Part shown: positions 1 through 64,000 of the stretch, piece after piece
Layout: the number at the start of each line of letters is the position of its first letter
Position numbering within the stretch: position 1 is the first letter of the stretch
Source of the DNA: Formosa sp. Hel1_31_208
GTDB lineage: Bacteria; Bacteroidota; Bacteroidia; Flavobacteriales; Flavobacteriaceae
Direction of reading: 5' to 3'
Length of the DNA stretch: 64,000 nucleotides
Assembly (NCBI RefSeq): GCF_900104785.1
Contig: NZ_LT629733.1
Location: forward strand, 2,512,501-2,576,500
The notes under the pieces: model-generated
Seen by the model: only the letters and a program-made list of their open reading frames with translations
Told to the model about the DNA's origin: nothing
Database searches by the model: none
Translations under genes and position numbers: made by a program

Positions 1-448
1 ATTCAATAGTATCGTAGGTATCGCTAGCTTCATCAGTTTGATCACCTGTTTTATTTGGAATGTAGGCTCTCATATTGTCATATAATCCTTCGCTGTTCCA
101 ACGTCCACGAACATCTTGATAAACAATAATATTTCCTTCTTCCATCAAGTATTTGTTAGGACCAATTTTTTCTCTAAACTCATTTTCACCATATGGTCTA
201 CAACTATACGGTGTTCGCATCATAATCATAGGATAGGTTATAGAGGTGTCTTTAGGCGCGTAGATTGTAGTGTGTAATTTGATACCATCGCGCATCTCAA
301 TCATTACTTCTTGTTTGTTGTAGTTATCTTTAACGTAAGTGCTTTTAACATTTTCAGAAGCTACTGTTTCTGTTAAAGGTGTCTCAGTTCGCTTGCAGCT
401 CGTCAATGTAAATGCTATTAAAGCGAGGATATAAATCTTTTTAATCAT
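1..448 (-). CDS. CocE/NonD (S15-type) hydrolase lipoprotein, 3' end outside window
   Basis: Only the first 149 codons are present; the gene runs off the left edge. The N-terminus has a basic start, a hydrophobic stretch and a lipobox ending in LTSC at about residue 18, so it is a predicted SPII lipoprotein. The segment MRDGIKLHTTIYAPKD, followed by MRTPY and then YQDVRGRWNSEG, is typical of the start of the alpha/beta hydrolase domain in X-Pro dipeptidyl-peptidase/CocE/NonD family esterases and acylases. The catalytic serine would lie just beyond the window edge. Family members hydrolyse esters, amides or acyl groups of peptides and beta-lactam-like compounds; the substrate here cannot be told. 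It is separated from the next minus-strand gene by about 65 bp. Confidence 0.8.
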   Translation of the reverse strand, partial: MIKKIYILALIAFTLTSCKRTETPLTETVASENVKSTYVKDNYNKQEVMIEMRDGIKLHTTIYAPKDTSITYPMIMMRTPYSCRPYGENEFREKIGPNKYLMEEGNIIVYQDVRGRWNSEGLYDNMRAYIPNKTGDQTDEASDTYDTIE

Positions 449-513
449 GGTTGGTGAATTTTTAGAAAGGCTAAAGATAACCATTCTTTAACTTTCAAAA
501 TCGAAATGAAATG

Positions 514-2139
514 TTAAGACACTCCCAAAGAGGTGAACTTAAAAGTTTTACCATTAAATAAACCTTTATCACTTAATTTAAGGGAAGGAATCACCAATAA
601 AGCCATAAACGATAAGGTCATATATGGCGCATGTAACTTACTGCCAAGTCTTTTTGCCATCATATTTAATTCGGCATAATCTCTTGCAATTGTTCTTCCA
701 TCTTGATCACTCATGATTCCTGCAACAGGCAATGGAACAATCTTTTCTTCGGAATTAGAGACCGCACAAATACCTCCTTTATTCTCAATAATAAGATTCA
801 CTGCTTTACAAATCATCTCATCAGACACCCCAACGGCAATAATATTGTGTGAATCATGTCCTACAGACGATGCAATTGCTCCAACTTTTATTCCGAAGTT
901 CTTAATAAATGCCATTGCTGGTGCAGCATCTTTATATCTATTAACAACGGTCATCTTTAAGATATCTTTATGGGAATTAGAAATCAAATTACCGCCTTCA
1001 ACAGTCACATCAGCTATGAGTTCATTAGTCACCAATTGCCCTTCTAGAGCTTCAATCACTCTTATTTTTTGACTTTCAGAAGCAACTCTAAAATCTAACG
1101 GTTCCTTAATACGGGTATTAAAGTTATTATGATTGTCAAATGGAATAGACACCAATTTAGAGTGTCCATTATCACTAACCAACTCCCCATTAATATAAGT
1201 TTGCATCACTCTGAAGCTTATTAAATCTTCAACAACGATACAATCTGCCGGCTGACCAACCTGTAACAATCCCACATCGAGATTATAATGCTCGACAGGA
1301 TTAACACATGCCGCTTGTAATACTTTAAACACGTCTATCTCTTTAGCTACAGCTCTTGCACAAAGTTTATTGATATGGTCAATGATAAGATCATCAGGAT
1401 GTTTATCATCGCTACAAAACATCATATGCTCGTAATGTTCTGGCAGCAAATCAATTAATGCTTCAAAATTTTTGGCCGCACTCCCCTCTCTAATAAGGAT
1501 TTTCATTCCTTTTTGGAGTTTTTCTAAGCCTTCTTCATAAGTAAAGCATTCATGATCAGTTGTAATACCTGCACTTATGTATTTACTTATATCATCTCCA
1601 ATAACACCTGGTGCATGTCCGTCGATTGGTTTATTATAATACTTAGCCCATTCTATTTTTTTTAAAACCTCATCATCATCAAATAGCACACCTGGATAAT
1701 TCATCATTTCGGCTAGAAATTTAATATCAGGGTTGACCAATAGTGATTTAACCCCTTCTGAATCAATAATAGCACCAGCAGATTCAAAAGATGTGGCTGG
1801 CACACAAGATGGTGCTCCGAAGTTAAATTTAAAAGGCGTTTGCTTCCCGTTATTAATCATAAAGTTCACGCCATCAATTCCAAGTACATTAGCAATTTCA
1901 TGCGGATCAGATACTGTTGCCACCGTACCGTGATTGACGGCAATTCTAGCAAATTCACTAGGCACCAACATAGAGCTTTCGATATGAATATGTGCATCTA
2001 CAAAACCTGGTAATATAAAGCTGCTCGCATTCACTTCTTTTTCTTCGATGGCTATTATTTTTCCTTTGGAAATAGTGACTTCGCCCTTATAAATACGTTT
2101 TTCCTTAATATCGACTATTTGTCCTTGTAGTTTTTGCAT
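514..2139 (-). CDS. ade: Adenine deaminase
   Basis: The 541-residue product fits the Ade family of the amidohydrolase superfamily, which deaminates adenine to hypoxanthine in purine salvage using a dinuclear metal centre in the cytoplasm. Visible motifs are DAHIHIESS at about 48-56, [18 protein letters not shown] at about 90, HAPGV, GITTDHE and CSDDKHPDD, all metal-ligand or active-site segments of this family. Length is normal for the family. It follows tilS on the same strand with a 12-bp gap, so the two are probably co-transcribed. A related bacterial Ade can carry either iron or manganese; the metal is not decided by sequence. Confidence 0.95.
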
Positions 2140-2151
2140 AGAATGTAACTG

Positions 2152-3462
2152 CTATTCAATTGAAATTCTTAAGATATGCTTTGTTTGATTTATGACTTTA
2201 AATCGCTCATCTGCTCGTCTTCCAATCACCCAAACAATATTATTCTTCGAACATAATAGCCATGCGTTTTCTTTAGCGACGAGCGATAATTTTTCGTCTT
2301 TGAAATATTTACTCAATTTTTTCTTTCCATTCATGCCTAGTGGATGAAATACATCCCCTGTTTTCCATCGCCTTACAACTAAAGGAAAATCTAGCTTGTC
2401 TTTATCTACCAAAATACTTGTTTTTTGCGTTCCCGCCAAAGCATTAGCTTTATCAAAGAGTAATATTCCAGCTGGCGTTTGCACCTTATTCTCAGCATCT
2501 GATATTAATAGTTCTTCTTCTGTTTTCCGTTTAATATGAGTAAGTATTAGATGCTTTCTGTCTTTTATTAATCGGTGTGTGTCTGATAGTACTTGCTTTC
2601 CAGATTGTGCATCTAATAGTTCTAATATATCCTGCCATGCTGTAAACCCATAATCTTTGAACATTTCATAGAGGTATGCTTTCTGATTATTCACTTTTTT
2701 AAATTCGGATATTTTAAAAGTGATATGACTTTCATCTATATCAACTATAGCGCGCTTTGTCACTGCATTTAGACTTTCCTCGACAATATCAGCTGTATCA
2801 TTAAGATGCGCTAGCGTAGATTTAAAACTCTCAAGCAACTCCGGATTGATCTCCTTGAGAACAGGTATTACTTGATGACGAAGTTTGTTCCGAAGATACT
2901 TATCAGACGCATTAGTACTATCTTCTTGCCATTTTAATCGGTTAAGTGTAGCATACGATTCTAAAGTTTCTCTTGAGAACGGTAAAAGTGGTCTCACAAT
3001 ATTCTCATTGATTTTCGGAATTCCTATTAATCCGTTAATACCTGTTCCTCTAGTTAAGTTGATTAAAAATGTCTCTAGGTTATCATCTGCATGATGTCCT
3101 GTTAAGATATAATCAAAGCCTATAGCATCTGCAAGACTATAAAACCAATTATAACGCAATTCTCGAGCTGCCATTTGAATGGACAACCTCTCCTCTGAGG
3201 CATAACTTTCGGTATCAAAACTTTCAACAAACACTTCTAATTCTAACCTATCTGCCAAATCCATGACAAATGCCTCGTCAGCATCACTCTCATCGTCACG
3301 CAAATTAAAATTACAATGTGCTAAAGTGATGTCTAGTTGTAAATCATGACATAAATGTGTTAAAACAACACTGTCTAGTCCGCCAGAACATGCCAATAGA
3401 CACTTGCTATGCGCCAAGAAACGGAGTTCAGAATGTATATGGTTTTTGAACGCTTCAATCAT
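2152..3462 (-). CDS. tilS: tRNA(Ile)-lysidine synthetase
   Basis: TilS adds lysine to C34 of the CAU-anticodon tRNA-Ile so that it reads AUA; it is essential in most bacteria. The PP-loop ATP-binding motif SGGLDS lies at residues 26-31, followed by the N-type ATPase core with LTGHHADDNLETFLINL and RPLLPFSRE. The C-terminal part, with WKTGDVFHPLGMNGKKKLSKYFKDEK, matches the TilS substrate-binding C domain. At 436 residues it is full length. The ATG lies only 4 nt after a TATATTTG box, so the mRNA may be leaderless. It probably leads an operon with ade. Confidence 0.96.
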   Translation of the reverse strand: MIEAFKNHIHSELRFLAHSKCLLACSGGLDSVVLTHLCHDLQLDITLAHCNFNLRDDESDADEAFVMDLADRLELEVFVESFDTESYASEERLSIQMAARELRYNWFYSLADAIGFDYILTGHHADDNLETFLINLTRGTGINGLIGIPKINENIVRPLLPFSRETLESYATLNRLKWQEDSTNASDKYLRNKLRHQVIPVLKEINPELLESFKSTLAHLNDTADIVEESLNAVTKRAIVDIDESHITFKISEFKKVNNQKAYLYEMFKDYGFTAWQDILELLDAQSGKQVLSDTHRLIKDRKHLILTHIKRKTEEELLISDAENKVQTPAGILLFDKANALAGTQKTSILVDKDKLDFPLVVRRWKTGDVFHPLGMNGKKKLSKYFKDEKLSLVAKENAWLLCSKNNIVWVIGRRADERFKVINQTKHILRISIE

Positions 3463-3466
3463 ACTT

Positions 3467-3474
3467 CAAATATA
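3467..3474 (-). promoter_or_regulatory. -7 promoter box of tilS, probably leaderless
   Basis: TATATTTG on the minus strand matches the Bacteroidota -7 consensus TAnnTTTG. The final G is separated from the tilS ATG by only AAGT, so initiation about five bases downstream would place the first transcribed base at the start codon. No clear -33 TTG is visible at the usual distance. Confidence 0.55.
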
Positions 3475-3582
3475 CAATAATGCTTAACGAATTGAAGCTT
3501 ATATTTTATGGGTAGCTGATAAAAATCATATTTATAATCTAAAATAACTGGTAACTTAGAAAGAAACTAAAAACTCAACCAT

Positions 3583-4275
3583 ATGAGCACTCTCAAAAAA
3601 ATTCAGGACAAATCGACTCAAGACGAGTTTGATAAAAAAGTACTTTCAGCCATACAACATTTACAACCTTATGTGAAGCACCGCCTTTATGTAGCTGAGT
3701 CTACAGGAATATTACCAAAAAACATGTATCGCTCTAATGATTTAATCGATACGGCGATTTTAGAGTTATACGAAGGCGGTTATAATATTGATGACGAGTC
3801 GTTAGCCGTGAAATTAAAGCTGTTTTCATTGGTAGATAAAGATTTAGACGAATTATTTAAGAAAGAAGCATTTCATCAAAAAACCGTGAGTACTCAAACA
3901 ATATTAGAAGAAGAGTTAGATGGCTTAGAAGAGTCATTTTCAGTGGATGCTGACTTGGATTTTGTTATGAAAGAAGATTTTGATGATATCTCATACGCAC
4001 AAGATAATAAGCATAAGCACCTGTTCTTATATGCCGATAACAACAAATCGCTTTTAGAAACTTTTGAAATACAAGATATCTCTGCGAAGAAATCACAACA
4101 AGTCATTGGAGGCTTTTATAGCTGGTTGCCAACACAAATTGCAGGTATCGTAGATCTATACGTCTTTGGCAAACTTAGTTTTGAAGATATTTCAAAAATA
4201 AAACACATCGAAATTACTAGAATTGAACGCGTTTTTCGCGCTATTAAAAAAAGCTTTAGAAAAAATATAAATTAA
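3583..4275 (+). CDS. Sigma-70-like protein of uncertain function
   Basis: I do not firmly recognise this 230-residue acidic, cytoplasmic protein. The last 50 residues (PTQIAGIVDLYVFGKLSFEDISKI, then a basic helix ending FRAIKKSFRKNIN) have the spacing and pattern of a sigma-70 region 4 helix-turn-helix: 'aivdLyvfgkLSfeDIskI' followed by a recognition-type helix. The N-terminal 60 residues (LQPYVKHRLYVAESTGILP...NDLIDTAILELYEGGYNI) resemble a weak region 2, with a long acidic linker at about 95-135 between them. It is therefore a candidate divergent sigma factor or sigma-like regulator. It has no signal peptide. It stands alone on the plus strand between tilS and pabB, and its stop codon overlaps that of pabB by a few bases. 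Confidence 0.5.
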   Translation: MSTLKKIQDKSTQDEFDKKVLSAIQHLQPYVKHRLYVAESTGILPKNMYRSNDLIDTAILELYEGGYNIDDESLAVKLKLFSLVDKDLDELFKKEAFHQKTVSTQTILEEELDGLEESFSVDADLDFVMKEDFDDISYAQDNKHKHLFLYADNNKSLLETFEIQDISAKKSQQVIGGFYSWLPTQIAGIVDLYVFGKLSFEDISKIKHIEITRIERVFRAIKKSFRKNIN

Positions 4276-5573
4276 TGTTCTAAGACATCACGCATAGCCT
4301 TTGCTTTCACTAAACATTCTTCATATTCTTTGAACGGGTTGCTCTTTGCTGTTATGGCACTACCCACCGAATATGATATGTAGGCATTGGTTGCATTATA
4401 AAGAATACTTCGTATGACCACATTAAAATCAAAATCTCCTTCTGGAGTAAAATAACCTACGGCTCCTGAGTATAAGCCACGCTTTGTTTCTTCTAAGTCC
4501 TCAATAATATTCATCGCCGAAATCTTAGGCGCTCCGGTCATGCTTCCCATTGGAAAGGTAGTTTTAATTATGTCAACAGGATGCGTATGCTTGTCTACTT
4601 TAGAACAGACTGTTGAAATCATTTGATGCACCTGATCAAAGGTATATACCTTGCAAAGCTCTTCAACCTTAACACTACCTTTGGTTGCTGTTTTTGAGAG
4701 GTCATTACGCACTAGATCCACGATCATCACATTTTCGCTTCGTTCTTTAATATCTTCGGAAAGTAATTTTTTTAGTAAATCATCTTCAGATTTATCTACC
4801 GAACGTTTAGCTGTTCCTTTTATAGGCTGTGATGTGATTTTAGGACCTTCCTTTTTGATGTACCGCTCAGGAGTTGCCGATAGCAAATACTTATCATAAA
4901 CTCTTAAAAAGGTGGCAAAAGGTGGTTTTGAAATTTCATTAAGTCTGATATATGTTTCTAAGGGTGAAATTTTAGAATTCTCAGCATAAAACTCTTGACA
5001 AAAATTCGCTTCATAAATATCCCCTCTATGAATATGGTCAAGCATTTCATTCACTTTCTCGAAGTATTCATCTTTATGAATTCTGAGTTTTATTTTAATA
5101 TTATTTCCCTCGGTAGTATGCTCATCTTTTAATGTTATGTTAGGGGCAGTCATCACTTTTAAGTCTGACTCAAGCTCATCCTCAACCAAATTCAGATAAT
5201 GAGTTTCTAGCGTGTTTCCTTTTAAAAAAAAGAGTTTTTTTGGTTGAAAAAAGAACAAGTCAGGAAATTGCAAACCATCATAATTATCTGACTTTAAATC
5301 CTCGATATCATTTTTTAAATCATAAGACAGATAACCAAAAATCCAATCATTGGTCGCAGATTGGTATTCTTTTAACTGATTGAAGGCATCGTAATAATCT
5401 GTTTGAAACATGGTTAGTGCTTCAACTGCTAGCACCGCATCGTATGATGTATAAAATGTATCATAATCATTACTATCCAACCATACCACCTCTTCAAACT
5501 GCTGACTCCATTTTAGGAGTTCCATTTTGAAGGTTTCTGGATTAGAAATATGCTGGGATCTTATGTGTCTCAA
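4272..5573 (-). CDS. pabB: Chorismate-binding aminodeoxychorismate/anthranilate synthase component I
   Basis: The product belongs to the chorismate-utilising enzyme family. Segments such as FCQEFYAEN, FATFLRVYDKYLLSATPERYIK, ITSQPIKGTAKR, ERSENVMIVDLVRNDLS and FPMGSMTGAPKISAM are the chorismate-binding and catalytic regions of PabB/TrpE. The single-gene context without trp genes favours PabB (4-amino-4-deoxychorismate for folate), but TrpE-like activity cannot be excluded. The reading frame is open to an ATG at 5669, which would overlap the divergent helicase gene. A TTG at 5571-5573, giving an N-terminus starting MRHIRSQHIS, resembles relatives better and is chosen; an ATG at 5525 is the other option. 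Confidence 0.88.
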   Translation of the reverse strand: MRHIRSQHISNPETFKMELLKWSQQFEEVVWLDSNDYDTFYTSYDAVLAVEALTMFQTDYYDAFNQLKEYQSATNDWIFGYLSYDLKNDIEDLKSDNYDGLQFPDLFFFQPKKLFFLKGNTLETHYLNLVEDELESDLKVMTAPNITLKDEHTTEGNNIKIKLRIHKDEYFEKVNEMLDHIHRGDIYEANFCQEFYAENSKISPLETYIRLNEISKPPFATFLRVYDKYLLSATPERYIKKEGPKITSQPIKGTAKRSVDKSEDDLLKKLLSEDIKERSENVMIVDLVRNDLSKTATKGSVKVEELCKVYTFDQVHQMISTVCSKVDKHTHPVDIIKTTFPMGSMTGAPKISAMNIIEDLEETKRGLYSGAVGYFTPEGDFDFNVVIRSILYNATNAYISYSVGSAITAKSNPFKEYEECLVKAKAMRDVLEH

Positions 5574-5648
5574 TACGTCAACTAATGAATGACAAAGAAC
5601 CGAATTAAACCTGTGATTAACAAGTATGATTTTCTGCACTAAAAAAAT

Positions 5649-5656
5649 TACCTTTG
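5649..5656 (+). promoter_or_regulatory. -7 promoter box of the DEAD-box helicase, probably leaderless
   Basis: TACCTTTG is an exact match to TAnnTTTG and is followed by CAGT and then the ATG at 5661. The expected transcription start coincides with the A of the ATG. The same box and spacing recur at smpB. Confidence 0.6.
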
Positions 5657-5660
5657 CAGT

Positions 5661-7025
5661 ATGGAACAACAGATCACTTTTCAGGATTTAAACCTAAACA
5701 CACCTCTCTATAATGCTTTAGATGACCTAGGGTTCGAATACCCTACTCCTATCCAAGCAGAGGCTTTTAATGTAGTTGCTTCTGGAAAAGATGTGGTTGG
5801 TATTGCTCAAACTGGTACTGGAAAGACCTATGCTTACATGTTGCCCATATTGCGTCACTTGAAATATTCAACCCAAGACAATCCGAGAGTACTAATTCTT
5901 GTACCAACTCGTGAATTGGTCGTTCAGGTGGTTGATGAAATTAAGAAATTAACAGAATATATCAATGTGCGCACCTTGGGTGTTTATGGCGGCACCAATA
6001 TCAACACTCAAAAACGAGCTATTTCAGAGGGTCAAGATATTATTGTAGCAACACCTGGTCGTCTATTTGATTTAGCCTTAAGTCATGTATTGCAATTGAA
6101 GTCCATACAAAAATTAGTGATTGACGAAGTAGATGTTATGTTAGATCTCGGATTTAGACATCAGTTACTTAATATTTTTGATATTTTACCTGAGCGTCGT
6201 CAAAACATCATGTTTTCAGCAACCATGACTGATGATGTAGATGAGTTGATCTCTGACTTTTTTGTCAAACCTCAACGGGTCACTATTGCTGTTTCGGGAA
6301 CGCCTCTGCATAATATTGAACAACAGCGTTATAATGTTGCCAACTTTTATACCAAGGTGAATTTATTGGAGCATTTATTACATGATATTGATACATATAA
6401 CAAAGTTTTGATTTTCGTAGGGTATAAGAAATTAGCCGATTTATTGTTTGATCAACTTGAAGAGCGTTTTCCAAATGAAACCTGTGTCATTCACTCTAAC
6501 AAAACACAAAATTACCGTTTACGAAGCATTGAACAATTTAGGTCAGGCGAGAATCGCGTTTTAATCGCTACAGATGTCATGGCCCGCGGATTAGACATCG
6601 AGAATATTAGTCATGTCATCAATTTTGACACACCCAAGTATCCAGAAAACTATATGCATCGTATAGGTAGGACTGGCCGTGCAGAACAACAAGGGCATGC
6701 CTTAACGTTTTCATCTGAAAAAGAACTAGAGGCTATTGAAACCATTGAATCGTATATGGATAAATCAATAGACATTTTAGAGCTTCCTGAGGGTGTTGAA
6801 ATTTCTAAAGAATTAATAGAAGAAGAACGTCCGCAAATTAGAGAGCGGTATAATCCTACAAAACGTAAAGATGAAGATGCTCCGGGACCAGCATTTCATG
6901 AAAAAAAGGATAAAAACAAAAAAGAAAACTTAGGTGGTTCATACAAATTTAAAATTGCGGCTAAATACAAAAAACCTAAAACTAAAGGAGACAAAAATTA
7001 CAATAAAAGAAATAAGCGCAAATAA
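5661..7025 (+). CDS. DEAD-box ATP-dependent RNA helicase with DEVD motif II
   Basis: A 454-residue RhlE/CsdA-like helicase that unwinds RNA in ribosome assembly or mRNA decay. Motifs in order are a Q motif (GFEYPTPIQAEAF, about 24-36), AQTGTGKT (49-56), PTRELV, a GG, TPGR, motif II DEVD (about 154) in place of DEAD, SAT, and HRIGRTGR in the second RecA domain. The last 60 residues are strongly basic (KRKDEDAPGP, then lysine-rich), typical of RNA-binding tails. Divergent from pabB. The start codon is fixed by the tight promoter box. The DEVD variant keeps the catalytic Asp-Glu pair and the last Asp, so it is probably active. Confidence 0.95.
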   Translation: MEQQITFQDLNLNTPLYNALDDLGFEYPTPIQAEAFNVVASGKDVVGIAQTGTGKTYAYMLPILRHLKYSTQDNPRVLILVPTRELVVQVVDEIKKLTEYINVRTLGVYGGTNINTQKRAISEGQDIIVATPGRLFDLALSHVLQLKSIQKLVIDEVDVMLDLGFRHQLLNIFDILPERRQNIMFSATMTDDVDELISDFFVKPQRVTIAVSGTPLHNIEQQRYNVANFYTKVNLLEHLLHDIDTYNKVLIFVGYKKLADLLFDQLEERFPNETCVIHSNKTQNYRLRSIEQFRSGENRVLIATDVMARGLDIENISHVINFDTPKYPENYMHRIGRTGRAEQQGHALTFSSEKELEAIETIESYMDKSIDILELPEGVEISKELIEEERPQIRERYNPTKRKDEDAPGPAFHEKKDKNKKENLGGSYKFKIAAKYKKPKTKGDKNYNKRNKRK

Positions 7026-7048
7026 TTAATTTAGCCAATCCAAAATTC

Positions 7049-7828
7049 ATGAAATTCAAATATCTTATTATCCTACTTCTTTTCATGTGCTTTAAAGTAA
7101 CCGCAAGTAATACTCCTATTTGGGGTAAAACAGGACATCGTGTTGTTGGCGTAATAGCGGACGACTATCTAAAAGCAAGCACAAAACGAAAGCTTAAAAA
7201 ATTACTTCATAACGAATCGTTAGCATTGGTTTCAACCTTTGCCGACGAAATAAAATCGGATAAACGTTACGATCAATATAAAACTTGGCATTACATAAAT
7301 ATGCCTTTAGACGGCAGCTATGAGACCTCTGAAAAAAATCCTAGTGGCGATCTTGTTACTGGTATTGCCTTTTGTAAATCTAAAATTTTAAATGATCAAG
7401 TATCTGATGATGACAAAGCTTTTTATTTAAAACTATTAATTCATCTTATAGGAGATTTACATCAACCATTCCATATTGGATTAAAAGAAGATCGTGGTGG
7501 GAATGATTTTTATGTGCAATGGCAATCAAGAGATTCTAATATGCATAGGGTTTGGGACTCTCAAATGATTGACTCCTATGGCATGAGTTTTTCAGAATTT
7601 GCAAACAATGTTGATCATCTTTCAAAAGAGGAAATCAAAGCGATAAAAATGGGTTCTGAATTAGATTGGATTGCCGAAACTCATCTATTAACTAAAACGG
7701 TTTATGCCTCTGCCGAAAAAGCAGAAAATCTTCGGAACTCTTATTCTTATAAATATTTAGGTATTGCGAGAAAACAACTGCAAAAAGCAGGCATACGATT
7801 AGCTACACTATTAAATGACATCTTATAA
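7049..7828 (+). CDS. Secreted S1/P1-type zinc nuclease
   Basis: Full-length (259 residues) S1/P1 nuclease family member, which cleaves single-stranded DNA or RNA with three zinc ions. The first 20 residues form a signal peptide (KYLIILLLFMCFKVTAS). The tryptophan of WGKTGH close after cleavage, then FADEI, WHYINMP, IHLIGDLHQPFHIG and NMHRVWDSQ, supply the tryptophan, histidines and aspartates that ligand zinc in P1 nuclease. The enzyme should act in the periplasm or outside the cell, probably to scavenge phosphate and nucleotides. It lies 23 bp after the helicase gene on the same strand, so read-through is possible, but function suggests no direct link. Confidence 0.93.
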   Translation: MKFKYLIILLLFMCFKVTASNTPIWGKTGHRVVGVIADDYLKASTKRKLKKLLHNESLALVSTFADEIKSDKRYDQYKTWHYINMPLDGSYETSEKNPSGDLVTGIAFCKSKILNDQVSDDDKAFYLKLLIHLIGDLHQPFHIGLKEDRGGNDFYVQWQSRDSNMHRVWDSQMIDSYGMSFSEFANNVDHLSKEEIKAIKMGSELDWIAETHLLTKTVYASAEKAENLRNSYSYKYLGIARKQLQKAGIRLATLLNDIL

Positions 7829-7832
7829 AAAA

Positions 7833-7856
7833 CCCTTTTCAAATACATGAAAAGGG
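7833..7856 (-). terminator. Rho-independent terminator, mainly for mscS
   Basis: An 8-bp perfect stem, CCCTTTTC/GAAAAGGG, with an 8-nt loop. On the minus strand it is followed by a run of six T, so it ends the mscS transcript about 65 nt past its stop; on the plus strand it abuts the nuclease stop but lacks a T run. Confidence 0.75.
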
Positions 7857-7919
7857 CCAGCTTGAGAACCTGTCAGCGCTGGATAACGTAATCCATACGA
7901 TTACCCATAACCCTAATAC

Positions 7920-8747
7920 CTAGTCCATGATCCTTATATGACTCTCAACAATATCTTTGATTGGCACGATAAGCTTCCCGTCTTGGTTTTTTAGAACCAC
8001 CGAAATATTATCTATTGCCTCAATCTCATAATTGTTATTTTGAAACTGAATTTGTTTAACAACTTCAAACGTTTTTCTGGTATAGAATGTTCTTAATAAA
8101 TCTCCAACAACTTCTCGTGCTCCTAAACCGAAAGCCAAAGCGAAAGCTAATAAGAAAGCTGCAAGAATCATCGTGAGGTTACTCGTGATAATTTCAGTAT
8201 TTACACCAGCTTGGTTTAAAGCCGTTATTGAAATAAAAATAAGTAGCAGAAAAAATACGACTTGACTGATCATTTTACCACCCGATAAATCCATAGATTC
8301 AAAGAATGATTTCAGTCCGTTCTTTACAAAGTTTGCAAACAGAAGACCTAGCGTAAATATAATCAAGGCTACAAATAACTTAGGAATATACCCTAAGAAG
8401 TTACTAATTTGTTCTGATATTATTTTAAGATTTAATATATCTGAAACAATAATGAGCAGCATAATATAAATGACCCATTTCACAAAAGTTGACACCACCT
8501 TTATGGTATCAAAATTGAGTTGCTTGCCTTCTATTATTTCAATTTCATTTAGTTTATCATCTAGCTTATTGGCTTTGGCCAATTTAAGCGCCTTTTTGAT
8601 TAATTTAACTACGATTTTTGTAATTATCCAACCGATAATTAGAACGACAATAGCACCTACAATACTTGGGAATATTTTGGTGATTTCTAACCACATAGCC
8701 GTCAATGATTCCATAGCTATATCTTTATATGCTGTTATTTTATCCAT
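7920..8747 (-). CDS. MscS-family mechanosensitive channel
   Basis: 275 residues with at least four strongly hydrophobic segments. Two repeats of the conserved TM-helix type occur (IVGAIVVLIIGWIITKIVVK and IPKLFVALIIFTLGLLFANFVK). The segment AFALAFGLGAREVVGDLL matches the pore-lining TM3 of MscS. A short beta domain follows (FEVVKQIQFQNNNYEIEAIDNISVVLKNQDG, then IVPIKDIVES). It should sit in the inner membrane and release solutes on hypo-osmotic shock. It is the last gene of a likely operon behind the ECF sigma gene and a small overlapping gene, 26 bp after the latter. Confidence 0.9.
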   Translation of the reverse strand: MDKITAYKDIAMESLTAMWLEITKIFPSIVGAIVVLIIGWIITKIVVKLIKKALKLAKANKLDDKLNEIEIIEGKQLNFDTIKVVSTFVKWVIYIMLLIIVSDILNLKIISEQISNFLGYIPKLFVALIIFTLGLLFANFVKNGLKSFFESMDLSGGKMISQVVFFLLLIFISITALNQAGVNTEIITSNLTMILAAFLLAFALAFGLGAREVVGDLLRTFYTRKTFEVVKQIQFQNNNYEIEAIDNISVVLKNQDGKLIVPIKDIVESHIRIMD

Positions 8748-8773
8748 GATTTATATTTTAATATTAATAGCTT

Positions 8774-8950
8774 CTAATTTTTCTCTCTTTTGCTCATTAC
8801 TGTTTCTATCACATCTCCCAAATTGTACGAAAACAATTCAGCCAATTCCATAATCAGTTTTGCAATGGCGATATCATTCATGACCTTAGCTTTCAATTCC
8901 GCTGGAACTGATTTCAATGGCTTATCTATATCTCTAAAAGGATTTTCCAT
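8774..8950 (-). CDS. 58-residue protein overlapping the ECF sigma stop codon
   Basis: A short reading frame that starts MENPFRDIDKPLKSVPAEL and continues with a predicted amphipathic helix AKVMNDIAIAKLIMELAELF, ending MSKREKN. Its ATG overlaps the sigma TAA in the arrangement TAATG, which favours translational coupling, and it lies 26 bp upstream of mscS. No cysteine, signal peptide or strong transmembrane segment is seen. I do not recognise a family. Position suggests a regulator or partner of the sigma factor, for example a minimal anti-sigma peptide, but this is inference; the similar small proteins often found after flavobacterial ECF sigma genes have no known function that I can name. 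Confidence 0.7.
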   Translation of the reverse strand: MENPFRDIDKPLKSVPAELKAKVMNDIAIAKLIMELAELFSYNLGDVIETVMSKREKN

Positions 8951-9522
8951 TATTTAAGGTTATTAGTATAAACAGTTAATAATTTATCTTTAGCGCGTTT
9001 AATTCTCATTTTTACAGCGCTTTCCCCTATACCTAAAACCATCTCAATCTCCTTTATAGAAAGGTTATCTAGATATTTTAGTAAAAGTATCATCTTCTCA
9101 TCTGGTGATACAAGTTCTAATGCTTTTTTCAGCTTATCCACTCTCATATCGCTAAAATTCGTCTCGTCTTCATCTTCGGAAATATTTTCTATATCTGCGT
9201 AGTCTACTGATTGCTTTTCGAATTTTTTAGCGGTATTTCGTGTCACATAATTTACACAATGATTATAGGTAAATGCATATAACCATGTTGAAAATTTAGA
9301 TTTCCCTTTAAAACTAGCCAACTTCACAAAGAGTTTTAAAAAGACATCTTGAGTAAGGTCTTTAGCTTCGTCTTCGTCTTTGGCAAAACCATAACATTTA
9401 TTGTATACGAGAGTTGCAAAACGATCATACAATACTTCAAAAAGCATGGTATCATTGTTTTTCACAATAGCACTTACAAGGGCTTCGTCTGATAACTTTA
9501 AAATATCATTAGAGGGTTGCAA
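8950..9522 (-). CDS. ECF-type RNA polymerase sigma factor
   Basis: 190 residues with region 2 (MLFEVLYDRFATLVYNKCYGFAKDEDEA, then DLTQDVFLKLFVKLASFKGKSKFSTWLYAFTYN) and region 4 (LVSPDEKMILLLKYLDNLSIKEIEMVLGIGESAVKMRIKRAKDKL). These are the complete ECF sigma-70 core. The start is a TTG at 9520-9522 giving an N-terminus MQPSNDILKLSDE that fits relatives; no ATG upstream in frame fits better. It appears to lead an operon with the 58-residue gene and mscS. No obvious anti-sigma gene with a transmembrane segment is present. Confidence 0.93.
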   Translation of the reverse strand: MQPSNDILKLSDEALVSAIVKNNDTMLFEVLYDRFATLVYNKCYGFAKDEDEAKDLTQDVFLKLFVKLASFKGKSKFSTWLYAFTYNHCVNYVTRNTAKKFEKQSVDYADIENISEDEDETNFSDMRVDKLKKALELVSPDEKMILLLKYLDNLSIKEIEMVLGIGESAVKMRIKRAKDKLLTVYTNNLK

Positions 9523-9566
9523 AAATGTTGGTTTGAATTAAAAGGTTACTATTTAAGACACAGGAC

Positions 9567-9582
9567 AGTGACAAAGGTCACT
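9567..9582. repeat. Short palindrome upstream of the ECF sigma gene
   Basis: AGTGAC-AAAG-GTCACT, a 6-bp inverted repeat, lies 45 bp upstream of the sigma start. On the plus strand it is followed by A and seven T. It could be an operator for the sigma operon or a terminator acting on antisense transcription. The surrounding gap (9523-9648) shows no gene. Confidence 0.4.
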
Positions 9583-9648
9583 ATTTTTTTGCAAGAAATG
9601 TTAAAATTTAAGACTAATATGATCTATAGATCTGAAAATCAGATAAAA

Positions 9649-9672
9649 AAAGCGAACATATCTGTTCGCTTT
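9649..9672 (-). terminator. Rho-independent terminator of the esterase gene
   Basis: Stem AAAGCGAACA/TGTTCGCTTT, loop TATC, followed on the minus strand by a T-rich tract. It lies about 23 bp after the esterase stop and separates it from the ECF sigma operon. Confidence 0.85.
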
Positions 9673-9694
9673 AGATAAAGATTTTGATACTGAA

Positions 9695-10945
9695 CTACTT
9701 TTTTAAAGCGTCTAGCTTTTCTTTATGATATAAGTTTCCACTTATTTCAAGGGCTTTTGTAAGATATTCTATTGCTTTTAAATTATCATCTTGAGACAGA
9801 TAATAGTCTGCCATTGCATCATAAGCATTGGCACTTTGCGGATAATACTTAAGCGCCATGCTAAAAAATAACAATGCTTTTTCAGGTTGTCCCATCTGTA
9901 AATTCATATAACCATATCCATTAAACAGCTCTTCGATCATTGGTGGTGATTTGTAGCCAAAATTTTTAGTGTAAATAACTTCTTGCGCATTCAACAATGC
10001 ACGTAAATCCTGAACAGAAGTATCTGGATTATTATATTTCTGCGGATATTTAAATTGAAACCATTGAAATAGAGATACAAGTCCATCACGCATAGCAGGT
10101 AATGGCACAGTACCGTGTAAATCTTCAGGATACACTTTGTATACAACATTCAATTTATTTTGCTGTTGAGCAGACGCGTACTGAGAAAATTCAAGAATTG
10201 AACGTGCAAATAAGCTAAACTCAGAAGTATCTTCCATGAGGTTATCTATGGTTACTGAAGCATCTTGCATGTTCAGTTGTTCTGCCGCCAAAGCAACAAA
10301 CAAACCTTTGCCATCGAAGTTTTTGGCCTTTAATATCTCTTTTGCTTGAATTAATAGTTTTTGATTATCCCACTCTATACTTGGATCGATGGCGATATAA
10401 TTAGTAAAAAGATGTGAATGATGCAATAAGGTATTAATTGTAAACAAACCAGCATAAGAGTGTCCAATTAATGTGCGGTAGCTAGACGTTTGAAATGTTT
10501 TATCAATGTAAGGCATTAAATCGCTTTCAATAAATGCGGTGAACTTTTCAGCTCCTCCACTTTCTGTTTGCATTTCACTGCCACGACGTGTTTCTATTTT
10601 TGAAATTGTTAAATCACGGGTTCTATGAATCCTGTTTGATATTCCAACTAAAATCATTTGTGGCAAGTAATGTCCCCAATAATTATTATAAACCACTTCT
10701 AAATTTGATTGTAAAGAAAAACCATCTAACACATAGATAACTGGATATTTTCTATCACTTTTCGGATTATAACTTTCGGGCAATTTCACCCAAAAATGAC
10801 GATAGCTATCTAAAGTTTTTGAATATATACTGTCTACCACTTCACTTTCTACTTGCTGAAACTCATTTGGATGAGTTTGAGCGTAAATGGATTCATTCGA
10901 AAGCATTATTGATAAGACTATTGTAAGGTATAAGGCTTGTTTCAT
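9695..10945 (-). CDS. Secreted alpha/beta-hydrolase (esterase D-like) with C-terminal TPRs
   Basis: 416 residues with a signal peptide ending around YAQ. The domain is the putative esterase/IroE-like family (siderophore or xylan esterase relatives): VIYVLDGFSLQ, then nucleophile elbow GHSYAG with Ser163, an acidic residue in the DPSIEW segment and histidine in DLHGTVPLPAMRDGL. After about residue 310 come TPR-like helices (GYMNLQMGQPEKALLFFSMALKYYPQSANAYDAMADYYLSQ, given here in pieces: GYMNLQMGQPEKALLFF, ANAYDAMADYYLSQ, AIEYLTKALEI). The substrate is unknown. Transcribed alone, downstream of the ExbB-like gene with a 20-bp gap, so co-transcription with it is possible. Confidence 0.85.
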   Translation of the reverse strand: MKQALYLTIVLSIMLSNESIYAQTHPNEFQQVESEVVDSIYSKTLDSYRHFWVKLPESYNPKSDRKYPVIYVLDGFSLQSNLEVVYNNYWGHYLPQMILVGISNRIHRTRDLTISKIETRRGSEMQTESGGAEKFTAFIESDLMPYIDKTFQTSSYRTLIGHSYAGLFTINTLLHHSHLFTNYIAIDPSIEWDNQKLLIQAKEILKAKNFDGKGLFVALAAEQLNMQDASVTIDNLMEDTSEFSLFARSILEFSQYASAQQQNKLNVVYKVYPEDLHGTVPLPAMRDGLVSLFQWFQFKYPQKYNNPDTSVQDLRALLNAQEVIYTKNFGYKSPPMIEELFNGYGYMNLQMGQPEKALLFFSMALKYYPQSANAYDAMADYYLSQDDNLKAIEYLTKALEISGNLYHKEKLDALKK

Positions 10946-10965
10946 GATGTGTTTCAGTTTAAAAA

Positions 10966-11382
10966 TTACGCTTCATTTGTCTTTAGTATCGATCTTAAAA
11001 CAAGAATTCCAATTCGAGCCACAACAAAACTAAAAAGGCCGAAAGTGGCAGTTAGTAGAGATGTTTTTAATCCACCAGCGAATATAGAAGGATCCGGATT
11101 GCCTAAAGCCTCAATAGAATCAAAGGCTGATATTAAGCCTAATACAGATCCCAAAAAACCCATAACCAATCCTAATAAGCTAGAATCTACAGTTAAGCTC
11201 AGCATTTTTTGAGCAGCTGAATTATTTTTTTTAACACTACTAAAACCTTTCGCAAGAAAAAACAGCGACGCTAACAAGCATATTAATATCAGTGTCATAA
11301 ACAAAGGACCTCCATCCATAAAAATATTCAATGTAATTGATTGGCTAATAAGCCCCGTAACCGTCAGCGATAATGTGTTCAT
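10966..11382 (-). CDS. MotA/TolQ/ExbB-type proton channel family protein
   Basis: A short 138-residue membrane protein with three hydrophobic segments: GPLFMTLILICLLASLFFLA, LLGLVMGFLGSVLGLISAF and LLTATFGLFSFVVARIGILVL. The middle and last segments, with GLVMGFLGSVLGLISAF and GGLKTSLLTATFGLFSF, match the conserved MotA/TolQ/ExbB helices that form the proton path. It is shorter than usual ExbB/TolQ and no ExbD/TolR or TonB gene is adjacent, so its partner is unknown. The divergent region upstream carries a tandem decamer. Downstream by 20 bp is the esterase. Confidence 0.8.
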   Translation of the reverse strand: MNTLSLTVTGLISQSITLNIFMDGGPLFMTLILICLLASLFFLAKGFSSVKKNNSAAQKMLSLTVDSSLLGLVMGFLGSVLGLISAFDSIEALGNPDPSIFAGGLKTSLLTATFGLFSFVVARIGILVLRSILKTNEA

Positions 11383-11393
11383 ATATTTTATTT

Positions 11394-11415
11394 TAGTTAA
11401 ACATAGTCAAACATA
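11394..11415. promoter_or_regulatory. Tandem decamers over the promoter of the ExbB-like gene
   Basis: TAGTTAAACA and TAGTCAAACA stand head to tail, one helical turn apart. On the minus strand, the region contains TATGTTTG (11408-11415), an exact -7 box for the ExbB-like gene. The next plus-strand gene is the LytS-type kinase, whose LytTR partner binds direct repeats in known systems; an assignment is inference. The octamer GTTAAACA recurs upstream of the GYF_2 gene on the far side of the two-component genes. Confidence 0.45.
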
Positions 11416-11571
11416 ACACCAAAATTCTCTTTTTTTTGAATTATGCGACCAGCGACCATTTTTCATCTGGATTTAGCATGGATGTCAAAAAGCTTACTAA
11501 ATTGGTTGTTCGTCTCTAATTCACGCTGGTCCCTAAAAAAATATAGTATTATTGTAATTAGGATATCACAT

Positions 11572-12633
11572 ATGTTTACGAAGCAATTTATATTAAAGAA
11601 AATAGGACACGCACTTTTGCAAATAGTCTTTTGGGTTGGTGTATTGTTTTTTTATACGTATTTCTTTGGAGTAAATAGCGTAAGATATGATGATACTTTA
11701 CTCTTTTCTTTGTGTTTAATGCCTACAACCATTGCTACAACTTATGTATCGACCTATAAATTAATTCCAGATTATTTAATTACCAAACAATATTGGCTCT
11801 TTGCTATTTATAGCGCATATACGTTTATTATTTCAGTGTATCTATTGATGGTTTCTATCTTTTTTAGTCTCATTTACATCTCAAATTTCGAGTATGCTGA
11901 TATGAATCCTGCCACAAAAAACATCATTTTTATTTGCACTGCAGTTTATTTAGTCGTCGTTGTGGTAAGTGCATTTAAATTGCTTAAACTAAATCTTGAG
12001 CAAGCTTCAAAAACAAAATTATTAGAAACTAAAATATTAGACACGCAGCTCAAGCTAAAAGAGCAAGAGCTCAATTATTTGAAGATGCAAATTCATCCGC
12101 ATTTCTTATTTAATACGCTAAACACAATGTATGGTTTTGCTTTAAAAAAAGCCGATCAAACACCTGATATGATTCTTAAATTGTCTAATTTGTTAGATTA
12201 TCTCTTGTACCAATCTGAAAAACCTTTCGTTTTACTTTATGAAGAAATTGAGCATATTAAGGATTATATCGCTTTAGAGAAAATGCGATTTAACGATACA
12301 TTACAAGTTGATTTTGATATTAATACCTCTACGGAAACTATTACCATTGCTCCGATGCTATTACTTCCATTTATTGAAAATAGCTTTAAACATGGAAGTA
12401 TTATTGATGGTAAACTTAAGATTGATATTCAACTAACTGCCAATTCAAATTCTATTGATTTTAGTATTCAAAATTCATATTCTGGGAACAATGATTTAAA
12501 ACATGGTATTGGATTAGACAATATAAAAAAGCGCTTGAGCTTGTTATATGCAGATCAGTATAATCTTGAAATCACATACGAAAACGCTATTTTTTCCATT
12601 CAACTTCATTTAAAAATAGTTAATCATGACTAA
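11572..12633 (+). CDS. LytS/YehU-type membrane sensor histidine kinase
   Basis: 353 residues from the ATG at 11572. Four transmembrane helices (ALLQIVFWVGVLFFYTYFF, LLFSLCLMPTTIATTYV, YWLFAIYSAYTFIISVYLL and IIFICTAVYLVVVVVSAF) are followed by a coiled coil, then the His_kinase segment MQIHPHFLFNTLNTMYGF with the phospho-accepting histidine in IHPHF, and an ATPase domain with LLPFIENSFKHG and GIGLDNIKKRL. An in-frame ATG at 11443 would add 43 residues unlike relatives, so the internal ATG is preferred. It overlaps the LytTR gene by 8 bp (ATGACTAA), showing translational coupling. Confidence 0.92.
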   Translation: MFTKQFILKKIGHALLQIVFWVGVLFFYTYFFGVNSVRYDDTLLFSLCLMPTTIATTYVSTYKLIPDYLITKQYWLFAIYSAYTFIISVYLLMVSIFFSLIYISNFEYADMNPATKNIIFICTAVYLVVVVVSAFKLLKLNLEQASKTKLLETKILDTQLKLKEQELNYLKMQIHPHFLFNTLNTMYGFALKKADQTPDMILKLSNLLDYLLYQSEKPFVLLYEEIEHIKDYIALEKMRFNDTLQVDFDINTSTETITIAPMLLLPFIENSFKHGSIIDGKLKIDIQLTANSNSIDFSIQNSYSGNNDLKHGIGLDNIKKRLSLLYADQYNLEITYENAIFSIQLHLKIVNHD

Positions 12634-13342
12634 AAATCAGACCATTTCCTGCTTAATTGTAGATGATGAAGCCATTGCAAGAGATATCATTTCTGCTCAT
12701 CTATCTCATTTTGATACTATTAAAATTATTGGTCGTTGCGCCAATGCTTTGGAAGCTTTTGACTTCATAAATAAACATGATATTGATTTGGTGTTTTTAG
12801 ACATCAATATGCCTGAAATCTCAGGAATTTCTTTTGCCAAATCTATAAATCCACAGATAAAAGTCATCTTTACAACAGCTTATAGAGATTATGCTGTAGA
12901 GGGCTTTGAACTGAGAGCTGTTGACTATTTATTAAAGCCTATTTCTTTTGACCGTTTTGAAAAAGCGCTCAATTCGTATTACAGTCTGCAAAGTAATCGT
13001 GTTCAACCCCAAACTGCAAACACCAACAATTCTGACTTTATGTTTGTACGTTCAGAACGCAAGATGATCAAGATTGATTATAACACCATTATATATATAG
13101 AGAGTTATAGTGACTATCTTAAAATTCATTTGCAAGATTCTATAATAATCACTAGAGAGACTATTAGTGCTACCGAAGCCAAATTACCGAAACAGCAATT
13201 TTTAAGGATACACAGATCATTTATTATTGCCCTAGCACATATTCAATCCTTCACACATGAACATATCACGATTAATGATATTGCATTACCTATGAGCAGA
13301 AGTTATAAAAAAGAAGTACTGGCACATTTAGAGAAATTTTAA
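12626..13342 (+). CDS. LytTR-family response regulator
   Basis: 238 residues: a receiver domain with the acidic pair VDDE near residue 12-15, phospho-acceptor Asp59 in LVFLDINMPE, and lysine in LLKPIS; then a LytTR DNA-binding domain (FMFVRSERKMIKIDYNTIIYIE ... FLRIHRSFIIALAHI). It is the partner of the preceding kinase, with overlapping genes. Likely targets are genes next to it, since GTTAAACA-containing repeats occur on both sides of the pair, but this is not proven by sequence. Confidence 0.95.
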   Translation: MTKNQTISCLIVDDEAIARDIISAHLSHFDTIKIIGRCANALEAFDFINKHDIDLVFLDINMPEISGISFAKSINPQIKVIFTTAYRDYAVEGFELRAVDYLLKPISFDRFEKALNSYYSLQSNRVQPQTANTNNSDFMFVRSERKMIKIDYNTIIYIESYSDYLKIHLQDSIIITRETISATEAKLPKQQFLRIHRSFIIALAHIQSFTHEHITINDIALPMSRSYKKEVLAHLEKF

Positions 13343-13372
13343 ATGATGCTCAATAATCTATTAAACTAAACG

Positions 13373-13401
13373 TTAAACAAATAATTATTATTTTTGTTTA
13401 A
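13373..13401 (+). promoter_or_regulatory. Inverted repeat over the -7 box of the GYF_2 gene
   Basis: The 9-bp arms TTAAACAAA (13373-13381) and TTTGTTTAA (13393-13401) form a perfect inverted repeat. The right arm overlaps TATTTTTG at 13389-13396, an exact -7 box, placing a probable operator directly on the promoter of the gene starting at 13413. Confidence 0.5.
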
Positions 13402-13412
13402 ATACCTACTTA

Positions 13413-14003
13413 ATGAAAGCTAACCTACGTGACTCCATACCGAATCTCGAGCCCTTTGACTATAGTCAACATTACGACTCTCTGTTTATTAATCATAAAT
13501 GGATTTTAGTGAATGGTATTGCAGAAAAAAAATCAATTTACACATTTAGAAATAATAATATTTTAGAGATCTATAGGAAAGAATCTCTTATTGAAACTAC
13601 TTGGACTCGCGATGTAGATAATGTATTCTCTATTGAAACTGAAGATGGACTCATCACAGTAAAAGCCTATTTTAAAGATGATGATGTGCTTGTACTCCAT
13701 CACCAAAACAAGGAAGAATTTGCCCTTTTCATTAATACAACACAATATTCGGAGGAGGTCAATTCTGTAGCTGATGTGCAAAACTTTCTAAAAATTAAGT
13801 ACAAACAGAAAGTGACCAAATTGATTTACGGACATGAATTCTACTATATCGAGAAGTCTAAAGAATTCGGACCATTTACGGTTGAAGAACTTTCAGAGAA
13901 GGTCAACTCTAAGAAGATAAGCATGTATTGCTTTGTTAGGGATATCAACGAAAGTGATTATAGAAAACGCTTGAGGATAAGAGATTTAATTCAGGAATTA
14001 TAG
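13413..14003 (+). CDS. GYF_2-domain protein of unknown function
   Basis: 196 residues, cytoplasmic by sequence. The last 60 residues, with HEFYYIEKSKEFGPFTVEEL and then VNSKKISMYCFVRD, fit the GYF_2 (DUF4339) pattern of a short beta-hairpin followed by GPFT-type motif and helix, commonly a peptide-binding or scaffold domain. The N-terminal 130 residues are acidic beta-rich sequence that I do not recognise (HKWILVNGIAEKKSIYTFR, then IETEDGLITVKAYFKDDDVL). It begins 70 bp after the LytTR regulator and has its own promoter-like box with an inverted repeat, so it is a candidate target of that regulator. The stop codon is 4 bp from that of the convergent gene. Confidence 0.75.
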   Translation: MKANLRDSIPNLEPFDYSQHYDSLFINHKWILVNGIAEKKSIYTFRNNNILEIYRKESLIETTWTRDVDNVFSIETEDGLITVKAYFKDDDVLVLHHQNKEEFALFINTTQYSEEVNSVADVQNFLKIKYKQKVTKLIYGHEFYYIEKSKEFGPFTVEELSEKVNSKKISMYCFVRDINESDYRKRLRIRDLIQEL

Positions 14004-14006
14004 ACT

Positions 14007-14840
14007 TTAATTTGATTTGTACAAATCATACTTCGCCAGTTCAATAACAACAATAGCCTCCCATTTTTCTTGAATATCTTGTTTTGACCCGCTCTGTGTT
14101 TCGGCATCATATTGGTCCTGCTTAAACTCTAACTCACTTGAAATTTTATCAAATATAAGTTTGGCCTCACGCAATTTATTACTGTTTATTTTGGCATCTG
14201 AAAATGCCTTTCTCAACTTTCTAGTATAAATTTCAGTTAAGTCAAAATGAATTTGCTCATGACGCAAGACATAATCGTTTCTTCCTTTTGCAAGCACCCA
14301 ACTTTGATAGGTACTAAAAACACTTTGAACATACAACTTTCCATCTTTGAAGAGATTTCTAGCCGACTCATAACTAAATCCAGAATTCGTAACCGCCAAC
14401 GCATTTGGAAAATTTAGTATATCTGGCTCCCCTTTAAAGTCGTCCCAAGTTAATTTTCTATCTTGAGTCCATTCAATCTGCGATTCATAGGCTTGGGGAT
14501 TTTCTACTTTATAGATGGTTGCCCATAAGCGGTGACAAGTACTCCAATTGTCTGGTCTTTTGTGCTTTGTGATTTTAATGAGATTGGCACCTGAAGCTCG
14601 TGCCATTTTTTTTAGACTTTGTATATTTTGATAATAGGAGCAATTTTCAGAAAGGCCAGAATCTGTTGCTTGGAGTTCCCCTACTTTGGAAACCGGTATA
14701 GATTGGTCATCAATAATATCTAAAACCACAATTACCTCTTTCCCAGATAATAGCGGCAATGTAGTTGTGATATTGCTTTTGAGTTTTGGTGCGCAGGATA
14801 ATAACATAAAAATAAAAGCGCTTACTAATAATTTCTTCAT
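14007..14840 (-). CDS. DUF922-type lipoprotein, putative zinc protease
   Basis: 277 residues with an SPII signal ending LLSC at residue 16. The C-terminal half has LTWDDFKGEPD, a conserved start of DUF922 (predicted Zn-dependent proteases), and H194-E-Q-I-H198, an HExxH-type zinc motif followed by FDLTEIYTRKLRK. The N-terminal region (residues 35-110) contains a small alpha/beta part with NCSYYQNIQSLKKMARASGAN that resembles lipoprotein DUF-like domains binding unknown ligands. Activity is not proven; the motif is intact. It is probably an outer membrane or inner membrane lipoprotein. Confidence 0.75.
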   Translation of the reverse strand: MKKLLVSAFIFMLLSCAPKLKSNITTTLPLLSGKEVIVVLDIIDDQSIPVSKVGELQATDSGLSENCSYYQNIQSLKKMARASGANLIKITKHKRPDNWSTCHRLWATIYKVENPQAYESQIEWTQDRKLTWDDFKGEPDILNFPNALAVTNSGFSYESARNLFKDGKLYVQSVFSTYQSWVLAKGRNDYVLRHEQIHFDLTEIYTRKLRKAFSDAKINSNKLREAKLIFDKISSELEFKQDQYDAETQSGSKQDIQEKWEAIVVIELAKYDLYKSN

Positions 14841-14882
14841 TACAATTTCAATAGGTTACGAATTGAATCATTCACATTAAAT

Positions 14883-15290
14883 TTATTTTTTCTTCAAATG
14901 GCTTTCAATATCTTTTAAATGGAGACTTAAGGCATGTATTGAAATTTGTATTTCTTTAACTAAAAGTGCTAAAGACAGAATTAACAATACTAAGGCCACA
15001 CCAAATATCCAAACTGCTAGCACATGATAATCAATGTAAATTAAAAACATTGTCAACACACATAACAATAAACTGGAAATTCCTAAAATTTGCATCCATC
15101 TTGTGAGATTCAGTCTTAGTTTTAGATTTTTAATTTGCTGAATCAAAGACTCATCCATCTTTTCCAGGTACTTATCATGTAAATTTCTAATCACAGCTGC
15201 ATACGCTAAAAACCTATTGGTATAGGCCAGCATAATTAATGATATCGCAGAAAATAATAAAGCAGGTGTTGTGAGTGTGAGTTCTTCCAT
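14883..15290 (-). CDS. DUF2721 membrane protein
   Basis: 135 residues with an N-terminal helix (PALLFSAISLIMLAYTNRFL), a short charged region (VIRNLHDKYLEKMDESLIQQI) and two further helices (ILGISSLLLCVLTMFLIYI and VWIFGVALVLLILSLALL). This arrangement and the MLAYTNRFLAYAAVIRNLH segment match DUF2721, of unknown function. Located in the inner membrane. It is one of three small minus-strand genes with short gaps (16 bp to the upstream gene). Confidence 0.8.
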   Translation of the reverse strand: MEELTLTTPALLFSAISLIMLAYTNRFLAYAAVIRNLHDKYLEKMDESLIQQIKNLKLRLNLTRWMQILGISSLLLCVLTMFLIYIDYHVLAVWIFGVALVLLILSLALLVKEIQISIHALSLHLKDIESHLKKK

Positions 15291-15306
15291 AGAAGGTCTA
15301 ATGTGT

Positions 15307-15630
15307 TTATTTAGGTTTTAGAGTCATTACAAAATTGTAACTCTCATTGAAATAATCTACCAATAGCTGAGTATCGCAGAGTAAATGTTCAGGCACTTTT
15401 ACATAATCGCGCATTACTGCACCATACGATTTGTATTCGGTGGCATTATACTTTTCCTTAAATTCTCTTTGTGATTCTTTTGATAACCGAATTCCAATTT
15501 CAGCATCTTTATTAAGTAAGGTAAACATATATCCATTAGCAGAAGTATAAATCATATTCTTACCTTTTCGGTCAAAATTTGGGCATTTTGCTACGATGCT
15601 ATCATAAAGTTGTAATTGTGCTTCCCACAT
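15307..15630 (-). CDS. Hypothetical small protein, TfoX/YjbR-like fold possible
   Basis: 107 residues, no signal. YTSANGYMFTLLNKDAEIGIRLS and then MRDYVKVPEHLL resemble the fold signature of the TfoX N-terminal/YjbR-like families, in which a short beta-sheet core follows such a 'GxMF' segment; the match is weak. Its function is unknown. It lies 16 bp upstream of the DUF2721 gene and is likely co-transcribed with it. Confidence 0.65.
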   Translation of the reverse strand: MWEAQLQLYDSIVAKCPNFDRKGKNMIYTSANGYMFTLLNKDAEIGIRLSKESQREFKEKYNATEYKSYGAVMRDYVKVPEHLLCDTQLLVDYFNESYNFVMTLKPK

Positions 15631-15664
15631 GAGCCTTACTATTAATAAGAACTAAAGTTACAAA

Positions 15665-15690
15665 AAAAGCGAACTCGAGAGTTCGCTTTT
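15665..15690 (-). terminator. Rho-independent terminator of lpd
   Basis: Twelve-base arms AAAAGCGAACTC and GAGTTCGCTTTT, nearly touching, followed on the minus strand by seven T. It lies 19 bp past the lpd stop and upstream of the 107-residue gene. The GCGAAC stem core is the same as in the terminator at 9649. Confidence 0.85.
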
Positions 15691-15708
15691 TGTTAGTGTT
15701 ATCGTCTT

Positions 15709-17109
15709 TTACACGTGTAATGCTCTATCATCAGTAGCCGCAAGAGCCGCTTCTTTTACAGCTTCTGCAAATGTTGGATGCGCGTGTGACATGCGTGAAA
15801 TATCTTCGGCAGATGCTCTATATTCCATTGCGACAACAGCTTCAGCAATCAAATCGGCACAACGTGCACCAATCATGTGAACGCCTAAAACCTCATCGGT
15901 TGTTTTATCAGCTAATATTTTCACAAACCCATCCAAATCACCTCCTGCTCTAGCGCGACCTAAGGCTCTAAATGGAAACTGCCCAGCTTTATATTCTATA
16001 CCAGCTTCTTTTAATTCTTCTTCGGTTTTGCCTACAGCTGCAACTTCTGGCCATGTATAAACCACACCAGGAATTAAGTTGTAATCAATATGCGGTTTTT
16101 GTCCAGCTAAAGTTTCAGCAACAAAAACACCTTCCTCTTCAGCTTTATGGGCTAACATGGCACCTTTAATTACATCTCCAATCGCATAAATATTACTTAC
16201 GTTAGTTTGTAAGTGCTCATTAACGTCTATTTGTCCTCTCTCATTTAATTTTACACCTGCTGCTTCCGCATTTAAACCCTCTGTATGAGGTCGGCGTCCA
16301 ACAGACACTAAACAGTAGTCACCTTTAAATTCTACCACTTCGCCTTTTTTGTTTTCAGCTTTTACGATGACTTCATCACCTTTGCGCTCAACGGACTGAA
16401 CTTTGTGAGACATCATCATTTTAAACTTCGCCTTTTTAAAGACTTTATTTAATTCTTTCGATAGCCCTGCATCCATTGTAGGTAAAATTCTGTCCATGTA
16501 CTCGATAACCGTCACCTCTGCTCCTAATCTTCTATATACTTGACCGAGCTCCAGGCCAATCACACCACCACCAATAATGATCATGTGCTTAGGGATTTCT
16601 TTAAGTTTTAAAGCCTCAGTAGATGTGATAACACGTTCTTTATCTAAAGTGATAAACGGTAAGTTTGATGGTTTTGAACCTGTAGCGATAATGATATTTT
16701 TCGCTTCAATCTCTCCTGCATCTTTGCCGTCAATCTTAATATGGGTTGCGTCTTTGAAACTTCCTAAACCTTCGTAGACATCGATATTATTTTTCTTCAT
16801 TAGGAAATCAATACCACCTGTAGTTTGATCAACAACCGCCTGTTTGCGTCCAATCATTTTTTCAAGATTGACTTTGATATCGCCAGGAATCTCAATACCA
16901 TGCTCTTCGAAATGTTTGGTTGCTTCTTCATAATGATGAGAAGATGCTAAAAGAGCTTTACTTGGGATACATCCCACGTTTAGACATGTCCCTCCAAGTG
17001 TCGAATATTTTTCAATTATTGCAGTTTTCATGCCTAATTGCGCACAACGAATCGCTGCTACGTATCCACCAGGACCAGAACCTATTATTGCTACATCGTA
17101 TGATTTCAT
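15709..17109 (-). CDS. lpdA: Dihydrolipoyl dehydrogenase
   Basis: 466-residue E3 component of 2-oxoacid dehydrogenase and glycine-cleavage complexes; it reoxidises dihydrolipoamide with NAD. The FAD-binding GSGPGG (10-15), redox-active disulfide Cys42 and Cys47 in GGTCLNVGCIPSK, the NAD-binding GGGVIGLELGQVY segment and the C-terminal HAHPT histidine region with EAVKEAAL are all present. No E1/E2 genes are nearby, so this copy serves complexes encoded elsewhere. It has its own promoter-like box upstream and its own terminator. Confidence 0.97.
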   Translation of the reverse strand: MKSYDVAIIGSGPGGYVAAIRCAQLGMKTAIIEKYSTLGGTCLNVGCIPSKALLASSHHYEEATKHFEEHGIEIPGDIKVNLEKMIGRKQAVVDQTTGGIDFLMKKNNIDVYEGLGSFKDATHIKIDGKDAGEIEAKNIIIATGSKPSNLPFITLDKERVITSTEALKLKEIPKHMIIIGGGVIGLELGQVYRRLGAEVTVIEYMDRILPTMDAGLSKELNKVFKKAKFKMMMSHKVQSVERKGDEVIVKAENKKGEVVEFKGDYCLVSVGRRPHTEGLNAEAAGVKLNERGQIDVNEHLQTNVSNIYAIGDVIKGAMLAHKAEEEGVFVAETLAGQKPHIDYNLIPGVVYTWPEVAAVGKTEEELKEAGIEYKAGQFPFRALGRARAGGDLDGFVKILADKTTDEVLGVHMIGARCADLIAEAVVAMEYRASAEDISRMSHAHPTFAEAVKEAALAATDDRALHV

Positions 17110-17137
17110 AAGAAAAAAGTTATCAGATTAACAGATA

Positions 17138-17145
17138 CAAAAATA
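17138..17145 (-). promoter_or_regulatory. -7 promoter box of lpd
   Basis: TATTTTTG on the minus strand, an exact TAnnTTTG match, about 28 bp upstream of the lpd ATG, giving a leader of about 20-25 nt. No good -33 element seen. Confidence 0.5.
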
Positions 17146-17238
17146 CAATTTTGATTGACTAACACCTCATGAAAAATAACGTTTTTTAGTCCTAAAACAG
17201 AAATTCTCAAATCAATATTGATGTCTATATAATTACGA

Positions 17239-17288
17239 AAAAAAGTGCCCGCATGAATCAATGACAATCCTACTGCAAACACTTTTTT
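17239..17288 (-). terminator. Weak terminator-like inverted repeat
   Basis: AAAAAAGTG and CACTTTTTT enclose a 32-nt loop in the 270-bp gap upstream of lpd and 90 bp past the stop of the LuxR-type gene. It is symmetric, so it could act in either direction; I favour termination of the LuxR-type transcript. The rest of the gap (17146-17379) shows no gene. Confidence 0.4.
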
Positions 17289-17379
17289 GTAAATCCCCTA
17301 AGAATTAATTAATAACATGTAAATATCTATTTTAACAAATTAAAATGCAATACTCAATTTGAGTAATTTTAATAGTTGC

Positions 17380-18150
17380 TTAAAGCAAGTTTGTATTCAT
17401 TTTTAACATACCTACAAGTTCTCCTGTAGAGGAGATATTGAGCTTTTTCAAGATATTTCTGCGATGTGTATCTACGGTATGTGAACTTATATTAAGTTTT
17501 TCAGAAATCTCTTTACTACTAAAATCTAAAACTAAAAGTCTAATGACATCTCTTTCTCTATTGCTCACACCCTTACTTATTAATTTTTGTGAGTAATTAT
17601 TAAAATAAACAGTTTCGTATTCATTTTGACTATTTAGTATTTTTGCAGATGCAGTGATTTCCATTTTAAGACTAGGGTGCAAAACCGTGTAATGCGCCAG
17701 TCCGATGATGGGTTTCCCTTCTGTATCAAATGCTAATGGTGTTGTATTTTGAACGATATTCACATAAATACCATCAGCATTTTTAAATCTAAAATTCCAG
17801 GTGTAATTTGTACGTTCTCTTTTATCAAGTGAAATCTCACTTAGCGTAAATTCCATGAGTTGATTTAACGCTGAGAGCCACCCTTCAATATCATCTGGAT
17901 GAATTCTACTCCAAAAATAGCGCATACCATTAGTCTTTAATTCGGCTGGTTCTAATCCCAAACAAGCCTTAAAATTTTTACTGATATACTCAAAAGTTAA
18001 ATCCTGAGTATTGGTGACACAAAAAAAGGTAGAACTATATGGCAATACTTTATCCAGTTCTATAATTTTTTGAATATGTTCTTTCAGTAAAGGTTTGTCG
18101 TAGGATGCAAAAATAGATTTGTAGAAGTCTTTAATTCGATGGTATTTCAT
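17380..18150 (-). CDS. PAS-LuxR transcriptional regulator
   Basis: 256 residues. The N-terminal half contains a PAS fold (FFCVTNTQDLTFEYISKNF, then FWSRIHPDDIEGW and WNFRFKNADGIYVNI). The C-terminal 65 residues are a LuxR-type HTH: GVSNRERDVIRLLVLDFSSKEI, then LNISSHTVDTHRRNILKKLNI. It is thus a single-protein sensor-regulator. No ligand is inferred. Neighbours are lpd downstream and a CPBP protease gene upstream on the same strand, 46 bp away. Confidence 0.9.
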   Translation of the reverse strand: MKYHRIKDFYKSIFASYDKPLLKEHIQKIIELDKVLPYSSTFFCVTNTQDLTFEYISKNFKACLGLEPAELKTNGMRYFWSRIHPDDIEGWLSALNQLMEFTLSEISLDKRERTNYTWNFRFKNADGIYVNIVQNTTPLAFDTEGKPIIGLAHYTVLHPSLKMEITASAKILNSQNEYETVYFNNYSQKLISKGVSNRERDVIRLLVLDFSSKEISEKLNISSHTVDTHRRNILKKLNISSTGELVGMLKMNTNLL

Positions 18151-18196
18151 AGCAAAATAAAAATGTTTTAGAGCGCTTTAAAAATACAAGTTTTTT

Positions 18197-18826
18197 TTAA
18201 CTAGGAAACCCTAACATATTACCCATCCCAACAGTAAATAACCATGAGCCATAAATGGCATGTTCGATAGTGACTAATAGTGTTGATTGCGTGCGTTTAT
18301 AGGTGTATGCAAAAAGCAGTCCACCAACAAAAGTTAAGATCATCACTAACCCATTTCCGAAGAAAATATGCGCTAATGAAAACAGTGTGGCATTGAATAC
18401 TATAAAGAGGTATTTATTTTTAAACAACGATTGATAACGTTCAAAAAAGAAAGTTCTATAAATCAATTCTTGTGGATATACTGAAAATAAGCTGTAAACA
18501 AATAGAATGATAATCCATAGCAATGGTTTATTTATAATGACATTGAATAGATTGGATGGATCCACAAACCAGGTATACATTGTTGTTAAAACAATGATTC
18601 CTATCAGTTGGATACTCATACGTTTCATAAAATGGGTCCAATTAAGATGTGAAGCTACTTTAAATTTTTTTCGTTCAATACGCAAAAGCACAAATACAAC
18701 ATACACAAAGCCAAGTGTACCCATCAACATTTTAATCCATAAAGGAAATTTGAGTAAAAAACTTATTGGGATTAGGATAAAAGCTATAAAAAGCTCTGTT
18801 AGTTTATAAAGGGTTGATTGCATCAT
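18197..18826 (-). CDS. CPBP-family intramembrane protease
   Basis: 209 residues with about six hydrophobic segments. The CPBP (CAAX protease/bacteriocin-processing) motifs appear as PQELIYRTFFFERY at about 118-131, FSLAHIFFGN at about 150 and LVTIEHAIYGSW near the end. In the canonical motif the first residues are EE; here the first is glutamine (Q119-E120), while the arginine and both histidine motifs are kept. This matches a variant motif, so activity is uncertain. Family members cleave prenylated proteins or act in bacteriocin immunity; target unknown. It is 19 bp downstream of the Lrp gene, so it may be co-transcribed with it. Confidence 0.85.
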   Translation of the reverse strand: MMQSTLYKLTELFIAFILIPISFLLKFPLWIKMLMGTLGFVYVVFVLLRIERKKFKVASHLNWTHFMKRMSIQLIGIIVLTTMYTWFVDPSNLFNVIINKPLLWIIILFVYSLFSVYPQELIYRTFFFERYQSLFKNKYLFIVFNATLFSLAHIFFGNGLVMILTFVGGLLFAYTYKRTQSTLLVTIEHAIYGSWLFTVGMGNMLGFPS

Positions 18827-18845
18827 TAAATATCGTCAATTCTAA

Positions 18846-19307
18846 TTATAACATTATCGCTGTCGTATGCTTTACTTCGTTGATCACAAAAGCACTTTGG
18901 GTGCTTCCAATGTGACTAATTGTCGTTAGTTTTTTTACCATGAATTCTCTAAATTCGTCCATATCTGCAACAATGACTTTAAGTAGGTAATCATAATCAC
19001 CACTAATGTGATAGCATTCTAAGACTTCATCCAATTTAGCGACTTCCATCTCAAACTTTACAACATAATCTTTACTGTGCTGAACCAGTTTAATACTGCA
19101 AAAGGTTACGAAGGCCTTATCTATAACTTTCTTATTAATTAAGGCGACGTATTTCGATATAATACCTTCCCGCTCAAGCTTTTTTATACGTTCATACACC
19201 GCAGTGACCGAAAGGTTTAATTTATTTGATAATTCTTTATTGGTTTGTTTACTGTCCTCTTGTAGAAAACAGATTAATTTTTTGTCTATAGCATCAAGTT
19301 GTGGCAT
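18846..19307 (-). CDS. Lrp/AsnC-family regulator
   Basis: 153 residues from the ATG at 19305-19307 (MPQLDAIDKKLICFLQED), the usual Lrp length; an upstream in-frame ATG would add 22 hydrophobic residues unlike the family and is rejected. The HTH lies in LSNKLNLSVTAVYERIKKLEREGIISKYVALI (given here as a region, residues about 26-57). A C-terminal RAM ligand-binding domain follows, with HISGDYDYLLKVIV. It is divergent from the PLP-dependent lyase gene; the intergenic array supports direct and autoregulatory control. In this arrangement the likely effector is a sulfur or branched amino acid, such as methionine, by analogy. Confidence 0.93.
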   Translation of the reverse strand: MPQLDAIDKKLICFLQEDSKQTNKELSNKLNLSVTAVYERIKKLEREGIISKYVALINKKVIDKAFVTFCSIKLVQHSKDYVVKFEMEVAKLDEVLECYHISGDYDYLLKVIVADMDEFREFMVKKLTTISHIGSTQSAFVINEVKHTTAIML

Positions 19308-19355
19308 TGGAAAAATTTTCAGTTTAATGATTTGAAACGAACACTTCAAAATAAA

Positions 19356-19458
19356 TATAACTACTATTACCACAATATATAGATTTATTATCTAATTTTC
19401 ATCTTACTCATTGTTATATTATCTAATAAGACCGATATTTGATGTGACATTAACTAAT
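19356..19458. promoter_or_regulatory. 31-bp phased operator-like array between lrp and the PLP lyase
   Basis: Palindromic decamers ATTATCTAAT (19387-19396), ATTATCTAAT (19418-19427) and ATTAACTAAT (19449-19458) occur at exactly 31-bp steps, three turns of B-DNA. A fourth, degenerate copy lies in phase at 19356-19365, keeping the core TAnCTA. Each consists of ATTA-N2-TAAT halves. The last ends 13 bp before the lyase ATG. A protein binding one face of DNA, such as an Lrp octamer that wraps DNA, would fit this geometry. Confidence 0.75.
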
Positions 19459-19471
19459 TACCAATATTAAA

Positions 19472-20698
19472 ATGGCTTTTAAACCCGCTAATAGCATACA
19501 AGACTTACAATATTTTGGAGAATTTGGAGGTGTAAACCCTTCAATTTCAGATTCATCTACCTATACGTTTATTTCGGCAAAAACAATGTTTGACACCTTC
19601 GAAGGTAATGCAGATGGCTGCTATTTATACTCACGTCATTCATCACCATCAAACCTTTATTTAGGGGAAGCTCTAGCCGCAATGGAAGGCACCGAAACCG
19701 CCAATGTATCGGCTTCAGGTATGGGCGCTATTACGCCAGTATTAATGCAACTTTGTGGTGCAGGAGATCATATTGTTTCAAGTCGCACAATTTACGGTGG
19801 AACTTATGCATTCTTAAAAAACTTTACACCTCGATTTAATATTGAAACCTCTTTTGTAGACATTACAAAACTTGAGGTCGTTGAAGCAGCGATAACAGAA
19901 AACACCAAAGTACTATACTGTGAATCTGTTAGTAATCCTTTACTAGAAGTTGCCGACATTGAAGGATTGGCAGAAATCGCTAAACGTCATAACCTTAAAT
20001 TAATTGTTGATAATACCTTTTCGCCTTTATCTATTTCGCCTGCAAAATTAGGAGCTGATGTGGTGATTCATAGTCTTACAAAGTTTATTAATGGTTCTAG
20101 TGATACTGTTGGAGGTGTTGTTTGTGGTACACAAGAATTTATTGATGCTCTCAGAAATGTGAATGATGGTGCTTCTATGCTATTAGGATCTACAATGGAT
20201 AGTTTACGAGCTGCTTCGGTACTTAAAAACTTAAGAACACTGCATATTCGTATGCAACAGCATAGTTTAAATGCCTCATATTTAGCTGAAAAATTTGAAC
20301 AAGACGGATTAACAACAGTGTATCCAGGCTTAGTATCTCATCCTTCTCATGAGTTATTTAAAACCATGATGAATGAAAAATACGGGTTCGGAGGTATGCT
20401 TACCATTGATGTTGGTTCAATTGAAAAAGCAAACCAGCTTATGGAAATGATGCAAGAAAAAAACTTAGGCTATCTTGCTGTAAGTTTAGGATTCTACAAA
20501 ACCTTATTTTCTGCACCTGGCAGTTCTACCTCTTCGGAAATTCCTGAAGACGAGCAAGAAGCTATGGGATTAAGTGATGGCTTGATTCGTTTTTCAATAG
20601 GTTTAGACGCTGATATTGAACGCACGTATCAAATGATGCGCGAGTGCATGGAAAACTTAAATATACTTGACAGTCATACAGAAACTGTCGGAGCTTAA
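19472..20698 (+). CDS. Methionine gamma-lyase-like PLP enzyme (Cys/Met metabolism family)
   Basis: 408 residues of the Cys/Met metabolism PLP-dependent family (gamma-lyases and gamma-synthases). The PLP lysine is in HSLTKFINGSSDTVGGVV; other segments are YSRHSSPSNLYLGEALAAMEGTE, SASGMGAITPVLMQLC and VDNTFSPLSI. The divergent Lrp regulator and lack of biosynthetic neighbours favour catabolic methionine gamma-lyase or a related beta-eliminating lyase, yielding 2-oxobutyrate and methanethiol, but the exact reaction needs assay. Terminated by a clear hairpin 20 bp after the stop. Confidence 0.85.
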   Translation: MAFKPANSIQDLQYFGEFGGVNPSISDSSTYTFISAKTMFDTFEGNADGCYLYSRHSSPSNLYLGEALAAMEGTETANVSASGMGAITPVLMQLCGAGDHIVSSRTIYGGTYAFLKNFTPRFNIETSFVDITKLEVVEAAITENTKVLYCESVSNPLLEVADIEGLAEIAKRHNLKLIVDNTFSPLSISPAKLGADVVIHSLTKFINGSSDTVGGVVCGTQEFIDALRNVNDGASMLLGSTMDSLRAASVLKNLRTLHIRMQQHSLNASYLAEKFEQDGLTTVYPGLVSHPSHELFKTMMNEKYGFGGMLTIDVGSIEKANQLMEMMQEKNLGYLAVSLGFYKTLFSAPGSSTSSEIPEDEQEAMGLSDGLIRFSIGLDADIERTYQMMRECMENLNILDSHTETVGA

Positions 20699-20719
20699 AC
20701 ATTTATATGATAATTCTGA

Positions 20720-20750
20720 AGCCTTTTAAAACATCTTTAAAAGGCTTTTT
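20720..20750 (+). terminator. Rho-independent terminator of the PLP lyase gene
   Basis: Perfect 11-bp stem AGCCTTTTAAA/TTTAAAAGGCT with loop ACATC, followed by T5. The T run touches the stop codon of the convergent DUF457-type gene. Confidence 0.9.
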
Positions 20751-21771
20751 ACATGCCTTTTAGGCGTTTCCAAAGTGCTGATATCGTAAATTTAAAATCA
20801 TCCATTTCAGGCGCAAAAGGTGTCATATTTAGGCGGTCTTCCTCTTGATATAATTTCAGATTAAAAATAGCTTTGTAACCATCTCGCGTCTCTACTAATG
20901 GATATCTCAAATCTTTATACAAGAAATCGCCATCGTCAAGTCGTTCTACGTTAAAATAATTATTGCTAAACCATGTTAGTTGTTTCAAATCAGGGAATTC
21001 TTCTGTTTTTAAATCCCGGATCTTAGGAATCACTTGCCATTCTGTGAAGAAATCGGAAGTGTCAAATAGCGAATAATAGGCAACATGATAAGACCTATCA
21101 GTTTCAGCAATACCAAACCATAATACATTATTCAGAATAGAGGGTTGTGTGCTAAAACGTTCATAGGTAATACCGTTTTCTGATAAAGATGATTCAAAAA
21201 CAGAATCGATATATATTTTATTAATCACCGTTATTATCAGGTACACCGAACTCAAGCCAAACCCTAACTTCAGCCATAGCTTACGTTTGTAATTTTGTCT
21301 ATTAAAAAACATGACCATAATTATACTTACTAAAAATGGTATCGTATACAAGGGATCTGCGACAGCAATATTATTAAGAGCTACTCGATAATTACTAAAA
21401 GGGGCAAAAAGTTGCGTCCCGTATGGCGTAAAACAATCTAAAATAGGATGCGTAAACAGTGCCAAAAAAAATAAAAGCATCCAGTCCTTTTGAGTTGTGG
21501 TATCCAATCGTTTTTTGGTATTGTATAGCTTATGAACTAACCATCCTAATAATAATGACGCAAGTGCTGCGAATAAAATAGAATGCATAAACCCTCTATG
21601 AAAGAGCATGGCATCAATTTCATTACCGTACATCAAATTACCAACAAGTACATCTAAATCTGGAATGGTTCCACCAATAGCTCCATAGAGCAATGCTTTA
21701 TTGCCAATCTTCTTCCCTAATACAGCTTCTCCACAAGCGGCACCTAAAACAATTTGAGTTAATGAATCCAT
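20749..21771 (-). CDS. Membrane-bound metal-dependent hydrolase (YdjM/DUF457-type)
   Basis: 340 residues from the ATG at 21769-21771 (MDSLTQIVLGAACGEAVLG), which fits the family and is preceded at a sensible distance by a TATTTTTG box; an in-frame ATG 33 codons upstream is rejected. The N-terminal half has GAIGGTIPDLD, HRGFMHSILFAALASLLLG and LFFLALFTHPILDCFTPYG, the histidine/aspartate motifs and membrane helices of the YdjM/DUF457 family, predicted phospholipase-like metal hydrolases. The C-terminal 130 residues are soluble, beta-rich, and absent from short YdjM members. It lies in the inner membrane; substrate unknown. Confidence 0.85.
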   Translation of the reverse strand: MDSLTQIVLGAACGEAVLGKKIGNKALLYGAIGGTIPDLDVLVGNLMYGNEIDAMLFHRGFMHSILFAALASLLLGWLVHKLYNTKKRLDTTTQKDWMLLFFLALFTHPILDCFTPYGTQLFAPFSNYRVALNNIAVADPLYTIPFLVSIIMVMFFNRQNYKRKLWLKLGFGLSSVYLIITVINKIYIDSVFESSLSENGITYERFSTQPSILNNVLWFGIAETDRSYHVAYYSLFDTSDFFTEWQVIPKIRDLKTEEFPDLKQLTWFSNNYFNVERLDDGDFLYKDLRYPLVETRDGYKAIFNLKLYQEEDRLNMTPFAPEMDDFKFTISALWKRLKGM

Positions 21772-21793
21772 ATTATGATTGACTATTAAATTG

Positions 21794-21801
21794 CAAAAAT
21801 A
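21794..21801 (-). promoter_or_regulatory. -7 promoter box of the DUF457-type gene
   Basis: TATTTTTG on the minus strand, 22 bp from the ATG at 21771. Its position supports that start over the longer one, which would lie upstream of the promoter. Confidence 0.55.
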
Positions 21802-21872
21802 CGCAACTCTACTGATTTGCAGAATCACTAACAATATCGTAACATTACAAATCAAATTTAACCAAAACACAT

Positions 21873-23357
21873 ATGGAAAGCCAAAACATCAAACCAAGAC
21901 AACCACAGGATGAAAATATTATTGAAAACAAGGAATTAAACATCTGGGAAGCTCTTATACCTGTATTTGCTCTTGTTGCCATGTTATTTTACAATGTCTT
22001 TTTTGTATTTGGTGATGATGCCTTAAGTGGAAGTAATCAGTTTATTCTTTTATTAGGCGCTGCGGTAGCAGCGATTGTAGGATTCTATAATAAGGTGACT
22101 TATCAACAAATGATGGACGAGGTTGCTGAAAACATAAAATCCACAAGTGGCGCACTCCTCATATTACTTATGGTAGGTGCTCTGGCCGGTACTTGGCTAA
22201 TAAGCGGAATTATACCCACAATGATTTATTATGGGCTACAAATATTAAATCCTACAATTTTTCTTGCAGCATCTGTTGTCATTTGTGCAATCATTTCGAT
22301 TGCCACTGGGAGTTCTTGGACAACATCGGCAACAGTGGGAATTGCTTTAATTGGCATAGGCGACACCTTAGGCATTTCTTTAGGAATGACTGCTGGAGCA
22401 GTGCTTTCTGGCGCTTATTTTGGGGATAAAATGTCTCCACTAAGTGATACAACAAATTTAGCACCCGCAATGGCTGGAGCCGAATTATTTGCACATATAA
22501 AGTATATGGCCTTAACTACGGTCCCAACTATAGTCGTTACCTTATTGGTGTTTATTATTATAGGATTGAATATTGACACTACGGGAACTCCTGATATCTC
22601 AGATAAATTGGCAGCCATTGATAGTGCTTTTAATATCAGTCCTTGGTTATTTTTAGTACCAATAGCGGTCATTTTATTAATTATTAAAAAAACACCACCA
22701 TTAATTGCATTATTGGTGGGAACACTTTTAGGTGGCTTTGCAGCTATTATTGCGCAACCGGATATTGTTATGACAATTGCAGGTAGTGATAGGTTAACCT
22801 TCGAATCAGCTTACAAAGGTGTTATGAATGCCATGACTGTGAATGTCTCAGTAGACACAACTAGTGTTGAATTAAATGATTTATTTTCCTCTGGCGGGAT
22901 GAGCGGTATGTTAGGAACCATTTGGTTAATCATTTGCGCTATGGTTTTTGGAGGTGTGATGGATGCAATTGGCGCATTATCCAGAATAAGCAAAGCATTA
23001 CTCAGCTTAGCTACAAGTACATTTGGACTATTCGCGAGTACTGTGGCGAGCTGTCTGGCTTTAAATGTTACTGCTTCTGATCAATATTTGGCTTTAGTAG
23101 TTCCTGGAAAAATGTTTAAAAAAGCTTATGAAGACAAAGGACTCGCTCCAGAGAATTTAAGTAGAACACTTGAAGATTCAGGAACGGTAACTTCCGTGCT
23201 TATCCCTTGGAATACTTGTGGAGCATATCAATCTGGTGTCTTAGGCGTCCCAGTAGCCGATTATTTTTTCTACGCTATTTTCAATTGGCTTAGTCCTTTT
23301 ACAACATTGCTCTTTGCTGCGTTCTCAATTAAAATAAAACAACTAAAAGCTAAATAA
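21873..23357 (+). CDS. nhaC: Na+/H+ antiporter, NhaC family
   Basis: 494-residue inner-membrane protein with about twelve hydrophobic segments. ATGSSWTTSATVGIALIGIG, GMTAGAVLSGAYFGDKMSPLSDTTNLAPA (listed here in two parts: GMTAGAVLSGAYFGDKMS, PLSDTTNLAPA) and the C-terminal ALNVTASDQYLALVVPGKMF region, then LIPWNTCGAYQSGVLGV, are classic NhaC segments. It exports sodium in exchange for protons, in accord with a marine habitat. It is transcribed alone, divergently from the DUF457-type gene. No terminator is obvious in the 209-bp gap to the peroxiredoxin gene. Confidence 0.93.
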   Translation: MESQNIKPRQPQDENIIENKELNIWEALIPVFALVAMLFYNVFFVFGDDALSGSNQFILLLGAAVAAIVGFYNKVTYQQMMDEVAENIKSTSGALLILLMVGALAGTWLISGIIPTMIYYGLQILNPTIFLAASVVICAIISIATGSSWTTSATVGIALIGIGDTLGISLGMTAGAVLSGAYFGDKMSPLSDTTNLAPAMAGAELFAHIKYMALTTVPTIVVTLLVFIIIGLNIDTTGTPDISDKLAAIDSAFNISPWLFLVPIAVILLIIKKTPPLIALLVGTLLGGFAAIIAQPDIVMTIAGSDRLTFESAYKGVMNAMTVNVSVDTTSVELNDLFSSGGMSGMLGTIWLIICAMVFGGVMDAIGALSRISKALLSLATSTFGLFASTVASCLALNVTASDQYLALVVPGKMFKKAYEDKGLAPENLSRTLEDSGTVTSVLIPWNTCGAYQSGVLGVPVADYFFYAIFNWLSPFTTLLFAAFSIKIKQLKAK

Positions 23358-23454
23358 CGAGGTTCATAATTTTTGAATATAATACTTAACAGATTGTTAC
23401 TTTAGAGTAACTTTTATTAAAACATTGTCAAAAATTCGCACGCTTATTTGACAC

Positions 23455-23532
23455 CATTTTATAATACTATCATTTTATAATTTAATATAATTAGTTCCTA
23501 TTCATAACACCCTAACTTTAGAAGTAATTTTG
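23455..23532 (+). promoter_or_regulatory. Promoter region of the peroxiredoxin operon
   Basis: TAATTTTG (23525-23532) is an exact -7 box, 35 bp before the ATG. Upstream, CATTTTATAAT occurs twice, at 23455-23465 and 23471-23481, a 16-bp direct repeat. The second copy runs into TTATAATTTAATATAA, which loosely recalls a PerR-type inverted box but with one extra base. In AT-rich DNA such resemblance is weak evidence. Confidence 0.45.
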
Positions 23533-23566
23533 CGGTAAACATATATGAACAACTTAAATTATAATT

Positions 23567-24211
23567 ATGACATTAGTAGGTAAAAAGTTTCCAAATTTAA
23601 ATGTAGACGCCATGAACGATATGGGTGACACGTTCAAGCTTAACATTCTTGAAGAAGCTATAAATAATAAGAAAAAAGTATTACTATTCTGGTATCCAAA
23701 GGATTTCACCTTTGTGTGCCCAACAGAATTACACGCATTTCAGGAAGCTATAGGTGAATTTGAAAAAAGAAACACTTTGGTAATAGGTGCATCATGTGAC
23801 ACTCCTGAAGTACACTTTGCTTGGTTAAATACTGCAAAAGATAATGGAGGCATTGAAGGTGTGACTTATCCAATTCTTGCTGATTCGAACAGAAATCTAG
23901 CATCTACACTAGGTATCTTAGATATTACAAATGAAACATACAACGAAGAAACTGGTGTTGTAATGGTTGAAGGTGATAATGTCACTTACAGAGCCACTTA
24001 CATTATTGATGAAGACGGAACTGTAGTACATGAAGGTATTAATCATATGCCATTAGGAAGAAATGTAAACGAATTTTTACGTCTAATTGATGCTTATACT
24101 CACGTTCAAGAAAAAGGAGAAGTTTGTCCTGCGAATTGGGAAGAAGGAAAAGAAGCCATGAAGCCAAATGCTAAAGGCACGGCTGAGTATCTTGCAGCAC
24201 ACTTAAACTAA
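23567..24211 (+). CDS. Peroxiredoxin (AhpC/TSA type)
   Basis: 214 residues. The peroxidatic cysteine lies in FTFVCPTELHAFQEAIGEF at about residue 51, and a C-terminal GEVCPANWEEG supplies a resolving cysteine, so it is a typical 2-Cys peroxiredoxin reducing hydrogen peroxide, alkyl hydroperoxides or peroxynitrite in the cytoplasm. It is the first gene of a tight cluster with a thioredoxin 7 bp downstream, a likely reductant. An upstream direct repeat and -7 box suggest regulation at this promoter. Oxidative-stress genes katG and ankyrin protein follow shortly on the other strand. Confidence 0.95.
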   Translation: MTLVGKKFPNLNVDAMNDMGDTFKLNILEEAINNKKKVLLFWYPKDFTFVCPTELHAFQEAIGEFEKRNTLVIGASCDTPEVHFAWLNTAKDNGGIEGVTYPILADSNRNLASTLGILDITNETYNEETGVVMVEGDNVTYRATYIIDEDGTVVHEGINHMPLGRNVNEFLRLIDAYTHVQEKGEVCPANWEEGKEAMKPNAKGTAEYLAAHLN

Positions 24212-24218
24212 GACGATT

Positions 24219-24533
24219 ATGATAAAAGAACTAGAACAAGATAACTTATCAGAAGTTATTTCTCAAAATGACACAGTGATTGTTCAATACTCTGCCGGTT
24301 GGTGTGGAAACTGTCGAATTATGAAACCCAAGTTTAAAAAGTTAGCTACGGAAAATGAAACGATCACCTTTATAATGGCTGATGCTGAAAAATTCCCGGA
24401 GTCTAGACAACTAGCAACTGTTGATAATTTACCCACCTTTGCTACGTTTAAAAATGGTGATTTTGTAAATCAAACCCAAACCAATAAGTTTGATGTTTTA
24501 AAAGATTTAGTCAATGAAGTTACCAGTAATTAA
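24219..24533 (+). CDS. Thioredoxin-family protein with CGNC active site
   Basis: 104 residues with the full thioredoxin fold: VIVQYSAGWCGNCRIMKPKF with active-site Cys-Gly-Asn-Cys at about 30-33, then cis-proline in NLPTF. The CGNC motif differs from the CGPC of housekeeping thioredoxin and should raise the redox potential. It is 7 bp after the peroxiredoxin gene, making it the probable electron donor, and overlaps the next gene by 20 bp. It lacks a signal peptide and is cytoplasmic. Confidence 0.93.
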   Translation: MIKELEQDNLSEVISQNDTVIVQYSAGWCGNCRIMKPKFKKLATENETITFIMADAEKFPESRQLATVDNLPTFATFKNGDFVNQTQTNKFDVLKDLVNEVTSN

Positions 24534-24771
24534 ACATTTATCTCAGTTTATCGAAGATAATGATGAAGACTATTTAGTTGAAACCATTGAGACCCTAGAA
24601 AACCTTACAGAAGTACCATCATTAAAAGATGAAGAACTCGATGTCATAGGTGAGCTCATCTCAAATATGTATGGTGCTATTGAAGTACACAACATGGTAA
24701 AAAATGGTACCCCTAAAAAGGAAGCCCTTAATTCGTTTATGCAACGTGTTATGGGTTCTATCGATAACTAA
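24514..24771 (+). CDS. DUF6952-type small protein
   Basis: 85 residues, acidic, helical (MKLPVIKHLSQFIEDNDEDYL, then TLENLTEVPSLKDEELDVIGELISNMYGA in part). I believe it is the DUF6952 family, which in Flavobacteriia commonly follows a peroxiredoxin-thioredoxin pair; the assignment is by memory of the N-terminal pattern. Its start lies inside the thioredoxin gene (20-bp overlap), indicating translational coupling. No cysteines are present, so a direct disulfide role is unlikely; an accessory role with peroxiredoxin is inferred. Confidence 0.8.
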   Translation: MKLPVIKHLSQFIEDNDEDYLVETIETLENLTEVPSLKDEELDVIGELISNMYGAIEVHNMVKNGTPKKEALNSFMQRVMGSIDN

Positions 24772-24793
24772 TTAAGATAACATAAGTCAAACA

Positions 24794-24824
24794 AAAAACC
24801 ACTTCAGATATTGAAGTGGTTTTT
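24794..24824. terminator. Bidirectional Rho-independent terminator
   Basis: Thirteen-base arms AAAAACCACTTCA and TGAAGTGGTTTTT around loop GATAT. It serves both the peroxiredoxin operon and the convergent ankyrin gene. Confidence 0.9.
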
Positions 24825-24835
24825 TAATTTATAAC

Positions 24836-25309
24836 TTACACCTTGAGCCATTCTATGAGGTGACTCAACCCTTTTTCTACGGCGTAATCATAAGCTGTTT
24901 TTCCTTGATTATCCCTTAAAACTTTACTCGCCTGATTCTTAGTTAATAACTTCACCATATTTTCCTTATTATACATGGTTGAATAGATTAAAGGCGTAGT
25001 TCCTAAACTGTTTTGAGCGTTAACATTTGCGCCATGTTTGATCAATAACTTAGCGATTCTGTCATTTCCTTTAAAACTAACACCTATTAAGGCTGTGTTG
25101 CCTGAGGCGTCAGTAGCATCAACCTCAGCATTATACTCTAGCAAAAGCTGTGTCACAGTTTCATTATCAAAATATGTTGCGAAGATTAATGGTGTAAAAC
25201 CGCGTGAATCTTTTGAATTCACCAGATCTGGATTCCTATTCAACTGTGCTTTAAGATGATCCATTTTTCCAGACTGTAGTGTTCTAAAAAATAATTCTTG
25301 CTCATTCAT
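24836..25309 (-). CDS. Ankyrin-repeat protein next to katG
   Basis: 157 residues from the ATG at 25307-25309 (MNEQELFFRTLQSG); in-frame ATGs at 25318 and 25342 are alternatives. Four ankyrin repeats are visible: RGFTPLIFATYFDNETVTQLL, ASGNTALIGVSFKGNDRIAKLL (here only as positions about 35-105), SLGTTPLIYSTMYNKENMVKLL and QGKTAYDYAVEKG. Ankyrin proteins next to catalase genes, such as AnkB with KatB in Pseudomonas, help catalase maturation; here katG lies directly upstream on the same strand, so a similar role is inferred. A terminator lies between them. There is no signal peptide. Confidence 0.88.
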   Translation of the reverse strand: MNEQELFFRTLQSGKMDHLKAQLNRNPDLVNSKDSRGFTPLIFATYFDNETVTQLLLEYNAEVDATDASGNTALIGVSFKGNDRIAKLLIKHGANVNAQNSLGTTPLIYSTMYNKENMVKLLTKNQASKVLRDNQGKTAYDYAVEKGLSHLIEWLKV

Positions 25310-25334
25310 ACATCCCATTTTTTTTAATAGAAAA

Positions 25335-25363
25335 AGGAGCAAGTTTTTATAGGACCTGCTCCT
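25335..25363 (-). terminator. Terminator between katG and the ankyrin gene
   Basis: AGGAGCA/TGCTCCT stem with a long loop, followed on the minus strand by T5. It lies 36 bp past the katG stop and 26 bp before the ankyrin start, so the ankyrin gene would need read-through or its own promoter. Confidence 0.75.
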
Positions 25364-25398
25364 CTTTTATCTTAAATCATTCTAGACATGCAACTGCA

Positions 25399-27621
<2,223 letters not shown>

Positions 27622-27637
27622 TTATTTTTTATTCTCT

Positions 27638-27645
27638 CAAATTTA
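27638..27645 (-). promoter_or_regulatory. -7 promoter box of katG
   Basis: TAAATTTG on the minus strand, an exact consensus match 28 bp upstream of the katG ATG, giving a leader of about 22 nt. No confident peroxide-regulator box could be seen in the AT-rich DNA above it. Confidence 0.5.
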
Positions 27646-28039
27646 GAAAATTTAGATACTATAAAATAGTTTTAATACATTTTAATAAATTATATCAAAA
27701 TTGACAAAACTTATATAATATACTTAACCCGACAAGATACTTATATGCTAAATGTGTTAAATTATTGCAGAATTCTAAAAAAGGAAATCACAAGATTGAG
27801 CGACAATGCCTTTAAAAATGAAAAAAGCCACGTCAATCAAACGTGGCTTTTTAACAACCTAACTAAATCAATCAAAATATTATCTAGCGATAATTTTACT
27901 TTATTGTTCAATAAATGTATGAAAACATTAAACAAAAAATATTATGTTTATAATAACTTTAACGTTTTCGTAATCCTTATCTTATTAAAATATGTGTCAC
28001 TTTTTTTGTAACTTATAGTTCTATTTAATCTTAACGATC
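27646..28039. other. Gene-free gap with an orphan terminator; possible small RNA
   Basis: The 394 bp between katG and the DUF2007 gene are very AT-rich and hold no convincing gene. An open frame from 27745 to 28011 runs straight through a strong terminator hairpin and has no recognisable protein character. The only strong structure is the hairpin at 27822-27852; since no annotated gene ends near it, a small RNA of roughly 50-110 nt ending there, or starting past it on the other strand, is possible. Confidence 0.5.
27822..27852. terminator. Orphan Rho-independent terminator, symmetric
   Basis: Perfect 12-bp stem AAAAAGCCACGT/ACGTGGCTTTTT with loop CAATCAA. It has a U run on both strands. No protein gene terminates here: katG begins divergently at 27609 and the DUF2007 gene begins at 28040. 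Confidence 0.85.
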
Positions 28040-28276
28040 ATGAGCGAAACAGAATATACTAAAATTTATAGCGGAAATTTCATTTTAACCACTAGAGTCA
28101 TTGCCGAACTGGAGGCAGCTGGCATTATTCCTATAATTAAAGATGAAGGCGAGTCTCAACGATTAGCTGGCTATGGCTCTCTAAATCAGGGGTTTCAAGA
28201 CATATACGTTCATAATGACGAACTTAAAAAAGCCACTGAAATATTGGAACGTGTTAAATCTGAAATGGAAACTTAA
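28040..28276 (+). CDS. DUF2007 putative signal-transducing protein
   Basis: 78 residues with a ferredoxin-like pattern: TKIYSGNFILTTRVIAELEAAGI, then QDIYVHNDELKKATEILE. The 'Y...ILTTRVIAELEAAGI' pattern fits DUF2007, small proteins suggested to be signal-related without known role. Cytoplasmic, stand-alone. Its stop is 8 bp from the convergent ABC-F gene stop, so no room for a separate terminator. Confidence 0.85.
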   Translation: MSETEYTKIYSGNFILTTRVIAELEAAGIIPIIKDEGESQRLAGYGSLNQGFQDIYVHNDELKKATEILERVKSEMET

Positions 28277-28284
28277 TAACAGTT

Positions 28285-29910
28285 TTAAGCCGTAACTGCA
28301 TACATTTTTTCTCGGAGTTCCTTGATTTTTTTGTCACTCATATACTCATCGAATGTCATATATCTATCAATAATTCCGCTAGGGGTTAATTCTATGACTC
28401 TATTTGCAACTGTTTGAGCAAACTCATGATCATGTGTCGTAAACAAAACTGTTCCTTTAAAGTTTTTCAGTGAATTATTGAACGCTGTGATACTTTCTAG
28501 ATCTAAATGATTGGTAGGCTCATCTAACATTAAGACATTTGCTCTTACCATCATCATGCGACTTAGCATACATCGTACTTTTTCTCCTCCCGATAGTACA
28601 TCCGAAGTTTTTAAAGCTTCTTCACCACTAAAAATCATTTTACCCAAGAAGCCGCGAATATAGACTTCCTCACGCTCTTCTTCTGTTGTTGCCCATTGAC
28701 GAAGCCAATCAACTAGTGTTAACTTATTATTGAAGTACTCACTATTATCTAATGGCAAATAAGATTGCGTTGTAGTGACACCCCAGGAAAATTTTCCAGC
28801 ATCTGCTTTTTCTTTGTTATTGATAATTTGATAAAATGCGGTCGTTGCTCTAGAGTCTTTAGAAAACAATACAACTTTATCGCCTTTATTTAGGTTAATA
28901 TCAATGTTACTAAATAGCAGGTCGTCCTCTGTTGATGAAGCTAAGCCTTCTATATTTAAAATTTGATCTCCAGCTTCACGATCACGTTCAAAAATAATCG
29001 CTGGGTAACGACGACTAGAGCGTTTTATATCAGCTATATTTAATTTTTCAATCATTTTCTTTCTACTTGTCGCTTGTTTAGATTTTGCAACATTGGCAGA
29101 AAAACGTCTAATAAATTCTTCTAATTCCTTTTTCTTTTCTTCAGCTTTTTTATTTTGCTGTGCGTGCTGTCTCGCTGCTAATTGAGACGATTCATACCAG
29201 AATGTATAGTTACCAGAAAAGTGATTAATCTTTCCAAAATCGATATCTGAAATATGCGTACATACCGCATCTAAAAAGTGTCTGTCGTGAGAAACAACGA
29301 TGACACAATTATCGTAATTAGCCAAGAAGTTCTCCAACCATGAAATCGTTTCATAATCTAAATCATTGGTTGGCTCATCCATGATTAATACATCTGGATT
29401 ACCAAATAAGGCTTGTGCTAAAAGCACACGTACTTTTTGTTTACCATCAAGATCTTTCATCAGGGTGTAATGAAAATCTTCTTTAATTCCTAAATTAGAA
29501 AGCATGGCCGCCGCATCACTATCCGCATTCCAACCATTCATTTCTTCAAACTCCACCTGAAGTTCTCCTATCTTTTCAGCATTTTCATCTGTGTAATCTG
29601 CATAGAGTGCATCAATTTCAGATTTCAATTTATAAAGAGGCTTATTACCCATTATAATTGTTTCTAAAACGGTGTGCTGATCATATAAATTATGATTTTG
29701 TTCTAAAACAGACATACGTTTTCCAGGTTCTAAATGAACACGTCCAGAAGTGGGATCCTGTTTACCAGCAAGTATTTTTAAAAATGTAGACTTACCGGCT
29801 CCATTGGCTCCAATAATTCCGTAGCAATTCCCATTATTAAATGTGGTATTTACTTCATCAAAAAGTACTCGTTTTCCAAACTGAACGGAAAGGTTTGATA
29901 CTGATAACAT
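28285..29910 (-). CDS. ABC-F ATPase (YbiT-like) with degenerate second Walker A
   Basis: 541 residues, two ABC domains without transmembrane part: ABC-F, ribosome-associated translation factors. The N-terminal pattern MLSVSNLSVQFGKRVLF and the length are YbiT-like. Domain 1 has GANGAGKST, LDGKQKVRVLLAQALF and VLIMDEPTNDLD. Domain 2 keeps LSGGEKVRCMLSRMM and VLMLDEPTNHLD but its Walker A site reads VVLFSKDSRATTAFYQII, with no GKS/T lysine. The linker (about 245-285) is rich in K and E, as the P-site tRNA interaction motif. A translation role, such as rescue from stalling, is inferred. Confidence 0.93.
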   Translation of the reverse strand: MLSVSNLSVQFGKRVLFDEVNTTFNNGNCYGIIGANGAGKSTFLKILAGKQDPTSGRVHLEPGKRMSVLEQNHNLYDQHTVLETIIMGNKPLYKLKSEIDALYADYTDENAEKIGELQVEFEEMNGWNADSDAAAMLSNLGIKEDFHYTLMKDLDGKQKVRVLLAQALFGNPDVLIMDEPTNDLDYETISWLENFLANYDNCVIVVSHDRHFLDAVCTHISDIDFGKINHFSGNYTFWYESSQLAARQHAQQNKKAEEKKKELEEFIRRFSANVAKSKQATSRKKMIEKLNIADIKRSSRRYPAIIFERDREAGDQILNIEGLASSTEDDLLFSNIDINLNKGDKVVLFSKDSRATTAFYQIINNKEKADAGKFSWGVTTTQSYLPLDNSEYFNNKLTLVDWLRQWATTEEEREEVYIRGFLGKMIFSGEEALKTSDVLSGGEKVRCMLSRMMMVRANVLMLDEPTNHLDLESITAFNNSLKNFKGTVLFTTHDHEFAQTVANRVIELTPSGIIDRYMTFDEYMSDKKIKELREKMYAVTA

Positions 29911-29931
29911 AATCTATGTTTTAATTTTGTG

Positions 29932-29939
29932 CAAAAGTA
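29932..29939 (-). promoter_or_regulatory. -7 promoter box of the ABC-F gene
   Basis: TACTTTTG on the minus strand, exact consensus, 21 bp upstream of the ATG; leader about 16 nt. Confidence 0.5.
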
Positions 29940-30058
29940 GAAAAATCAATTCATTGAAAGAAATGAATAGACTTTAATTTTGAACAAGCAAATTACGTAT
30001 AGATACCGTAAAATCAACATTTAACAACGTATTAACAAGACTTAGTCTTATCAACCTT

Positions 30059-30066
30059 TATTTTTG
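30059..30066 (+). promoter_or_regulatory. -7 promoter box of the TlpA-like lipoprotein gene
   Basis: TATTTTTG, exact consensus, 34 bp upstream of the ATG at 30101. It supports that start: a TTG at 30074 would lie at the expected transcription start. Confidence 0.5.
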
Positions 30067-30100
30067 TTAGAAATTGAAATACTTTCGATTGAATACACCA

Positions 30101-31519
30101 ATGAAATTACAGATAATTACATTATTTTTATTATCACTCTTCACAGGATGTGATTCTAACACCGACAGTGGTGATATTGCTTATTTTGGCGGTGAAATTA
30201 TTAATCCAAACAATAATTACATCACCTTGTATACCAATGAGAACAAGCGTGATACACTTTATTTAGATCAAAATAATAGATTCCTCTACAAGATTAAAAG
30301 ATTAGAGACAGGTTTATATAAATTTACACATGGTGGAGAATATCAGACCGTTCTCATCGAACCCAATGACAGCATTCTGTTTCGATTAAATACTAATGAT
30401 TTTGATGAGTCATTGGTCTACACTGGAGCAGGTGCAAAGAAAAACAATTACATTATTAAAGCATTTTTAAATGATGAAATTGAAAATAAAAAAATCATCA
30501 ATCAACACGATTTAGAGCCTGAGGTTTTTGAAAAATTCATTTATGAATTGAAGCAACAGAAACTTGAGAATTTAGAACGTTTTAATGCCAAGCATAAAAC
30601 GTCAGACTTGTTTAAAAAAATAGCTAAATCTAGTATTAACTATAACTACTATGCCTATAAAGAAATGTATCCCTTTGGTTATTATGGTAACAATCGATTA
30701 ATACATTTTAAAGATTTACCCGAAGGGTTTTATGATTTTAGATCTGAAGTAAAATATGATGACACGAACTTGAGTGGTTTGTCTGTTTACGCAAATTTCT
30801 TATACTGGCATTTCAGTAATTTAGCCTTAAAACAATACTATGAAGACGGTACTCATAATAGATTTGATCGTCATGCCTTAGATTACAATTTAGAAAAACT
30901 AAGATTGATTGATAGCACCATTAATAACGAGGTTGTTAAAAATTTTGCTTTAAATCAGGTTACCAGAGATTTTATTTTTAATAGCACGGACACAGAAGAA
31001 TGTGACCAGTTATTAGCTTCTTTTTTAGAAAGAAATACAGATGAGGCTGGAAAGAAATATATGACGAGTTTAGTGAAAGCCTCTATTAGTTTGCATCCAG
31101 GTAATATAATCCCAAATACAACCATTATTGATTTTAATAACAATAGTGTCGACTTAAATTCTGTAATTACGAAACCAACAGTGGTGTATTTTTGGTCTTC
31201 AAATTTTAAAGCACATTACAGAAACAGTCATTACATGATGCGTAATTTAAAATCCAAATATCCTGATATGGAATTTATTGCGATCAACATCAATGATTTC
31301 GATTTAAATTCATGGAAAAAAACACTCAGTGTTTTAAAATTTCCTACCGAAAACGAATACATTTTTAAATACCCGAAAAAAGCCATAGAAGAATTCGCCA
31401 TCACGCGATCTCATAAAGTCATTATTGTAGATAAAGATGGATTCATTATGAAAGCTAATGCTAATTTATTTAGTGAGGATATCGATAAGCAAATCCAAAA
31501 TATACTAGCTTTAAACTAA
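30101..31519 (+). CDS. TlpA/thioredoxin-like lipoprotein lacking the CxxC motif
   Basis: 472 residues from ATG 30101, opening with MKLQIITLFLLSLFTGC, a lipobox at residues 14-17; an upstream TTG at 30074 is less likely. The N-terminal part (GGEIINPNNNYITLY, then KRDTLYLDQNNRFLYKI) resembles the DUF4369-like beta domain seen before TlpA domains. The C-terminal 130 residues have a thioredoxin-like fold with PNTTIIDFNNNSVDL and TVVYFWSSNFKAHYRNSH, but the position of CxxC reads SNFK-AHY; no active-site cysteine remains. It should be a periplasmic, membrane-anchored, non-redox thioredoxin-like protein. Separated from neighbours by a promoter box and a terminator. Confidence 0.85.
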   Translation: MKLQIITLFLLSLFTGCDSNTDSGDIAYFGGEIINPNNNYITLYTNENKRDTLYLDQNNRFLYKIKRLETGLYKFTHGGEYQTVLIEPNDSILFRLNTNDFDESLVYTGAGAKKNNYIIKAFLNDEIENKKIINQHDLEPEVFEKFIYELKQQKLENLERFNAKHKTSDLFKKIAKSSINYNYYAYKEMYPFGYYGNNRLIHFKDLPEGFYDFRSEVKYDDTNLSGLSVYANFLYWHFSNLALKQYYEDGTHNRFDRHALDYNLEKLRLIDSTINNEVVKNFALNQVTRDFIFNSTDTEECDQLLASFLERNTDEAGKKYMTSLVKASISLHPGNIIPNTTIIDFNNNSVDLNSVITKPTVVYFWSSNFKAHYRNSHYMMRNLKSKYPDMEFIAININDFDLNSWKKTLSVLKFPTENEYIFKYPKKAIEEFAITRSHKVIIVDKDGFIMKANANLFSEDIDKQIQNILALN

Positions 31520-31551
31520 AAAACTCCTGAATAGAACATTCAAGAGTTTTT
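31519..31551 (+). terminator. Rho-independent terminator
   Basis: AAAAACTC-C-TGAA and TTCA-A-GAGTTTTT form an interrupted 12-bp stem directly after the stop of the TlpA-like gene, overlapping it. It is roughly symmetric and also serves the convergent transaldolase gene. Confidence 0.85.
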
Positions 31552-31573
31552 GATATCTTCATAAAGGCAACGT

Positions 31574-32227
31574 CTAGTTACCTTTTTTATAATCGGCTAA
31601 AAACTTTTCCAAACCGATATCCGTTAATGGATGTTTTAATAATCCAACAATAGAACTTAGAGGACCTGTCATAACATCGGCACCTAATTTGGCGCAGTCA
31701 ATAACGTGCATAGTGTGTCGCACTGACGCTGCTAATATTTCGGTTTCAAAACCATAATTATCATAGATCATTCTAATCTCAGCAATTAGATTTAAACCAT
31801 CTGTAGATATATCATCTAGACGGCCAATAAAAGGCGACACATAAGTGGCACCAGCCTTTGCTGCTAACAATGCCTGACCTGGAGAAAATACCAGAGTAAC
31901 ATTGGTCTTAATACCTTTATCAGAAAAGTATTTACAGGCCTTAATACCATCTTTAATCATAGGTAATTTAACCACGATTTGATCGTGTAAATCGGCCAAG
32001 GCTTCACCTTCTCTAATCATTCCTTCAAAGTCTGTTGAAATAACTTCGGCAGACACATCCCCATCTACAATATTGCAGATATTGACATAATGCTTCATAA
32101 TATTATCGTGACCTGTTATACCTTCTTTGGCCATTAAGGAAGGATTGGTGGTTACGCCATCAAGAACACCAAGATCTTGTGCTTCTTTGATTTGGTCTAG
32201 ATTGGCAGTATCAATAAAAAATTTCAT
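31574..32227 (-). CDS. Transaldolase (FSA/TalB-short type)
   Basis: 217 residues of the short transaldolase/fructose-6-phosphate aldolase family: [29 protein letters not shown], the Schiff-base lysine in [46 protein letters not shown] (in parts), and [22 protein letters not shown]. It links the pentose phosphate pathway with glycolysis; short bacterial members often have transaldolase activity. It is monocistronic by layout, with a 211-bp gap upstream to the SDR gene that shows no gene. Confidence 0.95.
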
Positions 32228-32438
32228 GTGTTGTTATATTATAGTTCTGTGATTAATTACGAAGACGAATTTACGATTTTATCGCACTTTCCTTGGAACA
32301 TATTATCAAATGATATTAACAATGTCACACTTAATCTCCTATAATAATGGGAAACGCTTTAGATGTTGTTTCTGGACATAAGAGATCATCATATGTGTCG
32401 TTTTCATCAGAAGTTAAAGGAGGATTGACATGCCATAA

Positions 32439-33242
32439 CTACAATTTGTAGTGATTCAGCAACAACTTCTCGTATACTTTATCTGGAAGTATTCGTTTTA
32501 GTACAATAGAAAACTTTTGCATAAATGCACCAACCTTATAATGTATTCTAGGATTTGGAGTATTGATGATTTTAAAAATCATTTGAGATACCATCAATGG
32601 ATCATTCCCTTTGTTAACATCATCATCAATCGCTTTTAATACCGCACCATATTTGACTTCATATGGAGACCCTTTAGCTACTGGCGCATGATAACGACCT
32701 GCCGCGATATTAGTCTCAAAATCTCCAGGAGCGATATTAGTCATCTGAATATTAAAATCTTTAATTTCCATTCGAAATGCTTCAGTAATCAGTTCTAGAG
32801 CTCCTTTACTAGCGCTATAAATACCGCGATAGGGCAATCCCATATAGCCGGCAATAGACGTCACATTAATAATGAGTCCCGAGTTTTGCTGACGCATTTG
32901 TGGCAAAACCGCTTTGATGACGTTTATTGGTCCGAATAAATTAGTTTCAAAATTACGTTTGATTTCTTCGTTTGGTATTTCTTCAATAGGTCCAGTGATT
33001 CCTGCTCCTGCGTTATTAATGAGAACATCGATTTGACCTGTTTCTGAAACCACTATTTTAACCGCGTCTTCTATCGACTCTACATCAGCAACATCTAACG
33101 CCACAAGTTTAATTTTAGATTTTGGGTAACGTTGTGGTGATCGACTTGTACCGTAAACGTTATAGCCTTTTTGAGATAAAAACTCACCTATAGATTTACC
33201 AATTCCTGAGGAACCTCCGGTAATAAGAACAACTTTAGACAT
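32439..33242 (-). CDS. SDR-family NAD(P)-dependent oxidoreductase
   Basis: 267 residues from the ATG at 33240-33242 (MSKVVLITGGSSGIG); an upstream ATG at 33302 would put the start in the SRP RNA terminator. The classical SDR pattern is complete: TGGSSGIGKSIG, DVADVE, LINNAGAGITG (NNAG), the catalytic Ser/Tyr-xxx-Lys in NVTSIAGYMGLPYRGIYSASKGALE (in part), and IAPGDFETNI. Substrate unknown. After its TAG stop, the same frame stays open for 33 more codons. Confidence 0.92.
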   Translation of the reverse strand: MSKVVLITGGSSGIGKSIGEFLSQKGYNVYGTSRSPQRYPKSKIKLVALDVADVESIEDAVKIVVSETGQIDVLINNAGAGITGPIEEIPNEEIKRNFETNLFGPINVIKAVLPQMRQQNSGLIINVTSIAGYMGLPYRGIYSASKGALELITEAFRMEIKDFNIQMTNIAPGDFETNIAAGRYHAPVAKGSPYEVKYGAVLKAIDDDVNKGNDPLMVSQMIFKIINTPNPRIHYKVGAFMQKFSIVLKRILPDKVYEKLLLNHYKL

Positions 33243-33300
33243 AAATAATGTAACGCAATTGAATTCAAAAATACAATATAAAAAGGAAAGTATTGGGTAC

Positions 33301-33401
33301 AAAAAAAGGCAAGCTACCTACATCACACCGCTACGACCACGTACCTTTGCTTCGTTCCCGACCTGGAGGATTAAGCAGGAGCTGGTTGTGTAGGACTTGC
33401 C
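33301..33401 (-). ncRNA. ffs: Signal recognition particle RNA, small bacterial type
   Basis: On the minus strand the 5' end GGCAAGTCCTACA pairs with TGTAGGTAGCTTGCC at the 3' end, and the apical part reads AGGTCGGGAACGAAGCA, the SRP domain IV consensus with a GGAA tetraloop and the asymmetric-loop bases that bind Ffh. Length is about 95 nt, followed by seven T. It would form a small 4.5S-like SRP RNA without Alu domain, with Ffh for co-translational targeting. A near-ideal promoter (TTG-N19-TATCTTTG) puts the start at 33401-33402. Confidence 0.93.
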
Positions 33402-33406
33402 GACTG

Positions 33407-33436
33407 CAAAGATACAATCTTTTAATACTTATACAA
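33407..33436 (-). promoter_or_regulatory. Promoter of the SRP RNA gene
   Basis: TTG (33434-33436) and TATCTTTG (33407-33414) on the minus strand are separated by exactly 19 bp, matching the Bacteroidota -33/-7 consensus. The start of the RNA (GGCAAG) follows five bases later. Confidence 0.85.
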
Positions 33437-33489
33437 TGATTTTTTTAACCGAATTTTATTAAATAACTTGCGTCAAAATATCATCAAAA

Positions 33490-34521
33490 ATGAGCCCAAT
33501 TAAAGCTTTCATAATCACTATTTTAAGTGTTGCTATTATTTCTTGTGGAAATACAGAAACACAGAAATCAAATTTATCCATTTCTACAACCGCAAAAAAT
33601 AATGTGGCTTCGCTTGGACAAACCATTAAATTAAGTCTTAATAACCCAAAAGGGTTAGAGATTTCATCAATACAATATTCTTTAGATGGTTTACCAGTAG
33701 ACGATTCTTTTTTATTGGACGATGAAAAATTAGGTGTTCAGACAATTTTAGCCAACGTGACCTATAAAGAACAAAAAGAAGAGATTACAGCTAGCTTAAC
33801 TATATTGAGTAATCAATCACCAAAAGTTTATGGTTATAAGATTGTAAATACATATCCACATGATATCACGTCTTATACGCAAGGATTAGAGTTTCATAAC
33901 GGGGAACTTTATGAAAGCACAGGTCAATATGGAGAATCAAAACTAAGAAAAGTAGATTATCAAACTGGTGAAGTATTACAAAACATAAACCTCGCTCAGC
34001 AGTATTTCGCTGAAGGTTTAACTATTCTAGATGAAAATATCTACCAGCTGACTTGGCAAGAAAGTATTGGCTTTGTATATGATGTCAATACCTTTGAAAA
34101 GAAAAGTAGTTTCTCATATGGAAAGAGTAAAGAAGGTTGGGGTATTTGTAATGATGGTAAGTCTATTTACAAGTCGGATGGTACTGAAAATATCTGGATT
34201 TTAGACTCTGAAACTCTTACCGAAGCATCTAAAATTCAAGTATACACAAATAAGGGGAAAATTATTGGACTTAATGAATTAGAATATATCGAAGGTAAAA
34301 TCTACGCAAACAGATATCAAAAAAATGGTGTAGCAATTATCAATCCGTCAAATGGCGCCATTGAAGGTGTTATTGATTTTTCACCGCTTCGAAAGCTTGT
34401 GACGCAACACGAAGGTTTAGATGTACTTAATGGTATCGCTTATAACCCTGAGACCAAAACCATATTCGTTACTGGTAAACGTTGGGATAAATTATTTGAA
34501 GTAGAGGTTTTTGAGAAGTAG
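33490..34521 (+). CDS. Glutaminyl-peptide cyclotransferase lipoprotein
   Basis: 343 residues with lipobox IISC at about residues 16-19. The C-terminal 240 residues match bacterial/plant-type glutaminyl cyclase, a five-bladed propeller: YTQGLEFHNGELYESTGQYG, then YFAEGLTILDENIYQLTWQE, SYGKSKEGWGICNDGKSIYKSDG and LNELEYIEGKIYANRYQ. The enzyme forms pyroglutamate at N-terminal Gln of exported proteins, which is common for mature secreted proteins in Bacteroidota. An N-terminal Ig-like region (residues 25-110) may anchor it. It overlaps or touches the thioesterase gene. Confidence 0.92.
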   Translation: MSPIKAFIITILSVAIISCGNTETQKSNLSISTTAKNNVASLGQTIKLSLNNPKGLEISSIQYSLDGLPVDDSFLLDDEKLGVQTILANVTYKEQKEEITASLTILSNQSPKVYGYKIVNTYPHDITSYTQGLEFHNGELYESTGQYGESKLRKVDYQTGEVLQNINLAQQYFAEGLTILDENIYQLTWQESIGFVYDVNTFEKKSSFSYGKSKEGWGICNDGKSIYKSDGTENIWILDSETLTEASKIQVYTNKGKIIGLNELEYIEGKIYANRYQKNGVAIINPSNGAIEGVIDFSPLRKLVTQHEGLDVLNGIAYNPETKTIFVTGKRWDKLFEVEVFEK

Positions 34522-34525
34522 ATTT

Positions 34526-34915
34526 ATGCAAATTCACGAGCAAGAACTCACCGTTACTCAAGACGATTTAGACTCCAGAAATCATGTCAACAATGTACGT
34601 TATGTGCAGTGGGTTCAAGATATGGCCGAAGCACATTGGTTATTAAAATCCTCCGAAGCAATAAGACAACAGTATTACTGGGTCATGATTAGTCACCACA
34701 TTGAATATAAGGCTGAAGCTTTCTTAGGTGACATCTTAGTTCTTAAAACCTATGTCACAGAATCTAAAGGTGTAAAATCAACACGTATGGTAGATATCTA
34801 TAATAAGTCCTCTGGACAACTTTTAAGTACCTCCTCTACTATTTGGTGTTTTATGTCGCACGAGACAAATCGTCCAACGAGAATTCCAGAGGATATTCTT
34901 GTGCTCTTTCAATAG
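34526..34915 (+). CDS. Acyl-CoA thioesterase, 4HBT (hot-dog) family
   Basis: 129 residues from ATG 34526 (MQIHEQELTVTQDDLDSRNHVNNVRYVQW, noted in parts); an upstream TTG at 34511 overlapping the previous gene is less likely. The 'DLDSRNHVNNVRYVQWVQDMAE' region fits the active-site helix of YbgC/FatA-like hot-dog thioesterases: D, N and H residues, then AHW. Cleaves acyl-CoA in the cytoplasm; the chain-length specificity is not evident. It starts 4 bp after the cyclotransferase stop, implying co-transcription. Confidence 0.88.
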   Translation: MQIHEQELTVTQDDLDSRNHVNNVRYVQWVQDMAEAHWLLKSSEAIRQQYYWVMISHHIEYKAEAFLGDILVLKTYVTESKGVKSTRMVDIYNKSSGQLLSTSSTIWCFMSHETNRPTRIPEDILVLFQ

Positions 34916-35008
34916 GTTAAGTTAAAATACTTGTTAAAGTTTCTTAAGGCAACCTAGTCTCTTCAGAAATTTAATTTAATTTGAAACAACTACCATCAAC
35001 GCTCTCAT

Positions 35009-35743
35009 TTGAAAACGATTAGATTACTTCTAGTTTTAATACTACCAATCATTTCTCAAGCTCAGACCATAAAAGGCTTTGTATATGATGCAGAGGCTAC
35101 AATAAAAGGAGCGAGATTAGTAAATACCACACAAAACACACTCAACTACTCTAATGATAAGGGCTATTTCAAAGTACCAGCCAAACTCAATGACACCCTA
35201 GCTATTTTCTCTTACTTTCATTTTGAAAAAATTCTTGTTGTAAAGAATACAATGTTTAATGAAGATATTGTTATCGAACTTCAAAAGATCACAAATCAGT
35301 TAGATCAGGTTAATCTCAAAAACATTAACGAAAAGAAATTTGATTCTTTGGTATTCAAACGGACAACAGCAAAACAGGGTCAAGTTGCTTTTAGGGAAAG
35401 TATTATTAGTAGTGGTACAAATTATCAACCGACTCTTGATGTTATGGCTTTAGCCAAAGTCATAGGGAAATTATTTAAAAAGAAAAACAAGACTCTGGAA
35501 ATCATCTATGCATCAGCAGATGATTTAGAAAATCTATTCAATTCTAGTTCCCTTTTCACACAAGACATGCTCGTTACAGAATTTAAAATTAAAAAAGACT
35601 ATCAGTATTTATTCTTTGATTATTGTAGTGCTCAAAATATCAATATAGCGTTGATTACAAATCAAAAAGACGTAGAATTATTAGACCTAATTAACACCTA
35701 CAGCAAGGCATTTCATAAGATCCTAGAAGATCACAAAAAATAA
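35009..35743 (+). CDS. Secreted protein with carboxypeptidase-regulatory-like domain
   Basis: 244 residues. It starts at a TTG (35009) that directly precedes a clean signal peptide KTIRLLLVLILPIISQAQ; an in-frame stop at 34982 and no ATG between support TTG as start. Residues 20-100 fit a carboxypeptidase D regulatory-like (CarboxypepD_reg-like) beta-sandwich: TIKGFVYDAEATIKGARLVNT, YFKVPAKLNDTLAIFSYFHFE. The remaining 140 residues are helical and unrecognised. Such proteins occur as envelope proteins in Flavobacteriia. A TTG start may lower expression. No operon partner is clear. Confidence 0.75.
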   Translation: MKTIRLLLVLILPIISQAQTIKGFVYDAEATIKGARLVNTTQNTLNYSNDKGYFKVPAKLNDTLAIFSYFHFEKILVVKNTMFNEDIVIELQKITNQLDQVNLKNINEKKFDSLVFKRTTAKQGQVAFRESIISSGTNYQPTLDVMALAKVIGKLFKKKNKTLEIIYASADDLENLFNSSSLFTQDMLVTEFKIKKDYQYLFFDYCSAQNINIALITNQKDVELLDLINTYSKAFHKILEDHKK

Positions 35744-35858
35744 CACAATTCCATTATTTTTCCAATTAGATACTAAAAGATGACTTCAAAAGTTATATTT
35801 TTAGTGCCTCAAGGCATATTTGATAATTTACCATGTGCAATAGAACGAAAAGATACCT

Positions 35859-37427
35859 ATGAAGAGACTAGTATATTTCTTATTTACCATTTCTATATTA
35901 ATGCTTTGGAGTTCATGTCGAAAAGATTTTGATTTTGCTCCAAGTACAGGAAATTTAGAATTTTCGAAAGACACCATATATTTAGACACCATTTTTTCAA
36001 ATATTGGATCGAGCACTTATAATTTAAAAGTGTATAATCGAAGTGATGAAGACATCGCCATACCAACCGTTCGCTTAGGTGAAGGACAAGCCTCCAATTA
36101 CAGATTAAATGTAGATGGCATGCCAGGAAAAGAATTTCAAAATGTAGAATTACTAGCCAATGATAGTCTTTTCATTTTTGTTGAAACTACAGCCGATATT
36201 GAAGCACTTTCTCAAAACAGTTTAGAATTTTTATACACGGATGCTATAGAATTCGACAGCGGAAATAATCTCCAAAAAGTTGAATTGGTTACCCTCATTA
36301 AAGATGCCGTTTTTATCTATCCTGATAGAGATAATACTACAGGCATTATTGAGACCTTAAGCTTTGATATTGATGGTGACGGAACACCTGATGACACAAC
36401 ACTGCAAGGCCGTTTCCTTGAAGATAACGAACTCACCTTTACAAATGAAATACCTTATGTTATTTATGGTTATGCCGCAGTAGACGAGGGTGATGTATTA
36501 ACGATAGAAGCCGGTGCACGTGTTCATTTTCATTCCAATTCTGGTTTGATAGTCACCAATAATGCGTCTCTCAAAGTAAATGGTGCATTGAGTACAGATC
36601 AAGAATTATTAGAAAATGAAGTAATTTTTGAAGGTGATCGTTTAGAGCCCTTATTTGCTGATGTACCTGGACAATGGGGAACAATATGGTTATTTAATGG
36701 CAGTGCAGATAATGACATAAACTATGCGACGATTAAAAACGGAACAATAGGTGTTCTATGTGAAGGGAATCAAGATGCCATAGATACAAAACTCACAATT
36801 ACAAACTCACAAATATATAACTCAAGTAACTTTGGAATATTAGCTCGAGCAACTTCAGTGACTGCTGAAAATGTTGTACTTAATAATTCGGGGCAGTCCT
36901 CTTTTGCAGGAACATTTGGTGGACGGTTTAATTTCACCCATTGTACGATTGCCAATTATTGGACTAATTTTGGACGACAATTCCCGGCTTTATTATTGAA
37001 TAATTTCATAACCGACGACAATAATATAGACACGGGTAATGATTTGGTTGAAGCCAATTTTAATAACTGTATCATCTTCGGAAATGATAACCCAGAAGTC
37101 ATTTTAGAGAACATACCAAATAGCAGTTTTGATTTTAATTTTAAGTTTACAAACTGCTTGATTCGTTTTCAAAACACTAATAATTTCTTTACAGGAGATA
37201 ATTATAATTTCAGTAATCCTGACTTGTACGAGAATTGTATTTTCAATGCTGAACCTGATTTTAAAAATCCCTTTGAGAATTTAATGATGATCGGTGAAAA
37301 TTCCGCCGGTAATGATCAAGGTAATTTTGTTTTTGCTTCCCAAGTGCCTTTTGACATCATAAACACTAGCAGAACAGCTAGTCCAGATTTAGGCGCTTAT
37401 CAACATGTGATTTTTGACGAAGATTAA
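35859..37427 (+). CDS. Large lipoprotein with beta-helix-like C-terminus
   Basis: 522 residues; the signal ends with SSC at about residue 20, so it is an SPII lipoprotein. Residues 25-150 look like an Ig/choice-of-anchor beta-sandwich (TIYLDTIFSNIGSSTYNLKVYNRSDEDIAIP in parts). From about 160 on, repeated short beta-strands rich in N, D and I (LTIEAGARVHFHSNSGLIV, INYATIKNGTIGVLCEG, LTITNSQIYNSSNFGILARA) suggest a right-handed parallel beta-helix. FTNCL, NFNNCII and FTHCTI rungs repeat. No catalytic site can be named. Location is the outer membrane, possibly surface. Length fits Flavobacteriia homologues of unknown function. Confidence 0.8.
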   Translation: MKRLVYFLFTISILMLWSSCRKDFDFAPSTGNLEFSKDTIYLDTIFSNIGSSTYNLKVYNRSDEDIAIPTVRLGEGQASNYRLNVDGMPGKEFQNVELLANDSLFIFVETTADIEALSQNSLEFLYTDAIEFDSGNNLQKVELVTLIKDAVFIYPDRDNTTGIIETLSFDIDGDGTPDDTTLQGRFLEDNELTFTNEIPYVIYGYAAVDEGDVLTIEAGARVHFHSNSGLIVTNNASLKVNGALSTDQELLENEVIFEGDRLEPLFADVPGQWGTIWLFNGSADNDINYATIKNGTIGVLCEGNQDAIDTKLTITNSQIYNSSNFGILARATSVTAENVVLNNSGQSSFAGTFGGRFNFTHCTIANYWTNFGRQFPALLLNNFITDDNNIDTGNDLVEANFNNCIIFGNDNPEVILENIPNSSFDFNFKFTNCLIRFQNTNNFFTGDNYNFSNPDLYENCIFNAEPDFKNPFENLMMIGENSAGNDQGNFVFASQVPFDIINTSRTASPDLGAYQHVIFDED

Positions 37428-37440
37428 ATTCAAACTCCTA

Positions 37441-37482
37441 TAAATAAAAAAGACCTTTCAAACGAAAGGTCTTTTTTATTTA
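37441..37482. terminator. Bidirectional terminator with a 19-bp perfect stem
   Basis: TAAATAAAAAAGACCTTTC (37441-37459) pairs perfectly with its complement at 37464-37482 around an AAAC loop. It is shared by the beta-helix lipoprotein gene and convergent glyA. Confidence 0.92.
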
Positions 37483-37518
37483 TTATACACTGAATCGTAT
37501 ATAAACTAAGGTAGTTAA

Positions 37519-38790
37519 TTAAGCAAATAATGGTTTTGCACTCATCATGTCGTTAACTTTATCTGCAATACCTACCAATTTAGTATCGTCTTGATAATTC
37601 ATAATCGCTTCATCAATAAAGCCAACTATAGTTCCCATATCACCTTCATTTAAGCCTCGTGTAGTAATCGCAGGTGTTCCTACTCTAATTCCAGAAGTTA
37701 CAAACGGACTTTTATCATCAAATGGTACCATATTCTTATTAACAGTGATATCTGCTTTACCTAAAGCTTCTTCTGCATCCTTACCTGTTACATCTTTATT
37801 TCGTAAATCAATGAGCATCATGTGATTATCTGTACCATTAGAAATGATATTATAGCCGCGATCTACAAAAGCTTTAGCCATAGCAGCAGCATTGTTTTTT
37901 ACCTGCAACATATAATGCATAAACTCATCTGTAAGTGCTTCACCAAAAGCAATTGCTTTGGCGGCAATGATATGTTCTAAGGGGCCACCTTGATTTCCAG
38001 GAAATACTCCAGAATCTAATAAACCTGACATTTTTCTCAGGTTCCCATTTTTTAATTTTAAACCAAATGGATTTTCAAAATTCTCACCCATCATAATCAA
38101 TCCACCTCTTGGTCCACGAAGTGTTTTATGAGTTGTAGTGGTCACTATATGACAATGCGGTAAGGGATCATTCAAAATTCCTTTTGCAATTAATCCAGAA
38201 GGGTGTGAGATATCAGCTAATAATAATGCACCTACATTATCAGCTACCTCTCTAAACTTTTCAAAATCCATATCTCGAGAATACGCTGAGGCACCTGCAA
38301 TAATTAATTTAGGTTTCTCCTTATTTGCGACATCTGACAATTGATTGTAATCGATACGTCCTGTATCTTTATGTACACCATAAAATGTAGGACGATATAA
38401 TTTACCAGAAAAGTTCACAGGAGAACCATGAGTCAAGTGACCTCCATGAGATAAATCAAACCCCAGTATTGTATCTCCTGGTTTTAAGCAAGCTGCAAAT
38501 ACCGCAGTATTTGCCTGACTTCCAGAATGGGGCTGCACGTTGGCATATGCGGCACCAAAAAGTGTTTTCGCTCTTTCAATCGCAATTAATTCTACTTCAT
38601 CTACGATTTCACAACCACCATAATAACGTTTACCTGGATAACCTTCGGCATATTTATTTGTTAAAACCGACCCAGCTGCTTCCATCACCTGGTCACTAGC
38701 AAAATTTTCGGAAGCAATAAGCTCCAACCCATTCAATTGTCGTTGTTTTTCAGCATCAATAAGTTCAAAAATCTGTGAATCGCGTTGCAT
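37519..38790 (-). CDS. glyA: Serine hydroxymethyltransferase
   Basis: 423 residues; full length. [51 protein letters not shown], and the PLP lysine segment [17 protein letters not shown] are diagnostic. It converts serine to glycine while charging tetrahydrofolate with a one-carbon unit. It is monocistronic, between two own promoter/terminator elements. Confidence 0.98.
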
Positions 38791-38815
38791 ATATCAAGTT
38801 TAAATTAAATTTTAT

Positions 38816-38823
38816 CAAAAGTA
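38816..38823 (-). promoter_or_regulatory. -7 promoter box of glyA
   Basis: TACTTTTG on the minus strand, exact consensus, 25 bp upstream of the ATG; leader about 20 nt. Confidence 0.5.
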
Positions 38824-38938
38824 ATAAATCATCTCGTTAAAAAGATTCAAAAAATTCAGTTTAACGAATCGTTTTATGAGCAGGTTATCAACAGGTAAAT
38901 TTAATTTGAATTTTTATGGTTTTGTGCAATTAAATATG

Positions 38939-38946
38939 TAGGTTTG
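38939..38946 (+). promoter_or_regulatory. -7 promoter box of fahA
   Basis: TAGGTTTG, exact consensus, 34 bp before the ATG at 38981. No TTG at the ideal -33 distance is visible. Confidence 0.4.
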
Positions 38947-38980
38947 AATAGAAAAGTAAAACAATAAAATCTCCTGTACT

Positions 38981-40273
38981 ATGCCAATATCTGCAAATAA
39001 TCCTAATAGAACGTCTTGGTTATACGTTAATAAATATTCTGATTTTCCAATTCAAAATATCCCATTTGGCGTTTTTCTCACAAGAGAAGATATTATTACC
39101 ATTGGAACACGAATTGGAGATACAGCTATTGACTTAGGAGCACTGCATCAATTAGGTTATTTTAAAGGTATTCCTTTAACCGATGATATTTTTCTTCAAG
39201 ACTCCTTGAATGATTTCATTGCGGATGGAAGAAAAACATGGAGAGCAGTTAGGAATCGAATTGCAGAAATTTTTGACAGTAATGATACGACTTTGAAGCA
39301 TAATACAAAGCATAAAGAAATTGTGTGCTTCAGATTAGATGAAATAGAAATGCAGATGCCTGTGCATGTTGGAGATTATACTGATTTTTACGCAAGTAAA
39401 GAACACGCGACCAACGTAGGCTCAATGTTTAGAGATCCTGAAAATGCCTTAATGCCAAATTGGGTGCATATGCCTGTTGGATATCACGGTCGCAGTTCTT
39501 CTATTATCACAACACATATACCAATTAATCGACCTCAAGGTCAAACGATGCCTGAAGGCGCAAAAAAACCAGTTTTTGGCCCGAGTAAATTGGTCGATTT
39601 TGAATTAGAAATGGCATTTATTACAACAGATGCTAATGATTTAGGAGAACCAATTCCAATTGATGAGGCTGAAGAATATATTTTTGGATTAGTATTATTT
39701 AATGACTGGTCTGCTCGTGATATTCAAAAATGGGAGTATGTACCATTAGGTCCTTTTTTAGGAAAAAACTTTGCATCTTCTATGTCACCATGGATTGTAA
39801 CACTTGATGCCCTTGAGCCATTTAGAGTAGAAAGTCCAAAGCAAGACCCGAAACCACTGCCTTATTTACAAACAAAAGGTAAAAAGAGTTTTGATATACA
39901 GTTAGAAGTTGGAATTCAACCTAAAGATGGTAAAGAGACCACGGTTTGTAAATCGAACTTCAAATACATGTATTGGAATATGGCTCAGCAATTGGCGCAT
40001 CATACCGTTAACGGTTGTCCAGTGAATTCAGGAGATATGATGGGTAGTGGAACGATTTCTGGTCCTACTGAAGATTCTTATGGTTCGATGCTAGAATTAT
40101 CCTGGAAAGGAACTAAACCTATAAAACTGAAAGATGGTAGCGAGCGTAAGTTTATTAATGACTATGATACCGTAATCATGAGAGGACATTGTGAAAATGA
40201 TGACGTTCGCATCGGATTCGGACAAGTTAAAACGCAATTGTTGCCGGTATTTAATCCGAAGAAAAAGAAATAA
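38981..40273 (+). CDS. fahA: Fumarylacetoacetase
   Basis: 430 residues, near the length of FAH. MPVHVGDYTDFYASKEHATNVG carries metal and catalytic histidine (HATN), followed by PVGYHGRSSSI, ELEMAF, DWSARDIQKWEYVPLGPFLGKNF and GDMMGSGTISG. It hydrolyses 4-fumarylacetoacetate to fumarate and acetoacetate in tyrosine catabolism. No hmgA or hpd is next to it; the pathway genes may be elsewhere. It has its own promoter-like box and terminator. Confidence 0.96.
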   Translation: MPISANNPNRTSWLYVNKYSDFPIQNIPFGVFLTREDIITIGTRIGDTAIDLGALHQLGYFKGIPLTDDIFLQDSLNDFIADGRKTWRAVRNRIAEIFDSNDTTLKHNTKHKEIVCFRLDEIEMQMPVHVGDYTDFYASKEHATNVGSMFRDPENALMPNWVHMPVGYHGRSSSIITTHIPINRPQGQTMPEGAKKPVFGPSKLVDFELEMAFITTDANDLGEPIPIDEAEEYIFGLVLFNDWSARDIQKWEYVPLGPFLGKNFASSMSPWIVTLDALEPFRVESPKQDPKPLPYLQTKGKKSFDIQLEVGIQPKDGKETTVCKSNFKYMYWNMAQQLAHHTVNGCPVNSGDMMGSGTISGPTEDSYGSMLELSWKGTKPIKLKDGSERKFINDYDTVIMRGHCENDDVRIGFGQVKTQLLPVFNPKKKK

Positions 40274-40293
40274 CTGTTTTATATAAATTAATT

Positions 40294-40335
40294 AAAACTC
40301 GAGACTTAAAATATAGATTTTAAACCTCGAGTTTT
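40294..40335 (+). terminator. Cruciform-type terminator of fahA
   Basis: AAAACTCGAG ... CTCGAGTTTT (10 bp) enclose a second inverted repeat TTAAAAT/ATTTTAA, about 20 bp after the fahA stop; followed by T5. Confidence 0.85.
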
Positions 40336-40390
40336 TATTTGGCATCATATTTGGAATTCTACTTGTAAATAATCATTTAAATCCAGAATT

Positions 40391-41575
40391 ATGAAGCAAT
40401 TACTACTTACAACAGTACTTCTTCTGGTACTAACATCATGTAGCGGAAGAAAACAAATTGAAAAAGCCATTAGTCATGGTAATTATGACTTGGCAATCAA
40501 TGACGCGTTACGAAAACTCGAAAACAAAAAAGACAAAAAACGTAAGCAAGACTATATTGTTATGCTTGAAGATGCGTACTATAAAGTTTTAGAGGAAGAT
40601 TTACAAGATGTAGCGCATTTAAAAAAGGACGGGAATCCTGAGCAATACAAAACCATCTATGAGATCTATCTTGATCTCAATGCGAGACAAAACGCCATAA
40701 AACGTGTATTACCTTTACAGATTAATGGAAAGACCTTGAACTTAAATTTCAATGATTATACAACTGAAATCGTCGATTACAGGTATAAGACATCTGATTA
40801 TTTAATTGGTCAAGGCATAGCGCTTTTAGATTCTGAAGATAAGTACAACGCCAGAAAAGCATATATGATTTTCAGTTATATCGAAAGCATTAATCCGAAT
40901 TTTGAAGAGACCAGAAGTCTTATGACTGAAGCGCATCAAAAAGGTATAGATTATGTCTTAGTATCGATTGAAAACCAAACGACACAAATCATTCCGCAAC
41001 AATTAGAAGCCGATTTATTGAACTTTGACACCTATGGGTTAAATCAGTTTTGGACGGTTTATCATGCCAACACCCTTAATGAGATGACTTACGATTATGC
41101 CATGCAATTGCAATTGAAACAGATCCATATATCTCCAGAGCAGGTTAATCGGAACCAATTATTAAAACAAAGAAATATTGTTGATGGCTGGGAATATCAA
41201 ACAGATAGCAATGGCAATGTTATGGTTGATAGTTTAGGAAATAAAATCAAAGTAGATAAAATCGTTAATGTTAGAGCACGATACTTTTTAATTAACCAGT
41301 TAAAGTCAACACTCGTAAATGCAGATGTGGTTTATACCGATTTAAAAACAAATCAAACTATAGATGCTTTTCCTCTAGATAGTGAGTTTGTTTTTAAACA
41401 CTTATATGCTACTGTAAGAGGCGATACAAGGGCATTGACCAGAAAAGAATTGGCCTTGACCAGAAATCGACCACAACACTTCCCTACTGATGCACAAATG
41501 GTGTATGACACTGGTGAAGATTTAAAGCTAAAATTGAAACACATCATCAACTCTTATCAGTTAACTAGAAGTTGA
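40391..41575 (+). CDS. Hypothetical lipoprotein
   Basis: 394 residues with lipobox LTSC at about residue 17. Residues 20-110 look like TPR-type helices (IEKAISHGNYDLAINDALRKL, then KQDYIVMLEDAYYKV). The middle has a helix-rich region (YNARKAYMIFSYIESINPNF). The C-terminal third (ARYFLINQLKSTLVNADVVYTDLKTN in parts) is beta-rich. I do not recognise a named family. Most likely an outer membrane or periplasmic lipoprotein of Flavobacteriia. Its terminator overlaps the stop codon of the next convergent gene. Confidence 0.75.
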   Translation: MKQLLLTTVLLLVLTSCSGRKQIEKAISHGNYDLAINDALRKLENKKDKKRKQDYIVMLEDAYYKVLEEDLQDVAHLKKDGNPEQYKTIYEIYLDLNARQNAIKRVLPLQINGKTLNLNFNDYTTEIVDYRYKTSDYLIGQGIALLDSEDKYNARKAYMIFSYIESINPNFEETRSLMTEAHQKGIDYVLVSIENQTTQIIPQQLEADLLNFDTYGLNQFWTVYHANTLNEMTYDYAMQLQLKQIHISPEQVNRNQLLKQRNIVDGWEYQTDSNGNVMVDSLGNKIKVDKIVNVRARYFLINQLKSTLVNADVVYTDLKTNQTIDAFPLDSEFVFKHLYATVRGDTRALTRKELALTRNRPQHFPTDAQMVYDTGEDLKLKLKHIINSYQLTRS

Positions 41576-41593
41576 TCTCATATAAATTCAATA

Positions 41594-41626
41594 TAAAACT
41601 CCTAAATACTATGTTTGGGAGTTTTA
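41594..41626. terminator. Shared terminator, overlapping the methyltransferase stop
   Basis: TAAAACTCCTAAA and TTTGGGAGTTTTA form a 13-bp stem with one T-G pair and loop TACTATG. It ends the plus-strand lipoprotein; its right arm contains the stop codon of the minus-strand methyltransferase (41624-41626). Confidence 0.85.
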
Positions 41627-42337
41627 CTTTTTAATAAACACCATACAATGCTGCCAAGGTAAGTTGTCTATATTTTCCTCTAAAACGAAGCCTCCCGCTT
41701 CTAATTCCTTAACAGCTTGCTTTTCGGTCATTTTATGAAGTCTTTTAATAGGAACAGTTGGATCTTCTCCTCTATATTCTATTAAATAAAGTTTGCCATC
41801 ATTTTTTAGTGCTTTTTTAATTGAAGCAATCATTTCGACAGGAAAATTAAATTCGTGGTATACATCTACCATGAGCACTTTGTCTATAGTGTTTTCTGGT
41901 AAGTTTGCACTGCTTTCACTCCCTTGAACGGTTTGTACATTTTTTATGTCTTCAGACGCTTTCCGATAGTCAATTGTGACTAGCATTTCCGGTTGAATAT
42001 CAACAGCATAAATAAAACCATTCTTAGCAATTGGAGCCATTTTAAAGACATGATAACCCGAACCCGCGCCAATATCAGCAATAGTATCAGTAGCACTTAT
42101 ATTGAGGTTGCTTAGTAATTTCATGGTTTTTTCTTCTTCCTCACGTTCAGAACGTTCTAACCAGCCCATACCTTGGTAACCCATCACATAAGCGATTTCT
42201 CTTCCCATAAACCATTTCCCTATACCATTTGGATCACCTTGTTTGAAGGTGTAATTAGAATTAGAGTCTTGAGCCGAGGATTGCAACACGCAACAAAAAA
42301 CCATTGTTGCAATTATCACATATTTGATGAGCTTCAT
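41624..42337 (-). CDS. Exported SAM-dependent methyltransferase
   Basis: 237 residues from the ATG at 42335-42337 (MKLIKYVIIATMVFCCVLQSSAQ). A signal peptide ending SSAQ is clear, which is unusual for a SAM-dependent enzyme. The class I methyltransferase core follows: DTIADIGAGSGYHVFKMAP (motif I), IYAVDIQPEML, then DKVLMVDVYHEFNFPVEM and LYLIEYRGEDP. The N-terminal motif YTFKQGDPNGIGKWFMGREIAYVMG precedes the domain. SAM would not be expected in the periplasm, so it may be cytoplasmic-acting with an uncleaved anchor, or extracytoplasmic with unknown cofactor. Upstream in-frame ATG at 42376 is less likely. Confidence 0.85.
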   Translation of the reverse strand: MKLIKYVIIATMVFCCVLQSSAQDSNSNYTFKQGDPNGIGKWFMGREIAYVMGYQGMGWLERSEREEEEKTMKLLSNLNISATDTIADIGAGSGYHVFKMAPIAKNGFIYAVDIQPEMLVTIDYRKASEDIKNVQTVQGSESSANLPENTIDKVLMVDVYHEFNFPVEMIASIKKALKNDGKLYLIEYRGEDPTVPIKRLHKMTEKQAVKELEAGGFVLEENIDNLPWQHCMVFIKK

Positions 42338-42445
42338 AAAACGATATTTTTTAATGAAGTTTAAATTGATCTTCATAATTTAGGAAACGAAGTTATTAGA
42401 AATCGTAATATATAAAGACCAGTTTAACGCATTGCTAACAAAATA

Positions 42446-42832
42446 CTACGATTCAAATCTATTAAGATCTATATCATTTATCGAGCCATGAGAAGCATGC
42501 GCTACAGTAATACCATTTTTTATAACAATCAGTTGTGGTGATTGATGAATCACCTGAAATTTATAACCCGTTTCATGAGAAACATCTCTATAGCTCAATA
42601 AATCTAAATAATATAAATCAATATTTGCATCAAGATTATAGGCACTCACAAACTGATTCATCGCCATACTACTGATTCCACATCGCGTAGAGTGTTTAAA
42701 AATAACTTGTGTTTTAGTCATAGAGCGCTTTTCAATCTCTTTAAGTTGATCAATATTTGTTAGCGCTTGCCACGGTAGTAGCTTTTCTTCTTTTGGTTCT
42801 GAAGTACCAAATATATTTTTTAAAAATCCCAT
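42446..42832 (-). CDS. ytxJ: YtxJ-like bacillithiol redox protein
   Basis: 128 residues with the YtxJ pattern: VIFKHSTRCGISSMAMNQFVSAYN, monothiol redox cysteine in the STRCGISS motif, then HQSPQLIVIKNG (cis-proline) and ASHGSI. These are monothiol bacilliredoxin-like thioredoxin-fold proteins associated with bacillithiol. This implies that the organism makes bacillithiol, as many Bacteroidota do. It stands between two secreted-protein genes, 38 bp before GH16. Confidence 0.9.
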   Translation of the reverse strand: MGFLKNIFGTSEPKEEKLLPWQALTNIDQLKEIEKRSMTKTQVIFKHSTRCGISSMAMNQFVSAYNLDANIDLYYLDLLSYRDVSHETGYKFQVIHQSPQLIVIKNGITVAHASHGSINDIDLNRFES

Positions 42833-42870
42833 GGACTAATAGTCGGATAATTTAATTAAACTTACTATTC

Positions 42871-44472
42871 TTATTTCTTAATGAACTTAAACGTGCTACT
42901 AGCGCCATCTGTGGTAACAATTCTCATCAAGTACATACCTGAATCCAATGCAGCTGTATTGTATGACATCTTATTATTAGTGACCAGCATAGTTTGTTCT
43001 GAAATAATACGTCCACTTAAATCAACTACTTGGAATTTTCCGCTGTCACTTGTATCCGAATTAAATTCTACATACAACCACGTTTCGACAGGATTAGGAT
43101 AAAAACTTACAAGATTAGCATTCAAGTCTTTTATCGATAACTGACTTTGTTGATACACTCTTACATAGTCTATTTCCATCATGTCCTCATCAAAATTATT
43201 AACGATATCACCGCCTAAACTACCACCCATTGCCACATTAAGCAAAATAAAAAACTCTTCATTAAACGGATTAATAGTAGGCATTTGATTGATTAATATA
43301 TTGTCCATATAAATTTTCATAGAATCCGGACTCCATTCTAACTCATATATGTGCCAATTTTGAGAGGTATCACTATTTACTGTTGGGATACTGCTGCTAT
43401 TGTATTGATAGCCACTTCCATTATTCCAGTGCCAAGTAGCTAAAATTTCAGTTTTTGGTATATTCGGTTCCATTATATCAATCTCACCACACCAAGGCCA
43501 AAATGTCGTACCAAAACCTTCATTATCCCAATATGTCCCATCTTCTTCAATGTTTTTTCCTAACAGCCATATTGCAGGCCAAGTACCTGCAATAGAAGGT
43601 AATTTAGCACGTACCTCTACTCGACCATACTGAAAAGAGAATTTAGAGTTTAACCTCGCCGACGTATAATTTTTTGTCTGCCCTTGATCGCTGTAAACCT
43701 CGCCTTTTGCTACAATCTTTAAACTTCCATTATCCATAAATGAATTGTCAATACGATTAGTATAGTGTTGTTGCTCGCCATTAGCCCAGCTATCTCCCGC
43801 TATGAGTTGCGTTTGATGAAACCACTTTGTATCATCAATAACTCCAACACCATCAAATTCATCTGACCAAACTAAGTTGTCATAAACTGGGTTATCGCTT
43901 ACAGTATTAAAATTCAACACATCATCAATATAGGCCAGAACATGATCTGTATTATCTTCACCATTCACTTGAATCACCACCCTATTAAAATCTGTTCGTT
44001 GCAATGGAATTACTGACGTAGGATCGAGATTAATAAACATATCATTTTCAAAATCAAAAGTTACTTCTTGCCAAGTATTTAGTGTTACAGGTTTGATAAT
44101 TTCACTTTGTGTAGTCCATGCATCCGTTAAGGTGTTATTCTGAAGTTTAAGAGACACCTGATTTGTTTGATTTCCTGTTAAACCATTTGATGGTATAAAG
44201 ATTTTTAAACTAAAAGAATTATTAGCAGACAAATCAAAATTAGTATTAACATCAAATTGAACGTTAGCATATTGCCCACCTGTATCATGATACTCTAATA
44301 CCGTATCTGACAAATTAATACCTTGTTGAACAGGATTAACTAAATTTAGATTCATACCACAATTATCACCAAACCAAGATGAAATAGTACCACTACCTTC
44401 AAAATCATCTTGAACGACCTGAGCTTGCAACTGAAAAGTGATTACTATAAATAGTAAGTAAAAATATCTCAT
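42871..44472 (-). CDS. Secreted GH16 beta-glucanase with T9SS sorting domain
   Basis: 533 residues from the ATG at 44470-44472; the signal peptide ends QLQAQ. Residues 20-190 form a carbohydrate-binding-like beta-sandwich. The GH16 domain follows (VWSDEFDGVGVIDDTKW) with active site E330-I-D332-I-M-E335 in GEIDIMEPNI, the laminarinase-type motif. The C-terminal 75 residues (VSFYPNPVETWLYVEF ... GMYLMRIVTTDG ... FKFIKK) are a Por secretion (T9SS type A) sorting domain, so the enzyme is exported to the cell surface or medium. It likely degrades laminarin or other beta-1,3-glucans. Confidence 0.95.
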   Translation of the reverse strand: MRYFYLLFIVITFQLQAQVVQDDFEGSGTISSWFGDNCGMNLNLVNPVQQGINLSDTVLEYHDTGGQYANVQFDVNTNFDLSANNSFSLKIFIPSNGLTGNQTNQVSLKLQNNTLTDAWTTQSEIIKPVTLNTWQEVTFDFENDMFINLDPTSVIPLQRTDFNRVVIQVNGEDNTDHVLAYIDDVLNFNTVSDNPVYDNLVWSDEFDGVGVIDDTKWFHQTQLIAGDSWANGEQQHYTNRIDNSFMDNGSLKIVAKGEVYSDQGQTKNYTSARLNSKFSFQYGRVEVRAKLPSIAGTWPAIWLLGKNIEEDGTYWDNEGFGTTFWPWCGEIDIMEPNIPKTEILATWHWNNGSGYQYNSSSIPTVNSDTSQNWHIYELEWSPDSMKIYMDNILINQMPTINPFNEEFFILLNVAMGGSLGGDIVNNFDEDMMEIDYVRVYQQSQLSIKDLNANLVSFYPNPVETWLYVEFNSDTSDSGKFQVVDLSGRIISEQTMLVTNNKMSYNTAALDSGMYLMRIVTTDGASSTFKFIKK

Positions 44473-44699
44473 AGCTTGTTTTTTTTCAAAAATAGTCCTG
44501 CCCATTAAAAATTACTAAATATAAACCCATACATAGACCATACGTCTACACATAAAACTGTTAAATTATAAGTAAAACAGACAAAATGTCTTCAAAACCA
44601 AGAATTTGAATGACTTTTTGTCTTTAAAAGTGTTGCAAATTACATTGGTAAGGTTATTGACCTGAACGTTGTATAACAGCATAAAAAACGATTATACAT

Positions 44700-47309
44700 A
44701 TGAACTTTAATAATTATACTATAAAATCTCAAGAGGCTATTCAGCAAGCACAACAACTTGCACAAAGCTTGGGACATCAGCACATAGAAAATGAACACAT
44801 CGTTAAAGCCATTTTTGAAGTTGATGAAAACGTATTGCCTTTTTTACTTAAAAAACTAAATGTAAATATCGACGTTCTAAAACTTACACTCGACAAACAA
44901 CTAGAGAGTTTTGCAAAAGTATCTGGGGCCGAACTTATGATTTCGCGCGATGCGAGCCAAACACTGAACGAGGCCTCTATCATTGCCAAAAAAATGAATG
45001 ACGATTATGTATCTATAGAGCATTTGATTCTTGCTATTTTTAAATCGAAAAGCAAAATAGCGCAAATGCTTAAAGACCAAGGTGTCACCGAAAAAGGCCT
45101 TAAAGCCGCTATTGAAGAATTACGTAAGGGCGATCGCGTTACATCTCAAAGTCAAGAAGAAACGTATAATTCTCTTAATAAATACGCTAAAAATCTCAAT
45201 CAACTTGCAAAAGACGGTAAATTAGATCCAGTTATTGGTCGTGATGAAGAGATAAGACGAATTTTACAAATCTTATCGCGTCGTACGAAAAATAATCCTA
45301 TTCTTGTTGGAGAGCCTGGCACAGGTAAAACCGCAATTGCTGAAGGTTTAGCACATCGAATTGTGGATGGTGATATCCCTGAAAACCTAATCGACAAACA
45401 AATCTATGCTCTCGATATGGGAGCTCTAATCGCTGGCGCTAAGTTTAAAGGTGAATTTGAAGAACGGCTTAAAGCAGTCATCAAAGAAGTCACCAATAGT
45501 GAAGGTGATATTGTACTATTTATTGATGAGATCCATACTTTGGTTGGTGCAGGTGGCGGACAAGGAGCAATGGATGCTGCAAATATTTTAAAACCTGCAT
45601 TGGCTCGTGGTGAGTTACGTGCTATTGGTGCTACAACCCTAGATGAGTATCAAAAATATTTTGAAAAGGACAAAGCTTTAGAGCGTCGTTTTCAAAAAGT
45701 TATGGTTAACGAACCTGATACAGAAAGCGCTATCTCAATCCTACGAGGCATAAAAGAAAAATATGAAACACATCATAAAGTGCGCATTAAGGATGAAGCA
45801 ATCATTGGGGCTGTAGAACTTTCTGAAAGATACATAACAAACCGATTTCTACCAGATAAAGCCATTGATTTAATGGATGAAGCCGCTTCAAAATTACGCA
45901 TGGAAATTAATTCTAAACCAGAAGAATTAGATGTCTTAGATCGCAAGGTCATGCAGCTAGAAATTGAGATTGAGGCGATTAAACGCGAAAAAGATGAAGT
46001 CAAATTAAAAGCCTTACGCGCTGATTTGGCTAATCTCAAAGAAGAACGCAATGAAATCAATGCGAAGTGGAAAAGTGAAAAGGAAGTCGTTGATAATATA
46101 CAAACTTTTAAATCTAATATTGAAGATTATAAATTAGAAGCCGAACGTGCTGAACGTGAAGGTGATTACGGAAAAGTAGCTGAGATTCGCTATGGCAAAA
46201 TCAAAGACGCTCAAGAACAACTCGAGAAGTTGCAAAATGATCTTAAGAAAAATCAGAGTGAGAGCTCACTTATCAAAGAGGAAGTCACTTATGAAGATAT
46301 TGCGGAAGTTGTAGCTAAATGGACAGGAATACCTGTGACTAAAATGCTGCAAAGTGACCGTGATAAACTCTTAAAATTAGAAGACGAATTGCACAAACGT
46401 GTCGTAGGTCAGGAGGAAGCAATAACTGCAGTGAGTGATGCTGTACGACGTTCAAGAGCAGGTCTACAAAATCCAAATAAACCAGTAGGTACTTTCTTAT
46501 TCTTGGGAACAACAGGTGTTGGTAAAACAGAATTGGCGAAAGCCTTAGCCGAATACCTTTTTGATGACGAAAATGCTATGACCAGAATTGACATGAGCGA
46601 ATATCAAGAGCGTCATGCCGTAAGTAGATTGGTCGGAGCACCTCCTGGGTATGTTGGCTATGATGAAGGCGGACAATTAACTGAAGCCGTTCGACGTAAA
46701 CCATATTCTGTAGTGCTACTTGATGAGATTGAAAAAGCCCATCCAGATACTTTTAATATTTTATTACAAGTGTTAGATGAAGGCCGACTAACAGACAATA
46801 AAGGGCGCTTGGCAGATTTCAAAAACACCATTATCATCATGACCTCAAATATGGGGAGTCAAATTATTCAGGAACGATTTGGAGCTACAAAAGATATTAA
46901 TTCGGCAATGGAAGCTGCAAAAGTAGATGTTTTAGCGTTATTAAAACAAAGTGTACGTCCAGAATTTTTAAACCGAATTGATGATACCATCATGTTCACA
47001 CCTTTAACTAAAAACAATATCAAAGAAATTGTAGGACTACAATTAAAAGGTGTACAGAAAATGATTGATAAACAAGGGATTACATTTGATGCTACTCCCG
47101 AAGCAATAGCGTACTTAGCTGAAAAAGGTTATAATCCAGAATATGGTGCGCGACCAGTAAAACGAGTGATTCAAAAAGAAGTTTTGAATGCATTGAGTAA
47201 AGAGATTCTATCAGGAAAAGTAACTACAGATAGCATCATTTTATTAGATGCCTTTGACAATCAACTCGTATTTCGAAATGAAGCCAGTTTTGTATCTGAA
47301 GAAATTTAA
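44700..47309 (+). CDS. clpB: ClpB disaggregase
   Basis: 869 residues: N-terminal Clp_N repeats ([26 protein letters not shown] in parts), AAA1 with GEPGTGKT, a long coiled-coil middle domain (about 410-530, heptads of L, E and K) and AAA2 with GTTGVGKT, then the C-terminal D2-small domain. It rescues aggregated proteins with DnaK/DnaJ/GrpE after heat. No CIRCE element is visible upstream. It has its own terminator. Confidence 0.98.
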
Positions 47310-47362
47310 AAAATGCTGTAACAAAACAAAGAAATAACAGTCTTTTAAGTGGTTGGTTAGTG

Positions 47363-47410
47363 AAAAGCAACGTAAGTTTCATGTAAATGATTCGAGCGTT
47401 GCTTTTTTTT
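47363..47410 (+). terminator. Rho-independent terminator of clpB
   Basis: AAAAGCAACG/CGTTGCTTTT with a 24-nt loop, followed by T8, about 54 bp past the clpB stop. Confidence 0.85.
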
Positions 47411-47795
47411 ATGACTAAAATAATCGCCTATATTGAAATTATTAAAGGCATACATAACTTGATCCAAGATGATAAAAATCTAACCACAACAAAACATAGA
47501 GGTGATATTCTAGATGACAGAGATAGAGCCTGGAGTAATAAAACTAAAGACTTTTATTATGAGCAATCTACCTCCATTAGTGATGGAACTATGCATCACA
47601 CAAGATAAAACAGAGTGATTATACTGCTGTAAAAGTAGTTTATAAAGTTTCTATATGATATGATATTAAATTATTCTTACATATTGAAAGATAAGTCTCT
47701 CAAAAAGAGGCTATTTTGTTAAAAAGTAGCATAAATCTTAACAAAGTGACAATAAAACTTTAATAATTAAGATTATGATAATAGGATTTAATTGC
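47411..47795. other. Gene-poor gap between clpB and deoC
   Basis: After the clpB terminator there is about 385 bp with no convincing gene. A plus-strand frame to 47608 (65 codons from an ATG at 47411) has low-complexity content and no family resemblance; a small inverted repeat (CTCTCAAAAAGAGG-type, near 47697-47710) is short. I see no tRNA or repeat. The deoC promoter box follows at its right end. Confidence 0.55.
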
Positions 47796-47803
47796 TAACT
47801 TTG
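47796..47803 (+). promoter_or_regulatory. -7 promoter box of deoC
   Basis: TAACTTTG, exact consensus, 92 bp upstream of the deoC ATG, giving a leader of about 86 nt that contains the hairpin listed next. Confidence 0.45.
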
Positions 47804-47848
47804 GCTTGCTATTAATTCCCAAATTTACATTAGTTAATAACAATCGTT

Positions 47849-47870
47849 GGTTCTTCTCAAATCAAGAACC
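47849..47870 (+). other. Leader hairpin upstream of deoC
   Basis: GGTTCTT and AAGAACC form a 7-bp stem with an 8-nt loop, 24 bp before the deoC start. No T run follows, so it is not a terminator; it may affect translation. Confidence 0.4.
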
Positions 47871-47894
47871 TACGTAAAACATGCCTACTTTAAT

Positions 47895-48557
47895 ATGAAT
47901 ATTAACTCATATATAGATCACACACTCCTGAGTGCCACGGCTACCGAACGTGACATTATTGATCATTGCAATCAAGCTAAAACATATAAGTTTTATGCCG
48001 TTTGTGTCAATAGCTGCTATGTCCCACTAGCGAAACAATTACTTAAAGATTCAAAAGTTAAAATTTGCACGGTTGTAGGGTTTCCTCTGGGAGCATCTTC
48101 AACAGAGGCTAAAGTCTTTGAAGCCAAACAAGCTATAAATGACGGTGCTGATGAAATAGATATGGTAATGAATCTGGGTGTTTTTAAAAGCAAAAATTAT
48201 GTCGAAGTCTTTAAAGATATCAAAGAGGTAAAAACTGCTATAGGTAAAATACCGTTAAAAGTAATTATAGAGATTAGTGAACTCTCTAAAAATGGAATTG
48301 TCAAAGCCTCTGAAATTTGTGTTGATGCCAAAGTAGATTTTGTGAAAACGTCTACAGGATTTTCAAAAAGTGGTGCGACTTTAACAGCAGTGAAAATTAT
48401 TAAAAAAACCGTTAAAGACCATTGCAAAATAAAAGCTTCTGGTGGTATTGGTGATTTTGAAACTGCTAAAAAATATACTGAAATTGGTGTAGACAGAATA
48501 GGCACTTCAAAAGGTGTAGTCATCGTTAATGGTGAGTATTCTGATGCGAAGTACTAG
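47895..48557 (+). CDS. deoC: Deoxyribose-phosphate aldolase
   Basis: 220 residues from the ATG at 47895 (MNINSYIDHTLLSATATE); a GTG-like longer frame start at 47847 would fall in the leader hairpin and is rejected. YIDHTLLS, AVCVNSCYVPLA, TVVGFPLGASSTEAKVFEA, GADEIDMVMNLG, FVKTSTGFSKSGAT with the Schiff-base lysine, IKASGGIGDFETA and RIGTSKG are diagnostic. It cleaves deoxyribose-5-phosphate to glyceraldehyde-3-phosphate and acetaldehyde in nucleoside catabolism. No other deo genes are near. Confidence 0.96.
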   Translation: MNINSYIDHTLLSATATERDIIDHCNQAKTYKFYAVCVNSCYVPLAKQLLKDSKVKICTVVGFPLGASSTEAKVFEAKQAINDGADEIDMVMNLGVFKSKNYVEVFKDIKEVKTAIGKIPLKVIIEISELSKNGIVKASEICVDAKVDFVKTSTGFSKSGATLTAVKIIKKTVKDHCKIKASGGIGDFETAKKYTEIGVDRIGTSKGVVIVNGEYSDAKY

Positions 48558-48595
48558 AATTTCTAAACTGAACAATTAAAGTTGTTCGAGAATTG

Positions 48596-48603
48596 TATAT
48601 TTG
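48596..48603 (+). promoter_or_regulatory. -7 promoter box of the SixA-like gene
   Basis: TATATTTG, exact consensus, 22 bp upstream of the ATG at 48626. Confidence 0.45.
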
Positions 48604-48625
48604 AAACTAACCAATAGCACAATTC

Positions 48626-49138
48626 ATGAAATCTCTATTCACTTTTATCATTGTATTTACTTGCTGCGCCTCTTCTTTTTCTCAAGAACAAGTCAAAGAG
48701 CGTACAACCACAACTTACTATTTAATTCGTCATGCCGAAAAAGATAGAAGCGATAAAAGTAATAGAAATCCGGAGCTAACAGAAATTGGAAAAACAAGAG
48801 CAAAGCGCTGGAATGAGGTTTTTCAACATATTACATTTGATGCTATTTATTCTACTAAGTATAATCGTACCATACAAACTGCATTACCCACTGCCGAACA
48901 AAACAAACTAGAAATTGCGCACTACGATCCTCGAAATTTATATTCAGAAGAATTTGCGGAAGCTACCAACGGCAAAACAGTTTTAGTAGTTGGACATAGT
49001 AATACAACACCAGCATTTGTCAATGCCATTTTAGGTATAAAAAAATATCAAGATATTGATGACAATAATAATGGCAACTTGTACATTATTACAATTTCCG
49101 ATGGCCACATCATAGATCAGGTATTGACGATTAATTAA
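48626..49138 (+). CDS. Secreted SixA-like histidine phosphatase
   Basis: 170 residues with a signal peptide (KSLFTFIIVFTCCASSFSQ). YYLIRHAEKDRSDKSNRNPELTEIGKTRAKRW in parts gives the RHAE motif with catalytic histidine, ELTEIGKTRA, and TVLVVGHSNTTP supplies the second histidine. It resembles small SixA/PGM-like phosphatases, here in the periplasm by the signal. Substrate unknown. It overlaps the convergent DUF6503-type gene by 8 bp at the stop. Confidence 0.9.
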   Translation: MKSLFTFIIVFTCCASSFSQEQVKERTTTTYYLIRHAEKDRSDKSNRNPELTEIGKTRAKRWNEVFQHITFDAIYSTKYNRTIQTALPTAEQNKLEIAHYDPRNLYSEEFAEATNGKTVLVVGHSNTTPAFVNAILGIKKYQDIDDNNNGNLYIITISDGHIIDQVLTIN

Positions 49139-49883
49139 ATGTAAGGTTTTCTAGTTCTATTTTTGATAACAGTTTTAGTTTTCCAAGTTCAAATAATTGT
49201 GGTAATTCAGTTAAGTTAATGAAACTTTCTTCAGGTTTGTAATTGTTATAATCAACAAATCGAACACCTTCGATATAGCGCTCGTTATAAGCTTGTCTAA
49301 ATCGAACACCTTTGCCATCACTCTCGTTATATGAATAGGCCAAATAGTTGATTTTATCCGTTTCTGTGTGCACCCAATACATAAACACGTCTTCAAAATC
49401 TTCTCCCCCTCCATCCTGTTCAAAGGTCACTTTAATAGTGTGATATTCCTCATCATTAATAACGGTTGTATTCCGTAGTTCTTTATTCACGGCCTTATTA
49501 TTTAATCCAAAAGGTAAGACCGAAAAATAGTGTGCTGAATTTACTGATGCCGAATACTTCACAACCATAGAATCTGCAACTTGAATAGCGATACCATCAA
49601 CAAAGCGCTGAAAACCACTATTGCTTAAAACGTCCTTAACATTGGAAATATGAGAGGAGCTTGAATCAACAAATTCACGCATGAGTTCAAAATTTCCATT
49701 ATTTCGAATTGCCGTATAATGCATATTTCTAAAATCGAAATGTAGTATTGAAGCATCTAATAACTGGCCTCCAGAAACCTTAATAGACTCATTTATAATG
49801 TTTTCAGCTGAAGGTGTTTCAGGTTTAGAAATATTACAATTCCAAAGCAAAATGAATAAAAGGATACATAACGAATATTTCAT
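49131..49883 (-). CDS. DUF6503-type lipoprotein
   Basis: 250 residues, SPII signal with lipobox ILLWNC at residues 11-16. ASILHFDFRNMHYTAIRNNGNFELMREF, then HYFSVLPFGLNNKAVNKEL and TEDKINYLAY-type beta-strand pattern are as in DUF6503 (LolA/LolB-like fold suggested for such proteins). Function unknown. The stop codon overlaps that of the SixA-like gene. No paralogue nearby. Confidence 0.78.
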   Translation of the reverse strand: MKYSLCILLFILLWNCNISKPETPSAENIINESIKVSGGQLLDASILHFDFRNMHYTAIRNNGNFELMREFVDSSSSHISNVKDVLSNSGFQRFVDGIAIQVADSMVVKYSASVNSAHYFSVLPFGLNNKAVNKELRNTTVINDEEYHTIKVTFEQDGGGEDFEDVFMYWVHTETDKINYLAYSYNESDGKGVRFRQAYNERYIEGVRFVDYNNYKPEESFINLTELPQLFELGKLKLLSKIELENLTFN

Positions 49884-49952
49884 GGCTAACTATTTTCAGC
49901 ATTAAGTCGGAAAACTACCGCTTTAATAACAGGTAAAACTACGAAAAATAAT

Positions 49953-49960
49953 TACCTTTG
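49953..49960 (+). promoter_or_regulatory. -7 promoter box of smpB, probably near-leaderless
   Basis: TACCTTTG, identical to the helicase box at 5649, is followed by TTTTCC and the ATG at 49967, so the leader would be 0-2 nt. The TTG of the box itself is in frame but cannot be the start. Confidence 0.6.
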
Positions 49961-49966
49961 TTTTCC

Positions 49967-50425
49967 ATGTATAAACCAGTAAACATAAAGAACAAAAAGG
50001 CAAAATTTGAGTACGATATTTTAGATACGTACACGGCTGGTATTGTTTTAACTGGAACAGAAATAAAGTCTATTAGAGACAGTAAAGCTTCAATCTCAGA
50101 AAGCTTTTGTGAATTTAATGACCGAGGTGAATTGTTTGTAATTAATATGACGGTTCAAGAATACATCTTTGGTAATTACTACAACCATAAACCCAAAGCT
50201 GAACGCAAATTATTATTGAACAAACGAGAACTTAAAAAATTAGAAAAAGAGGTCAATGTAAAAGGAAATGCCATCATTCCATTGCGCTTGTTCGTTAACG
50301 AAAAAGGATTAGCAAAATTAGAAATTGCATTAGGAAAAGGTAAAAAACTCTATGATAAACGCGAAACCCTTAAAGATCGCGACAATAAACGCAACCTCGA
50401 TCGGATTAAGAAAATCTACAAATAG
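49967..50425 (+). CDS. smpB: SsrA-binding protein
   Basis: 152 residues from ATG 49967 (MYKPVNIKNKKAKFEYDILD). SmpB binds tmRNA and brings it to stalled ribosomes. FEYDILDTYTAGIVLTGTEIKSIRDSKASI in parts, ANFCEF-like SFCEFNDRGELFV, NHKPKAERKLLLNKREL and KLEIALGKGKKLYDKRETLKDRD with basic tail are diagnostic. It sits between a convergent-strand lipoprotein and an outer-membrane gene, alone. Confidence 0.97.
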   Translation: MYKPVNIKNKKAKFEYDILDTYTAGIVLTGTEIKSIRDSKASISESFCEFNDRGELFVINMTVQEYIFGNYYNHKPKAERKLLLNKRELKKLEKEVNVKGNAIIPLRLFVNEKGLAKLEIALGKGKKLYDKRETLKDRDNKRNLDRIKKIYK

Positions 50426-50589
50426 TCTCTGTCTCAAAATCAATATTGTAAGAAAATATTTAACAATTAGCTTAGTTTTATTTATGATTGTTTAACAATT
50501 GTCAGTTGATTAAATGTCTATGTTTGACCATTCACAGGCAATCTTTTTGTAAAAATTTGTGTCTATACTATAAAATCAATCCATTAGCT

Positions 50590-53055
50590 ATGAAAACAAG
50601 ATTACTATCAGCATTTACATTTTTATGTTCATTTATAGCATTTGCTCAAATTCAAGGATCGGTAACCGATAGTAAAAATGAACCTCTACCCTTTGTAAAT
50701 ATTTATATTGAAAACACATATAAAGGCACGACAAGCAATGAAGATGGATATTATGAACTTAACGTGAATACCCCTGACACTTATGTCGTTGTTTTTCAGT
50801 TTTTAGGTTATAAAACGGTCAAAAAAAATGTCGATATTCAGAGTTTTCCATACACTCTAGACGCCTTATTAACAGACGAAGAAATCTCCTTAAACGAAGT
50901 CGTTATTAATGCGGAAGAAAATCCGGCAAATATTATCATTCGAAAAGCCGTAGCAAAGCGAAAGGAAAACCAAGACAAAATAAAAAGCTATAAATCCGAT
51001 TTCTATTCTCGTGGATTGATTCGTATTAAAGATGCTCCTGAGAAAATTTTAGGTGCTGAAGTTGGAGATTTAGGTGGCGGTTTAGATTCTTCAAGAAGCG
51101 GTGTAATATACCTATCTGAAACCATATCGAAATTAGAGTTTTTAAGACCTAATAAACTTAAAGAAAAGATTCTTGCCTCTAAAGTAAGTGGCGATGATAA
51201 TGGCTTTAGTTTCAATAATGCCATCGATGTAAACTTTGACCTTTATAACAATACGGTTGAAATTGGAAACCAGATTATTACACCAATTGCCAATAATGCG
51301 TTCGGATATTATAAATATCAACTTGAAGGTGTTTTTTATGACGATAGAGCCCACCTTATCAATAAAATAAAAGTGACGCCAAGACGCCCCAATGACCCTG
51401 TTTTTGAAGGTTATATTTATATCGTCGAAGACCAATGGACAATATATGCTGCAGAATTAGACCTTACTGGTATTCAGGCTCGAATTCCAGCAGTGGACAA
51501 AATTACAATTACTCAAAATTTTTCCTTCTCTGAAACCGACAGTATCTGGGCGAAAATTTCTCAAAATATCGATTTTAAATATGGATTATTCGGAATTAAA
51601 GGTGATGGGCGTTTTACTGCAGTATATAGCAACTATGAGTTAAATCCTGAAATCACTCGTAAAAACTTTACACGAGAAATCGTGTCTTTCGCTGATGAAG
51701 CCAATAAAAAAGATTCCACATTTTGGAATACCATCAGACCTGTTCCTTTAACCATTGAAGAAATCACAGACTATGTAAAAAAAGACAGCATTCAAATTGT
51801 TAGAGAATCTAAAACCTATCAAGACTCTGTAGATCGAGTCTCCAATACGTTTAAATTAGGTGATATTCTTGGTGGCTATACCTACTCCAACTCTTATGAA
51901 AGTTGGAATGTAGGAATTAGCTCCCCTATTGAAGCTATTAGCTTTAATACAGTTCAAGGATGGAATGCTAATATTGGCGCATTTTACACCAAAGGTTTTA
52001 ATGATTACGAGCGATATATATCTATTAGAGGAAATATAAATTATGGCTTTAGCGATGATCGTTTGCGCGGTACAGTAGCAGCAACTTATAAATTCAATAA
52101 TAAAAGTAGACCTTTTTTAACGCTATCAGGAGGGGTAACAACACAACAATTCAATGCAAGTAATCCAATTTCAAAAAGTTTGAATACTGGGTTTTCTTTG
52201 TTTTCTGAAGAAAATTATATGAAAATCTATGAAAATAGTTATGTTCAAGCTGCATATTCAAATGAGCTGTTCAACGGGTTCAGATTCAATGCAAGCATAG
52301 GCTATCAAAGACGTCAAGCCCTTTTTAATACAACCGATCAAGCATGGTATCCTAAAGAAGACAAAATGTATACTAGCAATAACCCCATAGATGAAACAGC
52401 TTTTGGTGTTGCCCCTTTTGATACACATAACATCATGAAATTCAATCTTACCGCTCGTATCAACTTTGCACAAAATTATTTGAGCTACCCTGACGGAAAA
52501 ATTAATATTCCAAATGGCAAGTATCCAACCGTCATTTTAGGCTATGAAAAGGGATTCTCTTCATCCATTGATAATTATAATTTTGATCAGGTGAAACTAC
52601 GCATAACACAAGGCCTTAATATTGCGGACAAAGGTCGTTTTCAATATAATATTAAAGCCGGTAAATTTTTTAATGGTGACGATATTGCATTCATGGATTT
52701 CCAACATTTCAATGGAAATCAAACACAAATTGGATCAGGATCATATCTAAATGTCTTTAATAATTTACCATACTATGCTGCAAGTACAAATGATTCGTAT
52801 TTAGAGATGCATGCTGAACACGATTTTAATGGTTTTCTCCTTGGAAGGGTTCCTTTATTAAAAAAGCTTAACTTTAATCTCATAGTTGGAGCTCATTCTC
52901 TAGCTACTCCAGACAATTCTCCATATCAAGAATATACGATTGGATTGGATAATATTGGCTGGGGTAAATTTCGATTTTTACGATTAGACTATGTGCGTTC
53001 ATATCAAAACGGATTTCAAAGCGATGCCATTTTGTTTGGTTTAAAATTCTTTTAA
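50590..53055 (+). CDS. DUF5686 outer-membrane protein with carboxypeptidase-like N-domain
   Basis: 821 residues from the ATG at 50590 (MKTRLLSAFTFLCSFIAFAQ), a clear signal peptide; an upstream ATG is discounted. Residues 20-105 are a CarboxypepD_reg-like domain (GSVTDSKNEPLPFVNIYIENTYKGTTSNEDGYYEL in parts), as in TonB-dependent receptors. The rest (NIIIRKAVAKRKENQDKIKSYKSDFYSRG) is the DUF5686 domain with many beta-strand repeats at the C-terminus, ending in aromatic F, typical of outer-membrane barrels. Substrate unknown. It is followed at 11 bp by an NTF2-like secreted protein, suggesting an operon. Confidence 0.9.
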   Translation: MKTRLLSAFTFLCSFIAFAQIQGSVTDSKNEPLPFVNIYIENTYKGTTSNEDGYYELNVNTPDTYVVVFQFLGYKTVKKNVDIQSFPYTLDALLTDEEISLNEVVINAEENPANIIIRKAVAKRKENQDKIKSYKSDFYSRGLIRIKDAPEKILGAEVGDLGGGLDSSRSGVIYLSETISKLEFLRPNKLKEKILASKVSGDDNGFSFNNAIDVNFDLYNNTVEIGNQIITPIANNAFGYYKYQLEGVFYDDRAHLINKIKVTPRRPNDPVFEGYIYIVEDQWTIYAAELDLTGIQARIPAVDKITITQNFSFSETDSIWAKISQNIDFKYGLFGIKGDGRFTAVYSNYELNPEITRKNFTREIVSFADEANKKDSTFWNTIRPVPLTIEEITDYVKKDSIQIVRESKTYQDSVDRVSNTFKLGDILGGYTYSNSYESWNVGISSPIEAISFNTVQGWNANIGAFYTKGFNDYERYISIRGNINYGFSDDRLRGTVAATYKFNNKSRPFLTLSGGVTTQQFNASNPISKSLNTGFSLFSEENYMKIYENSYVQAAYSNELFNGFRFNASIGYQRRQALFNTTDQAWYPKEDKMYTSNNPIDETAFGVAPFDTHNIMKFNLTARINFAQNYLSYPDGKINIPNGKYPTVILGYEKGFSSSIDNYNFDQVKLRITQGLNIADKGRFQYNIKAGKFFNGDDIAFMDFQHFNGNQTQIGSGSYLNVFNNLPYYAASTNDSYLEMHAEHDFNGFLLGRVPLLKKLNFNLIVGAHSLATPDNSPYQEYTIGLDNIGWGKFRFLRLDYVRSYQNGFQSDAILFGLKFF

Positions 53056-53066
53056 TAACTGAAATC

Positions 53067-53585
53067 ATGAAAAAAATAATACTGCTTTTACTGCTGGTAA
53101 GTGCCTCTGCTGTAGCACAAAAACAGCTCGATTACTCAAAACATGTTATAAGTCTAGATAGCACTTTAGAAACTTTATATGGTGTTATTTCTGGAGACAA
53201 AGGCGAAGCCCGTGACTGGGATAAATTTCGATATTTATTTCATAAAGATGCGAAACTCATTCCAACGGGTCTGTCTGAAAACAGCGCATATAACGCGACT
53301 TATTTAACACCAGAGGGCTATATTGAAAGTGCGGGTAAATGGCTTGTTGAGAACGGATTTCATGAAGTTGAAATTCACCGAAACACCAACACCTTCGGAA
53401 ATATTACACAGGTATTTAGCACATACGAATCCTACAGAAGCAAGTCTGATACCGAACCTTTTATGCGAGGAATTAATAGTATACAATTATTGCATGATGG
53501 CAAACGTTGGTGGATCATCAATATCTATTGGCAACAGGAAACACAGGAGAATCCAATTCCTGAATCATACCTTCCGAAAAATTAA
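53067..53585 (+). CDS. Secreted NTF2/SnoaL-like protein
   Basis: 172 residues; signal peptide MKKIILLLLLVSASAVAQ. The remaining part (LETLYGVISGDKGEARDWDKFRYLFHKDAKLIP, TPEGYIESAGKWLVENGF, GINSIQLLHDGKRWWIINIYWQQE) is typical of a small NTF2-like cone fold. Function unknown; secreted. It lies 11 bp after the DUF5686 gene and 8 bp before the Coa1-like gene, so the three form a probable operon. Confidence 0.85.
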   Translation: MKKIILLLLLVSASAVAQKQLDYSKHVISLDSTLETLYGVISGDKGEARDWDKFRYLFHKDAKLIPTGLSENSAYNATYLTPEGYIESAGKWLVENGFHEVEIHRNTNTFGNITQVFSTYESYRSKSDTEPFMRGINSIQLLHDGKRWWIINIYWQQETQENPIPESYLPKN

Positions 53586-53593
53586 ATTACAGA

Positions 53594-54034
53594 GTGAATA
53601 CAGCAGAATTTAAACGTAAAAGCTGGTGGCAACGTCATAGAAAATGGTTAATCTCATCAATATTTACCATTTTAGGACTGATTGCTATTTTTAACCTTGG
53701 GATGAGCCCTACAGCAGCCAACATCACCAAAGCCTATACAGATACTGCTCTTTATAAAGACGCGTTGGCTAAAGTTCGAGAAAACGATAGTGTTATTGCA
53801 ATTATAGGAACTATTGAACCCATAAACAAACTAGCTATTTTAGAAGGTGCTGTAGAGTATGCAAAAGATAACAGTTATGTAAGGTCTTCAATCAGAATTA
53901 TTGGCAGTAAAGGAAAAGCACGAATGGATTTTAAGGCCGATAAACTAAATAATTATTGGAACTATACACGCATCCAGGTAAGAATAAAGCAACCCAAGGA
54001 TAAGCAACAGACAATTGTCATTGTATCAGAGTAA
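53594..54034 (+). CDS. Coa1-like cytochrome oxidase assembly factor
   Basis: 146 residues starting at a GTG. One membrane helix lies near the N-terminus (KWLISSIFTILGLIAIFNLG) after a basic stretch. The C-terminal domain (SPTAANITKAYTDTALYKDALAKVRENDSVIAIIGTIEPI in parts, then EGAVEYAKDNSYVRSSIRIIGSKGKA) matches Coa1/DUF1783-like, a cytochrome c oxidase assembly factor family. It should be an inner-membrane anchored protein. It is 8 bp after the NTF2-like gene. Confidence 0.8.
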   Translation: MNTAEFKRKSWWQRHRKWLISSIFTILGLIAIFNLGMSPTAANITKAYTDTALYKDALAKVRENDSVIAIIGTIEPINKLAILEGAVEYAKDNSYVRSSIRIIGSKGKARMDFKADKLNNYWNYTRIQVRIKQPKDKQQTIVIVSE

Positions 54035-54039
54035 TACCA

Positions 54040-54681
54040 TTAATTCTTATCCTCTAATAAGGGTACAAAACGAAATTCACCAAATTCATGTTGCTCAAAT
54101 TCTTTTTGTCCTTTTCTAATAAACAAAGTCATAATCTGAACATCCTCACCAACAGGTATTACTAAGCGACCTTCAATTTTTAATTGACTCAATAATGGTT
54201 TAGGCACAAATGGAGCACCGGCTGTAACAATGATGCCATCAAAAGGCGCTTCATCTTCTAGCCCTATATACCCGTCCCCAAATATTAATTTCTTTGGCCT
54301 ATACCCTAACTTAGGTAAAAACTTACTGGTTTTCTTATAAAGTTCATGCTGCCTTTCAACACTAAACACTTTAGCTCCTAATTCACATAATACCGCAGTT
54401 TGGTAACCACTTCCCGTACCAATCTCTAAAACCTTATCCCCAGGATTAACTTGTAATAATTCTGTTTGAAATGCGACGGTATAAGGTTGAGATATGGTTT
54501 GATCGGCAGCAATAGGAAATGCTTTATCTTGATAAGCATGACCTAAAAATCCCGAATCCATAAAAAGATGTCTAGGTATTTTACCTATGGCATCAATCAC
54601 TTTTTCATTGGTTATCCCTTTGGCCTTAATGGTCGCCACTAATTGCTGACGTAGTCCTTGATGTTTAAGCGTGTCTTTCAA
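54040..54681 (-). CDS. pcm: Protein-L-isoaspartate O-methyltransferase
   Basis: 213 residues, starting at TTG (54679-54681), whose N-terminus MKDTLKHQGLRQQLVATIKAKGI fits relatives and no better ATG exists. IPRHLFMDSGFLGHAYQDKAFPI, QTISQPYTVAFQTELL, GDKVLEIGTGSGYQTAVLCEL, VERQHELY and FDGIIVTAGAPFVP are diagnostic. It repairs isoaspartyl residues in damaged proteins with SAM. It ends convergently 5 bp from the Coa1-like gene. Confidence 0.95.
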   Translation of the reverse strand: MKDTLKHQGLRQQLVATIKAKGITNEKVIDAIGKIPRHLFMDSGFLGHAYQDKAFPIAADQTISQPYTVAFQTELLQVNPGDKVLEIGTGSGYQTAVLCELGAKVFSVERQHELYKKTSKFLPKLGYRPKKLIFGDGYIGLEDEAPFDGIIVTAGAPFVPKPLLSQLKIEGRLVIPVGEDVQIMTLFIRKGQKEFEQHEFGEFRFVPLLEDKN

Positions 54682-54811
54682 AGTAGTTAAGTTTAAATGC
54701 TAAAATAATCCAAACATTTATATACTGAAAGTTAATTTCAATGGTTTTATTAACTAAAGTATCTGTCCGATATTTTCTTGCAAAATTCACCCAAATAAAC
54801 TGTGAAAATCT

Positions 54812-54819
54812 TATTTTTG
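54812..54819 (+). promoter_or_regulatory. -7 promoter box of the Gfo/Idh gene
   Basis: TATTTTTG, exact consensus, 16 bp before the ATG at 54836; leader about 11 nt. Confidence 0.5.
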
Positions 54820-54835
54820 TTAAAAACGAAAAACA

Positions 54836-55795
54836 ATGCTAAAAGCTGGTGTACTCGGTGCTGGTCATCTGGGGAAAATTCATTTAAGACTTCTTAGTCA
54901 ATCTGAAAAATATGAGCTCGTTGGATTCTATGATGCCGATGAAGGAAATGCTAAAAAAGTAGAAGAAGAATTTGGTTATAAATACTTTAATACGATTGAA
55001 GCTCTCATAGATGCGGTAGATATGGTAGACATTGTCACACCAACCCTATCTCATTATGATTGTGCCAAAAAGGCTATTGCTAAGGGCAAACATATTTTCA
55101 TAGAAAAACCAATCACCAATACGGTTGAAGAGGCTGAACACATCAGAGAATTATTAGCAGAACATAATATTCGCGGGCAAGTAGGGCATGTTGAACGATT
55201 TAACCCAGCATTCATCGCTGTGAGAGATCAGATTAACAATCCTATGTTTATCGAAACTCATCGGCTTGCCGAATTTAATCCGAGAGGCACCGATGTTCCT
55301 GTAGTTTTAGACTTGATGATTCATGATATCGATATTATATTAAGCGTCGTAAAGTCGAATGTAAAAGTGGTATCTGCAAGTGGGGTTTCAGTGATAAGCG
55401 ACACTCCAGATATTGCTAATGCACGAATTGAATTTGAAAATGGCTGTGTAGCTAATCTTACCGCTAGTCGTATTTCTTTAAAGAATATGAGAAAGACGCG
55501 TTTCTTTCAAAAAGATGCTTACATCTCTGTAGATTTCTTAGAAAAGAAATGTGAAGTGGTAAAAATGAAAGATGCACCAGAACAACCTGGTGACTTTGAC
55601 ATGATTTTACAAAATGCTGAAGGCATTAAAAAGCAAATCTATTTTGATAATCCTGACGTTGCAAATAACAATGCTATTTTGGATGAATTAGAAACCTTTG
55701 CCGATGCAATTAACAATAAGACCACTCCTATTGTAACACTTCATGATGGCACCGAAGCCTTAAGAGTAGCCACCATGATAATTGATCAGTTTTAA
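54836..55795 (+). CDS. Gfo/Idh/MocA-family oxidoreductase
   Basis: 319 residues: Rossmann motif GVLGAGHLGKIHLRLL, YDADEGNAKKVEEEFG, TPTLSHYDCAKKAIAKGKHIFIEKPITNT (EKP lysine), GQVGHVERFNP, VVLDLMIHDIDIIL. The substrate of this NAD(P)-dependent family is not decided; nearby genes do not help. It is followed 10 bp later by a small membrane-protein gene and then hbd, so a run of plus-strand genes begins here. Confidence 0.92.
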   Translation: MLKAGVLGAGHLGKIHLRLLSQSEKYELVGFYDADEGNAKKVEEEFGYKYFNTIEALIDAVDMVDIVTPTLSHYDCAKKAIAKGKHIFIEKPITNTVEEAEHIRELLAEHNIRGQVGHVERFNPAFIAVRDQINNPMFIETHRLAEFNPRGTDVPVVLDLMIHDIDIILSVVKSNVKVVSASGVSVISDTPDIANARIEFENGCVANLTASRISLKNMRKTRFFQKDAYISVDFLEKKCEVVKMKDAPEQPGDFDMILQNAEGIKKQIYFDNPDVANNNAILDELETFADAINNKTTPIVTLHDGTEALRVATMIIDQF

Positions 55796-55805
55796 AACAA
55801 AAAGT

Positions 55806-55988
55806 ATGGATAGAAGATATGTACTTTCTACAATATTGGTCACAACAATTCTGTTGGTGTTAAAACTAACCGATTTAGATTATGACAATCTTCAAAACGA
55901 ATCGTATGGTTGGATTATATCGTTTGTGCTTGTCCTAACTACGATGTGTTATGCTTTATTTTTTAAGTTTAACAAAGTCAACGAATAA
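55806..55988 (+). CDS. Small two-TM membrane protein
   Basis: 60 residues from ATG 55806, with two hydrophobic segments (VLSTILVTTILLVLKL and WIISFVLVLTTMCYALFF) separated by an acidic loop (TDLDYDNLQNESYG). No family is recognised. It lies 10 bp after the Gfo/Idh stop and 56 bp before hbd. Being short, it could be a conserved small membrane protein of Flavobacteriia; an upstream ATG inside the Gfo/Idh gene is less likely. Confidence 0.65.
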   Translation: MDRRYVLSTILVTTILLVLKLTDLDYDNLQNESYGWIISFVLVLTTMCYALFFKFNKVNE

Positions 55989-56044
55989 TTAAAAAACATA
56001 ATAACTAAACCTTCCTTTTACTAGGAAGAACAAATAACATTGAT

Positions 56045-56935
56045 ATGAAAAATATTGCAGTCATTGGTGCAGGTACTATGGGAAATGGTATTGCACATAC
56101 CTTTGCTCAATCTGGATTTAAAGTACAACTCATTGATATTAGCGAAGCCTCTTTAAAACGAGGAATGGATACAATAGCGAAAAATTTAGACCGTATGGTT
56201 GCTAAGGAAAAAATTTCCGAAGCAGATAAGCAAACTACCTTAGATAATATTTCAACATTCACGAGTATTGCAGCTGGTGTCGAATATGCCAGTTTGGTTG
56301 TAGAGGCGGCTACTGAAAATATTGACTTAAAATTAAAAATATTCAAGCAATTAGATGAGGCGTGTCCAGATGACACTATTTTGGCCAGTAACACCTCTTC
56401 CATTTCGATAACACAAATTGCGGCAGTGACGTCTCGCCCTGAAATGGTTATTGGGATGCACTTCATGAATCCAGTACCTATTATGAAATTGGTAGAAATT
56501 ATTCGTGGCTATAATACGAGTGATGAGGTAACAAATACAATTATGGAATTATCTAAAACTTTAGGTAAAGTACCAACTGAAGTCAACGACTATCCTGGAT
56601 TTGTTGCCAATCGTATTTTAATGCCAATGCTTAATGAATCTATTGAAACCTTATACAATGGCGTTGCTGGTGTTGACGAAATTGATACCGTAATGAAATT
56701 AGGTATGGCTCACCCAATGGGCCCATTACAACTAGCCGATTTTATTGGTTTAGATGTGTGTTTATCTATTTTAAATGTCATGTATGACGGCTTCAAAAAC
56801 CCAAAATATGCACCTTGCCCTTTACTCGTTAATATGGTTAGAGCTGGTAAATTAGGTGTAAAATCTGGTGAAGGATTCTATGATTATTCAGAAAGCAGAA
56901 AAGCGGAGCACGTGGCCAAACAATTCTCTAAATAA
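56045..56935 (+). CDS. hbd: 3-hydroxyacyl-CoA (3-hydroxybutyryl-CoA) dehydrogenase
   Basis: 296 residues. GAGTMGNGIAHTFAQSG (NAD-binding), VEAATENIDLKLKIFKQLDE, SNTSSISITQIAAVTSRPE with conserved serine, GMHFMNPVPIMKLVEIIRG (HFMNP histidine), NDYPGFVANRILMPMLNE and PMGPLQLADFIGLD are diagnostic. It oxidises 3-hydroxybutyryl-CoA (or the reverse). It lies in a plus-strand run with the DUF1015 gene; function in butyrate or beta-oxidation metabolism depends on genes elsewhere. Confidence 0.95.
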   Translation: MKNIAVIGAGTMGNGIAHTFAQSGFKVQLIDISEASLKRGMDTIAKNLDRMVAKEKISEADKQTTLDNISTFTSIAAGVEYASLVVEAATENIDLKLKIFKQLDEACPDDTILASNTSSISITQIAAVTSRPEMVIGMHFMNPVPIMKLVEIIRGYNTSDEVTNTIMELSKTLGKVPTEVNDYPGFVANRILMPMLNESIETLYNGVAGVDEIDTVMKLGMAHPMGPLQLADFIGLDVCLSILNVMYDGFKNPKYAPCPLLVNMVRAGKLGVKSGEGFYDYSESRKAEHVAKQFSK

Positions 56936-56998
56936 ATAATGGTACTGATGGCATAATTAGTTTTAAGCCATAAATGCTCGAACTTTAATCATTCAAAT

Positions 56999-58237
56999 AT
57001 GGCAAAAGTAATTCCATTTAAAGCAGTAAGACCTACTAGAGCCGTTGTTGGCTTAGTTGCTGCACGCCCATATCAGAGTTATACCATTTACGAACGAGAA
57101 TCCCGAATGGACTATAACCCTTATAGTTTTTTGCACATTGTTAATCCTGGATATAAATATGATAAAGTCATTACTGGTGATGAACGCTACAAACTGGTTA
57201 AAAATCGCTATTTAGAATTTAAAGAAGATGGTGTGTTTATTCAAGATGATAAACCATCATATTACGTCTATAAAATTATCAATAGGCACGGACAAGAATT
57301 CAACGGCATAATTGCAGCCACTAGCGCTGAAGATTATGAAAATGATGTCATCAAAAAACATGAAGACACCATCGCTAAAAGAGAACAAACCTTTAAAAAC
57401 TACCTACAAACTGTAGGTTTTAATGCAGAACCTGTGCTTCTTACCTATCCTGATAACGAGGTAATTTCAGGAATTATCAAAGAAGCTCAGAAAGGTCATG
57501 CTGAATTTGAATTTACCATGACCTATAAAGACACGCATTACTTGTGGCGATTAGATGACGATGATGCTATAGCTAGAATACAAAATGAGTTTGAAGATAT
57601 GAAAACGGTTTACATTGCTGATGGCCATCACCGATCGTCCTCTTCGAATTTATTATATCAAGACGAAAAAGCCTCAAATCCAAATCACAACGGTAGTGAG
57701 TCCTATAATTTTTTTATGTCGTATTTAATTCCTGAATCTGATTTAGTCATTCATGAATTCAACCGATTGATCAAGGATTTAAATGGTTTGACAAAGGAAG
57801 AATTTTTAATTCGATTAGATGCTATATACCGCATTGAGAATAGAGGTACAATGCCTTACCATCCTTCAAAACCACATCATTTCAGCATGTATTTAGATGG
57901 TGAGTTTTATTCGTTATATCTACGTAAAGCGAATTACAAGTTCAAAACCGCTTTAGATCAATTAGACGCCCAATTATTATATCAAACCATCTTAAAACCA
58001 ATTCTAGGTATTGAAGATTTAAGAAATGATAACCGTATAGAATATGTGAACGGTAGACATGAGATGATTACTATTAAAAGCAGTGTAGATAGTGGCGAAT
58101 TTGAAGTTGGTTTCGGTATGTGTCCAGCCACAGTAAATCAAATAAAACAAATCGCAGATGAAGGGTTGAAAATGCCTCCAAAGAGCACTTATATCCTTCC
58201 AAAATTAAGAAGCGGAATTACCATTTATGAATTTTAA
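56999..58237 (+). CDS. DUF1015 protein
   Basis: 412 residues; IPFKAVRPTRAVVGLVAARPYQSY, then NPYSFLHIVNPGYKYDKVITGDERY, the conserved YIADGHHRSSSSNLLY (GHHR), FNRLIKDLNGLT and IEYVNGRHE. This is the DUF1015 family; an archaeal member is a serine kinase, but no activity can be assigned here. Its stop is 1 bp before the PLPBP start, suggesting translational coupling with the following gene. Cytoplasmic. Confidence 0.92.
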   Translation: MAKVIPFKAVRPTRAVVGLVAARPYQSYTIYERESRMDYNPYSFLHIVNPGYKYDKVITGDERYKLVKNRYLEFKEDGVFIQDDKPSYYVYKIINRHGQEFNGIIAATSAEDYENDVIKKHEDTIAKREQTFKNYLQTVGFNAEPVLLTYPDNEVISGIIKEAQKGHAEFEFTMTYKDTHYLWRLDDDDAIARIQNEFEDMKTVYIADGHHRSSSSNLLYQDEKASNPNHNGSESYNFFMSYLIPESDLVIHEFNRLIKDLNGLTKEEFLIRLDAIYRIENRGTMPYHPSKPHHFSMYLDGEFYSLYLRKANYKFKTALDQLDAQLLYQTILKPILGIEDLRNDNRIEYVNGRHEMITIKSSVDSGEFEVGFGMCPATVNQIKQIADEGLKMPPKSTYILPKLRSGITIYEF

Positions 58238-58238
58238 A

Positions 58239-58901
58239 ATGAATATTACAGAAAGTTTAAAAAATATAAGCGCCCAACTACCCAGCCATGTCACCTTAGT
58301 TGCTGTTTCAAAAACAAAACCTGTTTCTGATTTGATGGAAGCCTACAATGCCGGACAACGTGTTTTTGGTGAAAATAAAATCCAAGAAATGGTTGATAAA
58401 CATGAGCAAATGCCAAAGGACATACAATGGCATATGATTGGTCATGTGCAACGCAATAAGGTCAAGTATATGGCTGAGTTTATCAGTTTAATACACGGTG
58501 TGGATAGTTTAAAACTTCTAAAAGAAATCAACAAACAGGCCAAGAAGCACGATAGAACTATTAATTGCTTGCTTCAAATTAAAATAGCTGAAGAAGATAG
58601 TAAGTTTGGAATGCATCCAACAGATGCTAAAGAATTATTGAGTTCGGAAGAATTTTCTGAATTAAAAAACGTGAGTATCACCGGTGTAATGGGAATGGCG
58701 ACATTTACAGATGACACCAAACAAATTGAACAAGAATTTAACAAACTGAAAGCTACTTTTGAGGAACTTCGTACCATTGACGACTCACTTCAAACCATAA
58801 GTATGGGAATGAGTGGGGATTATCAATTAGCAATTGACTGTGGAAGCACTATGATTCGGGTAGGAAGTAGTATCTTTGGAAGTCGTAATTATTCAAACTA
58901 A
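58239..58901 (+). CDS. YggS/PLPBP PLP-homeostasis protein
   Basis: 220 residues from ATG 58239; an ATG at 58227 overlapping the previous gene is less likely. VTLVAVSKTKPVSDLMEAYNAG carries the PLP lysine; FGENKIQEMVDKHEQMP, IQWHMIGHVQRNKVKYM, SLIHGVDSLKLLKEINKQ, GVMGMATFTDD and SMGMSGDYQLAIDCGSTMIRVGSSIFG are diagnostic. It controls PLP levels and amino-acid pools. Directly after its TAA stop the same frame continues into the exonuclease gene, separated by 12 bp. Confidence 0.93.
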   Translation: MNITESLKNISAQLPSHVTLVAVSKTKPVSDLMEAYNAGQRVFGENKIQEMVDKHEQMPKDIQWHMIGHVQRNKVKYMAEFISLIHGVDSLKLLKEINKQAKKHDRTINCLLQIKIAEEDSKFGMHPTDAKELLSSEEFSELKNVSITGVMGMATFTDDTKQIEQEFNKLKATFEELRTIDDSLQTISMGMSGDYQLAIDCGSTMIRVGSSIFGSRNYSN

Positions 58902-58913
58902 AACTACAACCCT

Positions 58914-60275
58914 ATTTACGCAATAATTGACATAGAAACCACTGGTGGAAAATACAATGAAGAAGGTGTTACTGAAATCGCTATCTACAAATTTGACGGT
59001 CATAAAGTAGTTGATAAATTCATAAGCCTAGTGAATCCAGAACGAGACATCCAACCCTTTGTGGTTAATCTCACAGGGATTAATAGTAATATGCTTAAAA
59101 GTGCACCCAAATTTTATGAGGTAGCCAAGCGTATTGTTGAAATCACTGAAGACTGCATTATCGTAGCACACAATGCCCAATTTGATTATAGAATACTGAG
59201 GACTGAATTCAAACGTTTAGGCTTCGGATTTAAAAGAAAAACATTGTGCACGGTTGAGCTTTCTAAACAACTCATCCCTGGACAGGCGTCTTATAGTTTA
59301 GGGAAATTAACCCGAGCCCTTGGTATTCCAGTGAGCGATAGACATCGGGCTAATGGCGATGCAATGGCTACTGTTAAATTGTTTAAAATGCTTTTGAGTA
59401 AGGATTTGTCAAAACGTATTATAAAGGACAATATCAAGGTTGAAATTATTAAACGTTTAAATGAAACACATAAAACTATTATAGATGCTTTACCTGCGAT
59501 TACAGGAGTGTATTACATACATGACGAAAATGGTGACATCATATACATAGGAAAGAGTAAAAACATTAAGCACCGTATCAATCAACACTTTACAAATAAC
59601 AGTACAAAATCTAAAAAAATACAACTCATAGCAAAATCAGTGACCTATGAATCTACTGGAAGTGAACTTGTAGCCTTGTTAAAAGAAAGTGAAGAGATTA
59701 AACGCAATAAACCACTTTATAACCGAGCATTGCGAAGAACCACATTCACTCACGGCTTATATAGTTTTAAAGATGACAACGGGTATCTCAATTTACAAAT
59801 TAACAAGACAAACATTACAGAAAAACCCATAACGACGTTTAGTAACATGCAAAGCGCAAAAAGCTTTATGTTCAGAATAGTTGAAACTTATGAACTCTGT
59901 CAAAAACTCACTGGTTTATACCCAACAAAATCGAATTGTTTCAATTACACCATTAAAAGCTGTAATGGTGCGTGCATCAATGAAGAACCTGCCGACGTCT
60001 ATAACAAGCGTGTTCAAGAATTGATAGTAAAAAATAGCTATGATAATAAAAATATGGTGATTATAGACCAAGGAAGAGATATCGATGAAAAAAGTGTCAT
60101 CTATATTGAAAATGGCATCTTCAAGGGCTTAGGTTTCTACGATCTCAACCATCAAATAAATAATATCGAAGTACTGGAATCGATTATTACTCCTATGGAA
60201 AACAATAGAGATACACAGCACATTATTCAGAGTTACTTGAGACGAAACAAACGAGTAAAAACGATTTCTTTATAA
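58914..60275 (+). CDS. DEDDh exonuclease with GIY-YIG domain, starting at ATT
   Basis: 453 residues if it starts at ATT 58914, giving YAIIDIETTGGKYNEEGVTE directly. The DEDDh exonuclease motifs (DIETTG, HNAQFDYRILR, then HRANGDAMAT) occupy about residues 1-170; a GIY-YIG nuclease follows (ITGVYYIHDENGDIIYIGKSKNIKHRI in parts), and a UvrC-like C-domain with CFNYTIKSCNGACINEEP. No ATG or GTG precedes the DIETTG motif: the next GTG at 59031 removes it. Relatives start MYAI-IDIETTGG, so ATT is in the start position. It is likely a DnaQ/UvrC-type DNA repair protein. This is the only gene in the window with such a start. Confidence 0.85.
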   Translation: MYAIIDIETTGGKYNEEGVTEIAIYKFDGHKVVDKFISLVNPERDIQPFVVNLTGINSNMLKSAPKFYEVAKRIVEITEDCIIVAHNAQFDYRILRTEFKRLGFGFKRKTLCTVELSKQLIPGQASYSLGKLTRALGIPVSDRHRANGDAMATVKLFKMLLSKDLSKRIIKDNIKVEIIKRLNETHKTIIDALPAITGVYYIHDENGDIIYIGKSKNIKHRINQHFTNNSTKSKKIQLIAKSVTYESTGSELVALLKESEEIKRNKPLYNRALRRTTFTHGLYSFKDDNGYLNLQINKTNITEKPITTFSNMQSAKSFMFRIVETYELCQKLTGLYPTKSNCFNYTIKSCNGACINEEPADVYNKRVQELIVKNSYDNKNMVIIDQGRDIDEKSVIYIENGIFKGLGFYDLNHQINNIEVLESIITPMENNRDTQHIIQSYLRRNKRVKTISL

Positions 60276-60370
60276 AAACAAAGACAAATAAGAGTTTCTT
60301 CATCAATTTCTAGCGTGATATTTGATAAGAACTCATAAAAATGTCAACCGTTATTGAAATCCAAAACAAC

Positions 60371-60417
60371 TCTCTAATTGTATTAGAGAAGAAACAGTAA
60401 AGTTTTTAGTATTTTTG
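60371..60417 (+). promoter_or_regulatory. Promoter and palindrome of the ion channel gene, probably leaderless
   Basis: TATTTTTG (60410-60417) is an exact -7 box with 5 bases before the ATG at 60423, so the transcript may start at the ATG. TCTCTAAT-TGT-ATTAGAGA (60371-60389) lies where the -33 region should be, a palindrome that could be an operator. Confidence 0.55.
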
Positions 60418-60422
60418 AGGTA

Positions 60423-61304
60423 ATGAGTTTAAAAATCACAAAGTCCAACTGGAGAGACAAACTTCATGAAATTATTTATGAAGCAGACACACCTGCTGGT
60501 AAGTTATTTGATGTTATTCTTCTTATTGCCATTCTAGCGAGTATTATTCTTGTGATGCTGGAGAGCGTTAGTAGTTTTGACGCGAAATATCACACCTTTT
60601 TAAATATTTCAGAATGGGTCATTACTATTTTGTTTTCAATAGAGTACATAGCGCGCATTGTTACAGTAAAAAAACCATTTAAGTATATTCTTAGTTTTTA
60701 TGGAGTCATAGATTTATTATCTACAATTCCGAAGTACCTTTCATTGATTCTAGCAGGTTCACATGCATTAGTTGCATTGCGTGCATTGCGATTATTACGT
60801 GTATTCAGAATCTTAAAACTGGCACGCTATTTAGGTGCTTCAAATCAATTAGCCAATGCAATCAAGGCCAGTAGAGCAAAGATTGCCGTGTTTTTATTCG
60901 CTGTAATTATTGCCTCTGTTATTTTTGGTACTATCATGTATTTGGTGGAGGGTGAAGAAAACGGATTTACAAATATTCCAAAAAGTGTGTATTGGTGTAT
61001 TGTTACGCTTACAACTGTAGGTTTTGGTGATATTGCTCCTCAAACACCAGTAGGTCAGTTTATAGCCGCTTTAATCATGATTTTGGGTTATGGTATCATT
61101 GCTGTTCCTACAGGAATAGTCTCTGCAGAATACACCAAAGCAACTGCTGGTGGTGACGAAAAAAATAAAGTTTTGGATGAAGAGCATGAGCAATTAAAAA
61201 ATGTGCATCTCAACACACAATGTTGCGTCAATTGCCTTTCTGAACAACATCAGGATGGCTCCAAATTCTGCTTTAAATGCGGTTGCGAATTACATCATGA
61301 CTAA
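60423..61304 (+). CDS. Voltage-sensor-type ion channel with C-terminal zinc ribbon
   Basis: 293 residues, with a six-helix ion-transport domain. The S4-like helix has arginines at 120, 123, 126 and 129 and lysine at 132, spaced every third residue. The selectivity filter TTVGFGD (197-203) is the potassium-type sequence. After the last helix, a short linker and then a zinc-ribbon-like CCVNC (267-271) and CFKCGC (283-288) end the protein. The fusion to a cysteine ribbon is unusual for channels and suggests redox or metal sensing. It overlaps miaA by 8 bp. Confidence 0.92.
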   Translation: MSLKITKSNWRDKLHEIIYEADTPAGKLFDVILLIAILASIILVMLESVSSFDAKYHTFLNISEWVITILFSIEYIARIVTVKKPFKYILSFYGVIDLLSTIPKYLSLILAGSHALVALRALRLLRVFRILKLARYLGASNQLANAIKASRAKIAVFLFAVIIASVIFGTIMYLVEGEENGFTNIPKSVYWCIVTLTTVGFGDIAPQTPVGQFIAALIMILGYGIIAVPTGIVSAEYTKATAGGDEKNKVLDEEHEQLKNVHLNTQCCVNCLSEQHQDGSKFCFKCGCELHHD

Positions 61305-62208
61305 AGTACTCTTATCAGTTGTAGGACCTACTGCTATTGGAAAAACAGCACTTAGCATACAACTCGCTCAACATTTTAAAACCGAAATTATTTCTGCAGA
61401 CTCAAGGCAATTCTATAAAGAACTGCAAATTGGTACTGCTGCTCCTACTCCAATAGAATTGTCAAGTGCACCACATCATTTCATTAAGCATATATCTGTT
61501 GAAACACATTACAATGTAGGTGCTTTTGAAAACGATGCTATCAATGTATTAACTGAATTATTTAAAACTAATAATGTGGTGGTCATGGTTGGTGGATCTG
61601 GCTTATATGTCAAAGTAGTTACGCATGGACTTGATCAATTTCCAGAAGTAGATCCGTCCATACGAGAAGCGCTCAATGAGCGGTTTCAAGTTAAGGGGCT
61701 TCAACGCCTACAGGAGCAATTAAAAGAGTTAGACCCTCTTAGTTATCAAACTATTGCAATTGATAATCCGCACCGCGTCATTAGAGCTTTAGAAATCTGT
61801 ATCGCGAGTGGACACCCCTATTCATCATTCCTTGATAACAACATTGCAACTAGAGATTTCAAAACACTAACAATTGGCTTAACAGCTGAACGCTCTATTA
61901 TTTATGACCGAATTAATAGGCGTGTAGACCAAATGATGACTGAAGGATTATTAAACGAAGTGAAATCTCTGAAATCAAAACAGCATTTAAACGCATTAAA
62001 TACCGTTGGATATAAAGAGTTATTCAACTATTTAGATGGGGAATGGGATTTGGAGTTTGCAGTTTCAGAAATCAAAAAGAATACACGTCGTTTTGCCAAA
62101 CGGCAACTGACTTGGTTCAAAAAGAATGACAGTACGTTATGGTTTAATTGGGACACCAAAATTAGTGATATTATCGCACGTATTGAGCGTGACATAAAGA
62201 CCTCATAA
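61297..62208 (+). CDS. miaA: tRNA dimethylallyltransferase
   Basis: 303 residues from ATG 61297 (MTKVLLSVVGPTAIGKTAL); an ATG at 61201 inside the channel gene would add 32 unlike residues. GPTAIGKT (P-loop), SADSRQFYKEL, GTAAPTPIEL, VGGSGLYVKVV, NPHRVIRALEI and NTRRFAKRQLTWFKK are diagnostic. It transfers a dimethylallyl group to A37 of tRNAs reading UNN. The ATG overlaps the channel stop as ATGACTAA. The gene is followed by the cold shock gene. Confidence 0.96.
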   Translation: MTKVLLSVVGPTAIGKTALSIQLAQHFKTEIISADSRQFYKELQIGTAAPTPIELSSAPHHFIKHISVETHYNVGAFENDAINVLTELFKTNNVVVMVGGSGLYVKVVTHGLDQFPEVDPSIREALNERFQVKGLQRLQEQLKELDPLSYQTIAIDNPHRVIRALEICIASGHPYSSFLDNNIATRDFKTLTIGLTAERSIIYDRINRRVDQMMTEGLLNEVKSLKSKQHLNALNTVGYKELFNYLDGEWDLEFAVSEIKKNTRRFAKRQLTWFKKNDSTLWFNWDTKISDIIARIERDIKTS

Positions 62209-62240
62209 AGCACTAATTTTAAAATAAAACAAAAAAAAGC

Positions 62241-62269
62241 TTGTTTTTAGTTTATTAATACTAAATTTG
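62241..62269 (+). promoter_or_regulatory. Promoter of the cold shock gene
   Basis: TTG (62241-62243) and TAAATTTG (62262-62269) are 18 bp apart, a near-consensus -33/-7 pair, giving a leader of about 20 nt before ATG 62295. Confidence 0.75.
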
Positions 62270-62294
62270 CAGCTTAAATAATTTAATATATATT

Positions 62295-62486
62295 ATGAGT
62301 AAAGGAATAGTAAAATTCTTCAACGATTCTAAAGGATTTGGATTTATCACAGAAGAAGGAAACAACAAAGAACACTTTGTACACATTTCAGGTTTAATCG
62401 ATGAAGTTCGTGAAGGAGATGAGGTAGAATTTGAATTAACCGAAGGAAAAAAAGGATTGAACGCAATTAACGTAAAAGTTATATAA
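62295..62486 (+). CDS. Cold-shock domain protein
   Basis: 63 residues: MSKGIVKFFNDSKGFGFITEE (RNP1 KGFGFI), then HFVHISGLI (RNP2-type FVHIS) and EVEFELTEGKKGLNAINVKVI. This is a CspA-type nucleic-acid-binding OB fold, acting as an RNA chaperone. Strong promoter and terminator on either side show that it is a single-gene unit. Short leader (about 20 nt) rather than the long cold-shock leader seen in E. coli cspA. Confidence 0.96.
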   Translation: MSKGIVKFFNDSKGFGFITEEGNNKEHFVHISGLIDEVREGDEVEFELTEGKKGLNAINVKVI

Positions 62487-62507
62487 TTTTCGATATTTTT
62501 TTAAAGC

Positions 62508-62538
62508 AAAAAGCCAATCATAATGATTGGCTTTTTTT
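62508..62538 (+). terminator. Terminator of the cold shock gene
   Basis: AAAAAGCCAATCA/TGATTGGCTTTTT, a 13-bp stem with a three-base loop, then T. Symmetric; it may also serve the convergent response-regulator gene. Confidence 0.9.
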
Positions 62539-62554
62539 TATGTCTATTTGAAAA

Positions 62555-63265
62555 TTATGCGTCTTGATTCACGACTAATCTAAAGCCCTCACCATGGATG
62601 TTTAATATTTCAACTTTAGGGTCTAACTTGAGATACTTTCTCAATTTGGCAATATACACATCCATGCTTCGAGATGTAAAATAATTATCATCACGCCAAA
62701 TCTTAGTTAATGCTAGTTCCCGAGGCATCAAATCATTTTCATGAAGTGCAAGCATCCGTAATAACTCATTTTCCTTAGGTGATAATTTAATAGGATCTTT
62801 CCCATCAAATTTTAAAAAGCGTAATTTAGAATTCAGATCAAATTTACCAATCTTAAATTCAAATTGCTTACTATCAGCAATTGTATCTGTCGCTTTGCGT
62901 TGCATGATTGCTTTAATTTTCATTAGAAGCACTTCACTGTCAAACGGTTTGTTCAAATAATCATCTGCACCTACTTTATAGCCTTTTAGCACATCTTCTT
63001 TCATCGCTTTTGCAGTTAAAAAGATAATAGGTACGTCTGTATTCTTTTCTCTTATTTCTTTAGCTAACGTAAACCCATCTTTATAAGGCATCATCACGTC
63101 TAAAATACATAGATCATAATCATCCTTTTTAAATTTCTCAAAGCCTTCCATTCCATTTTTCGCATGAACCACATCATAGTCGTTCATGTTTAAATAATCT
63201 TTTAAAACGGTTCCGAAGTTTGGATCGTCTTCAACTAATAATATTTTCTTATTTTGCTCTTCCAT
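62555..63265 (-). CDS. OmpR-family response regulator
   Basis: 236 residues: receiver domain with VEDDPNFG, phospho-acceptor Asp in CILDVMMPYKDGF, LTAKAM and KPFDSE (lysine), then a winged-helix OmpR DNA-binding domain (KLSPKENELLRMLALHEN, DNYFTSRSMDVYIAKLRKYL). Like RprY. It follows the histidine-kinase gene by 3 bp and is the second gene in the pair. Confidence 0.95.
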   Translation of the reverse strand: MEEQNKKILLVEDDPNFGTVLKDYLNMNDYDVVHAKNGMEGFEKFKKDDYDLCILDVMMPYKDGFTLAKEIREKNTDVPIIFLTAKAMKEDVLKGYKVGADDYLNKPFDSEVLLMKIKAIMQRKATDTIADSKQFEFKIGKFDLNSKLRFLKFDGKDPIKLSPKENELLRMLALHENDLMPRELALTKIWRDDNYFTSRSMDVYIAKLRKYLKLDPKVEILNIHGEGFRLVVNQDA

Positions 63266-63268
63266 AAT

Positions 63269-64000
63269 TTATGATATTAATGGTAGTTTTATTGTAAACG
63301 TGCTACCTTTTCCTTTTTCACTCTCTACTGAAATATGACCTTGATGGTCATCTACTATTCGTTTAACATAAGCCAAACCTAAACCGTGGCCTTTTACATT
63401 GTGTACATTTCCTGTGTGCTCTCTATAGAATTTTTCAAACACACGCTTTTGAACTTGCTTTGTCATTCCACTTCCTTGATCTGAAATTTTAAGCAATATA
63501 TTATTTCCTATATTTTCAGTATAAACATCTATTTTAGGAACACCATCTGTATATTTAATGGCATTATCTAAAATATTAACAATCACATTTGTAAAGTGTG
63601 TATCGTTGGCTAAAACAGAAGACTTATCTGCATTAAGATGCGTCTTCACATAACCTTTTCTATCTTCTACAATCAACCCAACATGACTAACAGCATCACT
63701 TATTAAGTCGTGGAGTTTTATACGTTCCTTACTAATATTGAGCTCGTTTTTTTCAAGTTTTGAAATTCGCAATACATTTTCTACTTGAGCATGCATACGT
63801 TTGTTTTCATCTTTAATCATTCTTAAATAACGCATGACTTTTTCCTGATCTCCTATAATTTTAGGGTTTCTAATAGAGTCTAAGGCTAGATTAATAGTCG
63901 CTATTGGTGTCTTAAACTCATGTGTCATATTATTAATGAAATCTGTTTTAATTTGAGAGATCTGACGCTGCTTTATTAACTGATAAATCGCACTAGAATA
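63269..64000 (-). CDS. Sensor histidine kinase, 5' end outside window
   Basis: The frame is open to the window edge; 243 codons plus stop are present. The phospho-accepting His lies in MTHEFKTPIATINLALDSI, then N box (VIVNILDNAIKYT), G1 (ISDQGSGM) and G2 (GHGLGLAYVKRIV). The missing part should contain the sensor and transmembrane segments. It forms a two-component pair with the OmpR-type gene 3 bp downstream, RprX/RprY-like in arrangement. The signal it senses is not visible here. Confidence 0.93.
   Translation of the reverse strand, partial: YSSAIYQLIKQRQISQIKTDFINNMTHEFKTPIATINLALDSIRNPKIIGDQEKVMRYLRMIKDENKRMHAQVENVLRISKLEKNELNISKERIKLHDLISDAVSHVGLIVEDRKGYVKTHLNADKSSVLANDTHFTNVIVNILDNAIKYTDGVPKIDVYTENIGNNILLKISDQGSGMTKQVQKRVFEKFYREHTGNVHNVKGHGLGLAYVKRIVDDHQGHISVESEKGKGSTFTIKLPLIS

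Follow-up and report, generated by a model that had tools for sequence, protein, structure and literature searches.

A probable AUU start codon for an exonuclease/GIY-YIG nuclease gene and conserved weak starts among its orthologues in Flavobacteriaceae

Where does translation begin in a nuclease gene whose reading frame holds no ATG, GTG or TTG ahead of its first catalytic motif? The question is raised by a gene at 58914..60275 on the forward strand of the window, the 64,000-nucleotide stretch of DNA from Formosa sp. Hel1_31_208 analysed in this study. Upstream of it, on the same strand, lies yggS (58227..58901), which encodes a YggS family PLP-dependent enzyme (TIGR00044, 208.4 bits) and is a conserved neighbour of the gene. 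Read directly, the TAA stop codon of yggS (58899..58901) ends 12 nt before an ATT (58914..58916); the codons AAC TAC AAC CCT stand between them, and TAC GCA ATA ATT GAC ATA GAA ACC ACT GGT follows the ATT. An earlier note on this DNA had quoted the codons after the TAA, and all of them are present in the sequence. Its statement that no canonical start codon precedes the catalytic motif was borne out as well. From the yggS stop up to the DIETTG motif, the frame held 0 ATG/GTG/TTG codons, and the first canonical codon in frame was GTG at 59031..59033 (residue 40).

Counted from ATT, proposed as the start codon (fMet), the product has 453 aa. The RNase_T domain (PF00929) covered residues 4-157 with 112.8 bits (cut-off 24, E 3.1e-32), and the GIY-YIG domain (PF01541) covered residues 198-268 with 36.3 bits (cut-off 22.6, E 6.8e-9). 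The RNase_T domain carries an N-terminal DxE motif, formed by Asp6 and Glu8 in codons 6-8 (GAC ATA GAA, 58929..58937), which identifies a DEDDh (DnaQ-like) exonuclease, and the GIY-YIG catalytic domain scored over its curated cut-off. The label exonuclease/GIY-YIG given in the earlier note was thus right. The best NCBIfam match was NF005906 (PRK07883, DEDD exonuclease domain-containing protein) at residues 2-365 (E 3.8e-77); its 259.9 bits were below the curated cut-off of 495, so the product is not that equivalog. The solved DEDDh exonucleases 8zef and 2p1j aligned with the product from residue 2 on, with the DxE motif included.

Mechanical gene calls place the start further downstream, with products of 414 aa at this locus and of 394-425 aa in several relatives (P0006, P0022, P0048, P0058, P0066). 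This would fit a start such as GTG 59031, with the upstream frame untranslated. However, a start at this GTG would lose the first 39 residues and the DxE motif with them. Residues 2-39 were also better conserved than residues 40-453 (mean conservation 0.946 vs 0.805 in 80 ATT/ATC orthologues), and the first canonical codon ranged from residue 19 to residue 60 among the ATT/ATC/ATA genes. A downstream start is therefore highly improbable. With no canonical codon ahead of the motif, ATT 58914 sits where translation must start.

Database records of the protein differed in where they begin. Among the best 120 of 8000 scored proteins, 21 records were compared. ATT or ATC was written as M in several NCBI or nr records (e.g. 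P0002, P0004, P0008, P0010, P0017), and the N-terminus MYAI(I/L)DIETTG, which the earlier note had given for related proteins, was found in several NCBI-type records because annotation already writes the codon at the start position as M. Record P0003 begins 13 residues further upstream. In the mechanical calls P0006, P0022, P0030, P0058 and P0067, the N-terminus begins past the motif.

The codon was then read in related genomes. The family and order loci comprised 30 + 27 new + 80 named + 30 + 8 new loci, plus 200 chosen regions. One set of 30 loci came from a search of 80 hand-picked, lower-scoring family genomes, and the named relatives were the best 80 of 581. The sample is non-random, and close relatives are over-represented in it. 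Identical sequences around the start were collapsed (305 rows to 270; later, 4 of 60 were dropped). The counts leave out 10 loci without the motif pattern and 29 class-B rows that were divergent or resembled paralogues. Of the 297 genes, the 148 full-length ones served for the synonymous scans and the trees. In the family, 376/397 genomes had a match at E 1e-60, either an orthologue or a paralogue.

All 23 genomes of the genus (own genome included; most named records identical to loci of this genus code carry the name Psychroserpens) have the orthologue, with ATT in 15, ATC in 8 and ATG in none. No internal stop was present in any genus orthologue; the orthologue of one fragmentary genome (G012) was split in two pieces. 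The earlier note had considered that related strains might have ATG here, the ATT being a sequencing error, or that the start had been lost recently. Both ideas failed, the second also because ATT/ATC occurs in many other genera. A sequencing error or a pseudogene in this strain is refuted by the relatives and can practically be dismissed.

Among 297 distinct orthologue starts, we found ATT in 103, TTG in 100, ATG in 53, ATC in 24, GTG in 8, ATA in 5 and other codons in 4. The 4 other rows had ATG or TTG one codon earlier. The aligned position was start-capable (ATT, ATC, ATA, ATG, GTG or TTG) in 293/297; CTN did not occur there, and TTA occurred once, directly behind TTG. In 116/127 ATT/ATC orthologues, the frame held no canonical codon from the last in-frame stop to the start; 11 had one upstream, which lay at -24 or further in the 9 that were listed. 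The gene thus shows both marks of a non-canonical start, having no usable ATG/GTG/TTG and a codon that is kept between species (23/23 in the genus; ATT/ATC in 127/297 overall). The proposal that ATT is the start codon is supported by these counts, as ATT/ATC/TTG was aligned in 227/297 orthologues and ATG/GTG in 61, and further by the limitation of the position to start-capable triplets and by the avoidance of an out-of-frame AUG at codon 2 described below.

Whole-genome loci represented 162 genera by genus code. ATT/ATC alone was used in 45 of them, TTG alone in 49, ATG alone in 44, ATT/ATC together with TTG in 6, and other codons or mixtures in 18. In one genus code (g127), species with ATG, TTG and ATT all occur. 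On this distribution, the weak start is a property of lineages, and AUG is used in 53/297 orthologues, many of them more distant relatives.

The frame shared with yggS had been put forward in the earlier note as a sign of stop-codon readthrough. The frame is indeed common at this locus, where the stop is 12 nt off, and a same-strand yggS match was found at most ~1.2 kb upstream in 147/148 full-length orthologues. This would fit readthrough, a frameshift or a fusion that brings translation from yggS into the nuclease frame. However, the yggS stop was in registers 0/1/2 relative to the start in 28/22/30 of 80 full-length ATT/ATC orthologues, so the shared frame looks like chance (in register 28/80, out of register 52/80). 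The spacing from the yggS stop to the ATT/ATC start ranged from 5 to 682 nt, and the codons in between varied among genus members. Readthrough or frameshifting is excluded by stops in all three frames at such distances, and continued translation from yggS would leave the start-capable codon at the aligned position unaccounted for. We therefore consider any such route into the frame very unlikely indeed. At loci with a short gap, ordinary operon coupling with yggS may occur.

The sequence around the weak starts was nearly free of AUG. Another AUG within -21..+24 was present in 1/127 ATT/ATC genes, in 6 of the 100 TTG genes and in 21 of the 53 ATG genes. In three TTG genes, nucleotides +17..+19 formed an out-of-frame AUG. 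Over codons 1-9, 80 ATT/ATC genes had 0 out-of-frame ATG triplets, whereas 54.7 (sd 4.1) were expected by synonymous resampling. The clearest case was codon 2, which is TAC here (58917..58919); TAT at this position, with the G that follows, would create an out-of-frame AUG. In ATT/ATC/TTG genes, the TAT:TAC ratio at codon 2 was 1:206 when G came next and 13:7 when it did not (P 2.2e-15, a value that treats the rows as independent, though they are related). In the sole TAT-G gene (L272), an in-frame ATG stands three codons ahead of the start. In ATG genes with G next, the ratio was 15:31. This rule was first seen after 241 rows; in the 56 rows that came later, TAT was present in 10 (8 ATT, 1 TTG, 1 ATA), never before G, and all 44 rows with G next had TAC. 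Altogether, 8/127 ATT/ATC genes had TAT at codon 2. These results indicate that codon 2 is, by its codon usage, free to vary when no AUG would result. The removal of nearby AUGs also implies that initiation at the ATT/ATC/TTG position is under selection.

AUG scarcity near starts has been reported for Bacteroidetes; in F. johnsoniae, the AUG/GAU ratio is ~0.6 near starts vs ~0.9 mid-gene (PMC6847099). In E. coli, overlapping starts are reported to compete (PMC9841429). The AUG-free neighbourhood is an extreme form of this known principle of AUG scarcity and start competition.

To follow the history of the start codon, 148 full-length proteins were placed on a midpoint-rooted tree, built with FastTree and with the start residue left out. 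The largest clade with only ATT/ATC and TTG rows, chosen for having no ATG or GTG, held 113 rows (78 + 35) with support 83, and 16 parsimony (Fitch) changes between ATT/ATC and TTG were needed within it. Branch support was modest in places, and the starred branches alone forced 9 changes of the ATT/ATC label over the whole tree. A change from ATT to TTG takes two base substitutions by way of one of two intermediates, and ATG, which is one of these, was unseen in the 113-row clade. In the sister pairs listed, the whole leader often differed, and part of the start-codon switching may be leader replacement rather than point mutation.

These data also bear on neutral drift, in which little protein is needed, AUG is lost, and AUU, AUC and UUG drift without selection against AUG. 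The mixture of AUG and weak starts in some clades is consistent with drift, as is the wholesale difference of leaders in sister pairs, by which some switches may be leader replacements. On the other hand, about 16 switches occurred without any AUG or GUG in the 113-row clade, a clade selected for being the biggest of this sort. A published survey covered 36 genome groups; of 79 changed UUG starts, 43 became AUG, 35 GUG and 1 CUG, and AUU arose from one of 61,358 AUG starts and from one of 5,080 GUG starts (PMC5622118). UUG thus changed to AUG in 43/79 and AUU was rarely entered in the cases tabulated there, which argues against drift, and the removal of nearby AUGs points to selection on initiation. 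Drift is possible but doubtful on this evidence. Weak and AUG starts were also compared in independent pairs, which numbered 5 only and put significance out of reach. On average, T at -1 differed in the predicted direction in 3.6 pairs and in the opposite one in 0.4; the figures were 0.9 and 0.0 for TAC and 1.3 and 1.0 for ATA, whereas GAC (0.8 as predicted, 1.7 opposite) was rather against.

The leader was examined for features that may help a weak codon. A strong Shine-Dalgarno sequence was present in 9/53 ATG genes, 5/100 TTG genes and just 2/127 ATT/ATC genes, so the compensating Shine-Dalgarno sequence that is a trait of sigR, ccpN and cvfC1 was not found in the ATT/ATC genes. Bacteroidetes mRNAs are described as lacking Shine-Dalgarno sequences (PMC6847099). 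At position -1 (T at 58913 here), T was frequent ahead of weak starts, in 86/127 ATT/ATC, 80/100 TTG, 16/53 ATG and 0/8 GTG starts. At these loci, the ATG starts of yggS had T in 40/145, a count that uses the nearest ATG, so that another yggS start is missed if an ATG is close. A Kozak-like A at -3 was not enriched (39/127 ATT/ATC vs 21/53 ATG), whereas A at -6 was somewhat enriched (65/127 vs 18/53). Upstream (CTTTTAA)n repeats were considered as a signal and rejected as not general; at least 2 copies were present in 10/91 ATT/ATC and 4/81 TTG genes.

The synonymous scan of full-length ATT/ATC genes revealed 3 frozen columns out of 274 testable ones, TAC at codon 2, GAC at codon 6 and ATA at codon 7, each in 80/80. 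All three are minority codons elsewhere in the gene (shares 0.31 for TAC, 0.28 for GAC and 0.26 for ATA). In the full count of ATT/ATC genes, GAC was present in 126/127 and ATA in 127/127. TTG genes showed the same tendency at codons 2, 6 and 7, and none of the three was frozen in 17 ATG genes; ATA at codon 7 was preferred in ATG genes too (31/53). AUG avoidance does not account for the frozen GAC and ATA.

Other triplets were counted out of frame in codons 1-9 of the 80 ATT/ATC genes. UUG was seen 11 times vs 65.8 expected, AUU was enriched (30 vs 10.4), and AUA was seen 0 times vs 58.2 expected. The gene at this locus itself has an out-of-frame UUG at 58927-58929. UUG avoidance was rejected as the cause of ATA at codon 7, since an independent test gave a negative result at codon 4 (ATT in 3/14 with G next and 29/103 without) and ATC would also avoid UUG, yet is unused at codon 7. 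AUA avoidance could be considered as the cause of GAC at codon 6, but out-of-frame AUU was not avoided. Stops (TAG) in the +1 frame numbered 143 vs 62.4 expected. The presence of a +1 stop in the first 22 nt separated the classes poorly (127/127 ATT/ATC, 100/100 TTG and 49/53 ATG genes) and was dropped as a class mark.

An RNA-level element at codons 6-8 is possible. These codons lie near the mRNA entry to the ribosome when the start codon is in the P site. In a stronger form, a repressor, sRNA or structural site in the RNA or DNA would cover codons 2-8 and the weak start would be secondary. The confinement of freezing to codons 2, 6 and 7, all with minority codons, and the freezing of GAC and ATA outside AUG avoidance would be expected from such a site. 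However, TAC is released when codon 3 lacks an initial G (TAT in 13/20), so codon 2 does not belong to a fixed motif, and weak-start regions were predicted to be less paired than ATG ones. The predicted unpaired fraction at -15..-1 was 0.646 for weak starts vs 0.523 for ATG, and the mean predicted MFE of the start region was -14.7 for ATT/ATC, -14.3 for TTG and -20.2 for ATG. RNA structure at the start was rejected as a candidate, and the lower predicted pairing may reflect base composition alone. We consider a site over codons 2-8 unlikely as the primary cause.

Taken together, ATT 58914 is likely the real start codon, and weak starts (AUU, AUC, UUG) are likely kept under selection so that little nuclease is made in part of Flavobacteriaceae. 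Conserved AUU, AUC or UUG without nearby AUGs suggests that evolution keeps translation deliberately weak. The initiator tRNA pairs imperfectly with AUU or AUC. The weak codon probably limits initiation and, with it, the dose of nuclease. We infer that output is low, and a surplus of nuclease might be harmful, which would be a reason for a low dose. The neighbourhood would be kept free of AUG because no Shine-Dalgarno sequence points the ribosome at the weak codon, and the chief competitor kept out would be the out-of-frame AUG that arises where codons 2/3 read TAT-G. U would be favoured at -1, where it could extend the codon-anticodon duplex with the initiator tRNA.

IF3 is expected, by precedent, to repress the nuclease gene. 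The IF3 gene was found in 19/19 genomes searched, and its start region could be parsed in 16/19 loci. In the infC of the own genome (L323), the stretch from the upstream stop to the conserved motif was free of ATG/GTG/TTG, and the start is likely ATA. A fuller version of the preferred reading is that bacteria without Shine-Dalgarno sequences have avoided AUG over the long term and tune the nuclease by start strength. AUU/AUC and UUG would then be exchanged across dozens of genera, competing out-of-frame starts would be removed, an RNA element at codons 6-8 would possibly take part, and the IF3 level would set the dose. We hold this fuller version tentatively, with slightly less than even confidence.

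Few bacterial AUU/AUC starts are known to have been characterised, and sigR, ccpN and cvfC1 are reported with Shine-Dalgarno help. The present gene is widespread in its family and keeps a weak start without such help. The contrast between AUG, UUG and AUU orthologues, together with the TAT/TAC rule, allows tests of start competition and of selection for low initiation. There is also a practical fault, in that gene calling loses the catalytic motif when ATG, GTG and TTG are the sole starts allowed (P0006, P0022, P0058). Our search of the open-access literature turned up no account of such a case.

Conserved non-canonical starts are already known. What appears new here is that no Shine-Dalgarno sequence helps, that AUU/AUC and UUG were swapped recurrently within one large clade that has no AUG, and that competing AUGs were lost. 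The E. coli pcnB gene also encodes an enzyme acting on nucleic acid from an AUU start, and its expression is, in the words of the title of Binns and Masters 2002, translationally limited by an inefficient start codon (PMC9410913). It differs from the present case, in which there is no Shine-Dalgarno sequence, AUU/AUC and UUG alternate across species, and nearby AUGs are missing. In infC, IF3 is reported to be autoregulated from AUU, AUC or AUA (PMC5472188; PMC13009471). The nuclease gene shares with infC a conserved non-canonical start and an expected discrimination by IF3, and the infC of the same genome likewise lacks a canonical start; however, the gene here encodes a nuclease, which implies no autoregulatory loop. 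In Streptomyces, sigR is reported to start with GTC in 32/34 species and GTT in two, to be repressed by IF3 through GTC, and to over-produce its protein when ATG, GTG or TTG is used instead (PMC5472188). From precedents such as sigR, the nuclease gene would be expected to respond to IF3. The rare start is conserved in both sigR and the nuclease gene, whereas sigR has a strong conserved Shine-Dalgarno sequence and the ATT/ATC genes almost never do, and TTG is a common alternative here. In S. aureus, reporters for ccpN (AUA) and cvfC1 (AUU) are reported to give ~10% of the AUG level in poor medium, with ccpN reaching up to 30% in rich medium (PMC13009471). These two genes resemble the nuclease gene in their conserved non-canonical starts and differ from it in the extended Shine-Dalgarno sequence described for them, which the nuclease gene lacks.

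Among the orthologues of the exonuclease/GIY-YIG nuclease gene with ATT or ATC in the start position, codons 6-7, counted from that start, were synonymously frozen as GAC ATA (58929-58937 and the orthologous positions). Avoidance of competing out-of-frame AUG or UUG codons near the weak start was considered as a cause, and it does not account for the frozen pair.

Immediately 5' of the start codon, (CTTTTAA)n heptamer tandem repeats were observed in several genera (loci L042, L047, L082, L085, and L094), and L042 and L094 carried a second 7-base repeat, (cagtgag), farther 5'. The upstream gene, yggS, has two possible starts, ATG 58227 or ATG 58239, the former of which would overlap the end of the preceding gene (58237).

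Many genomes contained a second exonuclease/GIY-YIG paralogue with about 35-44% identity (L026-L032, L230-L236), in which an ATG was frequently found one codon ahead of the position of ATT in the main gene. In a search of 80 hand-picked lower-scoring family genomes, several genera gave matches that covered the main-gene query only from residue 1 to about residue 270. Their open frame was about 355-380 aa, with the exonuclease and GIY-YIG parts retained and the C-terminal part missing or diverged.

The infC gene of the window's own genome was also without an ATG, GTG, or TTG start (locus L323, region G000:C1:2647144-2647644). Since its start region reads TAA GTC ATA GCA ATA CGT, AUA is likely to be the infC start codon in this genome. 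In some relatives within the order, the infC start position was occupied by ATC or CTG.
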